DNA from: Chryseobacterium capnotolerans
GTDB taxonomy: Bacteria; Bacteroidota; Bacteroidia; Flavobacteriales; Weeksellaceae
Length of the DNA: 64,000 nucleotides
Direction of reading: 5' to 3'
Assembly (NCBI RefSeq): GCF_021278965.1
Contig: NZ_CP065589.1
Location: forward strand, 1,555,001-1,619,000
Positions 1 through 64,000 of the stretch are shown one piece after another. Position 1 is the first letter of the stretch. Each line of letters starts with the position of its first letter. The notes beneath the pieces were generated by a model. It saw nothing but the letters and a program-made list of their open reading frames with translations, did no database searches and was not told the origin of the DNA. A program made the position numbers and the translations under genes.

Positions 1-246
1 GACCCGTTTGTAAATCTGGTAAGCCGTGTCAATATTAACTGCCAGGCACAGCGTGGTCCGGATGTATTTCCATTTACCGGAAGAAAGGATAGTGCAGAAG
101 GTACGCTTTCTGTTTTTGATGCCCTGCGCTCATTCTCAATCCGATCTCTGGTAGCAGCGAAACTTACAGATTCCAATAAAGAATTACTGAATACCATTGT
201 AAGAGAGCATGATTCCAATTTTTTAAGTACTGATTATATTTTTTAG
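1..246 (+). CDS. gapN: NADP-dependent glyceraldehyde-3-phosphate dehydrogenase, C-terminal part (5' end outside window)
   Basis: The frame is open from base 1 to a TAG stop and gives the last 81 residues of a protein that starts left of the window. The block QRGPDVFPFTGRKDSAEGT followed by DALRSFSIRS resembles the C-terminal region of non-phosphorylating, NADP-dependent glyceraldehyde-3-phosphate dehydrogenase, a cytosolic aldehyde dehydrogenase superfamily enzyme that oxidises glyceraldehyde-3-phosphate to 3-phosphoglycerate with formation of NADPH. The catalytic Cys and Glu lie outside the window, so activity cannot be judged. Another aldehyde dehydrogenase of the same superfamily is the alternative. 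A terminator-like hairpin follows. Confidence 0.68.
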   Translation, partial: DPFVNLVSRVNINCQAQRGPDVFPFTGRKDSAEGTLSVFDALRSFSIRSLVAAKLTDSNKELLNTIVREHDSNFLSTDYIF

Positions 247-278
247 CACTAACCCCAAGCGGTATTGAATATCAAATA

Positions 279-316
279 AAATCCTTAATAAACTTCTTGT
301 TTTTTAAGGATTTTTT
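279..316 (+). terminator. intrinsic terminator after gapN-like gene
   Basis: Inverted repeat AAATCCTTA / TAAGGATTT (279-287 and 305-313) followed by a T run, placed 33 bases after the stop codon. Confidence 0.6.
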
Positions 317-335
317 AATTTAGAACACGGGAAGA

Positions 336-367
336 GATCTGGCATTGTCGTTCTGCCGGATTTTTTT
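336..367 (+). terminator. second terminator-like hairpin in the leader of the sigma gene
   Basis: A short stem TCTGGC / GCCGGA (one G-T pair) is followed directly by seven T. It lies 57 bases before the sigma factor start, so it could be a backup terminator for gapN or an attenuator for the sigma gene. This is inference from the structure only. Confidence 0.35.
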
Positions 368-423
368 CAATTATTTCTGTAACATTTTTTTTAATCAAAA
401 CTAACTCTATAGAGTAACAAGCT

Positions 424-933
424 ATGACCTCACTAGAGCAACAGTTTATCCATAAGATTGAAAAGCATAAGGGAATCATTTTTAAGATTTCTAAAATGTA
501 TATGTCTGAAAAAGACGATCGTGATGATCTTTTTCAGGAAATTACCTTTCAGCTATGGAAGGCTTATACCAACTTCAGGGGAGAAAGCGAATTTTCAACC
601 TGGTTGTACAGGATTGCTTTAAATACAGCAATTATTTTCCTTAAAAACCAGAAAAGAAGAAGCTTTATCGGCAATGAAGATTTCTCTAACCGGGCCATTA
701 TTCAAGAAGAATATGATGATGGTAAAGAAGAGCGGATGGCGGAAATGTATAAAGCCATTCATTTGCTTAATCCCATCGACAAAGCTTTTATTTTCTATTA
801 CCTGGAAGATTTTTCAGGAAAACAGATTGCCGAGCAGATGGGAATCTCCGAAGGAAATGTGAGAGTGAAAATGAACCGGGCCAAAAATAAATTGAAAGAT
901 ATCTTAAACCAACATAATACTAACCAACATTAA
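424..933 (+). CDS. RNA polymerase sigma-70 factor, ECF type
   Basis: The 169-residue product has the two-domain layout of extracytoplasmic-function sigma factors. Region 2 covers about residues 10-80, with the core-binding helix DDLFQEITFQLWKAY near 34-48 and the aromatic FSTWLYRIALN stretch near 57-67. Region 4 covers about 105-160, with the helix-turn-helix containing GKQIAEQMGISEGNVR. It would direct RNA polymerase to a small regulon. The next gene starts 12 bases downstream and encodes a membrane protein, the usual arrangement for a sigma factor and a membrane-held partner. No classical TAnnTTTG promoter is seen just upstream, which may mean that the operon is autoregulated. Confidence 0.9.
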   Translation: MTSLEQQFIHKIEKHKGIIFKISKMYMSEKDDRDDLFQEITFQLWKAYTNFRGESEFSTWLYRIALNTAIIFLKNQKRRSFIGNEDFSNRAIIQEEYDDGKEERMAEMYKAIHLLNPIDKAFIFYYLEDFSGKQIAEQMGISEGNVRVKMNRAKNKLKDILNQHNTNQH

Positions 934-945
934 ATCAGTAATCCG

Positions 946-1536
946 ATGAATATAGATGAATTGAAAAATACCTGGAATGAAGATATTACAGATGAAACTC
1001 CTGAAATCAGCATAGACCAAAGAAATAAAATAAATCTTCCCCTTGAAAAAGTGCGCAAAAATATGCGTATGGAATTTTGGTGGGTGATCGCAATTTTTAT
1101 TTTTGCATTTATGGTTTGTTCCTTCTGTCAACCTTTTAAACTTCAATTGTATATTACGGTTTTGGTTGCTTCAATGCTTCTTGTGACCGTTTTCTTTTAC
1201 AGTAAATTTTTTAAACTGTATAATGATATCAGCAATACAGAACTGAAGACCAGCGAATCCCTGAAAGATCTCGTAACTCAGCTGAATCTGAATAAACAAT
1301 ATTATTTATCCTATTATATCAGTTTCGCACCGTTTATAGTATGTGAAATTCTGATTGTACTGGAATTTATACCTTGGCCGCAACCTTTAAGCGAGATGAA
1401 GATCGCACTCATTCTGATCGGAAGCGTCATTGGAGGTTTGTTTTTATTATTTGTCAGCGGTAAATTCTTTTTCCATCGTTATTATGGAAGATATATCGAT
1501 CATATAGAATCTCTTTTGAATGAGCTCAAAAAATAA
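946..1536 (+). CDS. integral membrane protein, probable anti-sigma partner of the ECF factor
   Basis: A 196-residue protein with a soluble acidic N-terminus of about 45 residues (possible sigma-binding part) and four hydrophobic segments, around residues 46-62, 68-90, 122-140 and 151-168. No catalytic or zinc-binding anti-sigma motif (HxxxCxxC) is present, so the anti-sigma role rests on operon position only: it starts 12 bases after the sigma gene, with no promoter between them. A strong hairpin terminator begins at its stop codon. I do not recognise a named family. Confidence 0.7.
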   Translation: MNIDELKNTWNEDITDETPEISIDQRNKINLPLEKVRKNMRMEFWWVIAIFIFAFMVCSFCQPFKLQLYITVLVASMLLVTVFFYSKFFKLYNDISNTELKTSESLKDLVTQLNLNKQYYLSYYISFAPFIVCEILIVLEFIPWPQPLSEMKIALILIGSVIGGLFLLFVSGKFFFHRYYGRYIDHIESLLNELKK

Positions 1537-1576
1537 AAGATTCCGGCGGGCTGAAAGCCCGCCGGAATCTTTTTAA
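1536..1576. terminator. bidirectional 17-bp terminator between convergent genes
   Basis: Perfect inverted repeat of 17 bases per arm (1536-1552 and 1556-1572) with a three-base loop. A-rich on the left and T-rich on the right, it can stop transcription from the sigma operon and from the S41 gene facing it. Confidence 0.85.
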
Positions 1577-1645
1577 TATCTTATTGCAAAATAAATATTG
1601 GATCTTCCCTCTTCAATATCTTCCTACTTTCAGCCTCCTTTCCAA

Positions 1646-3181
1646 TTAATTTTTATCCCCCTTTTCTTTTTCGATTTCACTCCTTATCCAATCCAGCTGT
1701 GGATCTTTTTTATCAATAATATCCTGCATATTTTCTTTGATCTCTATATCTGGAATAACTCCTTTCTTAGTATCTGAAAAATCAATATTCGGCTGCACAA
1801 AAAGCAGACCGATTGGAAATCTAATTTCAGAATTAGGGAGTTTCTGGTAAGAATAGAACCCAGCCACCGTTCCGTCATTGGCGCCTCCGGTTTCTTCCCC
1901 TACAAGAGTGGCTCTTTTATCATTCTTAAGCTTTGCGGTAATAATAGAAGAGGCAGAAAAACTTCCACCATTAATCAAAACAAAAACTTTACCATGGAAG
2001 GCTTCCTTATTAGGTTTTGTAGGTTTGTCGGCTTTCATTTTATAGAAAATTTTTCCATCTTTTTTATAAGTACTGAAAGCCTGGGCAAAAAAGTAACTCG
2101 GATAAGAGATGCTTTTAATGGCATAGTCTAATGGAGAACTTTTTCTGAAATAATTAGTTCTCAAAGGTATATCTCTTGCAGTTACCTGAGAAGGTTTTAT
2201 CAACGTAAAAGGTTTATCGGTAAGATAGGAATACAGATTATTGATCTCATAAAGAGAACCTCCATAATTGTTACGGACGTCTATGATGAGATACTCTGAT
2301 TTTGCATTCTTAATCTTTGAGAAGGTCTTCTTATAAAACTCATCAGAATATTCTCGGGAAAAACTTTTCACTTTTATATAAGCGATGGAGCTGTCCTTAT
2401 CCAGGAATTTAAAACTTCGGTTATAAGAGTTACTGGCAGCAACATAATCATTAAGCTTTTTTTCCGGAGTACGCTTACTCATTTGCTCATCCTTTTCAAT
2501 ATCGGTGTCTAACTTTGATTCCCGGGTTAAGGTGTAAGTCTTTTTTTCACCTTTATAAAGCGTTTCGATGATGGCTCTGTCTGCCAGTCCGTTTTCTGCA
2601 GTATAATAATTGAAAAACAGATCTTTTAAAAAATAAGGTTGAAAAGTAGTATTGTACCCATCACTGCTGATGAGACTTCTGTATTTTTTGATATAGTCTG
2701 AAACCGGGATATTATTGATAGACAGAACTTCCGTTCCCGGATGAATATTTTCAATAGAATCTCTGTTTTCTGTAATATACATCTGATCTCCGGAAATGTA
2801 ATACTCAAATCTGCTGAACAATCCTTTTTTTTGGTCCAGCTTTTTGATTTCTCTTTTGGTGAATTTTTTTCTCGGGATTCTTAATGAAAGATGGCCTTCA
2901 CGCACGCCTGCAATGACAGGTTGAAGTTTAAAATAAAACTGAAGCGGAGTAAGCGGTTCATTAAGGGTCTGCTTAAGACTGTCAAACTTAAGATCTAATT
3001 CCTGCTTGGGAATATACCAATACAGTTGTGGGTGCATCTGCTGGAGCTTTGAGTAAGCAAAATCTACATCTTCCTTAAGCTGCTCCGGAGGGATACATGC
3101 AGCCCGCTGTTCGTTGTGCTTTTTAATAGACGCACATGAGGAAAGCATGGCCAGAATAAATATTACCGAGTAATTTTTCAA
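1646..3181 (-). CDS. S41 family peptidase, lipoprotein
   Basis: A 511-residue C-terminal-processing-protease-type serine peptidase. The N-terminus is a lipoprotein signal ending LSSC, with the lipidated Cys at residue 16, so it is expected to be anchored to an envelope membrane. A PDZ-like segment lies around residues 130-165. The S41 core follows, with LIIDVRNNYGG near 298-308 and the nucleophile region GGSFSAS near 405-411 (Ser409 as likely nucleophile), then GEETGG near 428-433. This family cleaves protein C-termini or secreted peptides; the substrate here is unknown. It stands alone, convergent with the sigma operon. Confidence 0.85.
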   Translation of the reverse strand: MKNYSVIFILAMLSSCASIKKHNEQRAACIPPEQLKEDVDFAYSKLQQMHPQLYWYIPKQELDLKFDSLKQTLNEPLTPLQFYFKLQPVIAGVREGHLSLRIPRKKFTKREIKKLDQKKGLFSRFEYYISGDQMYITENRDSIENIHPGTEVLSINNIPVSDYIKKYRSLISSDGYNTTFQPYFLKDLFFNYYTAENGLADRAIIETLYKGEKKTYTLTRESKLDTDIEKDEQMSKRTPEKKLNDYVAASNSYNRSFKFLDKDSSIAYIKVKSFSREYSDEFYKKTFSKIKNAKSEYLIIDVRNNYGGSLYEINNLYSYLTDKPFTLIKPSQVTARDIPLRTNYFRKSSPLDYAIKSISYPSYFFAQAFSTYKKDGKIFYKMKADKPTKPNKEAFHGKVFVLINGGSFSASSIITAKLKNDKRATLVGEETGGANDGTVAGFYSYQKLPNSEIRFPIGLLFVQPNIDFSDTKKGVIPDIEIKENMQDIIDKKDPQLDWIRSEIEKEKGDKN

Positions 3182-3330
3182 TAGATCTTTGAGTTTTTTA
3201 AGCCGCTAAAATAGAAAGTTTAAAATTAATGATCACTTAAATTAATGATAATTTTTTTGAAATACATGATAAATTTAGTTAAAAAAACACACTCAAACGC
3301 ATCTTATTTTCATGTAAGAACAAAAGTTGA

Positions 3331-3338
3331 TACCTTTG
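3331..3338 (+). promoter_or_regulatory. TAnnTTTG promoter element of the MBL hydrolase gene
   Basis: TACCTTTG matches the Bacteroidota -7 box. It lies inside the longest possible reading frame of the downstream gene, which supports the later start at 3356. Confidence 0.5.
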
Positions 3339-3355
3339 AGGTTTATTTTTTACAA

Positions 3356-4453
3356 ATGATGTATTGGATTATTACGGTTGTGGTTGTACTGGTGGTAGTT
3401 TATTTTATTGTAATAAACGGACCTGCATTTGGTGCGGTACCAAAAGGAAAACGCTTGGCTCGTATGAAACAGTCAAAGCTATACCGAAACAAACAATTTC
3501 AGAATATCAGCCATACACCATCCCTTGCTGAAGGTTATAAAATGCCCCAGGTAACCTATGATTTCCTTTTTGGAAAAAAACATCCTTTGCTGAAGCCTTT
3601 AAAGGAAATTCCTTCCATTCATACGAATTTGAAAACTCTGGATAAGAATACAGATATTTTCATCTGGTTGGGGCATTCTTCTTATTATCTGCAAACAGAC
3701 GGCGTTTCATTTTTGATAGATCCTGTATTAAGTTTATATGGTTCGCCTTTTAAATACTTTAACAAAGCCTTCAAGGGATCTGATATTTTTAAGCCTGAAG
3801 ATATTCCGAATCTGGATTATCTTATTATTACCCACGATCATTTTGATCATCTGGATTATCCTACGGTTAAATCAATTAAAAATCGTACCGGAATGGCAAT
3901 TGTTCCATTAGGAGTAGGTGCCCATCTGGAACGATGGGGATATACGGAATCTCAACTTATTGAAGAAGAATGGGGAGCTGAAATTGAATTAAAAAACAAT
4001 ATCAAACTAGCCTTTACTCCAGCAAGACATTTTTCAGGCAGAAGAGTAAAGCAGAACGATACCCTTTGGGCTTCCTATGTACTGGAAACACCTACAAAGA
4101 AAATCTTTCTTGGCGGTGACAGCGGTTATGATTCCCATTTTAAAATGATAGGGGATAAATATGGTCCTTTCGACTATGCTATTCTTGAAAATGGGCAATA
4201 TGGAGAAGCATGGAGATACATCCATACTTTACCTGAAGATGTTATTCAGGCTGCTGTAGATATAGATGCCAGACATATAATTCCCGTACATGCTGCAAAG
4301 TTTGCATTGGCGCTTCATCCCTGGAATGAGCCTTTACAAAAAATAACAAGTTTAGGAAAAGAAAAAAGCTTAGACATCCTTACTCCTATGATTGGAGAGG
4401 TGGTAGATCTGAACCGTAAAGATCAGCCATTTACAATCTGGTGGGAAGACTGA
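3356..4453 (+). CDS. MBL fold metallo-hydrolase, membrane-anchored (RomA/NAPE-PLD-like)
   Basis: The frame could begin at 3245, but a TACCTTTG promoter at 3331 and the MetMet pair directly before a membrane helix favour a start at 3356 (365 residues). An N-terminal helix (about residues 4-22) is followed by the metallo-beta-lactamase core, with the metal ligands HDHFDH near 160-165, the GHSS strand near 106-109 and DSGYDSHF as a later ligand region. The layout resembles the N-acyl-phosphatidylethanolamine phospholipase D / RomA branch; the substrate is unknown. Its TGA stop touches the stop codon of the convergent acetyltransferase gene with no spacer. Confidence 0.82.
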   Translation: MMYWIITVVVVLVVVYFIVINGPAFGAVPKGKRLARMKQSKLYRNKQFQNISHTPSLAEGYKMPQVTYDFLFGKKHPLLKPLKEIPSIHTNLKTLDKNTDIFIWLGHSSYYLQTDGVSFLIDPVLSLYGSPFKYFNKAFKGSDIFKPEDIPNLDYLIITHDHFDHLDYPTVKSIKNRTGMAIVPLGVGAHLERWGYTESQLIEEEWGAEIELKNNIKLAFTPARHFSGRRVKQNDTLWASYVLETPTKKIFLGGDSGYDSHFKMIGDKYGPFDYAILENGQYGEAWRYIHTLPEDVIQAAVDIDARHIIPVHAAKFALALHPWNEPLQKITSLGKEKSLDILTPMIGEVVDLNRKDQPFTIWWED

Positions 4454-4741
4454 TCAGGCATGCCAGATGTCTTTATATCTTCTGGGATGATTTTCAAATT
4501 GTTGGCGTACAAAATCACATTCCGGGTCTACAAGCAAATCTTTTTCTTCTGCATAGCGAACCAGCTCATCCAGCAATAATTTGGCATACCCTTTACCTTC
4601 ACGTTCTTCATCCAGCTTGGTATAATATACAATAAGAAGTCGTCCGTCAACCTCTATGGACATATAACCCGCTTTTTTCTCATCAATAAACAACTGCAGT
4701 TCATCCTGATATGGAGATACCATAAATTTTATATTTTCCAT
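4454..4741 (-). CDS. small GNAT-type N-acetyltransferase (YjdJ/NATD1-like)
   Basis: A 95-residue protein of the short GCN5-related acetyltransferase type. It has the acetyl-CoA-binding segment EEREGKGYAKLLLDEL near residues 44-59 and the C-terminal block FVRQQFENHPRRY typical of YjdJ/NATD1-like proteins. The acceptor substrate is unknown. Its stop codon lies directly against the stop of the upstream MBL gene, forming TGATCA across the junction. It has no operon partner. Confidence 0.8.
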   Translation of the reverse strand: MENIKFMVSPYQDELQLFIDEKKAGYMSIEVDGRLLIVYYTKLDEEREGKGYAKLLLDELVRYAEEKDLLVDPECDFVRQQFENHPRRYKDIWHA

Positions 4742-4880
4742 AATTATTGAGATTTGGTGGATAAAATAATAATTTTGAGTGCTCCTGAAAGCATTCTCTT
4801 CCTTAAAATTACAAAATTAATTAACACAAAATAATAGTTTTTGAGAATCTTAACGAATTTTATAAAAGTATCGGATAAAT

Positions 4881-5027
4881 AAAAGATAAAAGATAAAAGA
4901 TAAAAGATAAAAGATAAAAGATAAAAGATAAAAGATAAAAGATAAAAGATAAAAGATAAAAGATAAAAGATAAAAGATAAAAGATAAAAGATAAAAGATA
5001 AAAGATAAAAGATAAAAGATAAAAGAT
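4881..5027. repeat. perfect tandem array, 21 copies of the heptamer AAAAGAT
   Basis: All 147 bases follow the seven-base unit without a single mismatch, giving exactly 21 copies. It lies in intergenic DNA between the acetyltransferase gene (transcribed leftwards) and the small secreted protein gene (transcribed rightwards). Such arrays change copy number by slippage. Confidence 0.97.
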
Positions 5028-5070
5028 CTTTTCGTTAAACGACTATTATGCGTTTGGTTATCAACATCAA

Positions 5071-5140
5071 TAGAGGTGGGCTTCAGCCCGCTTTAATTAT
5101 AAAATCCATTCAATATGGCTTTAGTCAAAACCTAAAATTC
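5071..5140. repeat. dispersed repeat family A, copy 1
   Basis: A GC-rich hairpin (GTGGGCTTCAGCCCGC) is followed about 25 bases later by a GGCTTTAGTC...AACCTAAA segment. The same two-part layout recurs at 9521-9596 and 17521-17594. Confidence 0.75.
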
Positions 5141-5378
5141 TCAATCTTATTATAATTAATGTGATTTAATAACGATCACTGTGCATCCTTAAAATTCATT
5201 TCACTCTCGAATCTCAAATTCCAAACTCAAACCTCTGTTTAATAATATGAAACATTATTAAAACACCATTATTTACTAATTTAAAATTAAATAATTTGTC
5301 TTGTTTTCATAATTTATTTCAAATATAACCAGTTATTTATGATTTTAATTAACAAATATTGGGAATTGGAGTTGATAA

Positions 5379-5395
5379 TTGGCACTTTAATTGAG
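5379..5395 (+). promoter_or_regulatory. sigma-54-like promoter
   Basis: TTGGCAC-N5-TTGAG fits the -24/-12 layout of sigma-54 promoters, with a complete -24 box and one deviation (A for C) in the -12 GC. It lies 35 bases before the start codon at 5430. No TAnnTTTG box is present here. Confidence 0.5.
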
Positions 5396-5429
5396 TATGT
5401 GAACATGTTTAATTTAAAAGAGGAATGAA

Positions 5430-5885
5430 ATGAAAAAGTTATTGCTAACAGCATTTTTAATTGGGACGTTCAGTTTGAGCTATGCCCAATCTGATTATTA
5501 TAACGATTATAGAAGAAGTATTTCAGATGTTAACTGGCAGACTGTAGTGGCTGATCTACTGCTTTCCACTACTCAGGCTAACCAGATATATGCCTTAAAT
5601 GACAGATACCGTAATTATGATTCATGGAATAGAGTATATGTAGTAGAACCCGGAAGATGGAGAGATGATAGATACTCTGAGTTGGAAAGAATTCTGGGAA
5701 GAGAAAAATATATTGTCTTTAAAAAGAGATATTATAGAGGACAAAATCCTGTCTTTATATACGAAAGAAAAAATGATTATAAAAAATATCGTAAAGAACG
5801 GGATAAGTATTATAAAGAAAGGGCTAAATACTATAAAAAACAAAACAAACACAATCATGGGCGTCACCATGATGACCGGGATTAA
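5430..5885 (+). CDS. small secreted basic protein, Tyr- and Lys-rich C-terminus
   Basis: A 151-residue protein I cannot assign to a named family. A Sec signal peptide with cleavage after SYA (about residue 19) predicts export. The middle part contains the stretch DDRYSELERILGREKY. The C-terminal 40 residues are dominated by Lys, Tyr, Arg and finally His and Asp (HNHGRHHDDRD), which suggests nucleic acid, polyanion or metal binding in the envelope. A purine-rich GAGGAATGAA before the start is one of the few ribosome-binding-site-like sequences in the window. A sigma-54-like promoter precedes the gene, a terminator follows, and heptamer arrays lie on both sides. Confidence 0.8.
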   Translation: MKKLLLTAFLIGTFSLSYAQSDYYNDYRRSISDVNWQTVVADLLLSTTQANQIYALNDRYRNYDSWNRVYVVEPGRWRDDRYSELERILGREKYIVFKKRYYRGQNPVFIYERKNDYKKYRKERDKYYKERAKYYKKQNKHNHGRHHDDRD

Positions 5886-5921
5886 CCATTATCAACTATT
5901 ATATATATTATTCACTATTGA

Positions 5922-5952
5922 AATGGCTGGCGTTTGTGCTGGCCATTTTTTT
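5922..5952 (+). terminator. intrinsic terminator of the small secreted protein gene
   Basis: Stem ATGGCTGGC / GCTGGCCAT (two G-T pairs) followed by a run of seven T. Confidence 0.75.
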
Positions 5953-5957
5953 ATAAG

Positions 5958-6038
5958 TAATGAATAATGAATAATGAATAATGAATAATGAATAATGAAT
6001 AATGAATAATGAATAATGAATAATGAATAATGAATAAT
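5958..6038. repeat. tandem array, 11 copies of the heptamer TAATGAA
   Basis: Eleven perfect copies (5958-6034) plus a partial twelfth copy. The unit length equals that of the unrelated array at 4881-5027, and the two arrays lie on either side of one gene. Confidence 0.96.
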
Positions 6039-6224
6039 ATAGTTGTTAAGCATCTGCTTGTCTATATCCCTATTAAAAACAATATTGATAGCAGTGGGCT
6101 ATAATCCTAATAAATAAATTTCCATAAAATCAATGTGAAAAAATAACCTCCATCTTCCATCTCCCTGCTTCCAGCCCACTAATTCCTTTCTTAAAATTAT
6201 ATCCATTAATTTGTTTGAATTTTA

Positions 6225-6232
6225 TAACTTTG
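6225..6232 (+). promoter_or_regulatory. TAnnTTTG promoter element abutting the AraC start codon
   Basis: TAACTTTG ends only four bases before the ATG at 6237, so the transcript would be leaderless or nearly so unless translation starts further downstream. Confidence 0.5.
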
Positions 6233-6236
6233 AAAT

Positions 6237-7142
6237 ATGGAATCAAATGAATCAATAGAAGGTTTTTACGAACGAAATGCTCCCGGATTGGGATCTCTTT
6301 GCTTAGGATCCAACAAAATGGGGCACTTTAATGTGTTTTCACGAGATCACTGTTCTTTGTTATCACCATACAGCAGAAGAGATTATTATAAAATTTCACT
6401 GATTATAGGAAAAGGAAAGATTCATTATGCTGATAAATGGATCTATGTAGATCGCCCTGCATTGTTATTCTCTAATCCTATTGTCCCTTATTCCTGGGAA
6501 GCTGATGATGATAACCAGAAGGGGTGGTTCTGTCTATTTACCGAATCATTTTTACAGAATGGAAGCCGCTTAGGAAATCTTCAGGATTCACCATTGTTTA
6601 AAATTGGCGGAACCCCCGTTTTCTTTTTGGATGAAGATCAACAGAAAGTACTGTCGGATCTGTATACCAAAATGATGAAGGAAATTGAATCGGACTATGT
6701 CCACAAATATGATATGCTGAGAGCCTACCTTCACCTGATGATCCATGAAACCATGAGAATGCATCCGGCAGAAACATTTGAGCCTTATCAGAATGCATCC
6801 CAAAGAGTAGCAACCTTATTTATGGAGTTGTTGGAAAGACAGTTTCCGATTGACAGCCCTGAAGCTTTTTTGAAGCTAAAATCTCCTAATGATTATGCAC
6901 AGAGTCTTTCCATTCATGTTAATTCTTTAAACCGTTCTGTAAAAGAAATTACAGGAAAAACGACGAGCCAGCAGATTACAGCAAGAGTAATACAGGAAGC
7001 TAATGCTTTATTAACCCATACAGACTGGAATATTGCTGAAATTGCCTATGGACTGGGCTTTGAAGAACCTGCTTATTTTACCAACTATTTTAAAAAACAG
7101 ACTGGAATAACCCCGAATGCTTTAAGATTGAACCTTGTTTGA
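6237..7142 (+). CDS. AraC family transcriptional regulator
   Basis: A 301-residue regulator. An N-terminal cupin-like sensor part occupies about residues 15-165. The C-terminal AraC DNA-binding domain spans about 200-301, with the first helix-turn-helix around SPNDYAQSLSIHVNSLNRSV and the second in WNIAEIAYGLGFEEPAYFTN, then the family-typical FKKQTGITPNALR. It probably controls the aldo/keto reductase and MBL genes that follow in the same direction, as expected for a regulator placed next to its target. A start codon four bases after the -7 box suggests a leaderless message. Confidence 0.9.
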   Translation: MESNESIEGFYERNAPGLGSLCLGSNKMGHFNVFSRDHCSLLSPYSRRDYYKISLIIGKGKIHYADKWIYVDRPALLFSNPIVPYSWEADDDNQKGWFCLFTESFLQNGSRLGNLQDSPLFKIGGTPVFFLDEDQQKVLSDLYTKMMKEIESDYVHKYDMLRAYLHLMIHETMRMHPAETFEPYQNASQRVATLFMELLERQFPIDSPEAFLKLKSPNDYAQSLSIHVNSLNRSVKEITGKTTSQQITARVIQEANALLTHTDWNIAEIAYGLGFEEPAYFTNYFKKQTGITPNALRLNLV

Positions 7143-7194
7143 ATTTTATAATTCTTAGTTTGAATTCTATATCAATGGCGGCTGTTTCATGTTC

Positions 7195-7202
7195 TAATTT
7201 TG
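7195..7202 (+). promoter_or_regulatory. TAnnTTTG promoter of the aldo/keto reductase gene
   Basis: TAATTTTG ends 29 bases before the ATG at 7232. The reductase therefore appears to have its own promoter rather than reading through from the AraC gene. Confidence 0.55.
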
Positions 7203-7231
7203 TCCTGTAGAAAATTAAAATAAATACCATC

Positions 7232-8233
7232 ATGAAATTTAAAAAATTAGGAAACACCGGTGAACAACTTTCTGCTATTGGATTAGGCTGCATGGGAATG
7301 AGCTTTGCTTATGGCCCGTCAGATGAGCAGGAAAGTATCAATACTTTGCACAAAGCATTAGATTTAGGCGTTAACTTCTGGGATACAGCAGATATGTATG
7401 CCGACGGAGCAAATGAGAAACTAATCTCTAAAGTTTTAGTACCCAACAGGGATAAGATTTTCATTGCTACTAAATTCGGATTCAGATTTAAGGATGGGAA
7501 AGCAAGTCATAGCGGTGCTCCGGGAACGTATTTTGACGGTTCTCCGGAATGGATCAGACAAGCAGTGGACCTAAGTCTTCAAAGATTAAAAATTGATACT
7601 ATTGACCTGTATTATGCCCATAGAGTGGATCCAAACGTTCCGGTTGAAGAGACTGTTGGCGCTATGGCAGAGCTTGTTAAAGCTGGTAAAGTAAAATATA
7701 TAGGATTATCTGAAGCTTCTGCAGAATCTATCAGAAAAGCTAATAAAATTCATCCGATAGCTGCTTTACAGTCAGAGTATTCTATTCTTACCAAAGATGT
7801 GGAGAATGAGATTCTGCCAACCATCAGAGAATTAGGGATTTCTTTGGTTCCGTATTCACCATTGGCAAGAGGACTTTTCGCCAACATCAATGAAGTACAG
7901 AACTTAGGTGATGACGATTTCAGAAGGTCATTACCTCGTTATCAGCAGGAATATCTGGAGAATAATACAAAACTAGCTAATGAAATTAATGAGTTTGCGG
8001 CTTCTAAAGGAGTAAAAGGAACTCAGCTGGCATTAGCATGGGTATTGAATCAGGGAGATGATATCATTCCAATTCCAGGAACCAAACGTATTAAATATCT
8101 GGAAGAAAATGTGGCTGCAGCTAGTATTGAGCTATCGAAGTCAGATTTAGATACCATTGATGCCATTCTGAAAAAATATCCTAATGTAGGAGAAAGATAT
8201 AATGAAGGTTCAATGAAACTGGTTAATAACTAG
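7232..8233 (+). CDS. aldo/keto reductase
   Basis: A 333-residue NADPH-dependent aldo/keto reductase with the full catalytic tetrad visible: Asp51 and Tyr56 in FWDTADMY, Lys81 in IATKFG and His130 in YYAHR. The C-terminal cofactor segment IPIPGTKR is present. Length and the opening GLGCMGMS fit the AKR13-like branch that reduces aldehydes and ketones in the cytosol. The downstream hairpin separates it from the MBL gene, but shared direction and the AraC neighbour suggest one small detoxification locus. Confidence 0.93.
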   Translation: MKFKKLGNTGEQLSAIGLGCMGMSFAYGPSDEQESINTLHKALDLGVNFWDTADMYADGANEKLISKVLVPNRDKIFIATKFGFRFKDGKASHSGAPGTYFDGSPEWIRQAVDLSLQRLKIDTIDLYYAHRVDPNVPVEETVGAMAELVKAGKVKYIGLSEASAESIRKANKIHPIAALQSEYSILTKDVENEILPTIRELGISLVPYSPLARGLFANINEVQNLGDDDFRRSLPRYQQEYLENNTKLANEINEFAASKGVKGTQLALAWVLNQGDDIIPIPGTKRIKYLEENVAAASIELSKSDLDTIDAILKKYPNVGERYNEGSMKLVNN

Positions 8234-8246
8234 ACACTAAACTTAC

Positions 8247-8280
8247 ACTGGGTTTCTGAATATCAGAAGCTCAGTTTTTT
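8247..8280 (+). terminator. intrinsic terminator after the aldo/keto reductase gene
   Basis: A 13-bp stem (8247-8259 and 8263-8275, two G-T pairs) with a three-base loop and a T run. Confidence 0.75.
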
Positions 8281-8373
8281 CTATAAAATATATTGCACTT
8301 GTTAGTATAAAACATTTCCATCTCAGGAGATGTTATTTTAGTTATAATAAATGCAGAAACACCATCATAAATT

Positions 8374-9366
8374 ATGAATAGAAGAGAACTATTGAAAAGC
8401 GGATTGCTGGTAGGAACATTAAGTCTTGTTCCTTTTTCAAATGTATTGGCAGGAACAAACATCGTCCCGGAAAAAGCAGAAGATGATCTTTCTGGTTTTA
8501 AAAAGATTAAACTTGGAGAATTAGAGCTGTTTATCCTTACAGACGGATATATCCATGAAGAAAACCTGAATTCATTTTCGCCAAGAGGAAATGTTTCTGA
8601 ATTAAAAACCATCCTTAAAGACAATTTCAGGGCTGATAATTATATTGATATGGCAATTAATGTCCTGCTTGTTAAAACAAAAGAAAAACTGATCCTGATG
8701 GATACAGGGATGGGAATGTTTGCTGATGAAAGAACCGGGTTTTTATTAAAAAGTCTTCAGAAAGCAGGGTTCTCAGCCAACGAAATTACTGATGTTTTCT
8801 TGTCTCATGCCCATCCGGATCATATGGGTGGAGTGGTAGATAAGCAGAATAAGCTTGTTTTCCCCAATGCTGCTATTTTTATTTCGAAAATAGAACATGA
8901 TTTTTGGATGAATGCTTCCATTAACGATTTTAATAACAGTGCCTTGAAAGCCCATCCCGAAATGCTCACCCAAATTATCCCGGCCCTTCAGAATATATTG
9001 AAAGCGATTCAGCCAAAATTGAAATTTTATGATTTAAACAAGACGTTGTATAATCATTTCAGTTTTCAGTTAGCTCCAGGGCATACTCCCGGTTTAACAG
9101 TCACTACCATATCTTCAGGGAATGAAAAACTAATGTATGTGGCTGATCTTATTCATTCAGATGTCATTCTTTTCCCTCATCCTGATTGGGGCTTTTCAGG
9201 AGATACGGATCTGGATATTGCTGCTGCCTCCAGAAAGAAGTTTCTCAAGCAGCTGGCAGATACAAAAACCAGAGCATTTGCTTCTCATTTGCCATGGCCT
9301 GGGCTGGGTTTTACAAAGATAAAAGCTCCGGCATTTGAATGGATCCCGGAGATCTTTATGAACTGA
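8374..9366 (+). CDS. exported MBL fold metallo-hydrolase
   Basis: A 330-residue protein starting MNRRELLKSG, with a hydrophobic stretch and a cleavage-like VLA near residue 26. This gives a signal peptide with a Tat-like Arg pair. The metallo-beta-lactamase core shows the ligand motif HAHPDH at 145-150, GHTPG later and an Asp in VADLIHSD. This is the layout of lactonase-like or glyoxalase II-like enzymes; the substrate is not known. It follows the AraC and aldo/keto reductase genes in the same direction. Confidence 0.87.
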   Translation: MNRRELLKSGLLVGTLSLVPFSNVLAGTNIVPEKAEDDLSGFKKIKLGELELFILTDGYIHEENLNSFSPRGNVSELKTILKDNFRADNYIDMAINVLLVKTKEKLILMDTGMGMFADERTGFLLKSLQKAGFSANEITDVFLSHAHPDHMGGVVDKQNKLVFPNAAIFISKIEHDFWMNASINDFNNSALKAHPEMLTQIIPALQNILKAIQPKLKFYDLNKTLYNHFSFQLAPGHTPGLTVTTISSGNEKLMYVADLIHSDVILFPHPDWGFSGDTDLDIAAASRKKFLKQLADTKTRAFASHLPWPGLGFTKIKAPAFEWIPEIFMN

Positions 9367-9470
9367 GACAGTAAAGATCAGCCAGCAGAGAATAGGAAAA
9401 TATCCACTAAAATGAATAAAGTATAAAGACAAAATCTAATGTTTATTCGTCTTCATTAGTAAAAATGCGG

Positions 9471-9524
9471 TGATATTCCACTGCTCTGGAGGGGGACCAG
9501 ATTTTTAATCTGACGGGGTGGTTA
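9471..9524. repeat. dispersed repeat family B, copy 1
   Basis: A TTCCACTGCTCTGGAGGGGG segment followed by ATCTGACGGGGTGGTT. It is clearly related to 19508-19562, and its outer ends form an imperfect inverted repeat. It abuts a family A copy. Confidence 0.7.
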
Positions 9525-9596
9525 TTCAATAAGAGCGGGCTTTAGCCCGCTCTCACTATAAATCAATATTCATCTGGCTTTAGCCGAAGCCTAAAT
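9521..9596. repeat. dispersed repeat family A, copy 2
   Basis: Hairpin GAGCGGGCTTTAGCCCGCTC followed by CATCTGGCTTTAGCCGAAGC and CCTAAA. It is the most symmetrical of the three copies in the window. Only repeats are seen in the 280-bp gap that holds it. Confidence 0.8.
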
Positions 9597-9646
9597 ATAA
9601 ATTGTCCAAATTTTCAAAATACCATTCTTAGTTTGTTGAAGAGCTT

Positions 9647-11814
9647 CTAGAAATTATATTTCAAATTAAATCCTGTAAAAAAATAAGCCTTACTCGATCC
9701 CGGATTCACATCCGTATAAATAGCTGCATTATTATACTGGTTATCTTTATCAGAATCATTAATACTGTTTCCGTAGAAAAGGAAGGTATAATTGATCTGG
9801 CTGGTTAGGTTGTTTCCGGCTACAAATACATCCAGATCCCATTGATTAAAGCTATGTTTATATCCAATTTTGGAATTTAAAAGTCCAAAGCTCTTTACTT
9901 TATTGGTATTGGTGAAATCAGTATAAACACTGCCCATATAATTATAAGTATTCTGCCAATATAATCCGATTTGAGTATCAAAATCTAATCCTATAGATAC
10001 CTTAGTTTTAGGAACCCCCACCACATTGGCTTTATCCCCGTTTTCTTTAAAATAAGTAGAGTATTTAAAATCATTATAGGTATAGCTTACAAAAGGCTGA
10101 ATTCTGGAAATAAACAGGTTTTTAGGTTGATAAGAATAGCCTATGCTCATTTCCAGGCCTTTGTTTTTCTGTTCTCCTGTGTTTGCCCAGTAGGTATAAG
10201 GTGTCTGTTCCGGATTAGACATTCTTCCGCCTAACTGAGTAAGCTTATCTTTAATATTAATGCTGAATAAGGAGAACTGATAATCAATAGAAGTATCATC
10301 TATCAGTCCCTGGATACTGAAATCCCACATTTTTGCTCTTTCTGCAACAAGATTATCATTAGTTACATTTAGCCCGGTAATAAAGGCTGTAACAGAAGTA
10401 GGAGCGTTATAGCCTTCACTATAACTAAGGTTGAAGATCTGGTTGTTCCAGGTTTTCTGTAAAGCAAAATGAGGACTTGCCACTGCACTGAACTTCTTGT
10501 CAAACGACAAATCTTTATTGTAAAGATCCTTACCATTCACAACAAACAAGCCTGGAAGTGCCAGGAGATCCTTCCTTTTATAATTAAGCTGGTTGATACT
10601 CACTCCTGCAAGGAACATTAAATCCCAAGGTTTATATGTGATTTTCTCAACTGCAAAATAATTAGATTGATTGTTGGTATTATTGAAGTAGGAACCATCA
10701 TACAAGGGTCTCAGGACAGGTTCCTCTGTAATTTTTACACTTTTATAGCGATAATTGGTAATGGTAGATTGAGATTGCTGAATTTCAACACCAAATTCCG
10801 TCTGGCTTCTGAAATGCTCCCACTCCTTATTGAATTCAAATACAGATCTGAGCCCATAATTGGAAAAAGAAGACGTCTCATTCGCTCCGGCAGCAATTCT
10901 TTCACCTGTTGTACCGGTGTAGAAAATAGTAGTGTTATTCTTAAAATTAGGCGTTATTTTCCATAAATGGCCAATTCCAACCCTTGAAGTAACAAATTTT
11001 GTTTTCGCTCCACGTCTGATGTAGGCAAAATTACCATTATCAATTCCATTATAGTAATCATCATAGGAAATCTGGCCGGAAACCTGTTCAAGTGAATTGC
11101 TATGAGTCGCTAATAAGGTTATTTTCTGATTGGAATTAAGTTTAAACTCCCCATTGATATTGTAAAAGTTTTTAATGCTTTTTCCGTGAGGGCGGTATCC
11201 GTCACTTCCAATATGCCCATAATTGGCAGTAATGGAATGAGTATCTCCTACACTTGTTGCAGAAGTTGAGCTTTGAAATAATCCGAAAGATCCGGTCATA
11301 AACTGTTCCGAAACAGAATTCCCTTTTTGCTTTCAGGCTGCATATAGAGCCTTACTGCTCCTCCCGAACCGCCACCATATAACGTGGCTGCAGGTCCTTT
11401 GATTACTTCTATACGGTTTACCAATCCAAAATTGACATCATCCAGAACGGTAACCCCATCAGCTCCGGTGAGCGGAATGTTGTTAAGATACATTTTGATC
11501 CCCCAATTGTTGAATTTCTGATCATTTCCATATCCTCGTATAACAATTCTCTGACCTCCCAGCTGGGTTCTTTTTTCTACCTGAACCCCGGCCATGGTAT
11601 TAAGGCTTTGTTCTATAAACGCTGGATTATTTCGATTGATTTCATATTCGGAGATCAGTTCTGTAGATTGTGCATGTTTTTTAAACTCTTCTCTTTCTTT
11701 GATCACTTTTGATCTGGCATGGATGTTTACTTCATCAATATGATTTTCATTTTCCTGAGCATTAGCAAAAGCGATGGTTGATAAAGAAAAAGCAAGAATG
11801 TAGATTTTTTTCAT
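9647..11814 (-). pseudogene. TonB-dependent receptor, split by a single-base frameshift
   Basis: Two adjoining minus-strand frames together form one outer-membrane receptor of about 722 residues. The first (11296-11814) has a signal peptide ending ANA and the plug domain with GGQRIVIRGYGND and VIKGPAATLYGGGSGG. The second (9647-11299) is the beta-barrel, ending in the C-terminal Phe that such barrels need. The frames join cleanly if one base is added at the C3T5 tract 11321-11328 (A5G3 on the coding strand). The family imports siderophores or other ligands with TonB energy; the ligand is unknown. One missing base in a homopolymer points to a sequencing error as much as to a true mutation. Confidence 0.88.
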
Positions 11815-11833
11815 TAAGACAGTCTGTTTTTTA

Positions 11834-11841
11834 CAAACATA
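11834..11841 (-). promoter_or_regulatory. TAnnTTTG promoter of the TonB receptor gene
   Basis: TATGTTTG on the minus strand, 20 bases upstream of the ATG at 11814. Confidence 0.5.
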
Positions 11842-11972
11842 TTGAAAAAATGGAGAAAATAAAATGAATGTTGTTTTATTTTTGATATTTAGAGAGGGTA
11901 TTGATAATATATAGGCTGTATGTTGATGGATTTTATTTAAAATTGCCTATTGGTTTACGTTGTATTCAATAA

Positions 11973-11999
11973 AAAAGCCCTCTTTAAAAGGGAGCTTTT
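11973..11999 (-). terminator. terminator of the small lipoprotein gene
   Basis: A stem with one mismatch (AAAAGC...GCTTTT outer arms), with a T run on the minus strand directly after the stop at 12007. Confidence 0.65.
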
Positions 12000-12006
12000 G
12001 TTGATA

Positions 12007-12501
12007 TTATTCAGCTTTTTCAAATTCAAAAGGAATCTTCATTTTTTCATTAGAAATCATAGCTTTTAATTTTTTGCCTTCTGATGAATATTGAATTCGT
12101 TTCGGAAAATCCAAAGAATCATTGATGCATATAAATTCATTATTTTTTAATTCAGTCATTTTGAATTTAACGAATTGTTTTTCTGCTGGGGTTTTAACGA
12201 GTAGATTCCATTGTCCGCTGCTATTAACAAGCTTCATTGTTTCCTTGCTGATGGTGTCTCCTTTTTGTAGGGTAAATCCAATTCCCGAATATTCTGTTGG
12301 GCTTATTTTGTTCCAGTTTTCAAAAGTTTCTTTTCCTGCTTTTTCATTTGATCTTTTCCATTTTCCGGTTAACCAATCAAAATTGACAGGAGTTTCTTTT
12401 TCTGGTGTGATTTCTTTAGTTCCACTTTGGTCCTTGTTTGTATTTTGTTTACAGGATACAATAAATAGGGCCGTTAATAAAAGAAAGAGTGAGTTTTTCA
12501 T
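12007..12501 (-). CDS. small lipoprotein, possible DUF6265-like
   Basis: The frame extends to 12540, but the Met at 12501 directly precedes a lipoprotein signal (FIVSC, Cys17), so I place the start there (164 residues). After a Thr/Lys-rich linker the domain opens with FDWLTGKWKRSNEKAG, a beginning shared with small lipocalin-like Bacteroidota proteins of the DUF6265 type; this family assignment is tentative. Expected location is the envelope. It stands alone between the TonB receptor and icd, with a terminator on each side. Confidence 0.65.
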   Translation of the reverse strand: MKNSLFLLLTALFIVSCKQNTNKDQSGTKEITPEKETPVNFDWLTGKWKRSNEKAGKETFENWNKISPTEYSGIGFTLQKGDTISKETMKLVNSSGQWNLLVKTPAEKQFVKFKMTELKNNEFICINDSLDFPKRIQYSSEGKKLKAMISNEKMKIPFEFEKAE

Positions 12502-12567
12502 AATAATTAGTTTTATTTTGGTAAATATAGAAAAAATCACAAACAGAGGGTGTTATGTTGATAAAAT

Positions 12568-12596
12568 CAAAAACCTCGCAATTTGCGAGGTTTTTG
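12568..12596. terminator. terminator between icd and the lipoprotein gene
   Basis: Near-perfect palindrome CAAAAACCTCGCAA / TTGCGAGGTTTTTG, 24 bases after the icd stop on the minus strand. Confidence 0.85.
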
Positions 12597-12620
12597 TATG
12601 ATTAACTGAATCTTTACAAA

Positions 12621-14861
<2,241 letters not shown>

Positions 14862-14872
14862 TTAAAGTCCCA

Positions 14873-14880
14873 CAAATTTA
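14873..14880 (-). promoter_or_regulatory. TAnnTTTG promoter of icd
   Basis: TAAATTTG on the minus strand, 35 bases upstream of the icd start. Confidence 0.55.
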
Positions 14881-15133
14881 CTAAATATGATTGTTTTTTT
14901 TAGGGAATTTTTAAATAAAAAAGAAGCAAAAAAGTTCTTTTGATTTTTTATATCTGAACAATTGTGTATTCTCCGGTTCCGTGAAAATTGATATTAAACT
15001 CAACTTTAAAGTTTTTAAGACCTGAAGTGATATTGGAAATCACTTAAAAAACTGATGGCCAGATTACAGTATTTTTATTTTCACTTTAAGATTAATTTAA
15101 CCTTATATTTCACATAGAAATTTTCTTTTTGAT

Positions 15134-15141
15134 TAAATTTG
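15134..15141 (+). promoter_or_regulatory. TAnnTTTG promoter of tpx
   Basis: TAAATTTG, ending 22 bases before the tpx ATG. Confidence 0.55.
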
Positions 15142-15163
15142 AAAAACTAAAAAAATAAATATT

Positions 15164-15667
15164 ATGTCAACGACAATCACTTTGAAAGGAAACGAAGTAC
15201 ACACAATAGGAACATTACCAGCTGTAGGAACTACTGTTAAAGATTTTGCATTGGTAGATTCAGGATTAGCAGTAAAGACTCTTGAAACTTTTGAAGGAAA
15301 GAAAAAAGTATTCAATATCTTCCCAAGTATTGATACGCCAACTTGTGCTGCTTCCAGCAGAAAATTTAATGAAGAAGCTTCAAAACTTGAAAATACAGTG
15401 GTAATCAACGTTTCTAAAGATCTTCCGTTTGCATTAGGAAGATTCTGTGCAGCAGAAGGATTGAACAATGTTGAGACCCTTTCAGACTTCAGAAGCAGCT
15501 TTGGTGATGATTATGAAGTAACGATTACAGATTCTCCATTAAAAGGCCTTCTAAGCCGTGCGGTAATTGTTACAGACGAAAACAATAAAGTGGTTTACAC
15601 TGAGCAGGTTTCAGAAATTGCTGACGAACCTAACTATGATGCAGCGCTTGCAGCATTAAACAATTAG
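15164..15667 (+). CDS. tpx: thiol peroxidase (atypical 2-Cys peroxiredoxin)
   Basis: A 167-residue Tpx. The peroxidatic Cys61 sits in FPSIDTPTCAASSRKFNEE and the resolving Cys95 in LGRFCAAEG, matching the spacing of the E. coli enzyme. It reduces hydroperoxides with electrons from thioredoxin. Length and both cysteines are complete. It is monocistronic, with its own promoter and terminator, and placed divergently from icd. Confidence 0.97.
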   Translation: MSTTITLKGNEVHTIGTLPAVGTTVKDFALVDSGLAVKTLETFEGKKKVFNIFPSIDTPTCAASSRKFNEEASKLENTVVINVSKDLPFALGRFCAAEGLNNVETLSDFRSSFGDDYEVTITDSPLKGLLSRAVIVTDENNKVVYTEQVSEIADEPNYDAALAALNN

Positions 15668-15685
15668 TAGAAATAATCTTTATAG

Positions 15686-15721
15686 AAAGCCTTGTGAAAT
15701 TGATTTTGCAAGGCTTTTTTT
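15686..15721 (+). terminator. intrinsic terminator of tpx
   Basis: Stem AAAGCCTTG / CAAGGCTTT followed by a T run. Confidence 0.85.
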
Positions 15722-15742
15722 GAATCTAAAATACACAATAAT

Positions 15743-16318
15743 ATGATGTCAGATCATTATGAAAAATATGGAGAACTTTTTCAGGTAGATCAGGAGCATT
15801 TTGATGAGTTTTATGCCCTCCTTAAAGATACCCAGCTTTTAAAATCAGATTTCTTTCTGAAGCAGGGTGACAAATGCAAATACCTGGGATTTATCAAGAA
15901 AGGAACAATAAGATGCTTTTATATCAATGATCAGGGTAGAGAGATTAACTTTGGATTCTATTTTGAAAATGAGTTCTTTACCGATTACGAAAGCATACTT
16001 TGTGATACTGTATCCAATATGAACATTCAGGCATTGGAAAATTGTGAGATCTTATTGTTGAGTAAGGAGCATTTGCAGGCATTATATCAGAAAGAAGCCT
16101 ATTGGCAGAAATTTGGGCGGGTGATGAGTGAGAAAATTTACTTGGATGCCAAAAAAAGGATTGATGATTTGATATGCCTATCTCCGGAAAACAGGTATCT
16201 GAACCTTTTAAAAAAACAACCTCTTCTTTTCCAGAAAATAGCACAGAAACATATTGCGAGTTATCTGGGCGTTACAGAACAATCATTAAGCAGAATCCGG
16301 AGTAGGATCGTAAATTAA
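15743..16318 (+). CDS. Crp/Fnr family transcriptional regulator
   Basis: A 191-residue regulator with an N-terminal cyclic-nucleotide-binding-like jelly roll (about 15-125, including FFLKQGDKCKYLGFIKKG) and a short C-terminal helix-turn-helix (about 145-190) with IAQKHIASYLGVTEQSLSRI. No Fe-S cysteine cluster typical of Fnr and no complete cAMP-binding signature are seen, so the ligand is unknown. The same short type is encoded again at 19727. It probably controls the alpha/beta hydrolase that begins 67 bases downstream. Confidence 0.87.
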   Translation: MMSDHYEKYGELFQVDQEHFDEFYALLKDTQLLKSDFFLKQGDKCKYLGFIKKGTIRCFYINDQGREINFGFYFENEFFTDYESILCDTVSNMNIQALENCEILLLSKEHLQALYQKEAYWQKFGRVMSEKIYLDAKKRIDDLICLSPENRYLNLLKKQPLLFQKIAQKHIASYLGVTEQSLSRIRSRIVN

Positions 16319-16385
16319 CTTAAGTTAACGTCCTGTGATATTTTAGGGTGTAGCTTTACATTATTAAAATTTAATACTTATCATT

Positions 16386-17075
16386 ATGGAACAGAAAGAT
16401 TTAACCATTATTTTGGTACACGGAGCTTGGGGAGATGGATCTCACTGGCAGTACATTATTCCTTCCCTGGTAAAAGCAGGGTATAAAGTAAGAAGCGTTC
16501 AGAATCCTCTTACTTCTTTGCAGGACGATATTGATAAAACAAAAGATCTTATTGATGCCCAGGAAGGGAAAGTTCTGTTAGTAGGGCATTCTTATGGTGG
16601 AGCGGTTATTTCAGGAGCCGGAAACCATGATAAAGTAGCTGGATTGGTTTATATTGCTGCCTTTGCACCAGATGCAGGTGATAGTTTGGGCTCTCTTTTA
16701 GGAAGAAGAGAATCTCCGGGTGGAGCAAGCATTTATCCAGATAATAAAGGGTTTTTATGGATCAAATATGATGAATTTAAATCCGCATTCAGTCAGGATC
16801 TGGATGATGAAAAAGCGTTGGTAATGGCATTGTCTCAAAAACCTATTCATGGGCAGTGTTTCGGAGATGTTGCAGGAGAACCGGCATGGAAAACAAAACC
16901 AAGCTGGTACCAGATTTCATCCGATGACCGTATGATTCCGGCGGAAACAGAAAAAGAAATGGCGGAACGTATGCAGCCTAAAAAAATAATCACATTGGAT
17001 GCCGGGCATGCTTCATTGGCTTCACATCCAAAAGAAGTTACACAACTGATTTTGGAAGCCGCATCTTCTCTTTAA
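16386..17075 (+). CDS. alpha/beta hydrolase
   Basis: A 229-residue single-domain alpha/beta hydrolase with the oxyanion segment VHGAWGDGSHW (11-21), nucleophile elbow GHSYGG with Ser69, and the late DAGHASLASHP carrying the likely catalytic His. Small stand-alone hydrolases with this HGAW opening are esterase or signalling-related enzymes of unknown substrate. It follows a Crp/Fnr regulator in the same direction and is closed by a terminator hairpin. Confidence 0.9.
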   Translation: MEQKDLTIILVHGAWGDGSHWQYIIPSLVKAGYKVRSVQNPLTSLQDDIDKTKDLIDAQEGKVLLVGHSYGGAVISGAGNHDKVAGLVYIAAFAPDAGDSLGSLLGRRESPGGASIYPDNKGFLWIKYDEFKSAFSQDLDDEKALVMALSQKPIHGQCFGDVAGEPAWKTKPSWYQISSDDRMIPAETEKEMAERMQPKKIITLDAGHASLASHPKEVTQLILEAASSL

Positions 17076-17100
17076 AATATAAATTAACAATAAAAACTGA

Positions 17101-17142
17101 AAAGGCTCTGGGGAATTTTAAGTATTTTCACAGAGCTTTTTT
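17101..17142 (+). terminator. terminator of the alpha/beta hydrolase gene
   Basis: GCTCTG / CAGAGC stem with A-rich left flank and T-rich right flank. Confidence 0.65.
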
Positions 17143-17159
17143 ATGAATAAAGATCAAAC

Positions 17160-17507
17160 ATGGTAAAAAGAATTGTAGCTAATATAAAAACAGAGGATCT
17201 TGCAAAAGGAAACCTCTTTTATCAGGATATTTTAGAACTTGATATTTTGATGGATCATGGCTGGATTAAAACACTCGGTACTGATGAGAAAGCGACTGTT
17301 CAGATCAGCTTTGCCCAACAGGGAGGGAATGAAACAGAAGTTCCTGATTTGTCAATAGAAGTTGATAACATTGAGGAAATTTATGATAAAATGAAAAAAG
17401 CAGGTTTTAAAATTGTTTATGATATTACAAATGAAGATTGGGGAGTGCGCCGCTTTTTTGTAAAAGATCCATTCGGAAAAGTAATTAATATCTTATCCCA
17501 TCAATAA
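17160..17507 (+). CDS. VOC (glyoxalase/dioxygenase fold) family protein
   Basis: A 115-residue single-unit vicinal-oxygen-chelate protein: N-terminal beta-alpha unit IKTEDLAKGNLFYQDILELD and C-terminal unit ending RRFFVKDPFGKVINIL. It would act as a dimer. The usual metal ligands of glyoxalase I (His and Glu) are not clearly all present, so it may bind or sequester a compound rather than catalyse a reaction. It is the first of several VOC genes in this cluster. Confidence 0.85.
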   Translation: MVKRIVANIKTEDLAKGNLFYQDILELDILMDHGWIKTLGTDEKATVQISFAQQGGNETEVPDLSIEVDNIEEIYDKMKKAGFKIVYDITNEDWGVRRFFVKDPFGKVINILSHQ

Positions 17508-17520
17508 AAATGCTGTGTAA

Positions 17521-17594
17521 TTCAATAGGAGCGGACTTCAGTCCGCTTGCGTAAAAATAGAAATTATCATCTGGTTTTAGCTAAAACCTAAAAA
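17521..17594. repeat. dispersed repeat family A, copy 3
   Basis: Hairpin GAGCGGACTTCAGTCCGCTT followed by ATCTGGTTTTAGCTAAAACC and CTAAA. Paired base changes (GGAC/GTCC against GGGC/GCCC in copy 2) keep the stem, which suggests that structure is maintained. Confidence 0.8.
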
Positions 17595-17637
17595 TTAACC
17601 GTTCCAATTTCAGAAATCTATATATCCCTGATTTATT

Positions 17638-18042
17638 ATGAAAGCAGACCAAATTATCCCAGTACTCAGAATCTTTGATTACCAGAAAGCTCTTGAATTT
17701 TATGTTGATTGGCTAGGCTTTGAAATTGCCTGGGAACACCGTTTTGAAGAAAATATGCCTGCTTATATAGAGGTGAAAAAAGAAAATATTATTATTCATC
17801 TGACGGAGCATCATGGAGATGCAAGCCCTGGAAGCAGTATTTTTATTTGGGGAGAAGGCGTTGCAGAATATCATAAGGAACTTATTGATAAAAACTATAA
17901 ATACAACCGCCCTGGACTCGAAAAAACTTTCTATGATGCTGTTTCTTTTACTGTAAATGATCCTTTTGGAAATAAAATTATTTTCAATGAAAAATACGAT
18001 GAGAAAAAGCATGGAGATTTAAAATTTCACTCAATAGAATAA
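17638..18042 (+). CDS. glyoxalase superfamily protein, bleomycin-resistance-like
   Basis: A 134-residue VOC-fold protein with PVLRIFDYQKALEFYVDWLG at the start and SFTVNDPFGNKIIFNE at the end, the layout of bleomycin-binding (Ble/Shble-like) proteins that sequester drugs as dimers. Similarity to this branch is from motif reading and does not prove bleomycin resistance. It stands alone between a family A repeat and the DUF763 region. Confidence 0.82.
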   Translation: MKADQIIPVLRIFDYQKALEFYVDWLGFEIAWEHRFEENMPAYIEVKKENIIIHLTEHHGDASPGSSIFIWGEGVAEYHKELIDKNYKYNRPGLEKTFYDAVSFTVNDPFGNKIIFNEKYDEKKHGDLKFHSIE

Positions 18043-18052
18043 GAAATAATCT

Positions 18053-18180
18053 CTACTCAATCTTTTTAATTCTGTCCTGGTATTTACCTTTTAAAAACCC
18101 AATAAGTTTTTTAATGGTCTGAAATATAAGTAATCCTAATATCCATTCGGAAAATAAGGTTGATTGTGATCATCATCCAT
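18053..18180 (-). pseudogene. possible 42-residue membrane peptide with one missing base
   Basis: On the minus strand an ATG at 18180 opens with MDDDHNQP. After one extra base near CCTT the frame continues through WILGLLIFQTIKKLIGFL and KGKYQDRIKKIE to a stop at 18053. The hydrophobic helix with a basic tail looks protein-like, and the 128-base length becomes a whole number of codons with one added base, the same kind of defect as in seven larger genes here. It is divergent from the DUF763 gene. Without homologues this is only a candidate. Confidence 0.3.
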
Positions 18181-18195
18181 TTCGAATATTAAAAC

Positions 18196-18203
18196 TAACT
18201 TTG
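18196..18203 (+). promoter_or_regulatory. TAnnTTTG promoter of the DUF763 gene
   Basis: TAACTTTG ends 16 bases before the ATG at 18220. Confidence 0.55.
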
Positions 18204-18219
18204 TTCTACAAAATAAAAA

Positions 18220-19431
18220 ATGAAACGTTCAGGAACAGCAGATTTACCCCTTCACTATGGCAAAGTACCGCCATGGCTGTATGAACGTATGTCTATTCTG
18301 GGCCTATCTATTGTTGAAGCGATCCTGACGGATTATGGTAAAGATGAAGTACTTCGCAGATTAGCAGACCCGTTTTGGTTCCAAAGTTTTGGAGCCGTGA
18401 TGGGGATGGATTGGCATTCTTCAGGAATAACCACTTCAGTAATGGGCGCTTTGAAGCGTTCTATTAATCCTAATTCCCAATCATTGGGGCTTTATATTTG
18501 TGGTGGAAAAGGAAAGTTTTCCAGAGAGACTCCGTCAGAACTCATTCAGATTGCTGAAAAAACAGGTCTAAACGGACACGAGCTGGTAAGAGCCAGTAAA
18601 CTTTCAGCAAAGGTTGATAATACGGCTATTCAGGATGGGTATCAGTTGTATCTGCATAACTTTATCCTATCAGATAACGGAAATTGGAGCGTCATTCAAC
18701 AGGGAATGCATGAGTCTGACGGTACTGCAAGACGTTATCATTGGCATTCTGAAAATATAACTTCATTTGTAGAAGAACCTCATACGGGAATCAATGGGAT
18801 TTCAAGAGGACGTATTTTAAACCTTACAGATTCCGAAGCCGCTGAAAACAGAAAGGGAATTCTGGATATTTCCCATACGGATTCTATAGACGTCATGAAA
18901 GATTTTTCAAGGCTCATTCTCCCGGCTCATCATGATGTACAGGCTTCTGATGTAGATCTTAAGCGTCTGGGAGCACTTTTGTATATCACCCGTGAACAAC
19001 AGCCGCAGAATTTTGAAGATTTACTGATGCTGGAAGGAGTGGGACCAAGGACTATGCAATCGTTGGCGCTGGTAAGCGAGGTCATTCATGGAGCTCCTTC
19101 AAGATTTAGTGACCCTGCAAGGTTTTCCTTTGCGCATGGAGGAAAAGACGGACATCCATTCCCGGTTCCAATCAATGTATATGATGAAAGTATCACTATC
19201 CTCAGAAAAGGAATAGAAAAATCCAAACTTGGAAATTCAGATAAACTGAATACCTTAAATAAGCTTCATCAGATTGTAACCAAAGCTGAAAAAGATTTCA
19301 CTCCGGATTTTGATATCCAGGAAGTCATTGAAGAAGAACGTCAGAACTCATGGCGTTTTGGTGGGAAAACGGTGATGGGTGATGCCCAGAAACCTAGTCC
19401 TCCTAAAGCCATTCAGCTTTCTTTATTTTAA
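18220..19431 (+). CDS. DUF763 domain-containing protein with C-terminal beta-clamp-binding motif
   Basis: A 403-residue protein. Its opening RSGTADLPLHYGKVPPWL and the central blocks (HWHSENITSFVEEPHTGI, DFSRLILPAHHDV) are recognisable as DUF763, a family without assigned function. Two features point to DNA. A helix-hairpin-helix motif lies at about 265-285 (FEDLLMLEGVGPRTMQSLAL), and the last five residues before the stop are QLSLF, identical to the bacterial sliding-clamp (DnaN) binding consensus. A role in DNA repair or replication at the clamp is my inference. His-rich segments (HWHS, PAHHD, FAHGGKDGHPF) could hold a metal or active site. The gene is monocistronic. Confidence 0.88.
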   Translation: MKRSGTADLPLHYGKVPPWLYERMSILGLSIVEAILTDYGKDEVLRRLADPFWFQSFGAVMGMDWHSSGITTSVMGALKRSINPNSQSLGLYICGGKGKFSRETPSELIQIAEKTGLNGHELVRASKLSAKVDNTAIQDGYQLYLHNFILSDNGNWSVIQQGMHESDGTARRYHWHSENITSFVEEPHTGINGISRGRILNLTDSEAAENRKGILDISHTDSIDVMKDFSRLILPAHHDVQASDVDLKRLGALLYITREQQPQNFEDLLMLEGVGPRTMQSLALVSEVIHGAPSRFSDPARFSFAHGGKDGHPFPVPINVYDESITILRKGIEKSKLGNSDKLNTLNKLHQIVTKAEKDFTPDFDIQEVIEEERQNSWRFGGKTVMGDAQKPSPPKAIQLSLF

Positions 19432-19507
19432 AAAAAAGAGCAAGTCCAATTACTGAGAAATTCTATTTCAAATCTTAACTTTCCCTATAAAAACGATAAT
19501 ATGGGTA

Positions 19508-19562
19508 TAACCATTCCACTCCAGTGGAGGGATGTCAGATCGAAGATTTGACGGGGTGGTTT
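19508..19562. repeat. dispersed repeat family B, copy 2
   Basis: AACCATTCCACTCCAGTGGA at the left and TTGACGGGGTGGTT at the right form imperfect terminal inverted repeats. Inner ATC...GAT pairs allow a long hairpin. It is related to 9471-9524. Confidence 0.75.
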
Positions 19563-19726
19563 TCTCCAGTATTTAAACTTCTGTTTAATAATAAAATACT
19601 GCTGATTTATCTTAAATTCAATAAAATATGTGATATTAAATCACAATTAGAACATTTTGTTTAACAATAATTACCTTTAATTCAATTAAAAATTTTATTT
19701 TTAAAGTCTTAAAAAAAATTGACCAA

Positions 19727-20317
19727 ATGACTCACAAATCCCTCGAAATATGCTATGATTTTCCGTTTTTTTTTCGGGAAGAACTTGATGAAATATTTCA
19801 GGCTCATGAAAAAACATCCTTCCAGAAAGGAGATTTTATTCTTGAGGAAGGAAAAATGGCCAATGAGTATTATATTCTGGATAGCGGACTAGCCCGTTCA
19901 TTTGTCAATGATTTTAACGGAAATGAAGTAACCACCCATTTTTTTGTAGAGAATGAGGTTATTATTGAGGTTTTATCCATGTTTCAAAGAATTCCAACGC
20001 AGGAAAATATTATTTGTATCACAGACTGTGAATGCTGGAAGCTGGATTATGATACCTTTCAGGAGTTATTCCACAAAATTCCAAACCTCAGAGAATGGGG
20101 AAGAGCCTGGATGTCTAAAGAGCTTTTCGATTATAAACAGCGTTCTGTAGAAATGTTTACCCTTTCAGCAACAAGAAGATATCTGAATTTGCTGGAACAG
20201 AAGCCTAAGGTCGTACAGTTTGCTCCATTGAAGCAGATTGCATCTTATCTGGGTGTAACAGATACTTCACTGAGCAGAATTCGTAAAGAATTGGTCTCGC
20301 ATCCCAAGAAGATTTAA
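19727..20317 (+). CDS. Crp/Fnr family transcriptional regulator
   Basis: A 196-residue paralogue of the regulator at 15743 with the same layout: cyclic-nucleotide-binding-like domain (about 20-130) and helix-turn-helix LKQIASYLGVTDTSLSRIRK near 165-186. No Fe-S cysteine ligands are apparent. It lies directly upstream of a VOC gene and two DinB genes and may regulate them. A near-consensus TACCTTTA occurs about 55 bases before the start. Confidence 0.87.
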   Translation: MTHKSLEICYDFPFFFREELDEIFQAHEKTSFQKGDFILEEGKMANEYYILDSGLARSFVNDFNGNEVTTHFFVENEVIIEVLSMFQRIPTQENIICITDCECWKLDYDTFQELFHKIPNLREWGRAWMSKELFDYKQRSVEMFTLSATRRYLNLLEQKPKVVQFAPLKQIASYLGVTDTSLSRIRKELVSHPKKI

Positions 20318-20356
20318 ATCTTGCCTTATGACAAGTAGATTTTCATTACACCTTGG

Positions 20357-20364
20357 TAATTTTG
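20357..20364 (+). promoter_or_regulatory. TAnnTTTG promoter of the VOC gene
   Basis: TAATTTTG ends 30 bases before the ATG at 20395. The DinB gene 27 bases beyond the VOC stop probably shares it. Confidence 0.55.
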
Positions 20365-20394
20365 GTTTAAAGTTTAACACCAAATTTATACAAA

Positions 20395-20805
20395 ATGAAA
20401 ATCAATCAGATCTATGTCAATTTACCCGTAAAAGACGTACAAAAAACCAGAGCATTCTGGACAACACTCGGTTTTTCCATTAACGAACAGTTTTCGGATG
20501 ATAAAGCAGTGTGTGTAGTGATGAAAGAAGATCATATTTACACGATGTTTCTGAAAGAAGAATTTTTCCAAACCTTTACCAACAGACCTACTTCCAAAGG
20601 AGATACTACTCAGGTACTTCTTGCCATTGGGGTAGAAAGTAGAGAAGAAGTAGATCAGATGGTAAAAACAGCCATTGAAAACGGAGGTTCAAAATACAGC
20701 GAGTCTATGGACCACGGTTGGATGTATCAAAGTGCTTTTGCGGATTTAAACGGCCATCAGTGGGAAGTGATGTATGCGGATGCCTCTCAAATCCCTTCCG
20801 AATAG
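20395..20805 (+). CDS. VOC family protein (glyoxalase-like)
   Basis: A 136-residue VOC-fold protein with the N-terminal unit INQIYVNLPVKDVQKTRAFW and the C-terminal unit QSAFADLNGHQWEVMY, as in lactoylglutathione lyase relatives. The GHQWE block carries His and Glu that could be ligands. The DinB gene follows after 27 bases, so the two are likely co-transcribed. Confidence 0.87.
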   Translation: MKINQIYVNLPVKDVQKTRAFWTTLGFSINEQFSDDKAVCVVMKEDHIYTMFLKEEFFQTFTNRPTSKGDTTQVLLAIGVESREEVDQMVKTAIENGGSKYSESMDHGWMYQSAFADLNGHQWEVMYADASQIPSE

Positions 20806-20832
20806 TTTATTAATCAAATTATCACATGAGAG

Positions 20833-21294
20833 ATGGAAACAAAATCAAATGAGATAGAATTGGTAAAGCACCAGGTAGGAGTGACCTATAAAGTAATTCT
20901 TATTAATATTGAGGGAATTACCCATGAGGAATCAATGATTTTTCCTGACGAAGAAGCAAATTGTATGAATTGGATATTAGGGCACCTGATTGATGTAAGA
21001 AATGCATTATTAAATATTCTGGGAGAAGAATCTGTATGGAATGGAGATCCGTTTTCAGCGTACAAAAGAGGAGTGGCGGCTTTAGAAAAGAAAGATGAAT
21101 TTATAGATTTTGAAGAATTAAAATCCTATCTGCAAAAATCTCAGGAAAAACTGGAGGCGAAATTAAATACCCTAGAGAAATTCAATCCTGAAAATATTAA
21201 TGATATTGGAACACTCTGTTTTCATGAGAACTATCACTCGGGGCAGCTGGGTTATATTCGTAGACTCTTAGGAAAATCCGGAGGAATAAAATAA
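20833..21294 (+). CDS. DinB family protein
   Basis: A 153-residue four-helix protein of the DinB/YfiT type. Three His positions expected to bind a divalent metal are visible, in ILGHLIDVRNAL (helix 2) and in CFHENYHSGQLGYIRR (helix 4). Family members are metal-dependent thiol transferases or hydrolases linked to detoxification; this one's substrate is unknown. It starts 27 bases after the VOC gene. Confidence 0.85.
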   Translation: METKSNEIELVKHQVGVTYKVILINIEGITHEESMIFPDEEANCMNWILGHLIDVRNALLNILGEESVWNGDPFSAYKRGVAALEKKDEFIDFEELKSYLQKSQEKLEAKLNTLEKFNPENINDIGTLCFHENYHSGQLGYIRRLLGKSGGIK

Positions 21295-21326
21295 GAAATC
21301 AATAGTACAAAGATCCGGATTAACCT

Positions 21327-21363
21327 TAAAAATCTGCGTAATCCGTAAGATCTGCGAGATAAA
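21327..21363. repeat. short dispersed repeat of the AATCTGCG type (family D)
   Basis: AAATCTGCGTAATCCGTAAG followed by ATCTGCGAG. Related segments appear near 31447-31480 in reverse orientation and near 31628-31668. Confidence 0.5.
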
Positions 21364-21399
21364 AAACAAGAGTATTAAATATCAAGATAATCATCAGAA

Positions 21400-21479
21400 A
21401 TTTTATCGAAGATAAAATCTTAGCGCCTTAAAGCACAACGTTTATCAATTAATTTTGCGCCCTTTGCGCTTGCCAACCG
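21400..21479 (+). repeat. dispersed repeat family C, copy 1
   Basis: A TTTTATCGAAGATAAAATCT hairpin, then TAGCGCCTTAAAGCACAACG and a TTTGCGCTTGCCAACC end. It is the same family as 34180-34261 and the copy split by the IS110 element. Confidence 0.75.
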
Positions 21480-21502
21480 TTTAATATCAAAAAAATAAAA
21501 TA

Positions 21503-22027
21503 ATGAACACACCAAAATCAAAAAAAATGGAGCTCATTATTCCGGCTTATAGAATGCACACCCAAAGCTTTGTGAATGTTTTGGATGGCATTTCGGAAGA
21601 AGATGCACTCAAAAGAATTGAAAACAAAACCAATCATATTGTTTGGATGGCAGGAAACTTCGTGAATATGCGATATGGGTTGGGAATGGTATTAGGTCTT
21701 CAGGATCAGGACCCTAATAATGACCTGTTTTTTCAGGGAAAAACATTGGATGAAAGTTATACCTATCCAACATTAGCCAATTTGAAGAAAAGCTTCCATG
21801 ATATTTCTCCAAAGGTATATCAGAAATTGTTTGAAGTAACAGACGAAGAATTGGATGAAATCTTCGAAATAGGGATGAATATTCCTTTCATTAAAGAAAC
21901 TAAACTCAATTTTGCAGGAATGTGCATTGGCCGTGAAGACTATCTCAGTGGGCAAATTGGTTTGATGCGAAGAATTTTAGACTATCCGGGAATGAAGTAT
22001 GATGTAGATGAAAATCTTACCTATTAA
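21503..22027 (+). CDS. DinB family protein, second copy
   Basis: A 174-residue DinB-type four-helix protein, recognisable by NHIVWMAGNFVNMRYGLGMV near residues 42-61 and the last helix REDYLSGQIGLMRRIL. Some expected metal-binding His positions are replaced, so catalytic ability is uncertain. Its stop codon overlaps the start of the alpha/beta hydrolase gene by one base (TAATG), which indicates translational coupling. Confidence 0.8.
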   Translation: MNTPKSKKMELIIPAYRMHTQSFVNVLDGISEEDALKRIENKTNHIVWMAGNFVNMRYGLGMVLGLQDQDPNNDLFFQGKTLDESYTYPTLANLKKSFHDISPKVYQKLFEVTDEELDEIFEIGMNIPFIKETKLNFAGMCIGREDYLSGQIGLMRRILDYPGMKYDVDENLTY

Positions 22028-22806
22028 TGATGAGTCCGGTAGAAAAAGGATATAAACGAGTTAACGGAATTCAGTTGTATTATGAAATCTACGGTTCCGG
22101 AAAACCTCTGGTTTTGATTCATGGAGGCGGGTCTTCTATTTTATATGACTTCAAAGAGGTCATTGCAAGGCTGGAAAACAAGTTTCAACTTATTGGAATA
22201 GATCTCCAGAATCATGGGAGAAGTGAGCATCGTGATATTCCTGAAACATTTGAGCAGGATGCTGATGATGTAGCTGCACTTTTAGCAGAACTGAACATTC
22301 ATAAAGCTTCATTTTTTGGCTTCAGCAATGGAGGGAATACCGTAATGCAGATTGGATATCGTCATCCCAAAATTGTAGAAAAACTGGTCGTTGCTTCAGC
22401 GTTTTATAAAAGAAACGGAATGATGGATGGTTTTTTTGAAATGATGGAAGAGGCTACCTTTGACTCAATGCCTGAGCCTTTCAAAATCAATTTTTTGGAT
22501 CTCAATCCGGATTTTTCCAAGCTGGAAAACCTATTTGAAAAAGATAGTAAAAGAATGCAGACTTTTATTGACTGGGATGATGAGGTGTTGAGGTCTATCG
22601 AATCACCTACTTTGTTTATTAGTGGAGACCAAGATGTGATGAAGCCTGAGCATACCGTAGCTATGTGGCGGCTGGTAGAACATTCACAGCTGATGATCCT
22701 TCCTGTAGGACATGGAACTTATATGATGGCTGACTTTGATGGCAGTTTCAATGAAAATCTAGTCAACTTTACAACTAAAGAAGTAGAAAATTTTTTAAAC
22801 AAATAA
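22027..22806 (+). CDS. alpha/beta hydrolase
   Basis: A 259-residue hydrolase with the oxyanion motif IHGGGSS (31-37), nucleophile elbow GFSNGG with Ser100, acid in ISGDQDVM and late VGHGTYMM with the likely catalytic His. It overlaps the DinB gene by one base; a second Met at 22030 is an alternative start. Coupling to DinB suggests that both act on the same class of compound. Confidence 0.9.
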   Translation: MMSPVEKGYKRVNGIQLYYEIYGSGKPLVLIHGGGSSILYDFKEVIARLENKFQLIGIDLQNHGRSEHRDIPETFEQDADDVAALLAELNIHKASFFGFSNGGNTVMQIGYRHPKIVEKLVVASAFYKRNGMMDGFFEMMEEATFDSMPEPFKINFLDLNPDFSKLENLFEKDSKRMQTFIDWDDEVLRSIESPTLFISGDQDVMKPEHTVAMWRLVEHSQLMILPVGHGTYMMADFDGSFNENLVNFTTKEVENFLNK

Positions 22807-22919
22807 AGTCACAGATTGCATTCAAATTTTTTCACATCAGGATATGATGTCATTTGTTAAAACATGAGTGTCATTTGTGATTAAATAAAATAATACATAA
22901 CATTTTAAACTTAAAAATC

Positions 22920-23351
22920 ATGGCAAAATTAAATCCGTACTTAAATTTCGATGGAAAAGCTGAAGAAGCATTCAATTTTTACAAATCAGTTTTTGGAGGA
23001 GAATTCGTAGGTGAGATTCATAAAATGGGAAATGCTCCCGGTACCGAAAATCTTTCTGAAGAAGAAAAAAACAGAGTGATGCATATTGCATTGCCAATCG
23101 GAGGTGATCTTTTAATGGCATCTGATATTGTTCCAAGCTTTGGACAGAAATTAAATGTAGGGAATAATAATTACGTTTCTATTTTTCCGGAATCAAGAGA
23201 AGAAGCAGACAGACTTTTCAAAGGTCTTTCTGAAGACGGGAATGTAGAAATGCCCATTGAAGATCAGTTTTGGGGCGACTATTTTGGAAGTTTTCAGGAT
23301 AAATATGGTGTTCACTGGATGGTAAATTATAATGAAGAATACGGGAAATAA
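22920..23351 (+). CDS. VOC family protein, PhnB-like
   Basis: A 143-residue PhnB/YjdN-type VOC protein: opening NPYLNFDGKAEEAFNFYKSV, the conserved FGGEF and the closing WGDYFGSFQDKYGVHWMVNY. The family is structurally known, but its reaction is not settled. It is a stand-alone gene with a strong terminator after it. Confidence 0.9.
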   Translation: MAKLNPYLNFDGKAEEAFNFYKSVFGGEFVGEIHKMGNAPGTENLSEEEKNRVMHIALPIGGDLLMASDIVPSFGQKLNVGNNNYVSIFPESREEADRLFKGLSEDGNVEMPIEDQFWGDYFGSFQDKYGVHWMVNYNEEYGK

Positions 23352-23372
23352 TCTTATATTTAACTAATTATA

Positions 23373-23404
23373 AAAAGAGATGCCCGTCTTCGGGCAGCTC
23401 TTTT
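23373..23404 (+). terminator. terminator of the PhnB-like gene
   Basis: A 14-base-pair stem with one mismatch around GCCCG-TCTT-CGGGC, flanked by A and T runs. It lies inside the longest frame of the next gene and so argues for that gene's later start. Confidence 0.85.
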
Positions 23405-23430
23405 GTGTAAACATCAAAAAAAATAGAACT

Positions 23431-23844
23431 ATGGATCCAATTAAAATAGACATTACCATTTTAGCCCCAGTAGAAAAAGTTTGGAATTACTTCAACGAAC
23501 CCAAACACATTACCAAATGGAATTTTGCCCATGAAAGCTGGCATTGTCCAAGTTCTGAAAATGACCTGAAAGTAGGAGGCAGATTTAAAAACAAAATGGA
23601 AGCAAAAGATAAAAGCTTTGCATTCGATTTTGAAGGGGTATATGATGAAGTTACTCCCCACGCACTTATAAAATATCACATGGAAGATGGGCGTAAGGTA
23701 GAGGTTATTTTTGATAAGATCGATGAGAATACCACAAAGGTTATTGAGATTTTTGATCCTGAGAAACAAAATTCTGTGGAAATGCAGCGAGATGGCTGGT
23801 ACGCTATTCTCAATAATTTCCATAAGTATGTTGAGAATCATTAA
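23431..23844 (+). CDS. SRPBCC family protein (AHSA1/START-like)
   Basis: The frame is open from 23380, but that would run through a terminator hairpin, so ATG 23431 is chosen (137 residues). The N-terminal ITILAPVEKVWNYFNEPKHI and C-terminal helix DGWYAILNNFHKYVEN match the helix-grip fold of activator-of-Hsp90-like SRPBCC proteins, which bind hydrophobic ligands. The ligand is unknown. Two further SRPBCC genes lie at 26209 and 26683. Confidence 0.85.
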   Translation: MDPIKIDITILAPVEKVWNYFNEPKHITKWNFAHESWHCPSSENDLKVGGRFKNKMEAKDKSFAFDFEGVYDEVTPHALIKYHMEDGRKVEVIFDKIDENTTKVIEIFDPEKQNSVEMQRDGWYAILNNFHKYVENH

Positions 23845-23861
23845 AAATATTTTTTGTAGCC

Positions 23862-24119
23862 ATGATCAATTTAGTTATCATGTCAAAGAGTTTGAATTCC
23901 ATTTATGCGATGAGCTATGATCCGGAAGATGATTTTCTTCTGGGAGTTATTGCTGTACCCGCAAGAAGAGCCTTGAAAAAGGAGAAGATAGATTCTTTGG
24001 AAAAGCTGTCAGATTATTCTGAAAAAGAAATTCTACAGCTGCATGGTTTCGGAAAAAATACAATGATGAAGCTGAAAGATCATATGAAGGAGCATCAAAT
24101 GTGTTTTAAAGAAACATAA
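23862..24119 (+). CDS. small helix-hairpin-helix protein, RpoA-CTD-like
   Basis: An 85-residue protein (79 if it starts at Met 23880) whose C-terminal half, from RALKKEKIDSLEKLSDYSEK to ILQLHGFGKNTMMKLKDHM, is the helix-hairpin-helix fold shared with the RNA polymerase alpha C-terminal domain. It probably binds DNA or protein; no enzymatic motif is seen. It starts 17 bases after the SRPBCC gene and may be co-transcribed with it. Confidence 0.75.
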   Translation: MINLVIMSKSLNSIYAMSYDPEDDFLLGVIAVPARRALKKEKIDSLEKLSDYSEKEILQLHGFGKNTMMKLKDHMKEHQMCFKET

Positions 24120-24262
24120 ATGTAAAAGACTTGATTTTTATCGTGTCGTTGCAATTAGATGAAAATAATTTTCTTTGAATGCAGGGACATTATATTTCTT
24201 TTGCTTTATGTTTGTCTTTAGCACATTTTAATTTGTTAATATAAAAACAATTATAATAATAC

Positions 24263-24304
24263 TTTGTCATTCTGAATGAAGCAGGGCATAATGAAGAATC
24301 TCTG
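24263..24304. repeat. GTCATTCTGAAT-type dispersed repeat (family E), copy 1
   Basis: TTTGTCATTCTGAATGAAGC followed by AATGAAGAATCTC. Related copies are at 31553, 31682, 45553 and 51775. The surrounding 260-bp gap shows nothing else. Confidence 0.6.
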
Positions 24305-24380
24305 CATAATAAATGATGCAGAACTTTCAAACTTGTCAGACAAATAAACAGCATAGAACTCAACTTTAAAATATAAACTT

Positions 24381-25247
24381 ATGAATAACGATATTTTCCC
24401 ATGTCTGTGGTATGACGGAGAGGCTAAACAATCTGCCGAATTTTACTGTAAAGTTTTTGGAGGAGAGATAACTGCAGACACTCCGGTTGTCATGAACATT
24501 GATCTGTTTGGTCAACGACTAATGTTGCTTAACGGCGGGCCACAATTTAAAAAGAATCCTTCCATTTCTTTTACAGTACTTTGTGAAACAGAAGATGAAG
24601 TTCAGAAATACTGGGACCAATTGATAGAGGGCGGGATAGCTTTAATGGAACTTGATTCCTATTCTTGGAGTACAAAATACGGATGGGTACAAGATAAATA
24701 TGGAGTAACCTGGCAGTTGTTTTTTGGAGAAAAAGCAGGTGGGCAAAAGATCGTTCCTACTTTGATGTTTATTCATGAAAATAATGGTAAAGCTAAAGAG
24801 GCTATGGAACTGTACACCCAGACCTTCCCTGATTCAAAGATAGAGGGGATTCTAACTTACGGACAAGGAGGAGAAGGGCATAGTATACAGGAGCCGGCTG
24901 AAAATGTGCAGCATGCTCAAATGACCATTGGAAATTATACTTTATACTGTATGGATAATTCGTATGATCATCAGTTTGATTTCAATGAAGGAATTTCTAT
25001 TGTAATAATGACGGATGACCAACAGCAAACCGACACATACTGGAACGCACTTACAGCAAACGGCGGAAGAGAAAGTATGTGTGGCTGGCTAAAAGATAAA
25101 TATGGTTTGAGCTGGCAAATTGTTCCTAAAAAATTGATTCAGCTGATGAATGATCCTAATCAGGAAAAAGCTTATAAAGTGGTACAGGCGATGATGAAAA
25201 TGCAGAAAATTATTATACAGGATTTGGAAGACGCTTATAATTCATAA
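24381..25247 (+). CDS. tandem VOC (PhnB-like) protein
   Basis: A 288-residue protein made of two PhnB-like VOC units. The first (about 1-120) has CLWYDGEAKQSAEFYCKVFG and WGWVQDKYGVTWQLFFG-type ends; the second (about 128-250) has MFIHENNGKAKEAMELYTQT and WLKDKYGLSWQIVP. A C-terminal helix of about 35 residues follows. This two-unit layout is often annotated as 3-demethylubiquinone-9 3-methyltransferase-like, but no methyltransferase motif is present. Function unknown. Confidence 0.87.
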   Translation: MNNDIFPCLWYDGEAKQSAEFYCKVFGGEITADTPVVMNIDLFGQRLMLLNGGPQFKKNPSISFTVLCETEDEVQKYWDQLIEGGIALMELDSYSWSTKYGWVQDKYGVTWQLFFGEKAGGQKIVPTLMFIHENNGKAKEAMELYTQTFPDSKIEGILTYGQGGEGHSIQEPAENVQHAQMTIGNYTLYCMDNSYDHQFDFNEGISIVIMTDDQQQTDTYWNALTANGGRESMCGWLKDKYGLSWQIVPKKLIQLMNDPNQEKAYKVVQAMMKMQKIIIQDLEDAYNS

Positions 25248-25295
25248 ATATATTTCGGCTTGCTGTTTGATGTTATCTAGATAAAAGGTTTGCTT

Positions 25296-26129
25296 ATGAA
25301 AACACAGAACAAATCACAATCTAAATCAAAAGTCCCTAAAGAAGGACTGTTTCCGGAAATTATCCGGAATGATTATCAGGGAAGCAAGAAGTTATGGAAC
25401 AAGAAAGCTGTTATTTCCGGAGGAGACAGTGGAATAGGGCAGGCAGTAGCCGTTCATTTTGCCAGGGAAGGTGCAGATGTTGCTATTATTTATAAGGAAA
25501 GTGACAATGATGCTAAAGAAACCAAACGATTGGTAGTAAAAGAAGGTCGGAAATGCCTTTTGATTAAAGGTGATCTTACCCGGAAAACATTTAGAGATAA
25601 ATGTACAGATAAGATTAGAGAAGCTTGGAAGAGTATTGATATTCTGGTTAATAATGCAGGAATTCATACTTCTAAAAATAGTCTGGAAAAAATTTCAGAT
25701 GAGCAGATTAAAGAAACCTTTGATACCAATATCATTTCTATGATTTCTTTTACCCGAAATTTTCTTCCGCTGATGAAAAAAGGAGGCCGTATTATTTGTA
25801 CAACTTCGGTTACGGCGTATCGGGGAAGCGATCATTTAATTGATTATGTAGCTACTAAAGGAGCCATCTTATCCTTTATCCGTTCATTGGCAGATAATCT
25901 TGCTAAAAAAGAAATTCTGGTCAATGGAGTAGCGCCCGGACCTATATGGACGCCACTTGTAAAAGAAGCATTTGATGATCTTTCAACCTTTGGAAAGGAT
26001 ACTCCGTTAAAACGTGCAGGGCAGCCATCAGAAGTAGCTCCCGCTTATGTTTTTCTCGCCTCTAAAGATGCCAGTTATATCACAGGGGAAGTAATTCATA
26101 TCAATGGTGGAGATTTTGTCGGAGGCTAA
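25296..26129 (+). CDS. SDR family oxidoreductase
   Basis: A 277-residue short-chain dehydrogenase with an N-terminal extension of about 35 residues rich in Lys and Gln. The NAD(P) motif GGDSGIGQAVA, NNAG near 119-122, Ser171 and the YVATK active site (Tyr184, Lys188) are all present. The length and extension match the YhdF/YghA-like stress SDR group. The ATG at 25296 is preferred to the in-frame TTG at 25290. Monocistronic. Confidence 0.9.
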   Translation: MKTQNKSQSKSKVPKEGLFPEIIRNDYQGSKKLWNKKAVISGGDSGIGQAVAVHFAREGADVAIIYKESDNDAKETKRLVVKEGRKCLLIKGDLTRKTFRDKCTDKIREAWKSIDILVNNAGIHTSKNSLEKISDEQIKETFDTNIISMISFTRNFLPLMKKGGRIICTTSVTAYRGSDHLIDYVATKGAILSFIRSLADNLAKKEILVNGVAPGPIWTPLVKEAFDDLSTFGKDTPLKRAGQPSEVAPAYVFLASKDASYITGEVIHINGGDFVGG

Positions 26130-26208
26130 AAATGATCACATAGCCTCTCCTTTTATATTCTTAAGTTCTCTGAAAAACTCAAACATACCACTTAATAAAT
26201 AAAAAAAT

Positions 26209-26637
26209 ATGGAACAATTATCATATGAAATAGAAATCAATGCAGAACCTGAAAAAGTATGGAGCGTCCTTTGGAGTGAAATTACTTACAGACAATGGAC
26301 TACTGCTTTTACAGAAGGCTCTTTTTATGAAGGCGTGTTAGAAGAAAATAGTATTGTTAAATTCCTGGACCCCAAAAACAATGGGATGTACAGCAGGGTT
26401 ATAAAAGTGATTCCCAATCAGGAAATAAAATTTCTGCATTTAGGGGAGATTTATGAAGGGATTGAAGTAGCCCAGGAATGGGGCGATGCAACAGAGGCTT
26501 ACTTCCTTGAAGAAAATGATGAAGGAACTTTATTGAGAACAGTAATTAATACTCCAGCTGAATTTAAATCTTTTTTTGAAGAAAAATTTCCAAAAGCAAT
26601 GAATATTGTTAAACACCTTTCGGAAAATCAGCTGTAA
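26209..26637 (+). CDS. SRPBCC family protein
   Basis: A 142-residue helix-grip protein with the opening SYEIEINAEPEKVWSVLW and late segment TLLRTVINTPAEFKSFFEEK. It is a close tandem paralogue of the next gene, which begins 45 bases further on. The pair probably arose by duplication. Ligand unknown. Confidence 0.83.
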   Translation: MEQLSYEIEINAEPEKVWSVLWSEITYRQWTTAFTEGSFYEGVLEENSIVKFLDPKNNGMYSRVIKVIPNQEIKFLHLGEIYEGIEVAQEWGDATEAYFLEENDEGTLLRTVINTPAEFKSFFEEKFPKAMNIVKHLSENQL

Positions 26638-26682
26638 AGAAATACCCATTTAGAGAGATAACCAATCACAAAAATCTAAAAT

Positions 26683-27141
26683 ATGGAAACCTTATCTTAC
26701 GAAACAATAATAGAGGCTCCCTTACAAAAAGTATGGGATATTCTCTGGGGACCTGAAACCTACGGTCAATGGACACAATACTTTGGGGCCGGATCTTCTG
26801 TCATGAAATCCGATTGGCAGGTTGGCGGGAAAACCTATTTTCTTAATGAAAAAGGAGATGGAATGGTTTCTACCATAGACAGCCTGGATGAGCCTCATCA
26901 AATCGTTTTTAAACACTTGGGGATGACTGAAAATGGAGTAGAAGATACACAAAGCAAAGAAGTCATGGAATGGAGTGGCTGTTTTGAAAAATACTTCCTG
27001 ACTGATTTTGATGGAAGAACCAAGCTTCATACTGAAGTCCAGGTAGACAGTGAATGGCGGGATCATATGGATACCGGATTTACGAAAGGTCTGATGGTTG
27101 TAAAAAGTCTGGCCGAAGGAGTTAACCGGAGTGAAGTGTAG
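26683..27141 (+). CDS. SRPBCC family protein, tandem paralogue
   Basis: A 152-residue SRPBCC protein with SYETIIEAPLQKVWDILWG at the start and the C-terminal helix TGFTKGLMVVKSLAEG. It shares the METLSYE / MEQLSYE opening and overall layout with its neighbour, consistent with tandem duplication followed by divergence. Confidence 0.83.
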   Translation: METLSYETIIEAPLQKVWDILWGPETYGQWTQYFGAGSSVMKSDWQVGGKTYFLNEKGDGMVSTIDSLDEPHQIVFKHLGMTENGVEDTQSKEVMEWSGCFEKYFLTDFDGRTKLHTEVQVDSEWRDHMDTGFTKGLMVVKSLAEGVNRSEV

Positions 27142-27248
27142 AAGGAAAGAATGATTTGGATTCGGGTTCAAATAAAATCTTATAAAGTCTTTAACATCCC
27201 ATTGTGTATTTCTTCTTATTATTTATTGTCTAACTATTCAACAAAACT

Positions 27249-27708
27249 ATGAAGCTATTAGTTATTCTCTTCGGTACATTTATATTGGCTCTGCTGGGAA
27301 CTATGCTATTTCAGGGAAAGCCGGATCTTTTATTTTCTGGAAATCTTGGAATGGCGGTCTTTATCATATTTACAGGTTTCTCCCATTTTAAATTTCAAAA
27401 AGGAATGGCCATGATGATCTCCTGATTTTATCCCTGCTAAAATGTTTTGGGTATATGGTACAGGCTTTCTGGAAATTGCTGCCGGAATAGGGCTGATGAT
27501 TCCTGCTATCCGTGAAATGACTGCCATTTTACTGATTGTTTTTTATGTATTGGTTTTTGTAGCCAATGTTCATTCATCTCAAAAGAAGATTAATATTTTT
27601 AAAGCAGATTATACCGGCCCGGGAATGCAATACCTTTATACCCAAAGAATTCCCATGCAGATTATTTTAATTGCATGGACCTGGTATTTCGGAATATATT
27701 TACATTAA
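27249..27708 (+). pseudogene. DoxX family membrane protein, split by one extra base
   Basis: A 58-codon frame from ATG 27249 (two hydrophobic helices, ending HFKFQKGMAMMIS) stops at 27423-27425, and the next frame carries on at once with PDFIPAKMFWVYGTGFLEI and two more helices. Removing one base near 27420 (ATCTCCT) gives a single 152-residue four-helix DoxX/DoxD-like protein. DoxX-like proteins sit in the inner membrane and are linked to redox or sulfur metabolism; the exact role here is unknown. Confidence 0.8.
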
Positions 27709-27718
27709 TACATATAAG

Positions 27719-27741
27719 CAGCCTTTCGGGGCTGTTTTTTT
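27719..27741 (+). terminator. terminator of the DoxX gene
   Basis: CAGCC-TTTCGG-GGCTG stem followed by seven T. Confidence 0.8.
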
Positions 27742-27871
27742 ATTTAAAACGATCAAAATAAATGTTAAATATTGTAACGTTTTGAGTTTTGAGTTGTCTT
27801 ATTAATAAAGAATCTGATTTTTTATTGATTAAAATATTGGGGACTCTGTTTTTAATTTTAAAACGTAAGTT

Positions 27872-29878
27872 ATGAATCTAAATTCCAAAATTTTCGGTAC
27901 AGCTTATATCGTACTTTCTGCTATTATGATCAATGCTCAAAATACAGCAAATAAACTTCCGGGAGATCCCACCCTTCCATCTACTAAAGCCAATCTTGAA
28001 AAACTGGTTTCCTACGACAAAGGAAACTTTACATACAAAGTGGAAGATTATTTTGCAAGGCCAAAAGCTTCTGTATTTAAAATTTCTCCTGACGGGAAAT
28101 ATCTTTCTTATAAGGAAAAAGATAAGGACCGTAAAAATCATGTCTATGTTAAAGAACTGAATACAGGGAAAATTACCAAAGCCATTGTTGAAAAGGATGA
28201 TCTGATAAAAGCGTATGGCTGGCTAAATAAGAGCCGTTTATTCTATACTCAGGATAAGGGAGGAAATGAGAATATCCACTTGTATGCCGCGAATGTGGAT
28301 GGAACTAATCTTAAAGATTTAACTCCATTTGACGGAATTACCCTAGGTGAGATTATTCCCATAAAAGATACTGATTTTGTTGTAGTGACAATGAATAAAA
28401 ACAATAAGCAGATCTTTGAACCTTATAAAATCAATTTTGTAACAGGAGAAATGACACAACTTTATGAAAATAAAGATGTCAATAGTCCTATCGACGGTTA
28501 TCTTTTTGATAAAGAAGGTAATTTAAGAGGCTATAATGTTCTTGAAAACGGATTGACCACTAAAACTTATTACAAAGATTTGCAGACAGGAAAATTCAAC
28601 CTTTTGAAATCTGCGGACTGGTCAGATACTTTCAGTATTATTGAGTTTAACGATAATTCTAAGAATAAAGATGAGGCTTATGTAGTGACCAATCTGGATA
28701 GCGATAAGACAAGAATTGTTTTATATGATCTGAAAAAAAATGCAGTCATTAAAGAAGTATATGCTAATCCCGTATTTGATGTAAGTTCGATAAGCCTGGC
28801 TGGCAAGAACAGAAACTACGAACTGGATTACATCAGCTATGAAGGTTTGAAAGGAGAAACAGTCCCAGTAAGTAAATTTTATAAAGAAGTTGATGAGAAA
28901 TTAAAAGCACAGTTTGGAGATAAAGAATTTAGTGTTGTTTCTTCTGATGATAATGATGATAAGCTCTTGGTCGTAGTAGGAAGTGACAAATTATACGGAA
29001 CTTATTACGAGTATGATACCAAAACCAAACAGACAAAACTTCTTTATAATCTTATGCCACAGCTGAAAGAGGAAGATATGGCTGAAATGAGACCTATAGA
29101 ATTCAAAAGCAGGGATGGATTAACCATTCGTGGATATATTACATTACCTAAAGCAGCTTTGGAAGGTAAAAAGGTCCCTTTGATTGTAAATCCTCATGGT
29201 GGTCCTCAGGGAGTGAGAGATCATTGGGGATTCAATCCTGAAGCTCAATTGTTTGCAAGCAGAGGGTATGCAACTCTTCAAGTGAATTTCAGAATTTCAG
29301 GAGGATATGGAAAAGAGTTCCAGAAAGCAGGATATAAGCAGATCGGAAGGAAGGCCATGGATGATGTGGAAGATGGAGTGAAATATGCGATCAGTCAAGG
29401 TTGGATAGACAAAGATAAAATTGCAATTTATGGGGGAAGCCATGGAGGATATGCTACTTTAATGGGATTAATCAAAACACCAGATCTATATGCGTGTGGG
29501 GTAGATTACGTAGGAGTCTCTAACATTTTCACCTTCTTTGCTTCTTTCCCGGAATACTGGAAGCCTTATAAAGAAATGGTAAAACAGATCTGGTATGACC
29601 TGGATAATCCGGAAGAAGCTAAAATTGCCAAAGAAGTATCACCCGTATTTCAGATTGATAAAATCAAGAAACCCTTATTTGTAGTACAGGGAGCGAATGA
29701 TCCAAGAGTAAATATCAATGAGTCTGATCAGATTGTAAAAGCAATGCGTGCCAAAGGTTTCGAAGTTCCTTACATGGTAAAATATGATGAAGGACATGGG
29801 TTTGGAAAAGAGCCTAATAGAATTGAACTGTATAAAGCAATGCTGGGATTCTTTGCTGAGAATTTCAATAAAAAATAA
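27872..29878 (+). CDS. S9 family prolyl oligopeptidase, secreted
   Basis: A 668-residue serine peptidase with a signal peptide (cleavage after INA, about residue 22). An N-terminal beta-propeller spans about 55-400. The C-terminal alpha/beta hydrolase domain has nucleophile Ser523 in YGGSHGGYATL, Asp610 in QGANDPRVN and His642 in DEGHGFGK. The length fits acylaminoacyl-peptidase / dipeptidyl-peptidase-like enzymes of Bacteroidota that digest peptides in the periplasm. It is monocistronic, with a terminator after the stop. Confidence 0.93.
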   Translation: MNLNSKIFGTAYIVLSAIMINAQNTANKLPGDPTLPSTKANLEKLVSYDKGNFTYKVEDYFARPKASVFKISPDGKYLSYKEKDKDRKNHVYVKELNTGKITKAIVEKDDLIKAYGWLNKSRLFYTQDKGGNENIHLYAANVDGTNLKDLTPFDGITLGEIIPIKDTDFVVVTMNKNNKQIFEPYKINFVTGEMTQLYENKDVNSPIDGYLFDKEGNLRGYNVLENGLTTKTYYKDLQTGKFNLLKSADWSDTFSIIEFNDNSKNKDEAYVVTNLDSDKTRIVLYDLKKNAVIKEVYANPVFDVSSISLAGKNRNYELDYISYEGLKGETVPVSKFYKEVDEKLKAQFGDKEFSVVSSDDNDDKLLVVVGSDKLYGTYYEYDTKTKQTKLLYNLMPQLKEEDMAEMRPIEFKSRDGLTIRGYITLPKAALEGKKVPLIVNPHGGPQGVRDHWGFNPEAQLFASRGYATLQVNFRISGGYGKEFQKAGYKQIGRKAMDDVEDGVKYAISQGWIDKDKIAIYGGSHGGYATLMGLIKTPDLYACGVDYVGVSNIFTFFASFPEYWKPYKEMVKQIWYDLDNPEEAKIAKEVSPVFQIDKIKKPLFVVQGANDPRVNINESDQIVKAMRAKGFEVPYMVKYDEGHGFGKEPNRIELYKAMLGFFAENFNKK

Positions 29879-29900
29879 ACCGGCAATTTTTATAATTTTG

Positions 29901-29936
29901 GAAACGGAGGATGTGATGTCTTCCGTTTCTTTTTTT
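29901..29936 (+). terminator. terminator of the S9 peptidase gene
   Basis: GAAACGGAGG / CTTCCGTTTC stem followed by seven T. Confidence 0.8.
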
Positions 29937-29978
29937 CATTGCGAGCGAATTTATTCTCTATGAAATTTAAATGTAGAG

Positions 29979-30034
29979 GTTGGAAATCGCAAAGACGCAA
30001 GATTATTGATAGACTTTGTGTTTTATAGCGCAAG
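29979..30034 (-). repeat. dispersed repeat family C, copy interrupted by the IS110 element (left part)
   Basis: GGAAATCGCAAAGACGCAAG through TATAGCGCAAG is the reverse complement of the 3' two thirds of repeat C. The missing part, GATTTTATCTGCGATAAAAT, resumes at 31406 on the other side of the insertion sequence. Confidence 0.7.
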
Positions 30035-30111
30035 ATTCTGTGTTAATCTGCAAATAATATTTATATTTTTTTGTAAATTTGTTTTTTAAGTCGGCCTAGA
30101 GCTAGACTCTG

Positions 30112-30149
30112 TAGCGTGCTATACTATCTCAGTTTTCACGCTATTTTTT
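30112..30149 (+). terminator. inward-facing terminator-like hairpin in the IS right end
   Basis: TAGCGTG / CACGCTA stem (30112-30118 and 30137-30143) followed by six T on the plus strand. It may shield the element from rightward transcription entering from the S9 gene side. Confidence 0.45.
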
Positions 30150-30176
30150 GATTTATATTTACCGTCATAAACGGTT

Positions 30177-31154
30177 TCATTTTTTAAAAAGAATATAGAT
30201 CAATTCTAATATTTTTCTTTGGATTGCTACTAAAGCCTTCATTTTTATTCCATGTTTTGAAGTGAGTCTTATATAAACTTCTTTGAAGTTATCATCCCAC
30301 TTCACAATTGTTAAAGCCGGCAAAAACAAACATTTCCTTAACATTCTATTTCCTTTTTTTGATATCCGTGATTTACCTTTTACCGACGTTCCAGATTGTT
30401 TTTCTCTAACATCTAACCCTGCATAACTTGATAATTGAGACTTGTTTCTAATCAGTTCAAAGCCATTGGTCTCTCCCAAAACAGTAACCGCAGTTAAAAC
30501 ACCAACTCCCGGTATTGTTGTAAGTCGTTCTATCAATTGTTTTATCACAGGATTAGTATTGATAATAGTATCGATATCTTTCTTTATTGCTTTTTCTTGA
30601 GCATTGAGCAAATTCATACGAGCTTGCATTCTTTCTATACTTTTTAAATGAGGAGAAGCTTGAATAGTTTCTGCATGAAGCTGATTTTTTATCACATTCC
30701 GCTCCTGAACAATTTGATCGCGCTCTCTGGTAAGCTGTTGCAGCTCATTATAAGTCTGATCAGGTTTTTTCCAATGATTTAATTTTCTTTCAAGACCGAA
30801 CTGAGTAATAGCCTGAGAACAACTTTTATCAGTTATCGTTTTTATATCAAGAGTTCTTAGGTAGCTACTTATTTTATTGGGCAAAACGATATAGACCTTT
30901 TTATTATTCTCAGCAAGATAATAAGCGAACTTCTGATGATAAACCCCTGTGGCTTCCATAACATAGTGAATTTCCTGATCTTCAACACTTTGTTTTTCAA
31001 TCCAATTAATCAATAATGGGATTCCAACATCTGTGTTTTTAAATACCTTATAAGCTAGAAATTTTATAGTTTGATCTTCATATAGACAACCTAAAGTAAC
31101 TACTAATTCTTTTTGAGACACATCTATACCGGCTACTTGTTTTAATACTTTCAT
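30177..31154 (-). CDS. IS110 family transposase (RuvC-like DEDD plus serine recombinase-like domain)
   Basis: A 325-residue recombinase. The N-terminal RuvC-like domain shows Asp11 in AGIDVSQ, Glu67 in VMEATGVYHQ and the acidic residues around KTITDKS (Asp103, Asp109); which of these complete the DEDD set I cannot fix by eye. A predicted coiled coil spans about 132-195. The C-terminal transposase domain has the helix-hairpin-like IPGVGVLTAVTVLGE and the signature SGTSVKGKSRISKKGNRMLR, with Ser254 as likely catalytic serine. The protein is full length and the frame unbroken, so the element may be active. Confidence 0.95.
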   Translation of the reverse strand: MKVLKQVAGIDVSQKELVVTLGCLYEDQTIKFLAYKVFKNTDVGIPLLINWIEKQSVEDQEIHYVMEATGVYHQKFAYYLAENNKKVYIVLPNKISSYLRTLDIKTITDKSCSQAITQFGLERKLNHWKKPDQTYNELQQLTRERDQIVQERNVIKNQLHAETIQASPHLKSIERMQARMNLLNAQEKAIKKDIDTIINTNPVIKQLIERLTTIPGVGVLTAVTVLGETNGFELIRNKSQLSSYAGLDVREKQSGTSVKGKSRISKKGNRMLRKCLFLPALTIVKWDDNFKEVYIRLTSKHGIKMKALVAIQRKILELIYILFKK

Positions 31155-31179
31155 CTTTTATTACTTTTTAAGTGAGATA

Positions 31180-31388
31180 TCTTCCTTCGTCTTTTCTCCT
31201 GATTGGATATTCTGGATATTAAATGAGGTTTTTAATTCCTTACATTCTGCTCTGACTCTAAAAGATAAAAAAGAATGAGGTCGTTTCTTGCGCCGAATAT
31301 GTTTCTTTGAACTATTGGATTTTTATTCAACTCTCATTCTTATTCACTTTATGGCTAAGATAATATTTGAGATAAAGCAAATTATAAC
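31180..31388 (-). ncRNA. predicted bridge RNA of the IS110 element
   Basis: Read 5' to 3' on the minus strand, the left end folds by eye into three stem-loops. They are a 5' hairpin (CTTTAT / ATAAAG, 31377-31347), a target loop closed by AAGAATGAG / CTCATTCTT (31341-31271) with inner stem AATAGTT / AACATATT, and a donor loop closed by TCTTTT / AAAAGA (31265-31190) with inner stem GGAATTAAA / TTTAATATCC. The target loop carries AAAATCC on its 5' side and GCGCAAG on its 3' side, matching the occupied site. The donor loop carries CAGAAT and AGGAGA, matching the element ends. The ends of the RNA are estimates. Confidence 0.6.
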
Positions 31389-31393
31389 TTATA

Positions 31394-31401
31394 CAAACAT
31401 A
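31394..31401 (-). promoter_or_regulatory. -7 box at the extreme left end of the IS, completed only in the circular form
   Basis: TATGTTTG on the minus strand, four bases inside the element end counting the CT core. In the integrated state no TTTG lies at the -33 position. If the right end is joined to the left end, TTTG from ATTATTTGCAG falls 20 bases upstream, giving TTTG-N20-TATGTTTG. Confidence 0.5.
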
Positions 31402-31552
31402 GGAGGATTTTATCTGCGATAAAATTGAATGTTGCATATATTTGTCTCGCAGATCTCACAGATTTCGCAGATTTTTAATTCGTAGTTTTTTTCCTAAAGA
31501 GTTCGTATTATAGAAAAAGCTATTGTTCCATAGATTAATTATAAGATAACCA

Positions 31553-31592
31553 TTTTTGTCATTCAGAGCGAAACGGAGCGTAGCATGGAATC
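31553..31592. repeat. GTCATTC-type dispersed repeat (family E), copy 2
   Basis: TTTTGTCATTCAGAGCGAAA followed by CATGGAATCT. It is more diverged than the other copies. Confidence 0.5.
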
Positions 31593-31681
31593 TAAACTGT
31601 CTTTCGTAGACGTTGCAGTTTTTTAGCCTCAATCATCTGCCAAATCTGCTCAATCAGCGAGATAAAAAAAAATCAACAGCT

Positions 31682-31722
31682 TTTTTGTCATTCTGAATAA
31701 AGCGAAGCAGAATGAAGAACCT
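31682..31722. repeat. GTCATTC-type dispersed repeat (family E), copy 3
   Basis: TTTTGTCATTCTGAATAAAG followed by GAATGAAGAACCTC. It lies 90 bases from copy 2. Confidence 0.6.
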
Positions 31723-31863
31723 CAATAATAACTTCTCACAGATTTTTAGATAATACAAAAAAAAGATGAAATGAAAATCCGATGAATACAGGAAAAGTTG
31801 AATTGTAAGAAAAATATTTTAAATTTATTAAAGTAAATCCAAAAGGATAGCCGTCATAGCAGT

Positions 31864-32441
31864 ATGGAGGTTGTCGAAAAAATAACAATGCCACAGAAGG
31901 ATAAAGAAAGCATCATCTCACAAACCGTTTCCAACTACGGAGGGAAGCTGATGTCTTATATTCGTCCCAAAGTGAAAAACACGGAAGATGCGGAAGATAT
32001 TCTGCAGGAAGTGTGGTATCAGTTCAGCAGTCTTACCAATCTTTCCGAGATCGTGAATGTTGGGGGCTGGCTGTATAGGGTAACGGCGAATAAAATTACA
32101 GACCGTTATCGTAAAAGAAAACAGAAAATCTGGAAGATTTCGTCTATGAAGATGAAGACGGAAGCTTTTCCATCAAAGATATTTTATTGATGGACGAAAG
32201 TGCCGGACCTGAAGTAAAGATGTTTCAGGATGAGATCTGGAAAAAACTGTTTGAAGCGCTTGATGAACTTCCCGAAAAACAAAGGCTGGTCTACGTAGAA
32301 AACGAACTCAACGACAAAACCCTCCAGGAGATCGCCGATGAACAAGGGGAAAACATCAAAACCATCATCAGTAGAAAAAACTATGCTGTAAAGCATCTTA
32401 GAAACAGATTGAGAAGATTATACGAAGATTTAAAAAGTTAG
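31864..32441 (+). pseudogene. sigma-70 family RNA polymerase sigma factor, split by one missing base
   Basis: The first frame (from 31864) carries region 2, with TEDAEDILQEVWYQFSSL and GWLYRVTANKITDRYRKR. The second (to 32441) carries region 4, with LDELPEKQRLVYVENELNDK and TLQEIADEQGENIKTIISRK. They join if the A4 run at 32125-32128 is read as A5, giving a normal 192-residue ECF-like factor. It is followed by two genes for small proteins in the same direction. Homopolymer context makes a sequencing indel the likeliest cause. Confidence 0.85.
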
Positions 32442-32452
32442 AAAAAGAAATT

Positions 32453-32785
32453 ATGAATCATAAACACAAAAAGGGCTGGATTTTTTTATTGTTATGTCCA
32501 CCATTAATTCTCCTAGCCGTTACCTGGATTGTAATGTCGCTGTGGAATTGTCTTCTTCCTGAAATTTTAGGGGTAAAATCCATTACATTCTGGCAGGCGA
32601 TGGGGATTCTTATCTTAAGTAAAATTCTTTTTGGAGGTTTCCATTTTGGTAAAGGAATGAGAGATTTCAAGGAGCGAAAGATGAGGGAAAAAATGGAAGG
32701 TTTATCACCCGAAGAAAAAGAGAAATTTAAAGAAGCCTGGAGAAACAGATGCTCCGGAGGATTCTTCAACAGAAATAACGAATAA
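32453..32785 (+). CDS. small membrane protein in sigma factor operon
   Basis: A 110-residue protein with two hydrophobic helices (about residues 9-33 and 46-64), then a charged helix with the LSPEEKEKFKEAW segment and a short Cys-containing tail. It starts 12 bases after the sigma gene and is likely co-transcribed. I do not recognise a named family. By position it may sense envelope state for, or be a target of, the sigma factor. Confidence 0.7.
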   Translation: MNHKHKKGWIFLLLCPPLILLAVTWIVMSLWNCLLPEILGVKSITFWQAMGILILSKILFGGFHFGKGMRDFKERKMREKMEGLSPEEKEKFKEAWRNRCSGGFFNRNNE

Positions 32786-32876
32786 TTTGAAATTTTTAAA
32801 GAAGTAGTAAAGTAAAATTAAAATTCATTCGTCTTTATAAAAAACAAGAAGTAGTAAAATTTAAAATTTTGAAAAA

Positions 32877-33140
32877 ATGAAAAATTCAGCATTAAAAGGA
32901 GCTCTTGGAGCCCTAGCCGTTGTGGGTGTAGCCCTAATCGCTAAAAAAGCAGCACAAAGAAAAAGATTTATCAGAGGCATTTTTGATGAGTATGGAATCA
33001 AAGAAAAATCTCCTTTCGGATTAGCAGACAAGATCAGAGAAATGAATGATGAGGACTATCAGGAACTGAAAGGAAAATTCAAAAAAGAATTCAGCTCAAG
33101 ATGCTGTAAAAGGATAATACCTGCGAAGCATAAAAAGTAA
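32877..33140 (+). CDS. small protein with one membrane helix, third gene of sigma operon
   Basis: An 87-residue protein with an N-terminal hydrophobic helix (about 5-24), then a basic soluble part with the helix IREMNDEDYQELKGKFKKEF and a late Cys-Cys pair. It shares the charged-helix style of the preceding gene and ends the operon at a perfect 17-bp terminator. No family recognised. Confidence 0.68.
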   Translation: MKNSALKGALGALAVVGVALIAKKAAQRKRFIRGIFDEYGIKEKSPFGLADKIREMNDEDYQELKGKFKKEFSSRCCKRIIPAKHKK

Positions 33141-33162
33141 ATAACTAAATTGAAATTGTTTA

Positions 33163-33206
33163 ATTCGGGCTCGGGAAGCAAAGCTTCCCGAGCCCGAATT
33201 TTTTAT
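33163..33206 (+). terminator. perfect 17-bp terminator of the sigma operon
   Basis: Arms 33163-33179 and 33183-33199 pair without mismatch around an AAA loop and are followed by six T. Confidence 0.9.
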
Positions 33207-33274
33207 TTTAAAGCCAATCAAACCATTAACCAGAATTTAAGAATGTTTTGGCAGTGAATGTATTAATTAAAGAC

Positions 33275-33282
33275 TAAATTTG
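33275..33282 (+). promoter_or_regulatory. TAnnTTTG promoter of the secreted hydrolase gene
   Basis: TAAATTTG ends 27 bases before the ATG at 33310. A TTTG lies 24 bases further upstream (33247-33250), slightly more than the usual spacing. Confidence 0.5.
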
Positions 33283-33309
33283 TTTTCTTTTTATTAATAT
33301 TATACTATA

Positions 33310-33957
33310 ATGGAACTGAAGAATATTTTCATCACTATCCTCACTCTTTTTTCTATGGCAGCTTATGGGCAGAAATCTGAATTGAAGCAGAAGCAATATA
33401 TTTTCTTTCTGCACAATAAATTTCTGGAGGACCATTCTGCGGATGAAGCACATCCTAAATATGGTATTGTAGAATATGAAAAAGTCCTACACCAGTTGAA
33501 AGACAGTACTAATGTTATTCTTTTTGAGAAAAGAAAGCCTAATACTGATCCGGCAGGATATGCTCTAAAAATAAAGAAGCAGATTGATCGTCTGATTAAA
33601 AAGGGAGTTAAAGCTGAAAATATTACAGTGGTAGGAACATCTCAAGGTGGTTATATTGCGCAATATATTTCCTGGTATGAAAAAAATCCGGAATTGAAAT
33701 TTGTTTTTATTGGTGCTAGTTTTAAAGATGATTCTTTAGAAAAAGACCCGAATTTCAAATTGTATGGAAGAATACTTTCCATTACAGAAAAGTCAGATGA
33801 CGGCCACGTTCCTCTATCGCAGGAGCAGCGATTTATCAGATCAAATATTAAAGATTTTAAAGAGATTGAACTTAATACAGGATTGAATCACGGTTTTTTA
33901 TTTAAAGCTCTGGAAGACTGGATTCTTCCCACAAAAGAATGGATCAGTCGTAAATAA
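33310..33957 (+). CDS. secreted alpha/beta hydrolase-like protein
   Basis: A 215-residue protein with a signal peptide (cleavage after AYG, about residue 20). The core shows FLHNKFLED in place of the usual HGxx oxyanion strand, the nucleophile elbow GTSQGG (near 114-119) and late SDDGHVPLS and NHGFLF His positions. Expected location is the periplasm or outside; the substrate is unknown. It is a single-gene unit with its own promoter. Confidence 0.8.
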   Translation: MELKNIFITILTLFSMAAYGQKSELKQKQYIFFLHNKFLEDHSADEAHPKYGIVEYEKVLHQLKDSTNVILFEKRKPNTDPAGYALKIKKQIDRLIKKGVKAENITVVGTSQGGYIAQYISWYEKNPELKFVFIGASFKDDSLEKDPNFKLYGRILSITEKSDDGHVPLSQEQRFIRSNIKDFKEIELNTGLNHGFLFKALEDWILPTKEWISRK

Positions 33958-34179
33958 CTGTAAAGAGTATAGGGAATTAACTTTGTATAGTTTGTTGAAA
34001 AACATAAGAGCACAGATTTTTTTACCACGAATGCTCGAATAATTTAACTATTAATAAAAAAATCTTTTCTATTTCCCCTTTAGTTCAGAAATTTAATTTC
34101 TTTTTACAAACTAAAGGAAGCATAGATTTTCTACAAATAAACCCATTCGTGCATTAGTGGCCATCAAAAATGCAGTATT

Positions 34180-34261
34180 CAATTTTATCGAAGATAAAAT
34201 CTTTGCGTCTTAAAAACATAAAGTTTTTCAATATTCCTTGCGACTTTGCGCTTTCCAACAA
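34180..34261 (+). repeat. dispersed repeat family C, copy 2
   Basis: AATTTTATCGAAGATAAAAT followed by CTTTGCGTCTTAAAAACATA and ending TTTGCGCTTTCCAAC. It is an uninterrupted reference for the copy split by the IS110 element. At the equivalent insertion point it reads GATAAAATC-TT-TGCGT. Confidence 0.75.
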
Positions 34262-34340
34262 AGATATCAGACTTTGAAATTCTGAGAAATAACAGCTTAT
34301 TATTTAGGATGAATACAAAGCAAAAAGAAAAATAAATCCT

Positions 34341-34348
34341 TATTTTTG
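34341..34348 (+). promoter_or_regulatory. TAnnTTTG promoter of the DnaJ-domain gene
   Basis: TATTTTTG ends nine bases before the ATG at 34358, giving a leader of only a few bases. Confidence 0.5.
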
Positions 34349-34357
34349 TATTACTCA

Positions 34358-35005
34358 ATGAAAGATTACTACTATTTTCTCGGTATATCCCAGGATGCTT
34401 CAGAAGAAGACATCAAAAAAGCGTATCGAAAACTCTCTCTGAAATATCATCCGGATAAAAATGAGAATGATGATTTTTTTGCAGATCGCTTTCGTGAAAT
34501 TCAGGAAGCTTATGAAACATTGAGTGAGCCTTCAAGGAGAAAATCTTATGACCAGAATTTAGAAAGCCATCAGCGAAGTTTCAGGTATAATATCCCACCT
34601 GCTATTAAAACTTTTACAGCCAATAAAGTTCATGCGAAAAAAGGAGAGGAGATTATTATCAGCTGGCAGACCAGCAATGCGGATGTGGTAAAGGTTCTGC
34701 CTTTCGGACTTGAAAAACCTTATGGAGAAAGGATCTTTAAGATTACAGAATTTAAAGACGGGAAATTCCAGCTATTGCTTCATGCCACCAATTCATTATT
34801 ACATAAAACCGTAGTGCAGGGAATTACAATTACTGAGGTTTTTGAGAATAATACAGATCAATTCAAAAATACAGTGGATGAAATGTTTAAGCCACAGCCC
34901 AGAACGGTGATTAATAAATCAGGTCAGCCTAAGATTATAATGCTGTTTTGGGGTGTTATGATACTGGCAGTTGCTTTATATTTTCTGATAAAGGAATTCT
35001 TTTAA
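34358..35005 (+). CDS. DnaJ-domain protein with C-terminal membrane anchor
   Basis: A 215-residue protein. An N-terminal J domain (about 1-66) has [20 protein letters not shown] and the HPD motif at 31-33 needed to stimulate Hsp70 ATPase. A beta-rich middle domain (about 80-160) follows, and one membrane helix near 194-212 ([18 protein letters not shown]) leaves a very short tail. It would recruit DnaK to the membrane. The start at 34358 is chosen because the upstream in-frame TTG (34346) overlaps the promoter. Its stop overlaps the convergent small gene by four bases. Confidence 0.85.
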
Positions 35006-35154
35006 GCCATTTTCTTCCTTCCAGGACACTTTTTACATCTTTTCCCTTTTTTGAATTTTTTGCAGCAAGATTTCTTTTCACAAAACATCTCTTCGTTGTT
35101 GAATGAGTACACAGGTGCCAAAGGCGGAACTTTAAACGGGACAATCATATTCAT
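35002..35154 (-). CDS. 50-residue Cys-rich basic protein
   Basis: A short minus-strand frame with five cysteines (residues 25, 30, 31, 40, 43) in a C-x4-CC-x8-C-x2-C layout within a Lys-rich C-terminal half, suggesting a small zinc or other metal site. The N-terminus has [15 protein letters not shown] good TATATTTG promoter lies just before the start, and the gene is convergent with the DnaJ gene, with stops overlapping by four bases. No named family recognised. The promoter and metal-site pattern make a real gene likely. Confidence 0.65.
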
Positions 35155-35158
35155 GTTG

Positions 35159-35166
35159 CAAATATA
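35159..35166 (-). promoter_or_regulatory. TAnnTTTG promoter of the small Cys-rich gene
   Basis: TATATTTG on the minus strand ends four bases before the ATG at 35154. The message would be nearly leaderless, or start at the second Met. Confidence 0.5.
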
Positions 35167-35630
35167 TTAATTTAGAATAAATATAATTAATAAAATTTCA
35201 TAAAATTCTTAAAACCTGATGAATAGCAGTCTGGGTGCTTCTTTACAGAACAAAATGTTATAAAATTTTACTATATTGAAGGTGGATCTTTTCGCATTTT
35301 TTCATACTAACATATTTACTTTTTACCTGTTATAAATAAAAACAGGTTTGGGATTATTTTTAATCCTTACTTACAATTTTATCTGTTTTTTTAATGAATG
35401 ATTCATTGTTTTATTAATAAAGAATCATTGATAATATTGAATACTATTTGTAAAAGAAAGATAATAGTTGTTTAAAATGGGGTAAACCTTATTGGACAGT
35501 TATCAAAAGCTAGTAGGTTTGGGATAATTGAACTATTTAGTGAATTATCATTGGTGATAAGCTGTTGTACAATCGTGTAAAAAATTGTAATTTTACCCAT
35601 CTTTTTACAAACAAAATCTAATAAATAAAA
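35167..35630. other. 464-bp AT-rich region upstream of gcvP
   Basis: No gene and no recognisable glycine riboswitch. It contains a hairpin CCTGTT / AACAGG near 35325-35346, an inverted repeat AATGATTC / GAATCATT near 35396-35430 and a near-consensus TAATTTTA box shortly before gcvP. Confidence 0.5.
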
Positions 35631-38490
35631 ATGAATACAGAACAGTTTGTGAGCCGTCACATTTCCCTAAATGAAGCCGATAAACAGGCGATGTTGGAAA
35701 AACTTGGCGTTTCTAGTATTGAAGAGTTAATTTCTCAGACCATTCCTTCTTCTATCCGTTTAGAAAAAGATCTTGAGATCTCAGATGCACTTTCGGAATA
35801 CGAAATGCTAAACCACTCTAAGGAGTTGGCATCAAAAAATACTGATTATACAAGTTATATCGGTTTCGGATACCACAATACCCTTTTACCATCAGCTATT
35901 CAGAGAAATATCTTCGAAAACCCTAGCTGGTATACTGCATATACTCCATATCAGGCTGAGATTGCACAGGGAAGACTGGAAGCTCTTCTTAACTTCCAGA
36001 CTGTAGTGTGTGACCTTACAGGTTTTGGTCTTGCGAATGCTTCTTTGCTGGATGAATCTACTGCTGCTGCTGAAGCAATGCACATGTTCTTCAACAACAG
36101 AACTAAAGATCAGAAGAAAGGAGAAGCTAATAAATTCTTTATTTCTGACCTTGTATTGCCTCAAACAATCTCTGTATTGAAAACCAAGGCTGAAGGATTA
36201 GGGAATTGAAGTGGTTGTAGGTGACCATAAGACACATGCATTTGATGCTTCTTATTATGGTGTTTTATTACAATACCCTGGTAAAAACGGAATTGTTCTG
36301 GACTATACAGAAAATATCGTAGAATATAAAAAATTAGACCTTCAGGTAGCGGTTGCTTGTGATCCAATGGCATTGGTGAAATTAAAATCACCGGCTGTAA
36401 TGGGTGCTGACTGCGCAGTAGGTACTTCACAGAGATTTGGTATTCCATTAGGATACGGAGGTCCTCACGCAGCATTCTTTGCTTGTAGAGAAGAATATAA
36501 AAGAGATATCCCTGGAAGAATCATTGGAGTTTCTCAGGATATGTACGGAAAACGTGCATTAAGGATGGCATTACAGACAAGAGAACAGCATATTAAGAGA
36601 GAGAAGGCAACTTCTAATATCTGTACTGCTCAGGTTCTTTTAGCAGTAATGGCAGGTATGTATGCGGTTTACCATGGTCCAAAAGGATTAAACTATATTG
36701 CAGACCAAATCCACTTTAAAGCCAATGCTTTGAAAGGAGGTCTTGCAGCATTAGGATATCAGGTAGTAGAAGAGCCAATCTTCGATACGGTAAAAATTAC
36801 AATGCCGGAAGAGGAAAAAGGAAGACTGATGAGAATGATGCAGGATCACAGACTCAACCTTAACTACTTCACAGAAGGGGTGGTAAGTATTGCGATCAAC
36901 GAAAGTACTACATTAGAGAAATTAAACTATCTGATGGCTTCTTTTGCTCAGTTCAAAGACAAGCAGACTTTCAAATTAGAAATTAAAGAAGGATACAGTA
37001 TTCCTGAAGAAAACCTTAGAAAGGATCAGATTCTTACAGAAGAAGTATTCAACAGATACCATACAGAAACTGAATTGATGCGTTACATCAAACGTCTTGA
37101 GAGAAAAGATTTATCGTTGACACATTCAATGATTTCTTTAGGATCTTGTACAATGAAACTGAACGCAGCTACTGAAATGTTACCGCTTTCATGGGCTGAT
37201 TGGGGAAGTGTACACCCATTCGTGCCAGTGGATCAGGCTGGAGGATACCAACAGATGATTGCAGAGCTTGAAAAAGATTTGGCAACAATCACTGGTTTCG
37301 CAGGAACTTCATTACAGCCAAACTCTGGAGCTCAAGGAGAGTATGCAGGACTAATGGTGATCAGAGAATACCACATCTCAAGAGGAGACCACCACAGAAA
37401 TGTAGTATTGATCCCTCAGTCTGCACACGGAACAAACCCGGCTTCTGCTGCAATGGCAGGAATGAAAATCGTAGTCGTGAAAAATCTTGAAAACGGAGAA
37501 ATCGACTTCGAAGATCTTAAAGCTAAAACAGAATTACATTCAGCGAACTTATCAGCTGTAATGATTACATATCCGTCTACTTATGGATTCTTTGATGCTA
37601 ACATCAAAGAAATTACAAACTTAATCCACGAGCACGGAGGACAGGTATATATGGACGGTGCTAACATGAATGCTCAGGTAGGATTTACAAGTCCAGGAAA
37701 CATTGGAGCAGACGTTTGCCACTTAAACCTTCACAAGACTTTTGCAATTCCTCACGGAGGTGGAGGTCCTGGAGTAGGTCCAATTTGTGTAGCGAAGCAC
37801 TTAGTACCATTCCTTCCTTCTAATGCAAACATCAAAATCGGAACTAAAGAAGCTATCGATGGTATTTCTGCAGCACCTTACGGTTCAGGATTGATCCTAA
37901 ACATTTCTTATGCTTACATCAAGATGCTAGGAACAGATGGATTGAAAAAAGCTACAGGTCATGCTATTATGAACGCAAATTACCTTAAGGAAATTTTAGC
38001 TGAGCATTTCCCAATCTTATATTCAAACGAAAACGGAAGAGTGGCTCACGAATGTATCGTAGATTTCCGTCAGTTCAAGTCTTTAGGAATTGAAGTAGCT
38101 GATGTGGCGAAGAGATTGATGGACTATGGATTCCATGCTCCTACTGTTTCTTTCCCTGTGGCAGGAACATTAATGATAGAGCCTACAGAATCTGAAAGCA
38201 AGGCTGAAATCGATCGTTTTGCAGAAGCTTTAATCTCTATCAAACAAGAAATTGATGAGATTGCTAACGGACAGGCTGATCCGGCCAACAACGTATTGAA
38301 AAACGCTCCTCACACAGAACAATTGGTGATCTCTGATTCTTGGGATAAACCATACAGCAGAGAAAAGGCAGCTTATCCGCTAGAGTGGGTAAGAGACCAC
38401 AAATTCTTCGCTTCTGTATCAAGAGTAGACGAAGCTTACGGAGACAGAAACCTAGTATGTACTTGTGAGCCAATTGAAGCTTATATGTAA
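35631..38490 (+). pseudogene. gcvP: glycine dehydrogenase (decarboxylating), P protein, split by one extra base
   Basis: The first frame (35631-36209) contains the N-terminal half-domain opening with YIGFGYHNTLLPSAI. The second (36211-38490) contains the rest, including the PLP-binding Lys in HLNLHKTFAIPHGGGGPG (about residue 702 of the joined protein). Reading GGG at 36201-36203 as GG joins them into a normal 952-residue P protein. GcvP decarboxylates glycine and loads the aminomethyl group on lipoyl-GcvH. Loss of this conserved enzyme by one base in a G run is more likely a sequencing error than biology. Confidence 0.93.
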
Positions 38491-38513
38491 TTAGAGTTTT
38501 TTCTAGATATAAC

Positions 38514-38544
38514 AAATCCCTTTCATTGTTGAGAGGGATTTTTT
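38514..38544 (+). terminator. terminator of gcvP
   Basis: AAATCCCT / AGGGATTT stem followed by a T run. Confidence 0.8.
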
Positions 38545-38587
38545 ATGATTCTGCAAAGCAGGGAGATTTTATGAAGCTGTAGCTCTA

Positions 38588-38617
38588 TAAAAAAGACTTT
38601 CAAAATTTTGAAAGTCT
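38588..38617 (-). terminator. terminator of the small minus-strand lipoprotein gene
   Basis: Palindrome AGACTTTCAAAA / TTTTGAAAGTCT (38594-38617) with T residues following on the minus strand, 22 bases after the stop at 38639. Confidence 0.75.
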
Positions 38618-38638
38618 CAATCTGTTATATTTATTTCA

Positions 38639-38812
38639 TTATCTTCTCTTATAGCTGTACGCCACCAAAATGGCTACTCCCATAGTAAGAACGGTGATCA
38701 TTGAAATGGTTTCAATGGAAATTCCACTTTTCATCTGTGTGTTTTCTTTTTCACAAGAATAAAAGAATAATACTGCCAACAATAGACAGCCCGATAGTAA
38801 TTTTTTGATCAT
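38639..38812 (-). CDS. 57-residue small lipoprotein or membrane protein
   Basis: A minus-strand frame beginning MIKKLLSGCLLLAVLFFYSC, a lipoprotein-like signal with Cys20 as the likely lipidated residue, a short polar stretch (EKENTQMKSG), then a second hydrophobic helix and a basic end (YSYKRR). Its own terminator follows directly. Expected location is the cell envelope; no family recognised. It is too short for most gene finders, but the signal and terminator support it. Confidence 0.62.
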   Translation of the reverse strand: MIKKLLSGCLLLAVLFFYSCEKENTQMKSGISIETISMITVLTMGVAILVAYSYKRR

Positions 38813-38887
38813 AGTTGCATTTATTTGGTTATTAATGTTTTATAATCAAAAAGTATACCGATTTTGTGGACTAAATGTAAGCTGCTT

Positions 38888-39319
38888 TTACTGCCTCTTA
38901 TTTAGATTTCTGGAAACCTTATTAATTACCGATTGATATTGAAAATAACTGATAAAGGTGATAAGAATAAAAAATAAAGAAGGGATGACAAGTTCTATTA
39001 TCCATTGATGAACAAAGAAATATAGGATTAAGAAAAGCGCAGAGGCATATATTAAATTGAAAAGAACTTCAACTTTATAGGTTAGTACTTTCTTATTTTC
39101 ATCATAGGTGAAATATTCCTTACCGGGAGATAGGGTAAGCGGATATCTGTTTGAAAAGTCCAGTTTAACAAGACTGTCTTTTCCGATAACAGTATTGCCT
39201 TGTATTTCTATATCATTCATTTCTCTTTCTAGGAAAGAATCACGTGCAGCATCAATTATATTTTTTGAGGTCCTATCTGCTGTTATTTCTACTTTAAATG
39301 TATAAATAAATGGGAACAT
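38888..39319 (-). CDS. hypothetical membrane protein
   Basis: A 143-residue protein: a polar, beta-rich N-terminal domain of about 80 residues followed by two hydrophobic helices (about 86-103 and 107-127) and a basic tail. No motif recognised. It lies nine bases beyond the stop of the PLP-binding YggS-like gene and is probably the last gene of the AAA-YggS operon. Confidence 0.65.
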   Translation of the reverse strand: MFPFIYTFKVEITADRTSKNIIDAARDSFLEREMNDIEIQGNTVIGKDSLVKLDFSNRYPLTLSPGKEYFTYDENKKVLTYKVEVLFNLIYASALFLILYFFVHQWIIELVIPSLFFILITFISYFQYQSVINKVSRNLNKRQ

Positions 39320-39328
39320 ATAATTTTA

Positions 39329-40072
39329 TTATTTATTTACTTTGGTTTCTTCATTCCAGTAATAACTGTCCGGATAGATTCTTGCTCCAAATACAGCGGT
39401 TCCAACACGTACAATGGTGGCACCTTCTTCTATGGCTGTTTCAAGATCTCCGCTCATGCCCATGGAAAGGTCATTCATTTCAACATTAGGAATATTTTCA
39501 CTGATGATTTCCTGTTGCAGGTTTTTGAGGATTTTAAAGCATTCTCTTACCTTTTCTGTCTCTGCACTGAACAAGCCAATGGTCATTAATCCTTTTACTT
39601 TTAATGTAGAAAATTCGGAAACTTTTCTGGTTAATTCAATGGCTTTACTGGGCTCCACTCCAAATTTACTTTCTTCATTAGAGGTATTGACCTGAATGAA
39701 AACTTCAATCGTTCTATTTTCCGTTAAAAGTCTTTGGTGCAGTTTTTCCGCCAGTTCTAACCGATCCATTGACTGTACGCAGGTGACATCATATTTCAGG
39801 ATATCTTTGATTTTATTGGTCTGAAGATGCCCGATGAAATGATTGATGTGAGGTATTTCTTTCAGGTCTTCGTATTTTTCCTTCAGCTCCTGAATCTTAT
39901 TTTCAGCGATTAAGGTCTGTCCGTTTTCCAGTGCGATTTTAATACGTTCAGCAGAAACTGTTTTAGTAGCCAGTAAAAGTTGAACTTGATCAGGGTTTCT
40001 TCCTGCTTTTTCACAGGCATCTTTAATCCGCGTATTGATGATATTCAGGTTATGAAGGATATTTTCTTTCAT
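39329..40072 (-). CDS. YggS/PLPBP family pyridoxal-phosphate homeostasis protein
   Basis: A 247-residue alanine-racemase N-terminal fold protein. The PLP Lys is Lys37 in LLLATKTVSAERI; later motifs are INHFIGHLQTNKI, the MTIGLFS block, and LSMGMSGDLETAIEEGAT, which binds the cofactor phosphate. It has no racemase activity in known members and buffers PLP in the cytosol. Its start overlaps the stop of the AAA ATPase gene by four bases, showing translational coupling. Confidence 0.95.
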   Translation of the reverse strand: MKENILHNLNIINTRIKDACEKAGRNPDQVQLLLATKTVSAERIKIALENGQTLIAENKIQELKEKYEDLKEIPHINHFIGHLQTNKIKDILKYDVTCVQSMDRLELAEKLHQRLLTENRTIEVFIQVNTSNEESKFGVEPSKAIELTRKVSEFSTLKVKGLMTIGLFSAETEKVRECFKILKNLQQEIISENIPNVEMNDLSMGMSGDLETAIEEGATIVRVGTAVFGARIYPDSYYWNEETKVNK

Positions 40073-40788
40073 GATGGAATGATTTCTTTAGCTTCCAGTT
40101 TTTGAATTAAAGTCGTTTTTACAGCTGTTAATGCATGGTCTTTAGCTTCTGCAAAAGAAATGGAGTATTTTCTTTCAATAGTCCGCATATCATCTGGAAA
40201 ACGGCTGAGCAGTGTGTCATAGAAAGTATCCAGAAACTCCACAGAAGGCATTTCGTAATTGATCCTAAGCTGAAAACGTCTTAGTAGTGCTGTGTCAATA
40301 ATTTCAGGGTGATTGGTGGCGCATAATAAAAGTGCATTCTCAGGATAATAATCAATAAGCTGAAGTAAAGTGTTCACTAATCTTCTCATTTCACCAACAT
40401 CTTTATCATCACTGCCTCTTGCTTTTCCGATCTGATCCAGTTCATCGAGAAACAGAACAGATCTTTCTCTGGCTGCTTTATCAAAAATCATTTTAATATT
40501 CTGAGAAGTCTCACCAATTCTGGAGGAAACAATATTACTTAAGTTTAAAATGATAATATTTTTTCCAAGGGCATTGGCAATCGCTTTTGCTGTCATTGTT
40601 TTTCCGCATCCTGAGCTTCCCTGAAGAAGGATCTTATGATTTACAGGAAGTCCATATTCCTGAAGTTGTTTGCTGTACGTATGTTCCTTAATCAGTTGTA
40701 TAAGCTGATCTCTGTTGCTTTTATTGAGAAATACATCGTTAAGACTTATTGGCTCTTTATCTTGAATAATGAGGTTGTACAGATTCAT
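40069..40788 (-). CDS. AAA family ATPase
   Basis: A 239-residue single-domain AAA ATPase: Walker A GSSGCGKT (57-64), Walker B VLFLDELDQ (111-119), sensor 1 ATNH (157-160) and an Arg finger pair in LLRRF (168-172). It resembles the compact remodelling ATPases encoded next to diverse partners; the substrate is unknown. It is the first gene of an operon with the YggS-like gene and a small membrane protein, with a consensus promoter 30 bases upstream. Confidence 0.88.
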   Translation of the reverse strand: MNLYNLIIQDKEPISLNDVFLNKSNRDQLIQLIKEHTYSKQLQEYGLPVNHKILLQGSSGCGKTMTAKAIANALGKNIIILNLSNIVSSRIGETSQNIKMIFDKAARERSVLFLDELDQIGKARGSDDKDVGEMRRLVNTLLQLIDYYPENALLLCATNHPEIIDTALLRRFQLRINYEMPSVEFLDTFYDTLLSRFPDDMRTIERKYSISFAEAKDHALTAVKTTLIQKLEAKEIIPS

Positions 40789-40817
40789 AATGATAATTAA
40801 TAAATTCTTGAATCTAA

Positions 40818-40825
40818 CAAAGATA
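40818..40825 (-). promoter_or_regulatory. TAnnTTTG promoter of the AAA-YggS operon
   Basis: TATCTTTG on the minus strand, 29 bases upstream of the ATG at 40788. Confidence 0.6.
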
Positions 40826-40956
40826 AGGCTTTATAAAATGGGGAGAAGCATCCTGATTGAGAATAAACAGCTAGACCAGGGGGAGAATGGGTAATTAATG
40901 AGGGGTAATAAATAATGAGGAGGGTTTAATAAATAGTCTCTTTTCATTATCATAAC

Positions 40957-40991
40957 TAAAAAAATAAATCCGGACTAGTGCCCGGATTTAT
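40957..40991 (-). terminator. minus-strand terminator without an annotated upstream gene
   Basis: ATAAATCCGG / CCGGATTTAT stem (40964-40973 and 40982-40991) followed on the minus strand by a run of seven T. It implies a short leftward transcript from the 41.0-41.3 kb region. Confidence 0.7.
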
Positions 40992-41149
40992 CATTTGGAT
41001 ATTAAAATTTGTTATGAAACTAAGATCTTTCTGCTTATGTTTTTGGGCCCTTTTACCTCATTGGTAAAAGAGCGATCTGATTTCTCAGAGTAAAAACATA
41101 AAACAATATAATTAGTATAGTTTTGCTATAGGCTTTTTGATTTTAATGA

Positions 41150-41230
41150 TTAGTTTCTTTCTCTTTTTACAGTCATAAAATATGATGAGAATACTACTAA
41201 ACATGTTGCGATACCGATATAAGTTACCAT
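41150..41230 (-). CDS. candidate 26-residue single-helix membrane peptide
   Basis: The minus-strand ATG at 41230 opens a short frame with the hydrophobic run YIGIATCLVVFSSYF and the basic end KRERN, the shape of bacterial single-helix small proteins. A minus-strand terminator lies 160 bases downstream, and a near-consensus TAATATTG follows a TTTG upstream (41265-41300). There is no homology evidence, so this is tentative. Confidence 0.4.
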   Translation of the reverse strand: MVTYIGIATCLVVFSSYFMTVKRERN

Positions 41231-41788
41231 TTTGTATTATTTTTAATTATTTGACTTTTTTTTATTAATCTTTCAATTGCAATATTACAGCTTTCAAATC
41301 ACGTGCCAAAGCAAAACACTATGATGTATATCAGTGTGTTATGGGTGTTTTATTTAATTTTTAAGAGATTTTTTGTTTACGTTTTGTTAATGTGTTATTG
41401 TGAATTTATTAATATATTTATTGTTCTGTCTTCATAAATATGTGAAAACGTTAACCGTTTCCAGACTTCTATATTAGACTTGATAAAACAAACAATAAAT
41501 AATGCGGTGCATAGTATTGGTGTAAATGGATATTTTCAGATGTAAAATTTCAGTAAGAAAGAGATTTCTATGTTAAGAAAATTTATTTTTACTGCTGATT
41601 TTTGTGGCGATTTTTTTGTCAGCTGTCCGATTTCATGACATTATTTTTATGACACAACTGGAAAAAAATCTTTTGTTTGTCAGCTTGCTGGGGTTTACAA
41701 GTAGATGAAGAACACGAAATATAGAAGTTGCAGCCTTCTTTTTGGGAATAGGAGAGAGGTTTTACTATTTTTGTATAAATAATACTTT
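41231..41788. other. 558-bp AT-rich intergenic region
   Basis: No confident gene. It holds the presumed promoter of the small minus-strand peptide at the left, two TTTTGTCAGCT / TTTGTCAGCTT direct repeats near 41615-41690, and the SMR gene promoter at the right. Confidence 0.45.
41741..41773 (+). promoter_or_regulatory. complete TTTG / TAnnTTTG promoter of the SMR gene
   Basis: TTTG at 41741-41744, 21 bases of spacer, then TATTTTTG at 41766-41773, ending 15 bases before the ATG at 41789. This is one of the few promoters in the window with both boxes at normal spacing. Confidence 0.65.
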
Positions 41789-42123
41789 ATGGGACGCAGT
41801 TATCTTTTTTGGCTTTGGCAATTGTATTTGAAATCATAGCGACTACTTTCCTAAAAAAATCAGAAGAGTTTTCTAAACTATGGCCGTCTGTTGTTACCAT
41901 ATTAGGATACGCCTGTGCTTTCTATTTTTTAAGTCTGAGCCTTCGCCAGATTCCTGTTGGGATTACGTATGCAATATGGTCCGGAGTAGGTATTGTTTTC
42001 ATCACAATAATTGGAGTTGTTGCATTTAAGCAGGTTCCGGATCTGCCTGCCATTATCGGAATAGGGTTGATTATTTTGGGGGTAATCGTAATCAATATGT
42101 TTTCAAAAATGGGAACCCATTAA
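41789..42123 (+). pseudogene. SMR family multidrug efflux transporter, one base missing near the start
   Basis: The ATG at 41789 starts MGRSYLF but runs into a stop. One more T in the T6 run 41805-41810 links it to the long frame that continues LALAIVFEIIATTFLKKSEE, giving a 111-residue four-helix protein like EmrE/SugE. The membrane-embedded Glu essential for drug/proton exchange is present in IVFEIIA, and GITYAIWSGVGIV and PDLPAIIGIGLIILGV are conserved. A good promoter lies directly upstream of 41789, supporting that start. If the deletion is real, a TTG at 41809 could still initiate. Confidence 0.85.
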
Positions 42124-42217
42124 TTCTTCATTACATCATTTTCTATCAACCAACATCCATCCAGTATCAATCATGAATCATCATTTATGGTATTACTCAT
42201 TGCTTATTATTGATTAC

Positions 42218-42646
42218 TCATTTCAACTTCTGTATATTAGATTGAAAGAACTGAAATAAAAAAATCCTCTCATAGAAAATTTCCAGACTATTTTCAATAA
42301 TAAAATCGGTGTGGCGGGCCGTATGGGGTACGGTTTCTTCCTCTACAAATACAAACCATAGCTCAGAAAGAGAATGTCTTCTTTTAAATTCTTCACAGGT
42401 ATTGCAGTCTGGAAAAGCTGAATGCTTCAGGCTATAAAAAAGAATTCCTTTTTTTATTCCGTTTTGTTCTATAATATTAATAGGATGCTGAATATAGTGG
42501 AGGATGTTGATCTCCGAATCAAAACATTCTACAAAATGATGAAGATCAATAAGCTGTATTACCTTTTCTTCCTGTTGTAATTCTGTCATAAAAAAACATT
42601 CTGATGTGATTTCTTCCGTTAATTCCTGAAAAACTGCTAATTCCAT
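42218..42646 (-). CDS. hypothetical protein
   Basis: A 142-residue soluble acidic protein rich in Phe, Glu and Ile, with several His and Cys (CNTCEEFKRRH near the middle). No family recognised. The frame could start at GTG 42652, but ATG 42646 is preferred. It is divergent from the LytS/LytR pair and convergent with the SMR gene, apparently a single-gene unit. Confidence 0.6.
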   Translation of the reverse strand: MELAVFQELTEEITSECFFMTELQQEEKVIQLIDLHHFVECFDSEINILHYIQHPINIIEQNGIKKGILFYSLKHSAFPDCNTCEEFKRRHSLSELWFVFVEEETVPHTARHTDFIIENSLEIFYERIFLFQFFQSNIQKLK

Positions 42647-42813
42647 ATACACTGATTAAACATTGCAAAGAAAGATAGAATTTGGGTTCTGCAATTTGTT
42701 TTTATACAAAACTGCCATTATTTTATACGAAATCCGATCATGAATAGAAGCTATAATTGGTATAATAAAATATAGGTTTCGTATAATATTATAAGAGAAA
42801 CTGATGGATTATC

Positions 42814-42821
42814 TATTTTTG
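42814..42821 (+). promoter_or_regulatory. TAnnTTTG promoter of the LytS/LytR operon
   Basis: TATTTTTG ends 23 bases before the ATG at 42845. Confidence 0.55.
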
Positions 42822-42844
42822 TATTTATATATTAACCTTAGCAT

Positions 42845-43921
42845 ATGAAGTACAGACTATGGCATTTTAAAGAAACACTTGCAATGGACTTTCTGGTGGA
42901 AAGCCGTTACCAATATGCCAGGCACCTGCTGTTTCTGATTTCCTTTTTCCTTTGGTTATATAGTGCCAGATTCTGGCAGTCATTTTCAGGAATACATCAG
43001 CTGTATGTACTGCTTTTTGTGTATTCTATACTTATTACAATGATATATATTAATATTTATGTCCTTGTGCCTAAGCTCTTTTTTAAAACAAGATATATTG
43101 CATATCTGTCGCTTCTTATCATTATGGGAGTGATAGGAATTAATATTATAGGATTTGGCTTCAGGTCGGTTTTCGCTGATTTCAGGGCTGGAGATATCCC
43201 CAGACAAACCGAAAAAGGAAGTGTTTATGAAGGAGTGTTGATGTGTATTCCTATCATTTTTACAACCACCACGGTCAAGCTGCTGCAGAAATGGATTAAA
43301 GATAATCAACGAATCAATGAGCTAAGTAATCTTACCATGCAGATGGAACTGAATGAATTAAGAAATCAGATCAATCCTCACTTTCTGTTTAATATGCTGA
43401 ATAATGTAAAAGCTCTTATCAGAACAGATCCTGGAAAAGCTTCAGTGGTGATTGTTAAGCTTTCGGAATTTCTCAGATATCAGCTTTATGAAAACAGTGC
43501 AGAAAAAACACTCCTAACCTCAGAAATTGATTTTCTGTCTAATTTTTTAAACCTTGAAAAAATAAGACGTGAAAATTTCACCTTTGATATTCAAACAAAA
43601 GCTGAGAACAGAACAATCAATACGACCTTTATTCCTCCGAATCTTTTTACAACTTTTGTAGAAAACGCAGTAAAACATAGTGTGAATATCAGTGGGAAAG
43701 AATCTTTTGTAAAAATAAATATCAGTATTGAAGAACAAAATCTCTATTTTAAATGCGTGAACTCCAGAGATCCTGATTATTTTATTTCAGATAAGAAGAA
43801 CAGCGGCCTTGGTCTTGCCAATATTACCAGAAGATTAGAACTTCTTTATAATGATACTTTTGATCTGAAAATAGATTCAGAATCTAAAGAATATACTATC
43901 CATTTAAAAATTCCTATATGA
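42845..43921 (+). CDS. sensor histidine kinase, LytS/YehU type
   Basis: A 358-residue kinase. Four membrane helices span about residues 26-45, 53-80, 84-108 and 130-146. A cytoplasmic linker and the His_kinase domain follow, with the phosphoacceptor His179 in NQINPHFLFNMLNN, and an HATPase domain with FVENAVKHSVN and GLGLANITRRL. It should phosphorylate the LytTR regulator encoded by the next gene, whose start overlaps its stop. The extracellular signal is unknown; no periplasmic domain of notable size is present. Confidence 0.93.
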   Translation: MKYRLWHFKETLAMDFLVESRYQYARHLLFLISFFLWLYSARFWQSFSGIHQLYVLLFVYSILITMIYINIYVLVPKLFFKTRYIAYLSLLIIMGVIGINIIGFGFRSVFADFRAGDIPRQTEKGSVYEGVLMCIPIIFTTTTVKLLQKWIKDNQRINELSNLTMQMELNELRNQINPHFLFNMLNNVKALIRTDPGKASVVIVKLSEFLRYQLYENSAEKTLLTSEIDFLSNFLNLEKIRRENFTFDIQTKAENRTINTTFIPPNLFTTFVENAVKHSVNISGKESFVKINISIEEQNLYFKCVNSRDPDYFISDKKNSGLGLANITRRLELLYNDTFDLKIDSESKEYTIHLKIPI

Positions 43922-44643
43922 TGAATTGTATTATAGTTGATGATGAACCCTTAGCAAGAGGAGAAATGCGTTCCCTCATCAATGAGACGTCAAAGATTGA
44001 TATTCTGGGTGAATTTTCCAATGCTCCCTCTGCCCTGGATTTCCTTAAAGATAATGACGTAGATCTTATTTTTCTTGACATTGAAATGCCAATGGTCACT
44101 GGATTGGAATTTGCAGAAATGCTTCCCAAAAGATCACTGATCATCTTTACGACAGCTTATTCCCAATATGCTTTGAAAAGTTATGAACTGGAAGCAGTAG
44201 ATTATCTTTTAAAACCCATTGATCCGCAAAGACTTGAAAAGGCAATCAATAAAGCTGTATTATATACCAAACTTCTTTCTAATGATACCATAAAAAATAC
44301 GGTGGAGTCCAATACTGCTGATTTTTTATTCATTAAAGCAGACCGCAGGTTTTACAAGATCAATTTTGCAGATATTAAATTTATAGAAGGACTGAAGGAT
44401 TATGTAGTCATCCATACCAAACAGCAAAAACTTATTACAGCGATGAACCTTAAGACAATTCATCAGAAAGTTTCCGGTGAGAATTTTATCAGGGTCAGTA
44501 AGTCATATGTGGTGAATGCAGATTATATCGATTCATTTGATAATCATAATATATACATTGAAGAAGCTGAAATTCCTATTGGAGAAGTGTATAAAGCCGA
44601 TTTTTTCACAAAATATGCTGGCGGGCTTTTAGGGGCAGATTGA
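43918..44643 (+). CDS. LytTR family response regulator
   Basis: A 241-residue regulator: receiver domain (1-120) with the phosphoacceptor Asp54 in LIFLDIEMPM and the switch residues in TTAYSQYALKSYELEAVDYL, then a LytTR DNA-binding domain (about 140-238) with FLFIKADRRFYKI and FIRVSKSYVVNADYI. It overlaps the kinase gene (ATGATG over TGA); the second ATG at 43921 is an equally good start. The target genes are not evident from the window. Confidence 0.94.
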   Translation: MMNCIIVDDEPLARGEMRSLINETSKIDILGEFSNAPSALDFLKDNDVDLIFLDIEMPMVTGLEFAEMLPKRSLIIFTTAYSQYALKSYELEAVDYLLKPIDPQRLEKAINKAVLYTKLLSNDTIKNTVESNTADFLFIKADRRFYKINFADIKFIEGLKDYVVIHTKQQKLITAMNLKTIHQKVSGENFIRVSKSYVVNADYIDSFDNHNIYIEEAEIPIGEVYKADFFTKYAGGLLGAD

Positions 44644-44702
44644 TAATTCATAAGCTATAGTGGAAACTTACTGCCCATAAAATCTATCAAAAAAGATTCT
44701 AC

Positions 44703-45437
44703 TTAATAAAGCTTCTGGTCATTTTCGCAATAAAAGCTCCTTCTTTTTCCAATTCCTGTTTTTTTCTTAATCAGTTTTTGTCCGCAGATTGGGCAGATGG
44801 ATTTTGTGTGTACCAGCCAATGTTTTTTAAGAGTAAATTCTCTTTTCCACTCCAGAAATTCAAAACTGTAATTTCTTGCTTCTGCAATAAGTTCCTTACG
44901 CTTTTTAGCCGGAAGATTTCCTATCATGCTTTCCGGTTGTACACCAATTCTGAACAAAACTTCATTCTTAATAATATTTCCGACTCCAGAAAAAATATTC
45001 TGATCCATTAATGCATCACATACCATCATTTTCGGATTGGATTTCAGTTTCTTTTCTGCTTTTTCAGAACTCCAGAGACTGCTCATCACATCTGCTTCCC
45101 AATCGATAGCAGAAAGGGATTCTAATTCAACAAATTTTACAGAACAGGTATAAAAGTACATGCTTCCGCCTGAGAAAAATAAAGCTAACCTTAAGCTTTT
45201 GTCAGGCTTTGTCTGTTCATTAATATCATAAGAGCCGAACATCAGTAAATGAATACGGATAGCTGCTTTCTCGAAGACCAGATAAGTTTGCTTACCAAAG
45301 GTGCGGATCTCACGAAGCATCTGACCGCTAAATACTTCCTTATCAAATTTTGCATTACCTGATATGTCTGTTACTTTATGGCCAACAAACTGCTGCAGGT
45401 TTTCTTTCATTAAAATAATAGATGGACCTTCAGGCAT
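44703..45437 (-). CDS. Fpg/Nei family DNA glycosylase (endonuclease VIII-like)
   Basis: The start is fixed at 45437 by chemistry: the mature enzyme needs Pro2 and Glu3, given by MPEGPSI; the longer frame to 45452 would abolish this. The 244-residue protein excises oxidised bases and nicks the DNA. The helix-two-turn-helix GVGNIIKNEVLFRIG and a C-terminal zinc-finger region with CPICG are present. The second half of the finger reads FYCENDQ, so the fourth Cys is replaced by Asp, which may mean altered or lost zinc binding. Confidence 0.9.
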   Translation of the reverse strand: MPEGPSIILMKENLQQFVGHKVTDISGNAKFDKEVFSGQMLREIRTFGKQTYLVFEKAAIRIHLLMFGSYDINEQTKPDKSLRLALFFSGGSMYFYTCSVKFVELESLSAIDWEADVMSSLWSSEKAEKKLKSNPKMMVCDALMDQNIFSGVGNIIKNEVLFRIGVQPESMIGNLPAKKRKELIAEARNYSFEFLEWKREFTLKKHWLVHTKSICPICGQKLIKKKTGIGKRRSFYCENDQKLY

Positions 45438-45558
45438 AATGTTATTTTTCAATAAAAAAGTTCAAATACTATTCCGAAAAAATAAAATTATATAGCAGAT
45501 ATTAATCCATCGGGTTATAACTGGAACTTAAAATAATGATTTCATCTGTTCATTTGTC

Positions 45559-45613
45559 ATTCTGCAGGAATCTCGGTAATGTTCTAAGATCCAAAACCAG
45601 ATTCCTGCAGAAT
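45559..45613. repeat. perfect 15-bp inverted repeat within a family E segment
   Basis: ATTCTGCAGGAATCT (45559-45573) and AGATTCCTGCAGAAT (45599-45613) pair without mismatch around a 25-base loop. The left arm continues a TTTGTCATTCTG family E start. It lies just beyond the stop of the methyltransferase gene and may also act in termination. Confidence 0.75.
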
Positions 45614-45633
45614 AGTAAATAGTGCCGTTATTT

Positions 45634-46260
45634 TTATTGCTTCTGTCCCACAAAACGGATGACAGAACCCGTTCCGTTGTGAAATAAACCTTCCTGAAGC
45701 TCAATTTCAGTTTCCTGAAGTTCTAGGATAGAATAGTTAGGGAAATCTGCTTTAATTTCTTCTATAGAAAACAGATCCTTTACATCTCTTGGTCCACCTA
45801 CTTTTTCATTTTTGGTGACATAATCAAGATGCTTTTTACTGAAGGCTTCAAAAATAATAATGCCGCCTTTACGAAGATATTGATCCAGCATTTGATGAAC
45901 AGATGATTTAATATCTCCAGGGAAATGAGCATAGATAAGAGCGATTGCATCAAATTGCTGTTCATGATAATCTAATGCTTGAAGTTCACCCACCTGATAA
46001 TCTATAGTCACGTCATTCTGCTCTGCAAGTTGTAAAGCTTTGGATCTGCCTTGCTCGCTGATATCAAAAGAGGACGCTTTCCAACCCTGTAATGCTGCAT
46101 ACACAGAATTCCTGCCTTCACCATCTGCAGGAAACAAAATGGTGCCGGGATTTAATTTTTTGAGCTGTTCTTCCAGATAATTATTAGGTGCTGTTCCATA
46201 TACAAACTCCTCGTGGGTATATCTTTCATTCCATTTATCAAGCCATGCAGTGTCTTTCAT
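45634..46260 (-). CDS. class I SAM-dependent methyltransferase
   Basis: The start at 46260 is preferred over 46335 because a TACATTTG promoter lies at 46282-46289 and [14 protein letters not shown] is the usual beginning of the group (208 residues). Motif I is [14 protein letters not shown] (in place of GxGxG), motif II has [14 protein letters not shown], and [12 protein letters not shown] follows. This is the TehB/thiopurine-methyltransferase-like layout seen in small detoxifying methyltransferases. Substrate unknown. Confidence 0.88.
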
Positions 46261-46281
46261 TTTTAATAGTTTAAGTTTTAT

Positions 46282-46289
46282 CAAATGTA
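46282..46289 (-). promoter_or_regulatory. TAnnTTTG promoter of the methyltransferase gene
   Basis: TACATTTG on the minus strand, 21 bases upstream of the ATG at 46260. Confidence 0.55.
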
Positions 46290-46405
46290 GGATGTTTTCA
46301 GCGGTATTACCCAACGGAAAAGACTCTGACAGCAATAGATTTTTTGAATGATCATATCTGTTTAAGAAATATCTGAATACTATTCCATAAAACTAAAATT
46401 TGGAG

Positions 46406-46413
46406 TAATTTTG
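46406..46413 (+). promoter_or_regulatory. TAnnTTTG promoter of dgt, abutting the start codon
   Basis: TAATTTTG ends four bases before the first ATG at 46418. Initiation at the second ATG (46421) would still leave almost no leader. Confidence 0.45.
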
Positions 46414-46417
46414 AAAA

Positions 46418-47776
46418 ATGATGAATTTAAACCAGATTTTCACCAATCAACGTACAGGAAACAACCCAAATACTAAGGCTTCAAGAACTGATTTTCAAAG
46501 GGATTTCGACAGAATTATTTTCTCTTCTGCATTCAGGAGACTGCAAAATAAGACCCAGGTTTTTCCTCTTCCCGGAAGTGTTTTTGTACACAACAGGCTG
46601 ACACATTCCCTGGAAGTGTCATCTGTAGGAAGAAGTTTAGGAAGTATTATTGGTGAATTCATTGCTGAGGATTATAAAAGCGAACTGACCGAAGATTCAA
46701 AAAGTTTTTATCTATATAATTTAGGAAATGTAATTGCGGCGGCATGTCTTTGTCATGATGTTGGAAATCCTGCCTTCGGACATTCAGGAGAAGATGCTAT
46801 AGCAAGCTATTTTGAAAGAAATGAAAAAGACCTGAAGTCTAAATTCAATGAAAAAGAATGGGCAGATCTGGTTAATTTTGAAGGAAATGCCAACGCCATC
46901 AGAGTATTGGCTCAGCAGCAGCAGGGAAAAGATGCTGGTGGAATCCAGCTTACATTTTCTACATTGGCCAGTATCGCAAAATACCCGTGTGAAGCAGTAG
47001 CCAAGAAAAAAGGAATTATTCACCGTAAGAAATTTGGATTTTTCCAGAATGAAAAAGATATTTTCCTTGAAATAGCAAAAGGAACTCAACTCATCTCCGA
47101 ATGTGAAGAACCGCATATTTTCAAAAGACATCCTTTTGTCTGGCTGGTAGAAGCTGCTGATGATATCTGCTACAACATTATCGATATGGAAGATGCCCAC
47201 AGATTGGGAATTGTATCCACTTCCGATTGTGAAAATCTTTTCTTCGAACTGGTAAAATCAGAAAGTAATGATATTGATAAGGTTAAAAATAAATTGACTT
47301 CCATTTCCAATGAAAATGAAAAGATCTCATATTTAAGAGCAAAAGCGATCAATGCCTTGATTAATAAGTCACTTGAAATTTATAAACAAAATTTTGAAAC
47401 CATTCTGGAAGGGAACCTGGACAAAGGACTTTTGGATGTTTACAAATCTGAAAATACTGCTTTACAGGATATAGAATCATTCTCTATCGAAAAAATTTAC
47501 AACCATAAAGCGGTTGTAGAGATTGAGAATGCCGGATACAACGTAATGTATGAATTACTGGATCATTTTATTCCTTCTATCCTGAAACCAGAGGATGAGA
47601 GAAAATCTTATGATAAGAAAGCCTTGAAATTGCTTCCAAGACAATTTGTGTATGAAAACGGAACCGATTACCAGAAAGTATTGGGAATCATAGATTTTGT
47701 TTCCGGAATGACAGATAATTACGCGACTGACCTTTATAGAAAAATTAAAGGAATCGATATCGGAATGACGGTATAA
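46418..47776 (+). CDS. dgt: deoxyguanosinetriphosphate triphosphohydrolase
   Basis: A 452-residue HD-domain dNTPase that splits dGTP (or other dNTPs) to the nucleoside and triphosphate. The N-terminal SRTDFQRDFDRIIFSSAFRR and THSLEVSSVGRS carry the first metal His63; CLCHDVGNPAFGHSGE gives His113 and Asp114 of the HD pair; VEAADDICYNIIDMEDA holds the later Asp. Full length and intact. The gene is monocistronic, followed by a large inverted repeat. Confidence 0.95.
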   Translation: MMNLNQIFTNQRTGNNPNTKASRTDFQRDFDRIIFSSAFRRLQNKTQVFPLPGSVFVHNRLTHSLEVSSVGRSLGSIIGEFIAEDYKSELTEDSKSFYLYNLGNVIAAACLCHDVGNPAFGHSGEDAIASYFERNEKDLKSKFNEKEWADLVNFEGNANAIRVLAQQQQGKDAGGIQLTFSTLASIAKYPCEAVAKKKGIIHRKKFGFFQNEKDIFLEIAKGTQLISECEEPHIFKRHPFVWLVEAADDICYNIIDMEDAHRLGIVSTSDCENLFFELVKSESNDIDKVKNKLTSISNENEKISYLRAKAINALINKSLEIYKQNFETILEGNLDKGLLDVYKSENTALQDIESFSIEKIYNHKAVVEIENAGYNVMYELLDHFIPSILKPEDERKSYDKKALKLLPRQFVYENGTDYQKVLGIIDFVSGMTDNYATDLYRKIKGIDIGMTV

Positions 47777-47789
47777 GCCTATTACATAA

Positions 47790-47860
47790 AGGCTGGAAGC
47801 AGGAAGAAAGGAAGCTGGAAGTTACTACTTCGCACTTCAATTACTTCCGGCTTCCAGCCT
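47790..47860. repeat. CTGGAAG-type inverted repeat, possible terminator of dgt
   Basis: AGGCTGGAAG (47790-47799) pairs with CTTCCAGCCT (47851-47860), and inner GGAAGCTGGAAG and CTTCCGGCTTCC segments extend the structure. Similar CTGGAAG / CTTCCAG segments occur at 48886-49042 and 6150-6180, so it belongs to a dispersed family. Confidence 0.65.
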
Positions 47861-47941
47861 CAAACTTCCTTTCCCTGTAAGTCTTCCACGGTTTAAATAT
47901 TATTTCTATCTTTATAAGAATCAATATTTAAAAACTAAACT

Positions 47942-48880
47942 ATGGGTATTTTTCTGGCTCCCGTTATTATTTTCGGGTTAATTATTTTATTTGCATCGTT
48001 TTTTGTGGTTAAACAGGAGACGGCTGCAATCATTGAACGTTTTGGAAAATTCCAGGGAGTAAAGCATTCAGGACTTCATCTTAAGCTTCCCATCATAGAT
48101 CAGATCGCGAAAAGATTAAATCTCAGAATCCAGCAGCTGGATGTAATGATTGATACTAAGACACTGGATAATGTATTCATCAAGATGAAAATTTCTGTTC
48201 AGTATCAGGTAATCAGAAATCAGGTTGGAGATGCGTATTACCGTTTAGAAAATCCGGAAAATCAAATCACCTCTTTTGTATTTGACGTTGTGCGTGCAGA
48301 GGTTCCTAAACTGAAGCTTGATGATGTTTTTGTAAGAAAAGACGATATTGCAGTAGCGGTAAAAAGTGAATTGCAGGAAGCAATGAACAGCTACGGATAT
48401 GACATTATCAAGGCATTGGTAACGGATATTGATCCGGATGAGCAGGTGAAACATGCTATGAACCGTATCAATGCAGCCGAAAGAGAAAAAACAGCCGCAG
48501 AATATGAATCAGAAGCTCAGAGAATCAGAATCGTGGCTGTGGCAAAAGCGGAAGCAGAATCTAAAAAACTACAAGGGCAGGGGATTGCTGATCAAAGAAG
48601 AGAGATTGCAAAAGGACTTGAAGAATCTGTAAGAATGCTGAATAATGTAGAAATAAACTCACATGAAGCTTCGGCCCTTATCGTTGTGACGCAGCATTAT
48701 GATACCCTACATTCCGTAGGAGCAAGTAACAGAAGTAACCTTGTACTTCTTCCCAATTCACCAACGGCTGCCAGCAGTATGCTGAATGACCTTGTGGTAG
48801 CAATGACAACTGCCAACACAGTGGGAGAGGCTAGCAAAGGAAAATACCCTGACCCACCACAAAAGGAGGCAGGATATTAA
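47942..48880 (+). CDS. SPFH domain (stomatin/prohibitin-like) membrane protein
   Basis: A 312-residue protein with one N-terminal membrane helix (about 3-22) followed by the SPFH domain (about 23-200), including KQETAAIIERFGKFQGVKHS and LRIQQLDVMIDTKTLDNVF. A long helical segment rich in Ala, Glu and Lys (about 180-235) would assemble the protein into rings, as in QmcA/HflK-type proteins. It organises membrane microdomains or controls membrane proteases. No NfeD partner gene is adjacent. Confidence 0.93.
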   Translation: MGIFLAPVIIFGLIILFASFFVVKQETAAIIERFGKFQGVKHSGLHLKLPIIDQIAKRLNLRIQQLDVMIDTKTLDNVFIKMKISVQYQVIRNQVGDAYYRLENPENQITSFVFDVVRAEVPKLKLDDVFVRKDDIAVAVKSELQEAMNSYGYDIIKALVTDIDPDEQVKHAMNRINAAEREKTAAEYESEAQRIRIVAVAKAEAESKKLQGQGIADQRREIAKGLEESVRMLNNVEINSHEASALIVVTQHYDTLHSVGASNRSNLVLLPNSPTAASSMLNDLVVAMTTANTVGEASKGKYPDPPQKEAGY

Positions 48881-49051
48881 TAAAGAAAGGGAGATGGGAG
48901 CTGGAAGAGGGAAGCTGTGATTGCCGAAAGTAGGGATGAAGGGTTATTTTAAACTACTTCCAGGGGAATGTCTATACAATACGATAAAAATATGTTCACC
49001 GGCTGATGGTAACTGCAAGCATCCAGCTTCAGACTTCCAAACCATAAAATA

Positions 49052-49083
49052 AAAAACGCTTCAGGAATTCCTGAAGCGTTTTT
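49052..49083. terminator. perfect 16-bp palindromic terminator
   Basis: Arms AAAAACGCTTCAGGAA and TTCCTGAAGCGTTTTT meet without a loop base. It lies three bases from the stop of the DUF4377 gene and serves it on the minus strand, and possibly the SPFH gene on the plus strand. Confidence 0.88.
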
Positions 49084-49086
49084 GTT

Positions 49087-49701
49087 TTATTTCTTTGTTT
49101 TAGAAACCTGTTCTACCAATGTATATTTTATTGAAGAGGCATCTGCCGGTGGATTAGCAATTTTTTCTGTTTTTACTTTTAAAACATATTCGTAACCCGG
49201 TTCGTAAGTGAATCCTTCAATGTTGCTGTAGAAATTACTCCAGTTTTCAGAAGCATTTTCTTTTACCTGTAGGCATTTCATACGGCCTGCTCCTGCGGAA
49301 CAGTCTACGGTTTGTGCTCCTACAATAAGTGTTTTTTCACCTGCTGCTGCGGCATCTTTCTTCGTTTTCGAAACCTGCTTTATCAATGTATATTTTATTG
49401 AAGAAGCGTCAGCTGGCGGGTTGGCAATTTTTTCTGTTTTTACCTTTAAAACATATTCATACCCTGGTTCATAAGTAAATCCTTCGATGTTTGTGTAAAA
49501 ATTAGTCCAGTCTTCTGAAGCTTTTTCTTTTACCTGCAGACATTTCATTGGAGCTACTCCTGTACAGTCTGCTGTTTGTGGTCCTACGATGAACGTTTTT
49601 TCATCTCCGGCAGATACTCCAGCTGTTGTTGTACATTGCGTCATTGCGAATAATGCTAATGCGGGTGCTGCCCCTTTTAGAATTGTTGCTATACTTTTCA
49701 T
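49087..49701 (-). CDS. lipoprotein with two DUF4377 domains
   Basis: A 204-residue protein with a signal ending at Cys23 (probable lipoprotein). Two nearly identical units follow (about 34-115 and 122-204), each with MKCLQVKE, NIEGFTYEPGYEYVLKVKTE and NPPADASSIKYTL, the DUF4377 signature. The domain usually occurs once, often in META/HslJ-type proteins; its function is unknown. The units differ at only about one residue in eight, so the duplication is recent. Each unit has two Cys that could form a disulfide in the periplasm. Confidence 0.9.
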   Translation of the reverse strand: MKSIATILKGAAPALALFAMTQCTTTAGVSAGDEKTFIVGPQTADCTGVAPMKCLQVKEKASEDWTNFYTNIEGFTYEPGYEYVLKVKTEKIANPPADASSIKYTLIKQVSKTKKDAAAAGEKTLIVGAQTVDCSAGAGRMKCLQVKENASENWSNFYSNIEGFTYEPGYEYVLKVKTEKIANPPADASSIKYTLVEQVSKTKK

Positions 49702-49785
49702 AAACTTGATTTTAGACCTTACTTCGCAATTACCATGCCGAAATTTTCCTGAATTAGTGGATTTCAGGGATTGTTTTTTCGTTTT

Positions 49786-49935
49786 TTAATCATTTAATTT
49801 GAGGATCCAATTAACGAAATCAGAGAAAATCATATCGTAAGCAGAGCTAGTATGAAGATGCGAAATATTGGGGTCCAGGAAATTATGGACAGAATCAAAA
49901 GCTCTGAATAGAATTCTGTTTGATGAAGAAAATTA
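49786..49935 (-). pseudogene. possible 3' remnant of a secreted hydrolase-like gene
   Basis: A minus-strand frame of about 49 codons ends at 49786 and reads, without a start, FRAFDSVHNFLDPNISHLHT and then DMIFSDFVNWILKLND. The composition looks like a genuine protein C-terminus, but a stop lies just upstream and no ATG is available. It may be a decayed gene end between the DUF4377 gene and the next operon. Chance cannot be excluded. Confidence 0.25.
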
Positions 49936-49987
49936 AAAGAATATAGGGTGTATATTTTTTTAAAAAAGAAGAGTAAGAATTAAATTG

Positions 49988-50794
49988 ATGAAAAAAATAT
50001 TCGTATTAGTTTCCGCTGTATGTATCACGACTAATGCATTGGCTCAACAAGCAGATAATGCACTTCAAGGCTATTTTGAAGAACAGGGAAACGAGACTTT
50101 TTATAAAAGTTTCAATTTTGATGGAAATGGTAAAATAGCGAACGGATTTAAAAGCAGCTATTACTTTACCAGAAATGATAGCTTAATTGTGATCCCGGAT
50201 AAAGACGTATTTATTTTTAAGATTAAAAAAGATAAATTAATCGGAATTTCAGATTGGGTTAAAAATGGAGTATGGATTCGTAAAAAAGACAGCACCGAAG
50301 TTAATAATAGAGTAAACCCGGAGGATGCCCGGAAAAGAGCCATTTTATTGTCAGAGTACTACGATAAGACGAAAAATATGTCCGGATTGGATGCGTTGTT
50401 CTCCAATGCCAACGATTATACAAAAATCAGCGATGACTTTTGTAATCAAGGGCTGGCTAAAGCTTGTCTTAATGCCTTTGGATTAAAAATGATGGAATAT
50501 ACTCCCGGTTTTTTTGGAGATCTGGAAAAAATTAAAGATAAGAAGCTGAAACCCCATCCGGAATTAATAGAGCTTTCCAAAAAGATAATAGACCTTGGAG
50601 AACCGGAAGGATATAATATTCTGGGGGCTTATTATCATCTTTTAGGTCTTCGTGAAAAAGCTTTTGAAACATGGAAAGAAGGTGAGAAGCATGGTGACCC
50701 GGCCTCTCTGATGTCAATGGGGCTTATTGAGTTGGGTGAAGAGATGAATAAGGCTCCTAAAAGTCCCAGTATTAAAAAGAAAAAGAAAAAATAA
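49988..50794 (+). CDS. secreted protein with helical repeat-like C-terminus
   Basis: A 268-residue protein with a signal peptide (cleavage after ALA, near residue 19). The N-terminal half is beta-rich; the C-terminal half (about 110-250) contains helices resembling Sel1/TPR repeats (YDKTKNMSGLDALF, GEPEGYNILGAYYHLLGLRE, GEKHGDPASLMSMGLIELGE), then a Lys-only tail. Expected in the periplasm. ATG 49988 is chosen over TTG 49985. First gene of a three-gene operon; its stop overlaps the next start by one base. Confidence 0.75.
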   Translation: MKKIFVLVSAVCITTNALAQQADNALQGYFEEQGNETFYKSFNFDGNGKIANGFKSSYYFTRNDSLIVIPDKDVFIFKIKKDKLIGISDWVKNGVWIRKKDSTEVNNRVNPEDARKRAILLSEYYDKTKNMSGLDALFSNANDYTKISDDFCNQGLAKACLNAFGLKMMEYTPGFFGDLEKIKDKKLKPHPELIELSKKIIDLGEPEGYNILGAYYHLLGLREKAFETWKEGEKHGDPASLMSMGLIELGEEMNKAPKSPSIKKKKKK

Positions 50795-51249
50795 TGGAGA
50801 AGAAACTGTTGTTTTCATCTGTCTTGATTTTTAGCACTTTGGTAAGCGCACAGAAACTTAAGAAGGAAGATGTTATAGGTTTTTGGAAGCTGAAAGAAGC
50901 TGGATTTTATGAAGGGAAAAAGAAGATAGTTAAAGACTTTGACAACTGCCGACTGATGCGCAACTATGCTATACGAGAAGATGGTTTTGCGGTGTATAAC
51001 TATATAGAAGGAAAAGTAGGAGATTGTATCCCATCAGAGCCAAGGCTTTCCTTCTGGAAAATTGTAGAGAACAGGATCCAGTTTTATGTGGATGATAAGA
51101 ATATTCTTGAAGAAGTGGTGGTTACTGTAAATAAGGACAAAACAATGACTTTTTCAAGTTATATTCCTGTTCCGGTTAAAGATAAAGATCCCGAGTTGGA
51201 AAAGCTATTAAATACCATTCACTACGATATTGTAGAATCTGTATATTAA
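50794..51249 (+). CDS. secreted lipocalin-like protein
   Basis: A 151-residue protein with a signal peptide (cleavage after VSA, about residue 19). The mature part begins KLKKEDVIGFWKLKEAGFYE, the GxW opening common to small lipocalin-like Bacteroidota proteins, with Cys at DNCRLMRN and GDCIPSE that could form a disulfide. No named family assigned with confidence. It is coupled to the preceding gene by a TAATG overlap. Confidence 0.68.
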   Translation: MEKKLLFSSVLIFSTLVSAQKLKKEDVIGFWKLKEAGFYEGKKKIVKDFDNCRLMRNYAIREDGFAVYNYIEGKVGDCIPSEPRLSFWKIVENRIQFYVDDKNILEEVVVTVNKDKTMTFSSYIPVPVKDKDPELEKLLNTIHYDIVESVY

Positions 51250-51258
51250 GATGAACCT

Positions 51259-51717
51259 ATGAATTATGTTACTGTTATTTATCTCCTGAATTTAGTGGTG
51301 TATGCCATTTATTTCTTTGGAAAGGGGAGTAGTGAAGAGGTTATTACCATTGTAGATTATTCGATTTCTGCAGCTATGTCGCTTTTTTTAATTCTTGCCG
51401 GATACATTAACGCAAAGCAAAAAATGGCTTACAGGTCTGTCCTATGGATGTTTTTTGGGAACATTGTATTTTTTGCAATGTCCGGATTGTTTGACCAGTT
51501 TGGAAATGATTTTAATCTTTTGTCAATGGGAAATGATAGTTTTATTTTTACTCTGACTTTAGTAGCTTATAATGGCTATTTATTTCCGCTGATTGTGAAA
51601 CTGGAAAGAACAGGTTTTTCCCTTGTATTGCCACTTGTATTGTCTTTTGTTCTGCCCTCTTTAGGATATTGTATTGGGAAAATAACTGCACCGAAAAATT
51701 CAACTTCATCTGAATAA
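51259..51717 (+). CDS. integral membrane protein
   Basis: A 152-residue protein with about five hydrophobic helices (near 2-19, 29-50, 59-76, 92-110 and 117-136), short loops and no catalytic motif. It starts nine bases after the preceding gene and is probably the last member of the operon, suggesting an envelope function shared with the two secreted products. No family recognised. Confidence 0.65.
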   Translation: MNYVTVIYLLNLVVYAIYFFGKGSSEEVITIVDYSISAAMSLFLILAGYINAKQKMAYRSVLWMFFGNIVFFAMSGLFDQFGNDFNLLSMGNDSFIFTLTLVAYNGYLFPLIVKLERTGFSLVLPLVLSFVLPSLGYCIGKITAPKNSTSSE

Positions 51718-51774
51718 ATTTAATCTGAGTTCAGGCGTCTTGATGTTAAAGAGATTCTACAATTTATATAGTCC

Positions 51775-51832
51775 ATTGTCATTTCAACGAAGGTGAGATT
51801 CTTCATTTCACTCCAATATATTCAGAACGACA
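51775..51832. repeat. GTCATT-type dispersed repeat (family E), copy 5
   Basis: ATTGTCATTTCAACGAAGGT then GAGATTCTTCATTTCACT and an inverted GAACGACA end. The rest of the 220-bp gap shows nothing. Confidence 0.55.
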
Positions 51833-51937
51833 GCCCACCTTTAAAAGCAAGCCGTAATGTTCATATTCCTACTATTTTAATTTCTCTTAATGGGTTAAAA
51901 AAATCATGTTGAAAGTAAAAAATAGAATGGTATGACG

Positions 51938-52273
51938 TTATGGATTTTGCACCTGATTGTCAGTACCTGCAAACTTTTGTTTACCGATTAAAAGTTCAAA
52001 GAAAAGCCTGAAATCTGAGATCAGTGACCACAACGGATATTTAAAGGTAGCTGGCTTATTTCTTTCGATAACTGCATGGCTAAACCAGGCAAATCCGTAT
52101 CCTACGATCGGAATGTACCATAGAAATCTTTCCTTTCCTGAACTGATAACATATCCTATTACAACAAATATCAGTAGTGTTCCAATAAAATGAAAGATTC
52201 GGGTTCCTGTTTTACTGTGTTCCGTAAGATAAAACTGATAAAACTCTTTGTATGTTTTGATTCTTTCAGACAT
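51938..52273 (-). CDS. DUF962/Mpo1-like membrane protein
   Basis: A 111-residue protein with the opening YKEFYQFYLTEHSKTGTRIF, the HFIGT block near residue 28 and GYGFAWFSHAVIERNKPATF. This combination is typical of the DUF962/Mpo1 family, whose yeast member is an Fe(II)-dependent dioxygenase of 2-hydroxy fatty acids using these His residues. Two membrane helices are visible. A role in hydroxy-fatty-acid or sphingolipid turnover is an extrapolation. Confidence 0.87.
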   Translation of the reverse strand: MSERIKTYKEFYQFYLTEHSKTGTRIFHFIGTLLIFVVIGYVISSGKERFLWYIPIVGYGFAWFSHAVIERNKPATFKYPLWSLISDFRLFFELLIGKQKFAGTDNQVQNP

Positions 52274-52348
52274 AGTGGCATTAGTTTATTGTTTCTGTTG
52301 GATTTACAGCAATAATTCTGCCGATTTTAATATAAGAGATAAAAAAGC

Positions 52349-52387
52349 AAAAAGGCAAAATAGCTGGATGTGCTATTTTGCCTTTTT
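52349..52387. terminator. perfect 16-bp terminator after the APC permease gene
   Basis: AAAAAGGCAAAATAGC (52349-52364) pairs with GCTATTTTGCCTTTTT (52372-52387), just beyond the permease stop on the minus strand. Confidence 0.88.
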
Positions 52388-52407
52388 AATGTTGTTATGT
52401 ATTGTTT

Positions 52408-54090
52408 TTAGCTATTCTTTAGCTCCTTTCCAAGTTTACTGTTCTTATAACCATAGAAGAAGTAAATAAACATCCCAATCAGGAACCACATTCCAAACCA
52501 GAACCAATTTTCATGGCTCATTCCGGTAAGAAGGTATAAACAAGAACTTAATCCTATTAATGGGATAAGAGAAAGATTCTTGATAAAAGTAACCCCACAT
52601 AAGATGAGATTGATGAGAATAAAGAAGAAAATAGAGGCTCTGAACTCTCCGTCCTTAGGATCGCTCCAATTCATTAGCGTTTGGAAAAACTCAGGTTGCC
52701 AATAGTAGAAAGCAATTAGTCCACCGATGAAAATAACCGGGAAAATAATTTTACCATTGATATAAGGAAGGTGAAATCTGCCTTTTATTTTTTCTTTGGC
52801 AGGAAGTGTTAAAACTCCGGCACAAACCAAAACAAATGCGAAGATGGTTCCGATACTCGTAAAGTCAAGGATGAAGGTTTTATCTGTAAATAAGATAGGA
52901 ACTCCTACCACAATCCCTGTAACGATGGTTGCAAAAGATGGAGTTTTATATTTTGGATGAATTTTAAGGAACTTCTGAGGCATCAATCCGTCACGGCTCA
53001 TCGCATACCATATTCTTGGCTGGCCCATCTGGAAAACCAATAGTACAGTGGTGATTGCCACAATAGCTACAAAAGAAACCACAAGCTCCATCCATGCTAC
53101 ATTCGCATTGGTTTTTTCAAAGATGAATGAAAGCGGGTCTCCCACACCATCAAATTTTCTGTAATCTACCATTCCTGTCAATACCAAAGTAAGAGCAATA
53201 TAGATTACTGTACACAATACCAAAGAGATGATCATTCCTTTTGGTAAGGTTTTTTGAGGATCTTTTGTTTCTTCAGAAAGAACACTTAAAGCATCAAAGC
53301 CAATATAGGCAAAGAAAACCCCTGATACGGCACTCATCACTCCTGTAAATCCATTAGGCATAAAGGATGGAATTCCTGTCACAGGACTTATGGGTGTCCA
53401 GTTCTCAGTATTGATATAAGCAAAACCAACCAGGATTACCAATAGAATTACTCCTAGCTTTAAGATAACCAAAGAATTATTAAAGTTTTTACTCTCTTTT
53501 ACCCCAACATAACAAAGCCATGTAATTAAACCATTAATGACCAATGCCGGTATATCAACAATGAACTTTAAGTTTCCAATTAATGGTGCTGATTTCCATG
53601 CATTTAATAGTTCTTTGTTTTCAGAACCGTTTAAGACAGCTTTCTTCGCTTCTGTGTAACTGCAGGTTAGGTAATCAGGAATGTGCATTCCGAGACGTCC
53701 TAAAAAGCTGGTGAAATAATCAGACCATGAAAAGGCTACATAAATATTTCCGAAAGAATATTCCATAATCAAAGCCCAGCCAATGATCCAGGCAATTAAT
53801 TCCCCAAAACTGGCATAAGCATATGTATAGGCAGAGCCTGCTGTAGGAATTCTGCTGGCAAATTCAGCATAACAGAGAGCGGTAAAACCACAGGCAAAGC
53901 CGCAAATCAAATAGAGAAGAATCACACCAGGGCCACCTCTGAAAACGGCTTCTCCCAAACTGCTGAAACTCCCAGCTCCAATAATTGCCGCAATACCAAA
54001 AAATACGATGTCCCATACACCTAAAACTCTTAAAAGTCCTGTTGAAGTATCTGTATCCGAATAGACTTTCCTTCTAAAAAGTTGACTCAT
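52408..54090 (-). CDS. APC family amino acid permease
   Basis: A 560-residue transporter with about 13 or 14 membrane helices. The first helix carries the substrate-binding GAGSFSSLGEA segment, and YAEFASRIPTAGSAYTYAYA and GVFFAYIGFDALSVLSEETK are hallmarks of the cationic/neutral amino acid permeases (YfnA/CAT-like). It imports amino acids across the inner membrane; specificity cannot be told. The loop after the third helix (about 140-165) is longer than in most relatives. Monocistronic with its own promoter and terminator. Confidence 0.92.
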   Translation of the reverse strand: MSQLFRRKVYSDTDTSTGLLRVLGVWDIVFFGIAAIIGAGSFSSLGEAVFRGGPGVILLYLICGFACGFTALCYAEFASRIPTAGSAYTYAYASFGELIAWIIGWALIMEYSFGNIYVAFSWSDYFTSFLGRLGMHIPDYLTCSYTEAKKAVLNGSENKELLNAWKSAPLIGNLKFIVDIPALVINGLITWLCYVGVKESKNFNNSLVILKLGVILLVILVGFAYINTENWTPISPVTGIPSFMPNGFTGVMSAVSGVFFAYIGFDALSVLSEETKDPQKTLPKGMIISLVLCTVIYIALTLVLTGMVDYRKFDGVGDPLSFIFEKTNANVAWMELVVSFVAIVAITTVLLVFQMGQPRIWYAMSRDGLMPQKFLKIHPKYKTPSFATIVTGIVVGVPILFTDKTFILDFTSIGTIFAFVLVCAGVLTLPAKEKIKGRFHLPYINGKIIFPVIFIGGLIAFYYWQPEFFQTLMNWSDPKDGEFRASIFFFILINLILCGVTFIKNLSLIPLIGLSSCLYLLTGMSHENWFWFGMWFLIGMFIYFFYGYKNSKLGKELKNS

Positions 54091-54118
54091 TCAATAACTA
54101 TATTTGATTTGAAAAAAA

Positions 54119-54126
54119 CAAATGTA
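54119..54126 (-). promoter_or_regulatory. TAnnTTTG promoter of the permease gene
   Basis: TACATTTG on the minus strand, 28 bases upstream of the ATG at 54090. Confidence 0.55.
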
Positions 54127-54199
54127 ATGATTTTTTATTTTGATGTTAACAGCTGTTAAGAACATTTAGATAAAAATGCTTAACGAAAATCCTTTAGTC

Positions 54200-56428
54200 T
54201 TAATAAACAGGTATTTCCACATAGCTGTCATTATACCATTTTATCTGCATAGGTTCTCCCGCATCCTGTATCGTTTCATCACTTACATCTTTACCTGTTC
54301 CGTAATTGAGCTGCCAGTTCGGATTTTTGTTAACGCCCACCAACAAAAGTAATTTACTTCCCTTTTCGATCTTTTTACTCATAACATAGGCATTTTTTAT
54401 AGGAATCTGCTCAATAGTATTGGGAGTAAGAAGCTGGCGCGTCTCATTATTTTTAGCATAGCTGGCTCTTGCAATATGCGAAGATAATGAGATAAGTTTT
54501 CCGTCAGGTCTGATCTCATAAAGAGAAGCATTGGTGTCAAAATCCTTTTTGTTAGTAGAAATCGTAAAAAACCCTGAAATACTTCCACTGATAATAATAT
54601 CCTTATCCAATACTTCACTTACAAAATAAGTAGAATTTGTAGTCTTAATGCTGTCATTTTTGCTTACTGCATAATAAGTGTCTTTATCGTTTCTATTGTT
54701 GAAATCTACAGTGAGAGGTGTAAAGTTTTGCTGTGTGGGCTTACTAAATACAGAAGAATTATTTTTACTGTTCTGAAGATAAAACTTCAAGTAGGAAGTA
54801 TGCATTTTATCAAAAGAGGAAACATGTTTCCAGGAGTTGGTGTTCATGACCTGAAAATTAACCTTGTCTTTTAGAAGTTCCGGTTTTTTCCCATTTTTAA
54901 GAATATAATCAAACCATGAAAAGGCAAGATCGTCAATACTGATTCTGGCTGCCGGATCTATAGGACTTCCTTCAACGTATGTAAATCCGAAACTCTGTGC
55001 TCCGCCATGGTTGTAAGGGCCAATCACGAGATAGTGTTCCGCATTTTTATTATATTTAAGATGTTGGTTATAATAATATAATGCCCCGATCTGGTCATCG
55101 TCATAATAGCCGGTAGTGGTAAGAATTGGGATATTGATTTTGGCGAACTCCTCTTTATAAGGAACCATTTTCTGCCAGTATTGGTCATAACCCGGATGAT
55201 CCAGCCATCTTTGAAATATTTTGCTTGGCTTTTTGCTGATACTATCCAGAGATCTGAATGAACTTCCGCTTTTATACCATGCTGTATTGATAGAATCCCA
55301 TTTGGCCGCATTGTTGAAATCTATCTCATCGGTATACTTATTATTGGTAACATATTGAATCCATTGCAGCATATAGCTCATAAATACATTATTCCGGGCA
55401 GGATAATCTATTCCAATTCCTACAGAAACCTGTGGTACAATGGTTTTTAAAGCAGGATGCAATTTTTTCACAGCTGCCCATTGGCTGAAACCAAGATAAC
55501 TTCCTCCAATCATGCCAACCTTTCCATTACTCCAGGGCTGTTTGCTTGCCCAATCGATTACTTCGTATAGATCTTGTGATTCATGTTCAAAAGGATTATT
55601 TTCATCATTACTATTTCTTTTGCCTCTTGTATTGACTACAAGTCCTATATATCCATAAGTCGCTGCTCTTGTTCCGAAAAAGCGGTCTAGTTCTCCGGCA
55701 TAAATGTTATTGGTAAGAATAACAGGAAGGGGAGATTTATTCCCTTTTTTTCTAATAATGGTAAGGGTCAGCGTATTTCCATTCTGGATTTTAAGATCTT
55801 TTGTTTCTGTAATAAATCTTTCCTTGTCCTTTGCTGTCAATAGCTGTTTGATCTCAGGCTGGATGCCGGAATAAGTTTTATAATCCAAATAAGCTTTGCA
55901 TAATGCCAAAGCCGATTTGTAATCTATACTGTCTTTTCCTTTCTGTTTATTCAGAGCCTTTTTAAATAATTTTCTGAAATTGTTTACATCACCAGCAACG
56001 GCAAGTCCTACCCTTGGAAGTAAGTGTTCAGGAAGACTTTCATACTTTTTATCAAATGCAGTCCGAAGCCCTTTTGAAAATGATATTTTAGTTTCTATTA
56101 ATTTAGCCATGCTGTAGATTTCATAGCTCATAAATTTATACCCGGCCATATTATGGTCAGCAAACTGATTCCGATACTCGGTAAGTGTAGCAAGAGATTT
56201 CTGATAATCCTTAGCAATGATTTGAAGTCTGAAAAGGACATCTGATACATCTACAGTATTCTGAGGTTTGTGTTGTACAGTCTGTAGATTGGGAATTAGC
56301 TGGACAGCTAATATGGGCATTTGCTTTTCCAAAATAAGGGTGTCTGTAACAGCTGTTTTCGGAAAGTGAAATTTTTGAGCCTGTATAAGGTTGGCAAAAA
56401 TTAATGCTAAAAGTATCTTAAATTTCAT
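54200..56428 (-). CDS. CocE/NonD family hydrolase, secreted
   Basis: A 742-residue protein with a signal peptide (cleavage after IQA, about residue 17), an N-terminal helical extension of about 200 residues, an alpha/beta hydrolase core with nucleophile Ser310 in GMIGGSYLGFSQW, Asp in TTGYYDDDQIG and His in GPYNHGGAQ, and a C-terminal jelly-roll domain. This matches the X-Pro dipeptidyl-peptidase / cocaine esterase family, here probably a periplasmic peptidase or acylase. It joins the S9 and S41 enzymes of the window as another secreted serine hydrolase. Confidence 0.9.
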   Translation of the reverse strand: MKFKILLALIFANLIQAQKFHFPKTAVTDTLILEKQMPILAVQLIPNLQTVQHKPQNTVDVSDVLFRLQIIAKDYQKSLATLTEYRNQFADHNMAGYKFMSYEIYSMAKLIETKISFSKGLRTAFDKKYESLPEHLLPRVGLAVAGDVNNFRKLFKKALNKQKGKDSIDYKSALALCKAYLDYKTYSGIQPEIKQLLTAKDKERFITETKDLKIQNGNTLTLTIIRKKGNKSPLPVILTNNIYAGELDRFFGTRAATYGYIGLVVNTRGKRNSNDENNPFEHESQDLYEVIDWASKQPWSNGKVGMIGGSYLGFSQWAAVKKLHPALKTIVPQVSVGIGIDYPARNNVFMSYMLQWIQYVTNNKYTDEIDFNNAAKWDSINTAWYKSGSSFRSLDSISKKPSKIFQRWLDHPGYDQYWQKMVPYKEEFAKINIPILTTTGYYDDDQIGALYYYNQHLKYNKNAEHYLVIGPYNHGGAQSFGFTYVEGSPIDPAARISIDDLAFSWFDYILKNGKKPELLKDKVNFQVMNTNSWKHVSSFDKMHTSYLKFYLQNSKNNSSVFSKPTQQNFTPLTVDFNNRNDKDTYYAVSKNDSIKTTNSTYFVSEVLDKDIIISGSISGFFTISTNKKDFDTNASLYEIRPDGKLISLSSHIARASYAKNNETRQLLTPNTIEQIPIKNAYVMSKKIEKGSKLLLLVGVNKNPNWQLNYGTGKDVSDETIQDAGEPMQIKWYNDSYVEIPVY

Positions 56429-56684
56429 ATTACAGTGTATTTATGGTATGTTTTTAGCTGCTGTTGAAAAAGTATCAGATCAAAATGTATTTTTGTTAAC
56501 TGTTTACTGAAATTGTTTACATTTTTAACAGACTAAAGTAAGAATTTTTATCATACAATAGTGAAAAGTTTTTTACTCTTGCTAACACCTGTTTATGGTA
56601 TTAAATCTGTTAAAACTTGCTTAAACAATAAGTTTTTAATATTTTCGTTAACTTATTTAGACTAATTTTCTTATATCAAGAAGA

Positions 56685-59647
56685 ATGAAATCAAAAAAAA
56701 TACTTTTAGCAGCTGCGGTTATCTATTTCGGAATTTCCGACGCTCAACAGTCCCAATATTTTACACAGAAAGAAAACTACAGATTTAATCTAGCTGAAAA
56801 TCTTTATCAGACTAAAATATACAACGCCTCCCAATACGAATACGCAAGACAATATTTCTACAATCAGAATTTGTCCCGTTCAAAGAAGGAGGCGGCTCAG
56901 TTTTTTGATAATGTGATCGGTGTGATTCTTCAGAAAAATCATGCTGAAGAAGGATTAACGGCTTTCATGAAAGAATATCCTAATTCTGCTTATTTTGCTC
57001 AGGCTAATCTTCCTTTAGCGGATTATTATCTTGCAAAAAAGATTTTGACAAAGCATTGGAAACTTTAAAAAAGGTGAACCAATATCAGCTGTCAAAAGAG
57101 GAGAATACGCAGTATATTCTGAAGTTAGGATATGCCAAATTTATGATGGGAGATTCTAAGGGCGCGACGGATGCTCTGGAAGAAGCTTACAAAACTGCCG
57201 ATCAGTCGCAAAAAGGAGATATTGCCTACATGCTTGGACATTTGTATTACAGTAACAGGCAAAATGATAAGGCTTTCGAATATTTTGACTCTATAAAAGA
57301 TCAGGATAAATTCTCAAGGCTGGTACGTCCGTATTATGTACAGATGTATTATAATGATAAGAATTATGATAAAGCAATTTCTGAAGGAAATGCATTATTG
57401 AATGAAAATATTTCAGAATCATACAAAGCAGAAGTCCATAAAATCATTGGGGAGAGTTACTTCATGAAGAACGACTACAATGCTGCTTATCCCCACTTGA
57501 AGGACTACCTGAATGTACAGCAGAATCCTTCTGAAAATGACCTTTATGAAATGGGGTTTGTGGCTGCTCAGCTGAAAAAGTATGATGAAGCGGTTTCTTA
57601 TTATAACCAGCTTGTTAACAGTAATTCAGCATTAGCACAGAATGCTTACTATCAATTAGGAAATGCTTATTTAGCGGTTGATAAAAAGCAGGAAGCCCTT
57701 TCTGCATTCCGTTCTTCTTATCAGATGGATTATGATGCAAAAGTGAAAAAGCTAGCACACGAACAGTATGCGAAATTAGGATACGATATCGGAAACCCGT
57801 TTGAAAATCCTTCTACCGTTCTTCAAAGCTATATCAATGATAACCAAAATGCTTCCAATGCTTCAGAAATGAGATCACTATTGGTGAAATCATATTTGTA
57901 TTCAGGAAATTATAAAGAGACATTAAACGCTATTGATAGATTACAAAGCTCAACACCTGATATCAATAAAGTGGATCAGGAAGTTTCTTATTTATTAGGA
58001 ACAGAAGAGTTCAATAAAGGGAATTATGATGAAGCAGAGAAATATTTCTTGAGAAGCTTAGGCTTTAATATCAATAAAGAATTTAACAGCAGAGCTTTAT
58101 ATTGGCTGGCTCAGGTATATTATCAAAAAGGAAATTATCCGTCTGCCATTGTTCGTTATGAAAAGTTGCTTAATGAAAACTTCCCGGAAAAGCAGCAACT
58201 GCCATATGATTTAGGATATGCTTATTTCAAGGCTAAGAAGTTCGATCAGGCAGCTACTTATTTCAAACAATATCTTACAAATCCAAAACCTGAATTTAAA
58301 AATGATGCAGAGCTTCGCTTAGCGGATATTCATTACGCAAATAACGACCTGAACGAGGCCATTGCGATTTATGATAAGAACCAGGATGCTACAGATTATA
58401 CCTTATATCAGAAAGCAATGGCTTTAGGATTTAAAGGAGATACTCAGGCGAAGATTACCAATTTAAAGAATCTTTTATCCAAATATCCGGATTCTGAATA
58501 TTATGATGATGCACAATACGAAATAGGAACAGCTTACGCAGCTCAGGATGATTTTGCAAACTCCAATGATTATTTTGGGAAAGTTATAAAAACATCTTCA
58601 GATAAAGACCTGATCGCTAATGCTTCTATTTACAGAGCACAGAATTATATCGACCAGAATCAGAGTGATAAAGCACTTTCTGAGCTGAAATCATTGGGAG
58701 AACAGTATAAAAATACAGCATATGCTCAAAAAATAGTTCAGGCTGCAAAACCTGTATTCACGAAGAATGGAGATGTGGCAGGCTATGAAAACTTTGCAAG
58801 AAGCATAGGCGTAAATGTTGATGCATCTGAAATTGATGAGATCAACCTATCTACAGGAAAACAATATTTCGCGAAGAAAGACTACAAAAACGCGATTTCT
58901 TATTATGAGAAATATCTAACGCAGAATCCAACGGGAGAAGGGCTTTATCAGGCTAAATATGAATTGGGAGAAAGTTATTATCAAACTAATAATTCTACAA
59001 AAGCTTTACTTGTTTTGCAAGAGGTGGCCGGAGTTCAGAATGATTATCAGGATGATGCTCAAACCCGTTTAGCACAGATCTTCATTGCACAAGGGAATAC
59101 TGCTGAAGCTAAAAAATATCTTGAAGGAATTAAGAATTCTTCCAATATAAGCATTAAAAACTATGCGAATGTTGAGCTGATGAAGCTGTATGCGGATGAA
59201 AATAACTTCTCTGAAGCAGAAAAACTGGCCAATGCAGTGATTGCCAACTCCAAAAACTCAGCAGCAGTTATAGAGACGGCGAAAGTTATCAAGGCGAGAA
59301 GCTTGATGAATTCAGGAAAAGATAAAGATGCTCAGGCAGCTTATGTTTCTCTTGAAAAATCGTCCAACACTTCGGTAGCCGCAGAAGCACTGTATGCAAA
59401 AGCGTATTATCAGAATAAAGGAAAAGCCTTTAAGTCTTCTAATGAAACAATTTTCAAGCTTGCGAATAATTATGCATCTGAAGAATACTGGGGTGCAAAA
59501 GCCTTGGTATTGATGGCTAAAAACTATATCGGCTTAAAAGATAATTACCAGGCTAGTTATACTTGTGACCAGATTATTGCCAATTATAAGAGCTTCCCGG
59601 ATATCGTAGCAGAAGCGAAAGAAGTTAAAAAGCAGATTAAAAAGTAA
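56685..59647 (+). pseudogene. large TPR protein, secreted, split by one missing base
   Basis: The first frame (56685-57068) has a signal peptide ending SDA and begins the repeats. The second (to 59647) carries at least fifteen tetratricopeptide units, for example YDEAVSYYNQLVNSNSALAQ, NYPSAIVRYEKLLNENFPEK and GNTAEAKKYLEGIKN. Reading the A6 run at 57035-57040 as A7 gives one protein of about 987 residues. TPR superhelices bind proteins or polymers, here in the periplasm. The outer-membrane barrel gene follows after 72 bases, so the two probably act together. Confidence 0.87.
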
Positions 59648-59719
59648 AAATGCAGTATCCTGTTCATGTAAACAGACATTAGTGCATTTTACATGGATAC
59701 ATAAATACAAGAAGTAGTA

Positions 59720-61497
59720 ATGAACAGAAAAATTCAATTATTATCCATCATATTTTTAGGGGTTTCGCAGTTTGCGTTTTCCCAGATCAAAGAGGAAAAG
59801 CTGGTTCTTAATAAAAAAAGAGAACCGGAGGTGAAGAAGATCGAGAAAAGAAGACTTCCGTGGAAACCATTAAAAACTATCCGCCGGAAGAGAAATCCCA
59901 GACTCCTGTAAGATATACTATTACAGATGTTCCTGCAGTTTCTGACTTCAAAACTTCTACCATTCAAGGGGAGGATGTAGCTCCAAAATTTGACGGGACG
60001 GCCCAGAATAACTATGTCCAATTTGGAATGGGTAATTATGGGAAGATCCTGTTAGATGGAAATGTATCCAAAACCCTTCAAAATAAGTTCGAAGTAGGAG
60101 CAGATGTACATTTGTTGTCTACAAGTGGTCTTAAAAATGATTACGACTGGAAATCAAAACAAACATCAGCAACCATAGGAGCTTTCCTTAACTCTTATGG
60201 AGATAAAGGAAAATTCAATATCAATGCTGAATATGGATTGAATAACTATAACTATTACGGGATTTATGCTTTAACGCCCTCAGCAGACGTTGATTTAAAG
60301 CAAAAAGTCAATCAGTTCAAAGTGAATGGATATTATGATTTCTATTCTAATGAGATTCTGAATGATGTAAGAGTAAAATCTTCATTCCTGAAAGATCATT
60401 TTGACGCTCAGGAAAACCAGGTTTCGGTTTTAGCTAACTTCTCTAAGCATGCTGTTGAGTTAGGTAAATCAGGGATCAATCTGAATGCGGATTTAGGGGT
60501 AGGGTTAGAAGCTGTGAAAACAGACTTTGAAATGGTAGATAAGAATTCTTCCAATTTCTTTAATACCAGCTTAACTCCAAAAGTGACCTTCAGAAAAGGA
60601 GAATCTTATTTGATGCTAGGATCAGGATTTTCTTTCCTGAATGCTAAAAACTCAAACATACACATGGATCAGGTGAAGAACAATAAAACCTATTGGTTTC
60701 CACAAGCTGAGTTCCAGGTGGCTGCTGCTAAAGAATTTAAATTCTATGGTGGGGTAGACGGTGGTCTTAAGCTTAATACTTACGGAGATCTTCTTCAGGA
60801 GAATCCTTATGTGCTTTCTGACCAGTATTTAAAGCCTACAGAAACAAAATATCACTTTTATGTAGGATTAAGAGGAGATATTGATGAAACATTGAAATAT
60901 GATGTTTCTGCCGGTTTCGGAAAAATGAAAGACATCATGTTCTTCAGAGCAAACAATCTTTTTGATAATAATTATACCCTGAACCGTGCCGCTTATGACT
61001 ATGCAAACACATTCTCTGCAATCTACGATGATGGGAATGTAAGTGATATCAAAGGAAGTGTTCAGTATTTCCCATTAGAAAACTTAATGATTGACGGGGA
61101 AGTAAGGTTTACAAAATATAACTTGAAGAACTACGATAATATCTACAACGTTCCATTAGTGAACGCTAGTATTGGCGCAAAATATACGATGCTTGACAAG
61201 AAATTATTGCTAGGTTTCAAAGGAATTTTCGCAAGCGACAGAACAACCAACTCTTTTTCAATCGAAGGAATTGCAGATGCTTCAGCTCCTAATGGAATGA
61301 TTTACCGATCATTAGAAAACACGAACGATAAAGTTGGTGGTTACGCCGATTTAAATCTTTCTGCAGAGTATAAAATTCACAAAAATTTCAGTATTTTCGC
61401 ACTCGGAAATAACCTTCTAAGCTCAAAATATCAAACCTACAAGGCTTATAAAGTCTTAGGCCCACAAATTTTGGGTGGTGTGAAGATTACCTTCTAA
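59720..61497 (+). pseudogene. outer-membrane beta-barrel (TonB receptor-like), split by one missing base
   Basis: The first frame has a signal peptide (cleavage after AFS) and a Lys-rich linker. Reading A4 at 59846-59849 as A5 joins it to the second frame, giving 592 residues. That part is a barrel of alternating strands from about residue 95 on, ending in Phe (GPQILGGVKITF). The plug domain of a classical TonB receptor is missing, so this is more a porin-like barrel often labelled TonB-dependent receptor. It follows the large TPR gene, which suggests a two-part outer-membrane machine. Confidence 0.82.
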
Positions 61498-61520
61498 ATC
61501 ATACGTAATAAGCAATGAAT

Positions 61521-61552
61521 GATAAGTAATATTGTATTACGCATTACTTATC
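61521..61552 (+). terminator. inverted repeat after the barrel gene
   Basis: GATAAGTAAT (61521-61530) pairs with ATTACTTATC (61543-61552), 24 bases after the stop. The flanks are AT-rich simple sequence. Confidence 0.5.
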
Positions 61553-61571
61553 ATTTATTACTAATGAATAC

Positions 61572-61643
61572 GGCTGCATAGTTTAATGGATAGAACTTCG
61601 GATTTCGGCTCCGACAGTGAGGGTTCGAATCCTTCTGCGGTCA
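61572..61643 (+). tRNA. tRNA-Arg (anticodon TCG)
   Basis: A 72-base cloverleaf without encoded CCA. Acceptor GGCTGCA pairs with TGCGGTC (two G-T pairs), anticodon stem TCGGA / TCCGA encloses TTTCGGC with anticodon TCG at 61605-61607, and the T arm is GAGGG-TTCGAAT-CCTTC. It reads CGA-type arginine codons. A strong terminator follows directly. Confidence 0.93.
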
Positions 61644-61646
61644 CTC

Positions 61647-61690
61647 AGACGGACGAGACATTTTTATAATGTTTTGTCCGTCTTTTTTTT
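61647..61690 (+). terminator. terminator of tRNA-Arg
   Basis: AGACGGAC (61647-61654) pairs with GTCCGTCT (61676-61683), followed by a T run. Confidence 0.85.
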
Positions 61691-62094
61691 GTAACTATTG
61701 TTAATGTCTAGATGTAAGTGTGTTGGAGTTTAATCTTGTGTTCGAAATGCATTTTATTCAAACTTAGTTTTCTACTAAAATTGAATATAAATAAACCTAT
61801 TTCTTAAATAACTTATTTTTTCTATTTCTATTTCTATTTCTACTTCTATTTCGGAGTGTGTTTTTAATTATTTTATTTTTTCATTGGTAAAGAATACCTT
61901 ATTAGTTTTTACTATCTCTTTTTGCATTTTTTTTGTTTATAGTCTATTTATATCCTATTTATATTCTGTTCTGTTTCTTTAATCTTAATGTAAATATTTG
62001 TATTTATATGATTGATTATTATGTTTTTATGAAATTTATTTATATCGTTTGTTTATGTATTTAATTTTTCATTTCTCAATTTCAATAAATAAAA
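61691..62094. other. 404-bp very AT-rich intergenic region
   Basis: No gene, tRNA-derived repeat or integrase remnant is seen next to the tRNA. It contains a short TTTCTA hexamer array (61819-61848, four perfect copies and one variant) and TTTATA-rich stretches. Confidence 0.5.
61819..61848. repeat. short hexamer array TTTCTA
   Basis: Four perfect copies and a fifth with one change (CTTCTA). Confidence 0.8.
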
Positions 62095-62132
62095 AGTATA
62101 TTTATATACTTTAATATGTATATTTGTATACT
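62095..62132. promoter_or_regulatory. tandem inverted-repeat operators in front of the MarR gene
   Basis: AGTATA-TTTA-TATACT (62095-62110) and TGTATA-TTTG-TATACT (62117-62132) are two 16-bp dyads with centres 22 bp apart, two helical turns. The second overlaps the -7 box, so binding of the MarR protein would block its own promoter. Confidence 0.7.
62119..62126 (+). promoter_or_regulatory. TAnnTTTG promoter of the MarR-crt transcript
   Basis: TATATTTG lies inside the second dyad and ends 18 bases before the chosen start at 62145. Confidence 0.6.
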
Positions 62133-62144
62133 AATTTGTTTGAT

Positions 62145-62798
62145 ATGAATTTTGATCTTATAAAATCAGTTGTAGAACTCATTCAGCAATTTATAGAGCA
62201 GAATGAAGGGAAAGCGATGTATAGTAACGACCTTCAGGGTTTTACAGAATGGATCAATGCTTCGCATAGGGGGGATTCAATAGAAGAACCGGATTGGGTA
62301 GGAAAAGATTTGGGAAGAAGTGCAGACAGTGTCATCAATACTTTACTGATAAAAATGGGAAGGTATGCGAAAACGTATTCACGTTCAATTGGTAATTCAA
62401 TTTTTTCAAGTCAGGATGACTTTATTTATCTGATCGGTTTGAAGACCAGAGGAACAATGTCTAAAATGGAACTTATAAGATATAATGTAAGTGAAAAATC
62501 TTCAGGGATACTTATTATTAATCGTTTAATCCGCAATGGCTGGGCAGAACAGACTGTTTCAGAAGAAGATAAAAGAACAAAACATATTCAGATAACAGAG
62601 AAGGGGCTTGCTGTATTAGAGGAACATATGGATGGGATTCGTAAAGCTTCAAGAGCGGTAGTAGGAAACCTAAGTCATTCTGAACAGATGCTGCTCATTG
62701 CCATACTTTCTAAACTGGACGAGTTTCATGATTCTTTTTACCGTATGTATCTGGACTCTAGCGACCTCCTGGATGTTGTGTATAAAAGATTGAATTAA
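62145..62798 (+). CDS. MarR family transcriptional regulator
   Basis: ATG 62145 is chosen; the frame extends to a TTG at 62124, but that lies inside the -7 box. The 217-residue protein has the winged-helix core around MSKMELIRYNVSEKSSGILI and the wing RNGWAEQTVSEEDKRTKHIQ, then the dimer helices. A long N-terminal helical part is present. It is the first gene before crtI, 43 bases upstream, and probably represses the carotenoid genes and itself through the two dyads in its promoter. Confidence 0.9.
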   Translation: MNFDLIKSVVELIQQFIEQNEGKAMYSNDLQGFTEWINASHRGDSIEEPDWVGKDLGRSADSVINTLLIKMGRYAKTYSRSIGNSIFSSQDDFIYLIGLKTRGTMSKMELIRYNVSEKSSGILIINRLIRNGWAEQTVSEEDKRTKHIQITEKGLAVLEEHMDGIRKASRAVVGNLSHSEQMLLIAILSKLDEFHDSFYRMYLDSSDLLDVVYKRLN

Positions 62799-62841
62799 TG
62801 AAATAGTAGAAATCTGTGTTAAAACTATTAAATAAATAACA

Positions 62842-64000
62842 ATGAAAACGGGAAGCTTAAGAAAGAAAATAGCAGTGATAGGTTCTGGATTTTCCGGGCT
62901 TTCTGCTGCTGCGTATGCTGCAAAATCAGGAAATGAAGTGCATGTATTTGAAAAGCATCAGCAGCCAGGAGGACGGGCAAGACAATTTAAAACAAAAGAA
63001 GGTTATGTTTTTGATATGGGCCCAAGTTGGTATTGGATGCCTGATATTATTGAAAACTTTTTCAATGACTTTGGCTGTAAAGCGTCTGATTTCTTTACAC
63101 TGATTTCTTTAGATCCCCAGTTTGAGATGGTCTTTGAAAAAGAAAATGTTGCCGTTCCCCAAAAAAATGATGAAATCCGTGAGCTATTTGAAAAAATAGA
63201 AACAGGAGCGGCCGGGCAATATGACCGGTTTATGGAGTCTGCGAGATTTAAATATGAAGTGGGAATGAGAGAGTTTGTAACAAAGCCCTGTTACAGCTGG
63301 TTCGAATTTGCTTCCTTAAAAATAGCAGGTTGTGCCTTGAAGCTTGATCTTTTAAGTGATTTCAGGAAATATGTTTCAGGTTATTTTACAAATCCCAAAC
63401 TCAGATCCCTGATGGAATTTCCGGTTATATTTCTTGGTGCTTCCCCCAAGGATATTCCTGCTCTTTACAGCCTTATGAATTATGGTGGGTATGTATTAGG
63501 CACAAAGTATCCAATGGGAGGATTTTATCAACTCATTCTTGCAATGAAAGAGGTTGCAGAAAAACAAGGGGTAACTTTTCATTTTAATCATGAAGTACAA
63601 AGAATCAACACGGATAACGGAAGAGCGTCTTCTTTAACAATAAATGATGAAAACTATGAATTTGATGCCATCATTGCATCGTCAGATTATCATCATACAG
63701 AAACTTTAATCCCCGATGCACTTAGAAACTATGATGATGAATATTGGAAAACGAGAACATTTGCTCCGTCCTGCCTTATTTATTACCTCGGGGTAAAAGG
63801 GAAGATCCCTCATTTAAAACATCATACTCTGTTCTTTGAAAATGAGCTTGATGAGCATATAGACTGTATTTACAAAGATAAAAAATGGCCTGATAAACCA
63901 CTTTTTTATTCGTGCTGCCCCTCAAAAACAGATTTGGGGGTAGCTCCGGAAGGTTGTGAAAATCTTTTTCTGTTGCTGCCTCTGGCACCAGGAATAGATG
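62842..64000 (+). CDS. crtI: phytoene desaturase (CrtI type), 3' end outside window
   Basis: The frame from ATG 62842 stays open for 386 codons to the window edge. The FAD-binding opening IAVIGSGFSGLSAAAYAAK (Gly14, Gly16, Gly19) is followed by VHVFEKHQQPGGRARQF and FDMGPSWYWMPDIIENFF, the signature of CrtI-type desaturases that introduce double bonds into phytoene in carotenoid and flexirubin-associated pigment pathways. No frameshift is seen in the visible part. It is likely co-transcribed with the upstream MarR gene and followed by other crt genes. Confidence 0.94.
   Translation, partial: MKTGSLRKKIAVIGSGFSGLSAAAYAAKSGNEVHVFEKHQQPGGRARQFKTKEGYVFDMGPSWYWMPDIIENFFNDFGCKASDFFTLISLDPQFEMVFEKENVAVPQKNDEIRELFEKIETGAAGQYDRFMESARFKYEVGMREFVTKPCYSWFEFASLKIAGCALKLDLLSDFRKYVSGYFTNPKLRSLMEFPVIFLGASPKDIPALYSLMNYGGYVLGTKYPMGGFYQLILAMKEVAEKQGVTFHFNHEVQRINTDNGRASSLTINDENYEFDAIIASSDYHHTETLIPDALRNYDDEYWKTRTFAPSCLIYYLGVKGKIPHLKHHTLFFENELDEHIDCIYKDKKWPDKPLFYSCCPSKTDLGVAPEGCENLFLLLPLAPGID

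Follow-up and report, generated by a model that had tools for sequence, protein, structure and literature searches.

A predicted bridge RNA with guides matching the insertion site in the left end of an IS110-group element of Chryseobacterium capnotolerans

Introduction

What does the left end of an IS110-group element encode ahead of its transposase gene, and do the letters of that end account for the place in which the element sits? The question is raised by a 1.4-kb jumping gene within a 64,000-nucleotide stretch of Chryseobacterium capnotolerans DNA (the window), in which a predicted guide RNA precedes the transposase gene. Recombination guided by bridge RNAs is a recently described system, known from IS621 and its relatives, and in the available parts of the two reports (PMC11208160, PMC11208158) IS621, a member of the IS110 family, carries a left-end RNA with a target loop and a donor loop whose sense and antisense guides are arranged around a CT core. 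An earlier note on this DNA proposed the same arrangement here. We put the probability at about 95% that the left end encodes a bridge RNA whose target loop fits the insertion site on both sides of the CT, whose donor loop fits both ends of the element, and which would guide the transposase.

The element and its insertion site

The element, its core and its target are located as follows.

30035-31405, minus strand: IS110-group element, core to core, 1371 bp (three-copy genomic alignment and orthologous empty sites)
31404-31405, repeated at 30033-30034: core dinucleotide, AG on the plus strand, bounding the element
31406-31424, minus strand: left target, REP-like palindrome TTTTATC-gca-GATAAAATC (18 genome places with at most one mismatch)
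30028-30032, minus strand: right target TGCGC (sequence and empty sites)

The genome holds three copies of the element, two of which are identical across 1371 bp while the third is short by one base. The left flanks read AAAATC-CT in two copies and AAAAT-CT in one, the right flanks read CT-TGCGC in two and CT-TGCAC in one, and the junctions with the element ends are AAAATC-CT-CCTATG on the left and CAGAAT-CT-TGCGC on the right. Insertion is precise at the CT core and leaves CT on both junctions, as judged from the three copies and from orthologous empty sites, which join 30034 to 31406. For the window copy, five of the 12 empty-site loci retrieved were inspected; all five align across the junction, three of them with an intact AAAATC-CT-TGCGC, and one (L197) is 86.1% identical over 1244 columns across the junction. 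A query made of the joined flanks matched 127 of 173 genomes of the genus, and among the matches listed it was mostly the repeat part that was covered.

The target sequence recurs in the genome as a dispersed repeat that reads TTTTATC-gca-GATAAAATC and continues as approximately TTGCGCCTTAAAA. With at most one mismatch the repeat occurs at 18 places in the genome, three of which are occupied, and with at most three mismatches it occurs at 68 places vs 18 for a reversed control pattern. Two more unoccupied left halves of the repeat, each with one mismatch, are found in the window (21402-21419 and 34184-34201). Five relatives (L040, L042, L046, L055 and L097) also lie in palindromic targets, which read CCCGATAG-CT-ATCGGG or CCGATAG-CT-ATCGGA.

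Relatives were collected with a scan of genome contigs, of which the best 80 of 424 were kept, and with further searches at the genus, family and order level. The best 80 of 424 belong to the Bacteroidota apart from one Ignavibacteria bin, and their transposases are 55-73% identical in the best segment. Viral contigs contributed three loci only (L105-L107) and plasmid records eight, all below 60% identity. The left end begins with CTCCTATG in 94 of the 97 loci having a left end. The 99 loci with left ends represent 79 distinct sequences, and exclusion of L014, L051 and L059 gave 73 distinct RNA regions, 62 of which were aligned, the window element included; those left out were near-duplicates (L017, L024, L073, L086, L090, L092, L096 and L100) or ragged (L052, L070 and L103).

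Several partial or unusual loci were also observed. The genome of the window contains a remnant without a transposase (L130/L145, approximately G000:C1:3227699-3227850) that consists of the left end, the leader and the target arm and continues as TTTTTTAT-CT-TGCGTC, with the right target straight after an internal CT and a shared 5-nt ATCTT; it is probably an internal deletion derivative. Two elements in another genome (L016 and L018 in G258) form a direct tandem with 9 nt between the right core of one and the left end of the next, and the second has a shorter transposase frame. Solitary target-arm copies in genome G024 were considered and rejected as biology, since where the pieces break they mostly match one another over about 121-151 nt with 94-100% identity; the solo left-end and right-end pieces of this genome (L127, L129, L131-L133 and L134-L144) are probably assembler contig ends that were joined in one record.

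Architecture of the predicted RNA

The only RNA reported by Rfam in the whole window at curated thresholds is one tRNA. The body of the predicted bridge RNA and its helices are as follows.

31165-31352, minus strand: predicted bridge RNA body, 188 nt (fold, covariance model and 62-sequence alignment)
31344-31349, minus strand: closing helix P1, 5' strand AAGTGA (minimum free energy fold; helix 1)
31170-31175, minus strand: closing helix P1, 3' strand TCACTT (minimum free energy fold; helix 1)
31330-31341, minus strand: P2, outer stem of the target arm, 5' strand with an invariant bulged A (RNAalifold, covariation)
31269-31281, minus strand: P2, 3' strand (RNAalifold, covariation)
31310-31316, minus strand: P3, inner stem of the target arm, 5' strand AATAGTT (RNAalifold, covariation)
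31296-31303, minus strand: P3, 3' strand AACATATT with an invariant bulged A (RNAalifold, covariation)
31261-31265, minus strand: P4, outer stem of the donor arm, 5' strand TCTTT (helix 4)
31180-31184, minus strand: P4, 3' strand GAAGA (helix 4)
31254-31256, minus strand: P4b, 5' strand GTC (helix 5, 100% paired)
31189-31191, minus strand: P4b, 3' strand GAC (helix 5)
31232-31239, minus strand: P5, inner stem of the donor arm, 5' strand GGAATTAA (helix 6)
31214-31222, minus strand: P5, 3' strand with an invariant bulged A (helix 6)

The 188-nt RNA folds with a predicted energy of -33.8 kcal/mol (z -2.59), which was equalled by 1 of 200 shuffles, and the covariance model R1 scores it at 160.9 bits, the identical copy L001 being part of that model. 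When no structure was supplied, RNAalifold found 37 pairs in the 62 RNAs, 31 of them with compensatory change. In the full named structure of 43 pairs, 95.7% of 2647 cells are paired across the 62 aligned RNAs, vs at most 51.8% in a slid control that keeps relatedness. The earlier note had made its stems depend on compensatory changes, and such changes are present: 37 of the 43 pairs have changed on both sides, in 410 cells vs 107.4 in shuffles, none of 500 shuffles being as high. The structure of the RNA is thus conserved with compensatory changes.

Both inner stems that had been proposed, AATAGTT with AAC(A)TATT and GGAATTAA with TTAAT(A)TCC, each with a single bulged A, were recovered. Four unpaired columns are A in 62 of 62 RNAs and two of these are the bulges in the inner stems. 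Two other parts of the proposed fold had to be replaced. The donor arm had been closed with TCTTTT and AAAAGA, a pairing that is present in 72.8% of cells vs 72.0% after shuffling and is indistinct from the shuffled and slid controls; the closing that is supported is TCTTT with GAAGA together with GTC with GAC. Three successive stem-loops had been drawn, the first of them in the leader, and instead two arms are enclosed by AAGTGA and TCACTT. The leader is variable in length (11-62 nt among 61 distinct leaders), and that of the window (31345-31405) folds barely better than shuffles (z -0.64; 51 of 200 as good), and a 5' stem-loop was rejected on these grounds. Helix P1, to which the alignment was not fitted, is 91.1% paired with compensatory change in 5 of 7 pairs, and it is kept with different letters in two distant loci outside the alignment that were read by eye, L015 (GATAAACAA with TTGTTTATC) and L105 (ATAGGCC with GGTCTAT). 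A further match to the model in the window at 52302-52394 (22.7 bits, E 0.022), which lies beside a terminator-like hairpin, was rejected as probably due to chance.

Target guides and flanking DNA

The two target guides are found in the first arm.

31317-31323, minus strand: left target guide AAAATCC, which has the sense of the left target and of the first core base (sequence and swap test)
31287-31293, minus strand: right target guide GCGCAAG, antisense to CT-TGCGC (sequence and swap test)

Their placement on the 5' and 3' sides of the first arm agrees with what had been read there before. The guides of relatives with other flanks were compared with their own flanks and with foreign flanks in a swap test, in which the junctions were placed from the conserved ends, independently of the guides, and in which a locus was required to have a flank and a distinct guide and, for the right side, a CT in register as well; of the 62 loci, 54 qualified on the left and 44 on the right. 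The right guide matches its own flank at 5 of 5 positions in 37 of 44 loci and at 4 of 5 in the other 7 (mean 4.84 of 5, vs 1.64 for foreign flanks). The left guide was given its highest score among three registers, in the same way for own flanks and for foreign ones, and it matches its own flank at a mean of 5.2 of 7 positions (n=54) vs 2.84 for foreign flanks. None of 20,000 permutations reached the own-flank sum on the left or on the right, so the guides differ among relatives and fit their own flanks: from one Bacteroidota relative to another, the target guides vary in step with the site of insertion. Single loci are not always diagnostic, as 31 of 54 on the left and 29 of 44 on the right beat 95% of foreign flanks, and similar targets are often common to relatives.

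Within the genome of the window, the right guide fits the three copies at 5/5, 5/5 and 4/5 positions. The left guide of the window is one A longer than its target, and it fits the three copies at 6, 5 and 5 of 7 positions in the usual registers and at 6 of 7 in all of them when one further register is allowed; for the flank of the window copy the fit is 5 of 7 in the usual registers of the clade and 6 of 7 one register on. That further register is the best one in 5 of 49 clear cases.

It could be argued that the left end merely forms a structured leader for regulation of the transposase mRNA and that the guide matches are due to chance or to AT-rich repeats. The structured stretch does directly precede the coding sequence, and A/T-rich guides fit AT-rich flanks easily, since 205 of 7495 CT sites in the window (both strands) reach the left score. 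None of the 7495 sites reaches both scores, however, and exchanging guides among relatives abolishes the match on both sides, with the right guide at 5/5 in most loci. We regard a leader of this kind as extremely improbable and retain the bridge RNA, whose readable specificity, as first suggested for this DNA, is supported by the guide swap, the covariation of the stems and the orthologous empty sites.

The donor side

The donor guides lie in the second arm.

31244-31249, minus strand: left donor guide CAGAAT, reading in the sense of the element's right end (present in 61 of the 62 RNAs aligned)
31196-31200, minus strand: right donor guide AGGAG, antisense to CT-CCT at the left end (present in 61 of the 62 RNAs aligned)

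The second arm had been read as carrying CAGAAT and AGGAGA; CAGAAT and AGGAG do match the ends of the element, and the last A falls at the handshake position, outside the match to the core plus left end. Donor guides and ends are nearly invariant in the clade, so that there is little to covary. A single lineage of 42% identity (L014 and its close copy L122) has the right end CAGTAC with the guide CAGTAC and the left end CTCGT with the guide ACGAG. The AT preceding AGGAG varies among relatives; in IS621 the equivalent letters pair with the left end.

The base after the right donor guide (31195) is A in 59 of 62 RNAs and the donor base left of the core, at a presumably equivalent position, is T in 50 of 50 rows. 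According to the accessible IS621 literature, recombination fell dramatically when the donor handshake position facing dT7 carried an A.

Transposase and active site

30177-31154, minus strand: transposase coding sequence, 325 aa (Pfam, NCBIfam, phmmer and clade count)

The protein matches the Pfam models PF01548 (76.1 bits, cut-off 29) and PF02371 (82.2 bits, cut-off 21.3) and the NCBIfam model NF033542 (182.5 bits, cut-off 140), and phmmer determined that it is homologous to the transposases of IS621 and ISCro4. D11, E67, D109 and S254 align with IS621 D11, E60, D102 and S241, the assignment of D11 being based on likeness to the ISCro4 row of the phmmer alignment. S254-G255 aligns with the SG of IS621; the serine is invariant in two alignments of 12 and 6 sequences, and in 78 of 81 proteins a simple pattern picked up this conserved Tnp-domain serine. 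C112 occupies the place of IS621 D105. The D at this fourth DEDD position is missing from 78 of the 81 distinct proteins examined, 76 of which have a TD motif and two (L046 and L103) ND, and it is kept in three more distant proteins (L014, L105 and L107). Since the DEDD tetrad is incomplete, membership of the IS110 family is taken from the curated models and the clade is treated as a variant.

IS621 D105 mutants are inactive, according to the portions of the IS621 literature available, and with a Cys at position 112 the RNA could be a genuine bridge RNA of a dead element that has been immobile since the enzyme lost its fourth acidic residue. The residue is absent from 78 of the 81 proteins examined, yet three near-identical copies occupy guide-matched sites in this genome, which points to recent activity despite C112, and the flanks of a 9,263-bp relative are 100% and 99.86% identical to those of an empty site. 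A dead element is thus considered very unlikely.

Predicted promoters and a proposed mechanism

Two predicted promoter boxes lie at opposite ends of the element.

31394-31401, minus strand: TATGTTTG in the left end, predicted -7 box (TAnnTTTG) of a circle-junction promoter
30051-30054, minus strand: TTTG in the right end, predicted upstream promoter box, 20 nt before TATGTTTG after end joining

When the ends of the window element are joined in the model, TTTG-N20-TATGTTTG results, and the predicted junction promoter would be complete. The TTTG or TTG at the junction is taken by us to be the upstream box, on the basis of a spacing rule that we assume to apply. In the joined ends of relatives, the distance from TTG to TATGTTTG (or TATGTTTA) is exactly 20 nt for 44 of the 53 distinct right ends. 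A spacing of 17-23 nt is seen in 46 of 53, vs an average of 4.2 and a maximum of 11 for that range with shuffled right ends (1000 shuffles; the promoter-box controls here and below ignore relatedness). The count covered 53 of 54 right ends, L052 having no -7 box and being unscored, and in L176, L177 and L179, where ACAGAATCT is present twice, the occurrence fitting the right guide was chosen as the right end. In the available part of PMC9723704, TAnnTTTG is the -7 consensus of a flavobacterium and the box covers -12 to -5.

A second source of the RNA is also conceivable, namely that it is made mainly from an internal promoter in the left end with TAnnTTTG about 14-15 nt before P1, in which case inserted copies would express the RNA too. 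Of the 61 distinct leaders, 37 contain an exact internal box, which in 28 cases is placed at -14 or -15 from P1, far above the average of 2.2 and the maximum of 8 in 1000 letter shuffles of the leaders, and the span of the box from -12 to -5 would let the start fall at P1. The leader of the window, however, has just TATCTTAG at that place and contains no exact internal TAnnTTTG, the exact box was not found in six short leaders (11-14 nt), and the circle-junction promoter is complete in the window. The internal promoter as main source is therefore a tentative and somewhat doubtful proposal, and the circle junction is kept as the predicted promoter in what follows.

The steps after RNA binding are modelled on IS621. 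Excision of the element to a circle would join its right end with its left end, and the joined ends would rebuild a Bacteroidetes-type promoter, TTTG-N20-TATGTTTG, that would drive the RNA. Two transposase dimers may then hold the two arms of the RNA, cleavage would occur at the CT core by means of the serine and the RuvC metal site and be followed by strand exchange as in IS621, and the RNA would direct the transposase to insert the excised circle in a REP-like extragenic repeat.

Cargo-bearing relatives

In one sub-clade the right end is a long way downstream of the transposase gene. Both ends were found in 8 of the 18 loci examined, and in the other 10 no guide-matched right end was found in the sequence searched downstream. 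Between the transposase and the right end, these loci (L178 in G044; L176, L177 and L179 in G072, G002 and G060; L180; L181; L086; L096) contain transport and metal-related genes. The core-to-core sizes are 11,943 bp (three genomes with the same flanks), 9,263, 3,250, 3,249, 3,252 and 3,252 bp. The 9,263-bp element encodes eight Pfam-matched proteins (Na+/H+ antiporter, SBF, metallophosphoesterase, chromate transporter, DoxX, DUF6428, ArsR-type regulator and sulfate permease). In the 11,943-bp element, 9 of 10 scanned proteins were matched (SBF, GNAT, phosphatase-like below the cut-off, metallophosphoesterase, flavoprotein, DUF6428, two ArsR-type and MerT/HMA). In the 3.25-kb elements a protein is called a putative sulfate permease on the basis of likeness.

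The joined target of the cargo-bearing relatives is found at 40 places in 36 of 320 genomes of the family. One such empty site (L196) matches the flanks of L178 with 100% identity over 1512 bp and 99.86% identity over 1429 bp, the two matches meeting at the core, and this filled and empty pair differs by 9,263 bp exactly at the CT core. The simplest reading is that the 9,263 bp were inserted as one unit; a later gain of cargo is possible. A ThiF-like gene, confirmed by the Pfam ThiF model for one gene beside L178, adjoins 11 of 15 empty sites, so that these sites may all belong to one hot spot within a larger mobile region and the insertions may not be fully independent.

Comparison with known systems

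The features that the window element has in common with IS621, as described in the available parts of PMC11208160 and PMC11208158, are an RNA in the left end with the target loop in the first arm and the donor loop in the second, a loop whose 5' side has the sense of the left half-site and whose 3' side is antisense to the right half-site, a CT core, RuvC and Tnp domains with a serine, and insertion in REP-like repeats. Conserved flipped-out A residues in the arms of IS621 (PMC11208158) resemble the invariant A observed here. The two differ in that IS621 has a 5' stem-loop whereas the RNA described here has the long-range closing helix P1, in that the promoter is sigma70-like in IS621 and a predicted Bacteroidetes-type motif here, in that the fourth DEDD acid is required in IS621 and absent here, and in the A at the donor handshake position of the RNA. 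New relative to the IS621 model are thus helix P1, the predicted circle-junction promoter (TTG-N20-TATGTTTG) and the lost fourth DEDD acid. The closest solved homologue by sequence is the ISCro4 transposase (PDB 9t56, E 2.6e-24), with which the comparison was made by protein alignment only.

In the accessible text of PMC11187229, the seekRNAs of IS1111 and IS110 elements are likewise guide RNAs from a non-coding end that fit both target strands. They differ in that the RNA of IS1111 members usually follows the gene and has its guides in the opposite order, and the cargo in the text available is artificial; the window RNA lies upstream of the transposase gene and not, as in the IS1111 group, downstream at the right end. 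Insertion into repetitive extragenic palindromes is shared with the REP-targeting insertion sequences of PMC1525189, which concerns other elements and hosts and has no mention of a guide RNA in the part available. Among the matches listed, the titles and abstract beginnings (subscription papers lay outside this scope) named neither IS110 bridge RNAs in Bacteroidetes nor naturally cargo-bearing IS110 elements. The sections available of PMC7371123 and PMC11092175 mention both IS110 and passenger genes, the passengers being tied to Tn3-family or general transposons, and in those of PMC11208160 the strings 'bacteroid' and 'flavobacter' were not found and 'cargo' occurs once, for an experimental insert.

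Implications

The left end most probably encodes a bridge RNA, predicted from fold and alignment, with guides that can be read. We lean towards a broader reading in which a Bacteroidota-wide clade combines a P1-closed two-armed RNA, a DED site, a circle-junction Bacteroidetes promoter and palindromic-repeat targets with natural RNA-addressed ion- and metal-transport cargo of about 2 to 10 kb. A guide-matched repeat would explain why the element is located in a REP-like repeat. It is likely that the addressing of the element is readable and, if so, it would also be rewritable. This clade provides 62 aligned natural RNAs whose guides can be read and whose architecture is unlike that of IS621. 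It also has an active site without a residue on which IS621 depends, and it supplies natural examples of cargo of several kilobases that lies exactly at the core defined by the guides. It thereby becomes possible to test how general the features of the IS621 model are.
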